In this document: positions 1-6,262 of the stretch, piece by piece
How the letters are laid out: each line of letters begins with the position of its first letter
Numbering within the stretch: position 1 is the stretch's first letter
DNA from: Candidatus Absconditabacterales bacterium
GTDB lineage: Bacteria > Patescibacteria > JAEDAM01 > Absconditabacterales > Absconditicoccaceae
Assembly: GCA_938010495.1 (NCBI GenBank)
Contig: CALLUT010000038.1
Coordinates: 1-6,262, forward strand
DNA length: 6,262 nucleotides
Reading direction: 5' to 3'
Translations under genes and position numbers: made by a program
Notes under the pieces: generated by a model
What the model was told of the DNA's origin: nothing
What the model saw: only the letters and a program-made list of their open reading frames with translations
Database searches by the model: none

Positions 1-838
1 CATAATCTACTAGAAGAGCTATGGTGTCATTTTTTTCTATTGCTTTTTCCATTGCTTCATCTTCTGTATCAAACGCTGCAAAATATCTATGTGCAAGGGT
101 TCAAGATGTATGAAGTTGAGAGTGTACAGCAGCAGCGGCATCGTTTGATGTTCAAGTGACTCATCATCAGATGTAAAGTGACTTTGTTGCTGCAAAATGC
201 ATGCTATCATTTATTGCAGATCTATTTCCAAATTCTACAACCCTATCACTTCATAATAATTCTTCTATATAACGAGCATCAGTAGCAACTGCGCTTTCAT
301 AAAATATTCTTAAGAAAATTGGTTCATATAACGCAGCTAATTCTTGTGAATATTCAGATTCTACACGAATGCTTGGCTCTCCAGGTTTTTGTACCGTTCA
401 ATCATCCACTGCATAAATATCGATTGGAAGGTATCAATTATGTTGATCGATTACTGATTGTCGAATATCTTTATCAAAATGTCAGTTTCGTCATTGTTTT
501 TTCATCTCCTTGTAGAATGCTTCTGCGAAATCTAATTCTTCTTGGTTTAATGGAGCAGTAAAAAGATCTTTTATTCTTCTTCTTACTCAAGCGATCACGT
601 TATACGAATTGTTTGGCGATCTTCTGCAAGAGAGAGTAAATACTCATGAAGAAAACTTTAAATCGTCAAATGTGTAGGTCATTGTTCTGTTGTACGTGTC
701 TGTTTTAAGAACTTTATTGCGTCAGACTATATCTTCCCTTACTGACTCGATAGTGATGTTTTGAAAGTCATCATACGTAATGTGTTTTGGAAAAGTGTAC
801 AATGTTTGTTCGTATCCTTTTTGGTTAAATGTTTTCAT
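1..838 (-). CDS. pncB: Nicotinate phosphoribosyltransferase, 3' part missing (UGA = Gly)
   Basis: This gene would make nicotinate mononucleotide from nicotinate and PRPP, the entry step of NAD salvage in the cytoplasm. The frame begins at ATG 838 and is cut by the window edge after 279 codons; the family is usually about 400-500 residues. Family-like blocks are visible in order: LKTDTYNRTM (residues 44-53), the strand FTLSCRRSPNNSYNVIAG (67-84), DDGTVQKPGEPSIRVES (145-161), VEFGNRSA (201-208), GGGVTGTSN (224-232) and GTLAHRYFAAFDTEDEA (246-262). These resemble the D-YK-M, FRR-P, EFG-R, GTSN and GT-AH blocks of nicotinate phosphoribosyltransferases. Thirteen of 16 glycines are TGA, including three in a row at 224-226, so a standard-code reading would look like a broken gene. 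AAGAG just before the ATG is a weak, very close ribosome site. The C-terminal domain is unseen, so a nicotinamide-using relative is not excluded. Confidence 0.8.
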
Positions 839-977
839 GGCTCTTATTGGTAAATGTATAAAATACAATAACTAAAAGATAAAAAATATATATGAAATTA
901 GTTTATTTTTGTTTTTATTAAATGTAATTTATACAATAAGTAAGTAATTGCAAGAGAAAGTTATTTTTATCAAAAAT

Positions 978-1009
978 AAAAAGGCAACAGCATGAACTGG
1001 TACCTTTTT
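978..1009 (-). terminator. Intrinsic terminator of the small-gene cluster
   Basis: On the minus strand, AAAAAGGTACCAG and CTGTTGCCTTTTT form a 13-position stem with one mismatch and one G-U pair around a TTCATG loop. The 3' arm runs into CCTTTTTATTTTT, a U-rich tail. It lies 24 bp past the TAA of the gene at 1033-1377. The plus-strand reading has only five Ts, so it is a weaker terminator in that direction. The rest of the 839-1032 gap is AT-rich; I found no convincing promoter for the nicotinate phosphoribosyltransferase in it. Confidence 0.75.
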
Positions 1010-1032
1010 AAAGTATATGACTTTTTGTAAAA

Positions 1033-1377
1033 TTATTTCTTGAATGAATCTATTATCCCTCGTACCTTCTCATAAATTGTAGGGTATTGTTTTAAGGTGT
1101 TTTCTATTATTTCAAGAATTTCATGCATAGAGTTAGTATCTGTTTCAGCCGAATTTTTTTCTTGGCTTTCTTTTGATTCTAACAATTTTTCGATCATTTC
1201 TTTTAACTTTTCAATATCTGTTTCAGCAGGTATTGAATCTTTAAATAGAGCTTTCTTTAATTTCTCAAAGAATGTCTTTCGAAGATCTATCATTTCCGGA
1301 CTTTCCATAACCCAATCTATAATTTTCATTATAGCGGCCTGGATAATTAACGCTTTTAAGTTCGATTTCAAACTCAT
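1033..1377 (-). CDS. Small charged helical protein, function unknown
   Basis: I do not recognise this 114-residue protein. It starts at ATG 1377, with a TAA in frame two codons upstream, and ends in TAA. Residues 6-25 are mildly hydrophobic (LKALIIQAAIMKIIDWVM), perhaps an amphipathic or membrane-associating helix. The rest is rich in Glu and Lys with heptad-like spacing and probably forms a coiled coil. AETD occurs at residues 51-54 and again at 77-80, each followed by a similar E-rich helix, which looks like an internal duplication; the DNA repeats are listed separately. The start lies inside the end of the upstream gene (1356-1790), so the two are probably translationally coupled in one operon. 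It has only one glycine (GGG) and no internal TGA. The reading frame is well supported, the function is not. Confidence 0.7.
   Translation of the reverse strand: MSLKSNLKALIIQAAIMKIIDWVMESPEMIDLRKTFFEKLKKALFKDSIPAETDIEKLKEMIEKLLESKESQEKNSAETDTNSMHEILEIIENTLKQYPTIYEKVRGIIDSFKK
1137..1227 (-). repeat. Pair of 13-bp direct repeats inside the gene at 1033-1377
   Basis: TATCTGTTTCAGC (plus strand) occurs at 1137-1149 and again at 1215-1227. The spacing of 78 bp is exactly 26 codons, so both copies encode AETD in the same frame. The flanking helices are similar but diverged, which suggests an old tandem duplication of a helical unit. Confidence 0.7.
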
Positions 1378-1790
1378 CTTTTATTATTTTTAGTAGTGAT
1401 TGATTGTCTCATACGTTCTAACCAAAGTTTTTTATTCTTCCAGAACAATTTTCTAGAAGATGCTTCAGGAATTGAGTTGAGAATTTTTGCTTTTAATTCA
1501 GTAGAAAAATCTTGTAGTTTCGTATATAAAGATTCTCTTTCTTCATCAAGAATACTAGGATCTTTTTCAATGAGTTGAGAAATAGATTCTTTGACCTCAT
1601 GAATAAAATTATTAACTGACTCTACTGTATTATTTTTCCATTCTTTCCAATTTTGCTTGGATAAAATAGTCTTAATAGATTTTTTAATTTTCTTTTTTAA
1701 ATCTAGCCTTTCATTAACTTTGCCAAGCAAAACCCAAAGAAGAGTTTCTACTGAATTTTTTATTATGAACTTAATAATGTATACCCACAT
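1356..1790 (-). CDS. Small basic helical protein, function unknown (C-terminus depends on UGA decoding)
   Basis: This protein is not recognised. From ATG 1790 the frame gives 138 residues to a TGA at 1376-1374. In this organism TGA should be glycine, and reading continues through GVGNRT to TAA, giving 144 residues. Residues 1-23 are hydrophobic with scattered charges (MWVYIIKFIIKNSVETLLWV), suggesting a membrane-associated N-terminal helix. A Lys-rich stretch follows (31-51), then a long Glu/Lys helical region (55-105) and a basic, Trp-containing tail (113-138). The ATG lies 5 bp after the stop of the 35-residue frame upstream. No Shine-Dalgarno sequence is visible, so coupled reinitiation or a -1 frameshift is plausible. 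The 3' end overlaps the next gene by 22 bp under table 25, or by 4 bp (ATGA) under the standard code. Confidence 0.65.
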
Positions 1791-1795
1791 TTCGT

Positions 1796-1903
1796 TTAGT
1801 TTTTTTCATGGTTAGCAAATGATATGTCATGTTCAATCTCTTTATTTTTTAATAATAAAGAGTAGTCTCTGTAAAAAATTACAGTAATCGATGTTTTTTT
1901 CAT
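1796..1903 (-). CDS. 35-residue small ORF leading the cluster
   Basis: ATG 1903 opens a frame starting MKKTSITVIFYRDYS and ending EKN before TAA at 1798-1796. It has no TGA, so the length is the same in either code. It lies about 36 bp after the predicted transcription start and 5 bp before the next gene. It could be a real small protein, a leader peptide whose translation feeds the next start, or the N-terminus of a longer protein. The last option arises because its final codons GAA AAA AAC form a -1 slippery site that would join it to the frame at 1356-1790. No family is recognised. Confidence 0.45.
   Translation of the reverse strand: MKKTSITVIFYRDYSLLLKNKEIEHDISFANHEKN
1799..1805 (-). 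other. Candidate -1 frameshift heptamer A AAA AAC
   Basis: In the frame of the 35-residue ORF the codons are GAA AAA AAC TAA, which is the X XXY YYZ form A AAA AAC immediately before the stop. A -1 slip gives AAA CTA AAC GAA ATG, entering the frame of the next gene and producing a fusion of roughly 178-184 residues. A run of seven As could also be a sequencing or transcriptional slippage site. A weak AT hairpin (TTATTA / TAATAA) lies about 20 nt downstream. Confidence 0.35.
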
Positions 1904-1916
1904 AGTGTAGATTTTT

Positions 1917-1931
1917 AATTAGCCTCTAATT
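1917..1931 (-). promoter_or_regulatory. Short perfect inverted repeat in the cluster's 5' leader
   Basis: On the minus strand AATTAG-AGG-CTAATT is a perfect 6-bp inverted repeat with a 3-nt centre. It lies between the predicted transcription start (about 1939) and ATG 1903. The position suits an operator or a small leader hairpin. In AT-rich sequence such repeats also arise by chance. Confidence 0.3.
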
Positions 1932-1945
1932 TCATTTTTAATATA

Positions 1946-1973
1946 ATTAAAACCAATATTTTTTCAATGTCAA
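1946..1973 (-). promoter_or_regulatory. Promoter of the minus-strand small-gene cluster
   Basis: On the minus strand a consensus -35 TTGACA (1973-1968) is followed after 16 bp by TTTAAT (1951-1946), one mismatch from TATAAT. Transcription would start near 1939, about 36 nt before ATG 1903. This is the best sigma-70-type promoter in the window. Its -35 abuts the -35 of the divergent plus-strand promoter. Confidence 0.6.
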
Positions 1974-1974
1974 C

Positions 1975-2002
1975 TTGACTTTGATTGTAATATATTTATT
2001 TT
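1975..2002 (+). promoter_or_regulatory. Divergent promoter for the small secreted-protein gene
   Basis: TTGACT (1975-1980), a 16-bp spacer and TATTTT (1997-2002) form a reasonable promoter, with a start near 2009. One base separates its -35 from the -35 of the opposing promoter, and together TGTCAA-C-TTGACT is an almost perfect inverted repeat. The short distance to ATG 2030 would favour the longer form of the downstream protein. Confidence 0.4.
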
Positions 2003-2029
2003 AATCGAGCGATATCATAAATATAAGTT

Positions 2030-2104
2030 ATGGTTTTGAGCAAGCTGCTTGTATGGGAATGGATCCCCGCTTATAGGCACTTATTCACTAAACCTATTTG
2101 ACTT
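2030..2104 (+). other. GC-richer leader or in-frame N-terminal extension of the gene at 2105
   Basis: ATG 2030 is in frame with ATG 2105 and sits four nucleotides after an in-frame TAA. If TGA (2099-2101) is read as glycine, the frame is open and adds 25 residues beginning MVLSKLLVWEWIPAYR. The stretch has a higher GC content than its surroundings and a small hairpin, GGGA / TCCC at 2055-2058 and 2064-2067. It may be a structured untranslated leader or true coding sequence; the sequence alone does not settle this. Confidence 0.35.
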
Positions 2105-2377
2105 ATGAAAAAGTTTATGCAATTCGTTATTGTTTCTAGTATTATTGTAGTATCATTGGTATTTTCTGAAGATGATTCGAAAGAACTGTCTGAAGATGAG
2201 AAACTGATCATCAAGAAATTAGAACAAAAAGGTTATCGGAAGGTAATTCTTGGGAAGAAAGTTCCTTCATCGGATGAAACCATTGTGAAAGAGTTTAAAT
2301 CTCTTGATCCAATGGGAAGTTTGATTTATGGAACTGTGTTATTGATGCAGAATGAGATAAGGGTCTACCCTAGATAA
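2105..2377 (+). CDS. Small exported or membrane-anchored protein, function unknown
   Basis: This 90-residue protein is not recognised. Residues 1-21 look like a signal peptide or N-terminal anchor: MKKF, then the hydrophobic core VIVSSIIVVSLVF, then an acidic segment (EDDSKELSEDE). The mature part has a charged helix (28-42), a GYRKVILGKK strand-like segment (43-52) and a C-terminus with MGSLIYGTVLLMQ (70-82). It should act outside the cytoplasmic membrane. ATG 2105 was chosen for the classic MKK-plus-core start, although ATG 2030 is also possible. No Shine-Dalgarno sequence is seen. All four glycines are GGN, and its one CGG arginine codon is the only one I noticed in a coding frame here. 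This differs from the TGA-rich neighbours and may mean transfer from a standard-code source, but the sample is small. Confidence 0.65.
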   Translation: MKKFMQFVIVSSIIVVSLVFSEDDSKELSEDEKLIIKKLEQKGYRKVILGKKVPSSDETIVKEFKSLDPMGSLIYGTVLLMQNEIRVYPR

Positions 2378-2383
2378 TCTCTT

Positions 2384-2420
2384 TAGGGCAAACATTCATT
2401 TGTTTGACCCTATTTTTTTT
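2384..2420 (+). terminator. Strong intrinsic terminator
   Basis: TAGGGCAAACA (2384-2394) pairs with TGTTTG-A-CCCTA (2401-2412), an 11-bp stem with one bulged A and loop TTCATT, followed by eight Ts (2413-2420). It begins 7 bp after the TAA of the gene at 2105-2377. On the opposite strand the hairpin lacks a U tract, so the convergent gene at 2419-3570 is not obviously terminated here. Confidence 0.9.
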
Positions 2421-3570
2421 ATTTAAAAACAACTTTTTCTTTTCAAACCGTGAAGTGAGTGCTTGGGTTATCTTTTCTAACAAAATTAAGAAATTGTACA
2501 AGAAGTTGTTTATCTTCAAATGCTTTTCATTCAAGGAAAAATCAATTTTTTACTCATGGACAAATATCGACTCAAGAATATAACCCATCTGAGTTGTATG
2601 CAAAGTCTCTTAAAAATGAAAGTTCGTACGATCTTCAAGTAGTAAATGTTTCAATAATTTTTTGATTATATCATAACTCTATGGGAAGAGTAATTTTTTC
2701 TTTTGTGCTTGGATAAAAATTTGTTTGCTCATGTTTTATTTCTTTTCAGTTCTCTTCACGGTAGACTTTCTTTGCTTTTGCTCGTACAATTTGAAGACTA
2801 TCTTCTATAGTCTCATTATACTGATTTATTCTTTTTCTTTCTCTTATTTTTGCATAACGTTTATTATACGATTTTAATTTTCCATTAAGTTCATAATAAC
2901 GATCAATGTATTTCCACTTTTCTCTTTCTCATAGTTTGAACTCTGTACGAAGAGATTCTTGAATTTGATCTTCTTTTCAAGGAGCATAAACAAATAATTT
3001 TGCTTCGTGATATTTTTTTGAAATAGCTCAAGATTTAGTTACTTGTCTTTTTTGTCGTTTATGAAGAATTTCTTGTCTTAATTTGTCTCAAGGACTAACT
3101 AGGACTAAGGCTACAAAGAAACACGCTATAGAGCTTAATAGCGCTGGAAGATCTTGTCTTAGAGTTGGGGCAGTCATAGCTGCACCTAAAAATACTGTAT
3201 ACAGTGGATCATGAACAAAAACATCTTTATAAAAAGATTCTTGTCATCATTCTCGTATTTCTTTTCGAAATCATAATTCACGTGGTCATGGATTTTTCCA
3301 ACGATCTCGCAATGCCATACTTGTCGAACGAGTAAAAAGTCATACTTTTTCAAAGACCACAGACATACCCGCTATTATTGCAGGATTACTTGTTACGGTA
3401 CTTAACCACATCGTACTTGGGGCAGCAGCAAGCAACGCAAAAACTTCATCTGTTCCAAATTCTACAAGGTCTTCAAAATAATTATCTTCTTCAATAACTA
3501 TATCTTGATGTCAGATATCTACTTGTTCTTGAATTATTTTATGAATATCTGGGCTCTTTATTTCTGGCAT
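2419..3570 (-). CDS. Membrane protein with a C-terminal CYTH-like domain (UGA = Gly)
   Basis: This frame of 383 residues runs from ATG 3570 to TAA 2421-2419; 18 of its 23 glycines are TGA. Two hydrophobic segments are visible, about residues 43-79 (FALLAAAPSTMWL onward) and 122-159 (including SSIACFFVALVLV), so the N-terminal half is probably in the membrane. From about 185 the chain resembles a CYTH (triphosphate-tunnel) domain: YHEAKLFVY (187-195) as a degenerate ExExK strand, YIDRYYELNGKL (221-232) like the family's Q-DTYYD block, AKIRERKR (240-247) like LRIR, and VDICPGVKNGFFLEGK (334-349) like the late D...FLE strand. CYTH proteins act on triphosphates or as adenylate cyclases. The first ExExK glutamate is replaced by Tyr, so activity is uncertain. 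The gene is divergent from the CoaD-CoaE-HD gene. The frame is certain; the domain call is moderate. Confidence 0.6.
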
Positions 3571-3601
3571 AGATTGGTTTAATTCATAATAAACTACTTG
3601 C

Positions 3602-3630
3602 AATATAATATAATATATTTAAAAAGTCAA
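3602..3630 (-). promoter_or_regulatory. Promoter of the membrane CYTH-like gene
   Basis: On the minus strand TTGACT (3630-3625), a 17-bp spacer and TATATT (3607-3602) precede ATG 3570, giving a leader of about 25 nt. The plus strand of the same 86-bp divergent region has overlapping TATAAT sequences (3604-3609, 3609-3614) but no clear -35, so the promoter of the gene at 3657 is unresolved. Confidence 0.5.
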
Positions 3631-3656
3631 TACAGTTTATATTGTATTATACTAAG

Positions 3657-5984
3657 ATGAAAACAACATTTAATGCATGATCTCGCGATCCAATAACTCT
3701 ATGACATAAGTGAATGGACATAATGTTTTCAGAAGAGGCTGATCGTCATGGTATAATAATGTGAACAAATCCTGAAAAAAAGTATAGATTTTCAAGACAA
3801 GAAAGAACAATGCTAGTTGAATTAATGATGAAAGATCGTTTGTTTGAGAATGGGTGAAATATTGAAGTTATACAATCTGATACAATAGCGTATCGAGATA
3901 GTCGTCGTTACTACTGAAATAGTATCGTTTCTAAAAAATGAGTAAGATGAAGTTCAGATAAAAAATATGAGCAAGCAATTCATGATATCTCATTAGAGCA
4001 AATGCCAGCTAATGATTGGGCTGACATAATAGAACTCATAATGGTTGATTCTACTAAAGATATAAGTCATATTAGTTCCTCTCTTCTTAGAAATTTATGT
4101 TCTTGATGAGGAAAAATTTATTCGCTTGATAAAAAGAAAAGACTTATTGATCTTGTTATAAAACCATTTATCGAAGCAAGGTTAAAATGACAATATAGAA
4201 TAAACTTAACATGAGCTATGTGATCATGAAAATCATATATTTGAGAAATGTTAGTGAAAATTGCTAAGAGGTTATGAATCGAGGCTCATCATATTGATAT
4301 AGACAAAATACGACATTATATTATTTGAGAATCTACAGCTGAATACCATGTAGAGACAAGAGAAAAAATTATGAAACGATTGGAGATGTGTGAACAGGAA
4401 GACGGTAAAGAATACGGAGAATATATTAATAATGTATTTACCGATGATTGATTTATACAGAAAGAATGAAGAACGTTTATAAGAGAAAAAATCGCATTTG
4501 TAAATCCTGATGATAAAACAAGAATTAAACAACTTACAGCAATTGCTTGGCCTGTAGTTGACTTAGAACTTGATATTAAGTTAGCAAATATGAAGTGACT
4601 GATTATTTTGAATAACGCTCTTATTGCAGAAAATAATACGAGTTATAGAGGGAACAATAATACTGTTTTGATTTCATCAAATAGACAAAAAGAACAAGCT
4701 CAAAACAGAGATAACGTTGATGAAGCAACTTCTGATAAATATATGAAATTTCAAGCCAGTACTAAGAGAAAAGAACAAGCATTGCTTGAAACGATTGCTA
4801 CAGATGAAACATGAACATTACATCTTTTCCAAAATGACATGGCTGGAGACAAAGAAGTACAATTGTTACTAAACCTGATATTAGAAACCATTGATGTTGA
4901 TGGTAAATTACGTTTTGATGCTCTTACAGAAAGACTACACTTAGAAATGTCTCAAAAAGAAAAGAAAGCAGCATTTGATCAAGTTAGATGATTTTATGAA
5001 ACAAAAGAAAGAGAACATCATGCGCGACGCCATCCATTAAATATGTGGAACAGACTGTATGCTATTGCTGACCAGCTATCTGATGAAGAATTAAACATTT
5101 ATGAATTATCGATTATTTTCCATGATCTCATGATGAAATTTAGTAGAGAGCCATGATATGTTGATGAAGAAAAGAGTGCAGATCGTGCTAGTAAGATAAT
5201 GAAAGATCGATGAATATCTCAACATATTATAGACAAGGTAAGAGCAATGATTATGAGAACTAGACATTCCGTTAACGAAAAACCAATGAATTTCTTAGAA
5301 GCCCATTTAGTTGCTAACGACTTGATTATTCTTGCATCAGATTATAAAACATATATGAAGTACGCTGACAATATTAGAAAAGAATATAGTCATGCAAGTA
5401 GTGAAGCATACTTAAAATGAAGAAAGGCGTTCTTAGATAAAATGTTACAAAAGAATGAAATAATGCCTGTGTCTCATTATGAAAGATTGGCAGCAACCGA
5501 CAAAAGAATTACATCAAAAATGATTGATGATCTTAAGAAAAAAGAAGAAATTGCTCAACTAAATCTTGAACAAGAACTTATGATTCTAGAATGTAAAACT
5601 AAAAATATGGAGTGAGATAAGTTTCCAGACATACAAGTTTTTGAATGACATGATCAAGTAATGACTATAAGTATGCCAGATGAAATTGTGTTGCAACGAA
5701 ATAAAATTTCTAAAACAGAAAAAAGATCGTTCTTTATTAAAGTATGAGATAAGAGAATTGAAAAATGATCAAAATGGCATTTTAGAGAATTAGAAAATAT
5801 GTTAAGAGAATATTATGAAAATAATGATGAAGCAAGAGATGAGCTACTAGAAACCCAATGATATACTATGTGAGTAATGCACCATGATCAACCACATAGC
5901 GTCCTACCAGACCAATTACTACTAGTTCTTTTGAGACTAAGAGAAGAATTTAATAAAAAACTTTTAGAAAATAAATCTGTCTAA
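3657..5984 (+). CDS. CoaD-like / CoaE-like / HD-phosphohydrolase fusion protein (UGA = Gly)
   Basis: This 775-residue frame ends in TAA; 31 of its 39 glycines are TGA. Domain 1 (about 1-160) resembles phosphopantetheine adenylyltransferase: NAGSRDPITLGH (6-17, with His17 at the catalytic position), NPEKKYRFSRQER (38-50), VRG (96-98) and HISSSLLR (138-145). Domain 2 (about 180-395) resembles dephospho-CoA kinase: P-loop GAMGSGKS (186-193), HIDIDKIRH (212-220), DDGFIQKEGRTFIRE (263-277), then WP where the family has HP (298-299), and a lid-like Lys/Arg region (342-375). Domain 3 (about 440-630) matches my memory of the COG4339 HD family: H454, H455 and H459, the HD pair H489-D490, ND (554-555), IRKEY (573-577) and AYLKGRKAFLDKML (584-597). 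Residues 640-775 are unrecognised. Domains 1 and 2 would convert phosphopantetheine to CoA; the HD substrate is unknown. No Shine-Dalgarno sequence is visible. The domain 1 and 2 roles are inferred from motifs. Confidence 0.8.
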
Positions 5985-5986
5985 TT

Positions 5987-6262
5987 ATGAATAAATTTGT
6001 TAATCAGGAACACTCTTTAGAAGAAATACAAGAAATAGTTAATAATGCTTTTGTATCTAGATTTTGAGTCACCTCTACAGAAAAAAGAGCAGATGATGCT
6101 ATCAAAAACCTACAAAAAACTAAAATGTATTGAACAGCGAAAATGAAAAACTTGTTTTTTTCGCACGCTGTTAACTCAGTGATGCAATGACTAAATGAAT
6201 TCGATATGCCTCTTATAGATGCAATTAATAAGTCACTAAAGTATATATATGATCATGATGAT
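5987..6262 (+). CDS. Unknown protein, 5' part only (UGA = Gly)
   Basis: ATG 5987 begins 2 bp after the TAA of the CoaD-CoaE-HD gene, so the two are probably co-transcribed and translationally coupled; no ribosome site of its own is visible. The 92 residues seen are polar, mixed-charge and probably helical, starting MNKFVNQEHSLEEIQEIV, with FFSHAVNSVMQGLNEFDM near residues 56-73. All three glycines (27, 48 and 67) are TGA. No signal peptide, membrane segment or known motif is evident, and no function is proposed. The frame runs off the window. Confidence 0.7.

Follow-up and report, generated by a model that had tools for sequence, protein, structure and literature searches.

The window (the whole stretch of DNA analysed here, 6,262 nucleotides) holds the following genes and features, with residues numbered along the fusion protein:

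1..838, minus strand: nicotinate phosphoribosyltransferase (NAPRT) gene, cut by the contig end (TIGR01513, E 1.1e-24, 87.2 bits, a fragment below the cut-off)
1033..1790, minus strand: two small open reading frames, helical-looking
2419..3603, minus strand: 394-residue open reading frame, membrane-like by eye, with no convincing family match
3657..5984, plus strand: CoaD-CoaE-HD fusion gene, 775 aa in translation table 25 (TGA = Gly)
3657..4130, plus strand: PPAT (CoaD-like) domain, residues 1-158
3681..3707, plus strand: PPAT ATP-site motif S9-x-D11...G16-H17 (SRDPITLGH); S9, D11, G16 and H17 invariant in 13/13 rows
4074..4082, plus strand: PPAT C-terminal SSS motif, residues 140-142; S140 and S141 invariant in 13/13 rows, S142 in 12/13
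4191..4892, plus strand: DPCK (CoaE-like) domain, residues 179-412
4212..4235, plus strand: P-loop GAMGSGKS, residues 186-193; G191, K192 and S193 invariant in 13/13 rows
4977..5576, plus strand: HD phosphohydrolase domain, residues 441-640 (phrog_19425)
5019..5033, plus strand: HD motif H455-x3-H459; both His invariant in 37/37 HD rows and aligned with the phosphodiesterase (PDE) motif YHNxxH (a weak alignment, with a PDE5 chain)
5121..5126, plus strand: HD doublet H489-D490, invariant in 37/37 HD rows
5319..5321, plus strand: D555, an Asp invariant in 37/37 HD rows
5598..5981, plus strand: C-terminal tail, residues 648-775, present in the window copy only and without a family match

When TGA is read as glycine, positions 3657-5984 of the plus strand encode a single 775-residue chain, in which a CoaD-type PPAT is followed by a CoaE-type DPCK and then by an HD phosphohydrolase. 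Such a chain had been proposed in the preliminary description, and it was confirmed. With a DNA pattern (an elongation-factor motif, TGA being Gly), eight genomes were retrieved, of which five bear the title Candidatus Gracilibacteria, and through these G006 was reached; in the class of G006 the window protein (P0001) matched 16 of 353 genomes, and a profile of the relatives placed all three domains in one frame in 12 of the 353 (G006, G015, G016, G019, G028, G052, G064, G067, G074, G076, G080 and G103). The PPAT-then-DPCK order and the origin from a table-25 CPR bacterium, both suggested earlier, were supported as well, and the source bacterium is tiny and probably host-dependent. A further three-part case is the database protein P0124 (611 aa), with PF01121 and PF01467 assigned by Pfam and the HD part by profile match and by eye. 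In a 379-genome sample of the phylum, the three-part protein was found in G006 only. An artefact of assembly or annotation, through a wrong code or joined genes, might be suspected of a window copy that lies on a single short contig; against this, the full-length architecture in 12 separate genomes and in P0124, with one fusion on a 1,177,760-base contig of a genome of about 1.2 Mb, refutes the suspicion as to the architecture, and we regard such an artefact as hardly conceivable.

The checked active-site residues of all three domains were invariant across 13/13 three-part rows, including S9, D11, G16, H17, K41, R97, S140 and S141 of the PPAT domain and G191, K192, S193, D216, R235, R351 and Q366 of the DPCK domain. 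We take SxDPxTxGH, K42, R91 and SSS to be the site residues of PPAT (CoaD), and the fold of the PPAT domain agrees with the CoaD assignment. The window copy itself is divergent, with Q in place of R347 and A in place of D553 (the R and D are kept in 12/12 relatives), and with CoaD and CoaE scores under the NCBIfam cut-offs (TIGR01510, 45.4 bits against a curated cut-off of 103.3; TIGR00152, 22.4 bits against 65.55); its DPCK part passed PF01121 (28.7 and 34.4 bits against a gathering score of 27) and is termed CoaE-like because of the TIGR00152 score. Its tail of about 130 residues compares with 0-4 residues in the 12 relatives by alignment, and a Pfam scan of the tail matched no family. The public prediction of the window protein (P0002) reads TGA as Trp, so that the glycine-rich motifs of the CoaD-CoaE-HD family are hidden from database searches.

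NadR has the same adenylyltransferase-kinase order, and the first two domains might accordingly be read as a NadR-like NMN adenylyltransferase and ribosylnicotinamide kinase instead of a CoA synthase, a reading to which the gene neighbourhood lends something. NAD(P)-salvage enzyme genes, counted where at least two of nicotinamidase (PncA), NAPRT, NadD, NAD synthase (NadE) and NAD kinase (NadK) were present, lay within about 10 kb of the fusion in 6/12 genomes (G052, G015, G080, G076, G067 and G064), and an NrtR-like Nudix gene alone was near it in two more (G016 and G019). In G052, G016, G015 and G019, the first downstream gene longer than 100 residues on the strand of the fusion is NrtR-like (the model was run on the gene of G015 only). 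On the 6.9 kb contig of G074 there was PRPP synthetase only, and near the fusions of G006, G103 and G028 no NAD(P)-salvage gene was seen. Neighbours were assigned by family models on representatives and for the others by BLAST cluster, and these counts are not independent samples because the fusion genomes are related. The NAPRT of the window shares 47% identity with the NAPRTs that neighbour the fusion in G015 and G052. Against the NadR-like reading, the curated TIGR01510 cut-off was passed by 6/12 fusion relatives (best 140.6 bits, in G052) and that of PF01121 in 11/12 fusion genomes, G015 and G076 have separate NadM-like and NadD-like genes within the stretch that carries the fusion, and NadR models gave no match to P0001 at E<=1; we thus consider it highly improbable.

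The preliminary description had called for a survey of the architecture and of missing stand-alone coaD and coaE genes, and when relatives were surveyed, neither CoaE nor full-length CoaD turned up outside the fusion. In the 12 fusion genomes, PF01121 (CoaE) matches lay solely inside the fusion in 11, with none in G074, and full-length TIGR01510 (CoaD) matches solely inside the fusion. The remaining CoaD matches reach no further than profile position 73 of 155; four (two in G064, one each in G067 and G080) lie in genes of the NadD BLAST cluster, and one in G076 and one in G117 fall outside it. No CoaE was found in G137 or in six fusion-free table-25 genomes (0/7). Among 14 genomes searched, CoaBC (control 14/14), CoaX (control 7/14) and CoaA (control 10/14) were each detected in none, although these absences are weaker than those from closed genomes, since most of the genomes are in many contigs and their completeness is not stated. 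The CoA pathway thus appears, from gene content, to be cut down to its last two steps, so that phosphorylated pantetheine would need salvaging; fusion-carrying cells would most likely start from 4'-phosphopantetheine, and the protein most likely converts this salvaged compound to CoA. As relatives appear to be without pantothenate kinase (CoaA and CoaX types) and CoaBC, 4'-phosphopantetheine would be taken from outside; from family, fold and intact motifs, the PPAT domain would make dephospho-CoA from it and ATP, for the DPCK domain to phosphorylate to CoA. CoA synthesis from salvaged 4'-phosphopantetheine is therefore likely, which suggests how some CPR bacteria obtain CoA. A literature search that covered few subscription papers found no Patescibacteria together with dephospho-CoA kinase; in PMC6282201 the CoA passage concerns Prevotella, and the Gracilibacteria passage describes glucose fermentation to acetate and auxotrophies.

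As for the third domain, the profile phrog_19425 matched it in the window copy with E 1.7e-16, whereas PF01966 gave 13.5 bits, under its cut-off of 22. We take its family to be COG4339, for which no settled substrate exists to our knowledge; COG4339 as a whole word was not found in the literature search, which covered few subscription papers. The metal site H...HD...D is intact, with H455, H459, H489, D490 and D555 invariant in the 13/13 three-part rows also, and D555 is presumably the second metal-ligand Asp. In a fold comparison the top rows were cyclic-nucleotide PDEs of class I, at 11-18% identity in the rows listed. Foldseek gave no match at E<=0.001, the sequence match to PDE5 was weak (whole chain E 0.0019, best stretch i-Evalue 0.18), and PF00233 (class-I PDE) matched one of 37 HD members, at E 0.006, which places the family outside that Pfam family. 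The active site looks phosphodiesterase-like, resembling class-I phosphodiesterases with a weak sequence match. Acyl carrier protein phosphodiesterase (AcpH, PF04336) was considered and rejected, hhalign with E. coli AcpH giving a probability of 0.1 and PF04336 matching 0/37 HD members at E<=0.01. Many table-25 genomes of the class have another HD protein, matched solely by the HD part of the profile (for example, G064:C1:88939-89409 and G076:C1:220313-220798).

The same HD family was found with CoaD in predicted viral loci. The class genome G351 encodes an HD-CoaD protein in reverse domain order, and, used as a query, this protein matched 1871 database proteins at E<=0.001, some of which may not be fusions; among the 120 matches listed, the query's own record included, a loose HD motif was present in 120 and a strict PPAT motif in 95, with HD first in 95/95. 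Across 38 IMG/VR loci, HD and CoaD shared one frame in 10, CoaD alone was present in 10 and HD alone in 12, and an HD gene lay just upstream of CoaD in four and of CoaD-CoaE in two (L082 and L089), counts that lean to fusions because the loci were found with HD-CoaD query proteins. In 5/6 of the gene pairs the frames overlap by four bases, with a gap in L082. None of the 50,697 records of an annotated phage collection covers 80% of an HD-CoaD query, and three huge-phage stretches have HD or CoaD, with the fusion absent. Two papers place coaD, coaE and NAD genes among the abundant viral genes in snow (PMC11097641) and CoaD in a Microcystis jumbo phage (PMC8093824). The G351 gene lies at L109 (G351:C168), without TGA recoding, among an integrase end, toxin-antitoxin genes and an ABC transporter (by eye), and this contig may be a binning contaminant.

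In the HD tree, which took in 9/10 viral fusions and 3/6 paired viral HD genes, a 99/98 branch separated the nine fusions from the 13 three-part proteins, and the three paired genes were placed on the side of the latter. Since the domain order is reversed and the lineages are distinct, the HD family was probably joined to CoaD at least twice. With two separate fusions to the same CoA enzyme, this orphan HD family gains a testable pathway. The HD-CoaD link is well supported, and the earlier suggestion that the hydrolase belongs with CoA metabolism was strengthened by its conservation in 12 genomes and by the independent link in predicted viral contigs; as relatives keep the design and predicted viruses fuse or pair HD with CoaD, a role of the hydrolase in coenzyme A salvage is probable.

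This evidence also bears on the possibility that the fusion merely secures co-expression and that the HD enzyme is chemically unconnected with CoA. HD occurs without CoaD in 12/38 viral loci, and in the stretches examined CoaD does not adjoin the stand-alone HD genes of G137 and five further Patescibacteria, which means that the family is not confined to CoA. However, CoaD was joined by HD domains of two distinct lineages, in opposite orders, the paired genes overlap by four bases in 5/6 cases and the HD active-site residues are intact, so we consider mere co-expression very doubtful.

We rate the protein as a CoA synthase with a built-in hydrolase. We lean slightly towards a trifunctional CoA-salvage enzyme of Gracilibacteria, whose HD domain would serve the PPAT end of the pathway as an active metal phosphohydrolase or phosphodiesterase. 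Most likely it would provide PPAT with clean 4'-phosphopantetheine, either through hydrolysis of a pantetheine-phosphate conjugate or through elimination of a damaged form; that its substrate class is a pantetheine-phosphate compound has, in our estimate, about an even chance. In a narrower proposal, the HD domain would be a phosphodiesterase: 4'-phosphopantetheine would be released from its conjugate (carrier-protein serine, peptide or CoA-like ester, obtained from host or prey) and passed to the fused PPAT and DPCK. If true, CoA would be made from the pantetheine of other cells by one self-contained enzyme, and the carriers of the host would likewise be stripped by phages that encode HD-CoaD. 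ACP was detected in 2/12 fusion genomes (G016 and G019; control 11/14) and phosphopantetheinyl transferase in two others (G064 and G067; control 10/14), so that ACP charging is probably not the main use of CoA and the cell's own ACP is an unlikely source of the conjugate. The HD family is without sequence relation to AcpH, which speaks against this narrower proposal, and we hold it to be quite unlikely.

Alternatively, CoaD-CoaE may be a salvage CoA synthase whose HD domain acts, for regulation or clean-up and not for pantetheine supply, on an adenine nucleotide by-product or signal common to CoA and NAD metabolism, such as a cyclic nucleotide, an ADP-ribose compound or a 2'/3'-phosphate. Half of the fusion genomes and some predicted viruses have salvage genes for CoA and for NAD(P) close together; among the viral loci, PRPP synthetase (Prs) adjoins CoaD in 8/38 (three of which look like near-copies) and a few CoaD loci also have NAPRT or NadM-Nudix neighbours; the Nudix gene alone in two further genomes and the cyclic-nucleotide PDEs at the top of the fold comparison point the same way. 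The fusion partners are nevertheless CoaD and not NAD enzymes, a shared fold is no proof of substrate, and Foldseek gave no match at its threshold; this is a credible, if unlikely, alternative to the supply of clean 4'-phosphopantetheine. In the IMG/VR contig L149 (5274-10091), an HD gene, a CoaD-CoaE gene and an adenylyltransferase-Nudix gene lie within 5 kb, bringing NAD and CoA functions together.

Among known systems, eukaryotic CoA synthase (COASY) resembles the fusion in PPAT-DPCK order alone; in contrast, the fusion has a bacterial CoaD-type PPAT (TIGR01510), an extra HD domain and no upstream pathway found, and its origin is likely independent of COASY. In PANK4, a DUF89 phosphatase that acts on 4'-phosphopantetheine is fused to a CoA-pathway enzyme; its fold family is unrelated to HD, and its partner is a kinase-type domain, not PPAT-DPCK. 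The viral HD-CoaD proteins (about 290-350 aa) likewise combine PPAT with this HD family (phrog_19425, by the model run on L058) in a single chain, but differ in their reverse order, the lack of CoaE and a separate HD lineage. Two-domain CoaD-CoaE proteins have the same order in a chain without HD and occur in other Patescibacteria and two predicted viral contigs (371-389 aa in G117, G609, G545, G664, G397 and L082/L089, the G694 protein matching over the same span); in L082 and L089, HD is the gene just upstream. As G117 and five other Patescibacteria of the phylum sample (G609, G694, G545, G664 and G397; L128-L132) have CoaD-CoaE without HD, the HD domain would be dispensable for the synthase, and G137 has HD alone. 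The trees do not show the three-part proteins as a single clade, which makes it possible that the HD part was gained or lost more than once: P0124 adjoins two-domain proteins, the HD of G028 adjoins a stand-alone HD, and the window copy forms a long branch of uncertain position. The two-domain gene of G545 follows genes for pyruvate formate-lyase (PFL), its activase and an ADP-forming-type acyl-CoA ligase by family models, and its surroundings in G664 and G694 look alike by eye (models were run on G545 only), a setting that suggests acetyl-CoA fermentation as the user of CoA. In another database protein, P0125 (343 aa), an RsmD-like methyltransferase part (PF03602) is joined to a CoaD-like part (PF01467).
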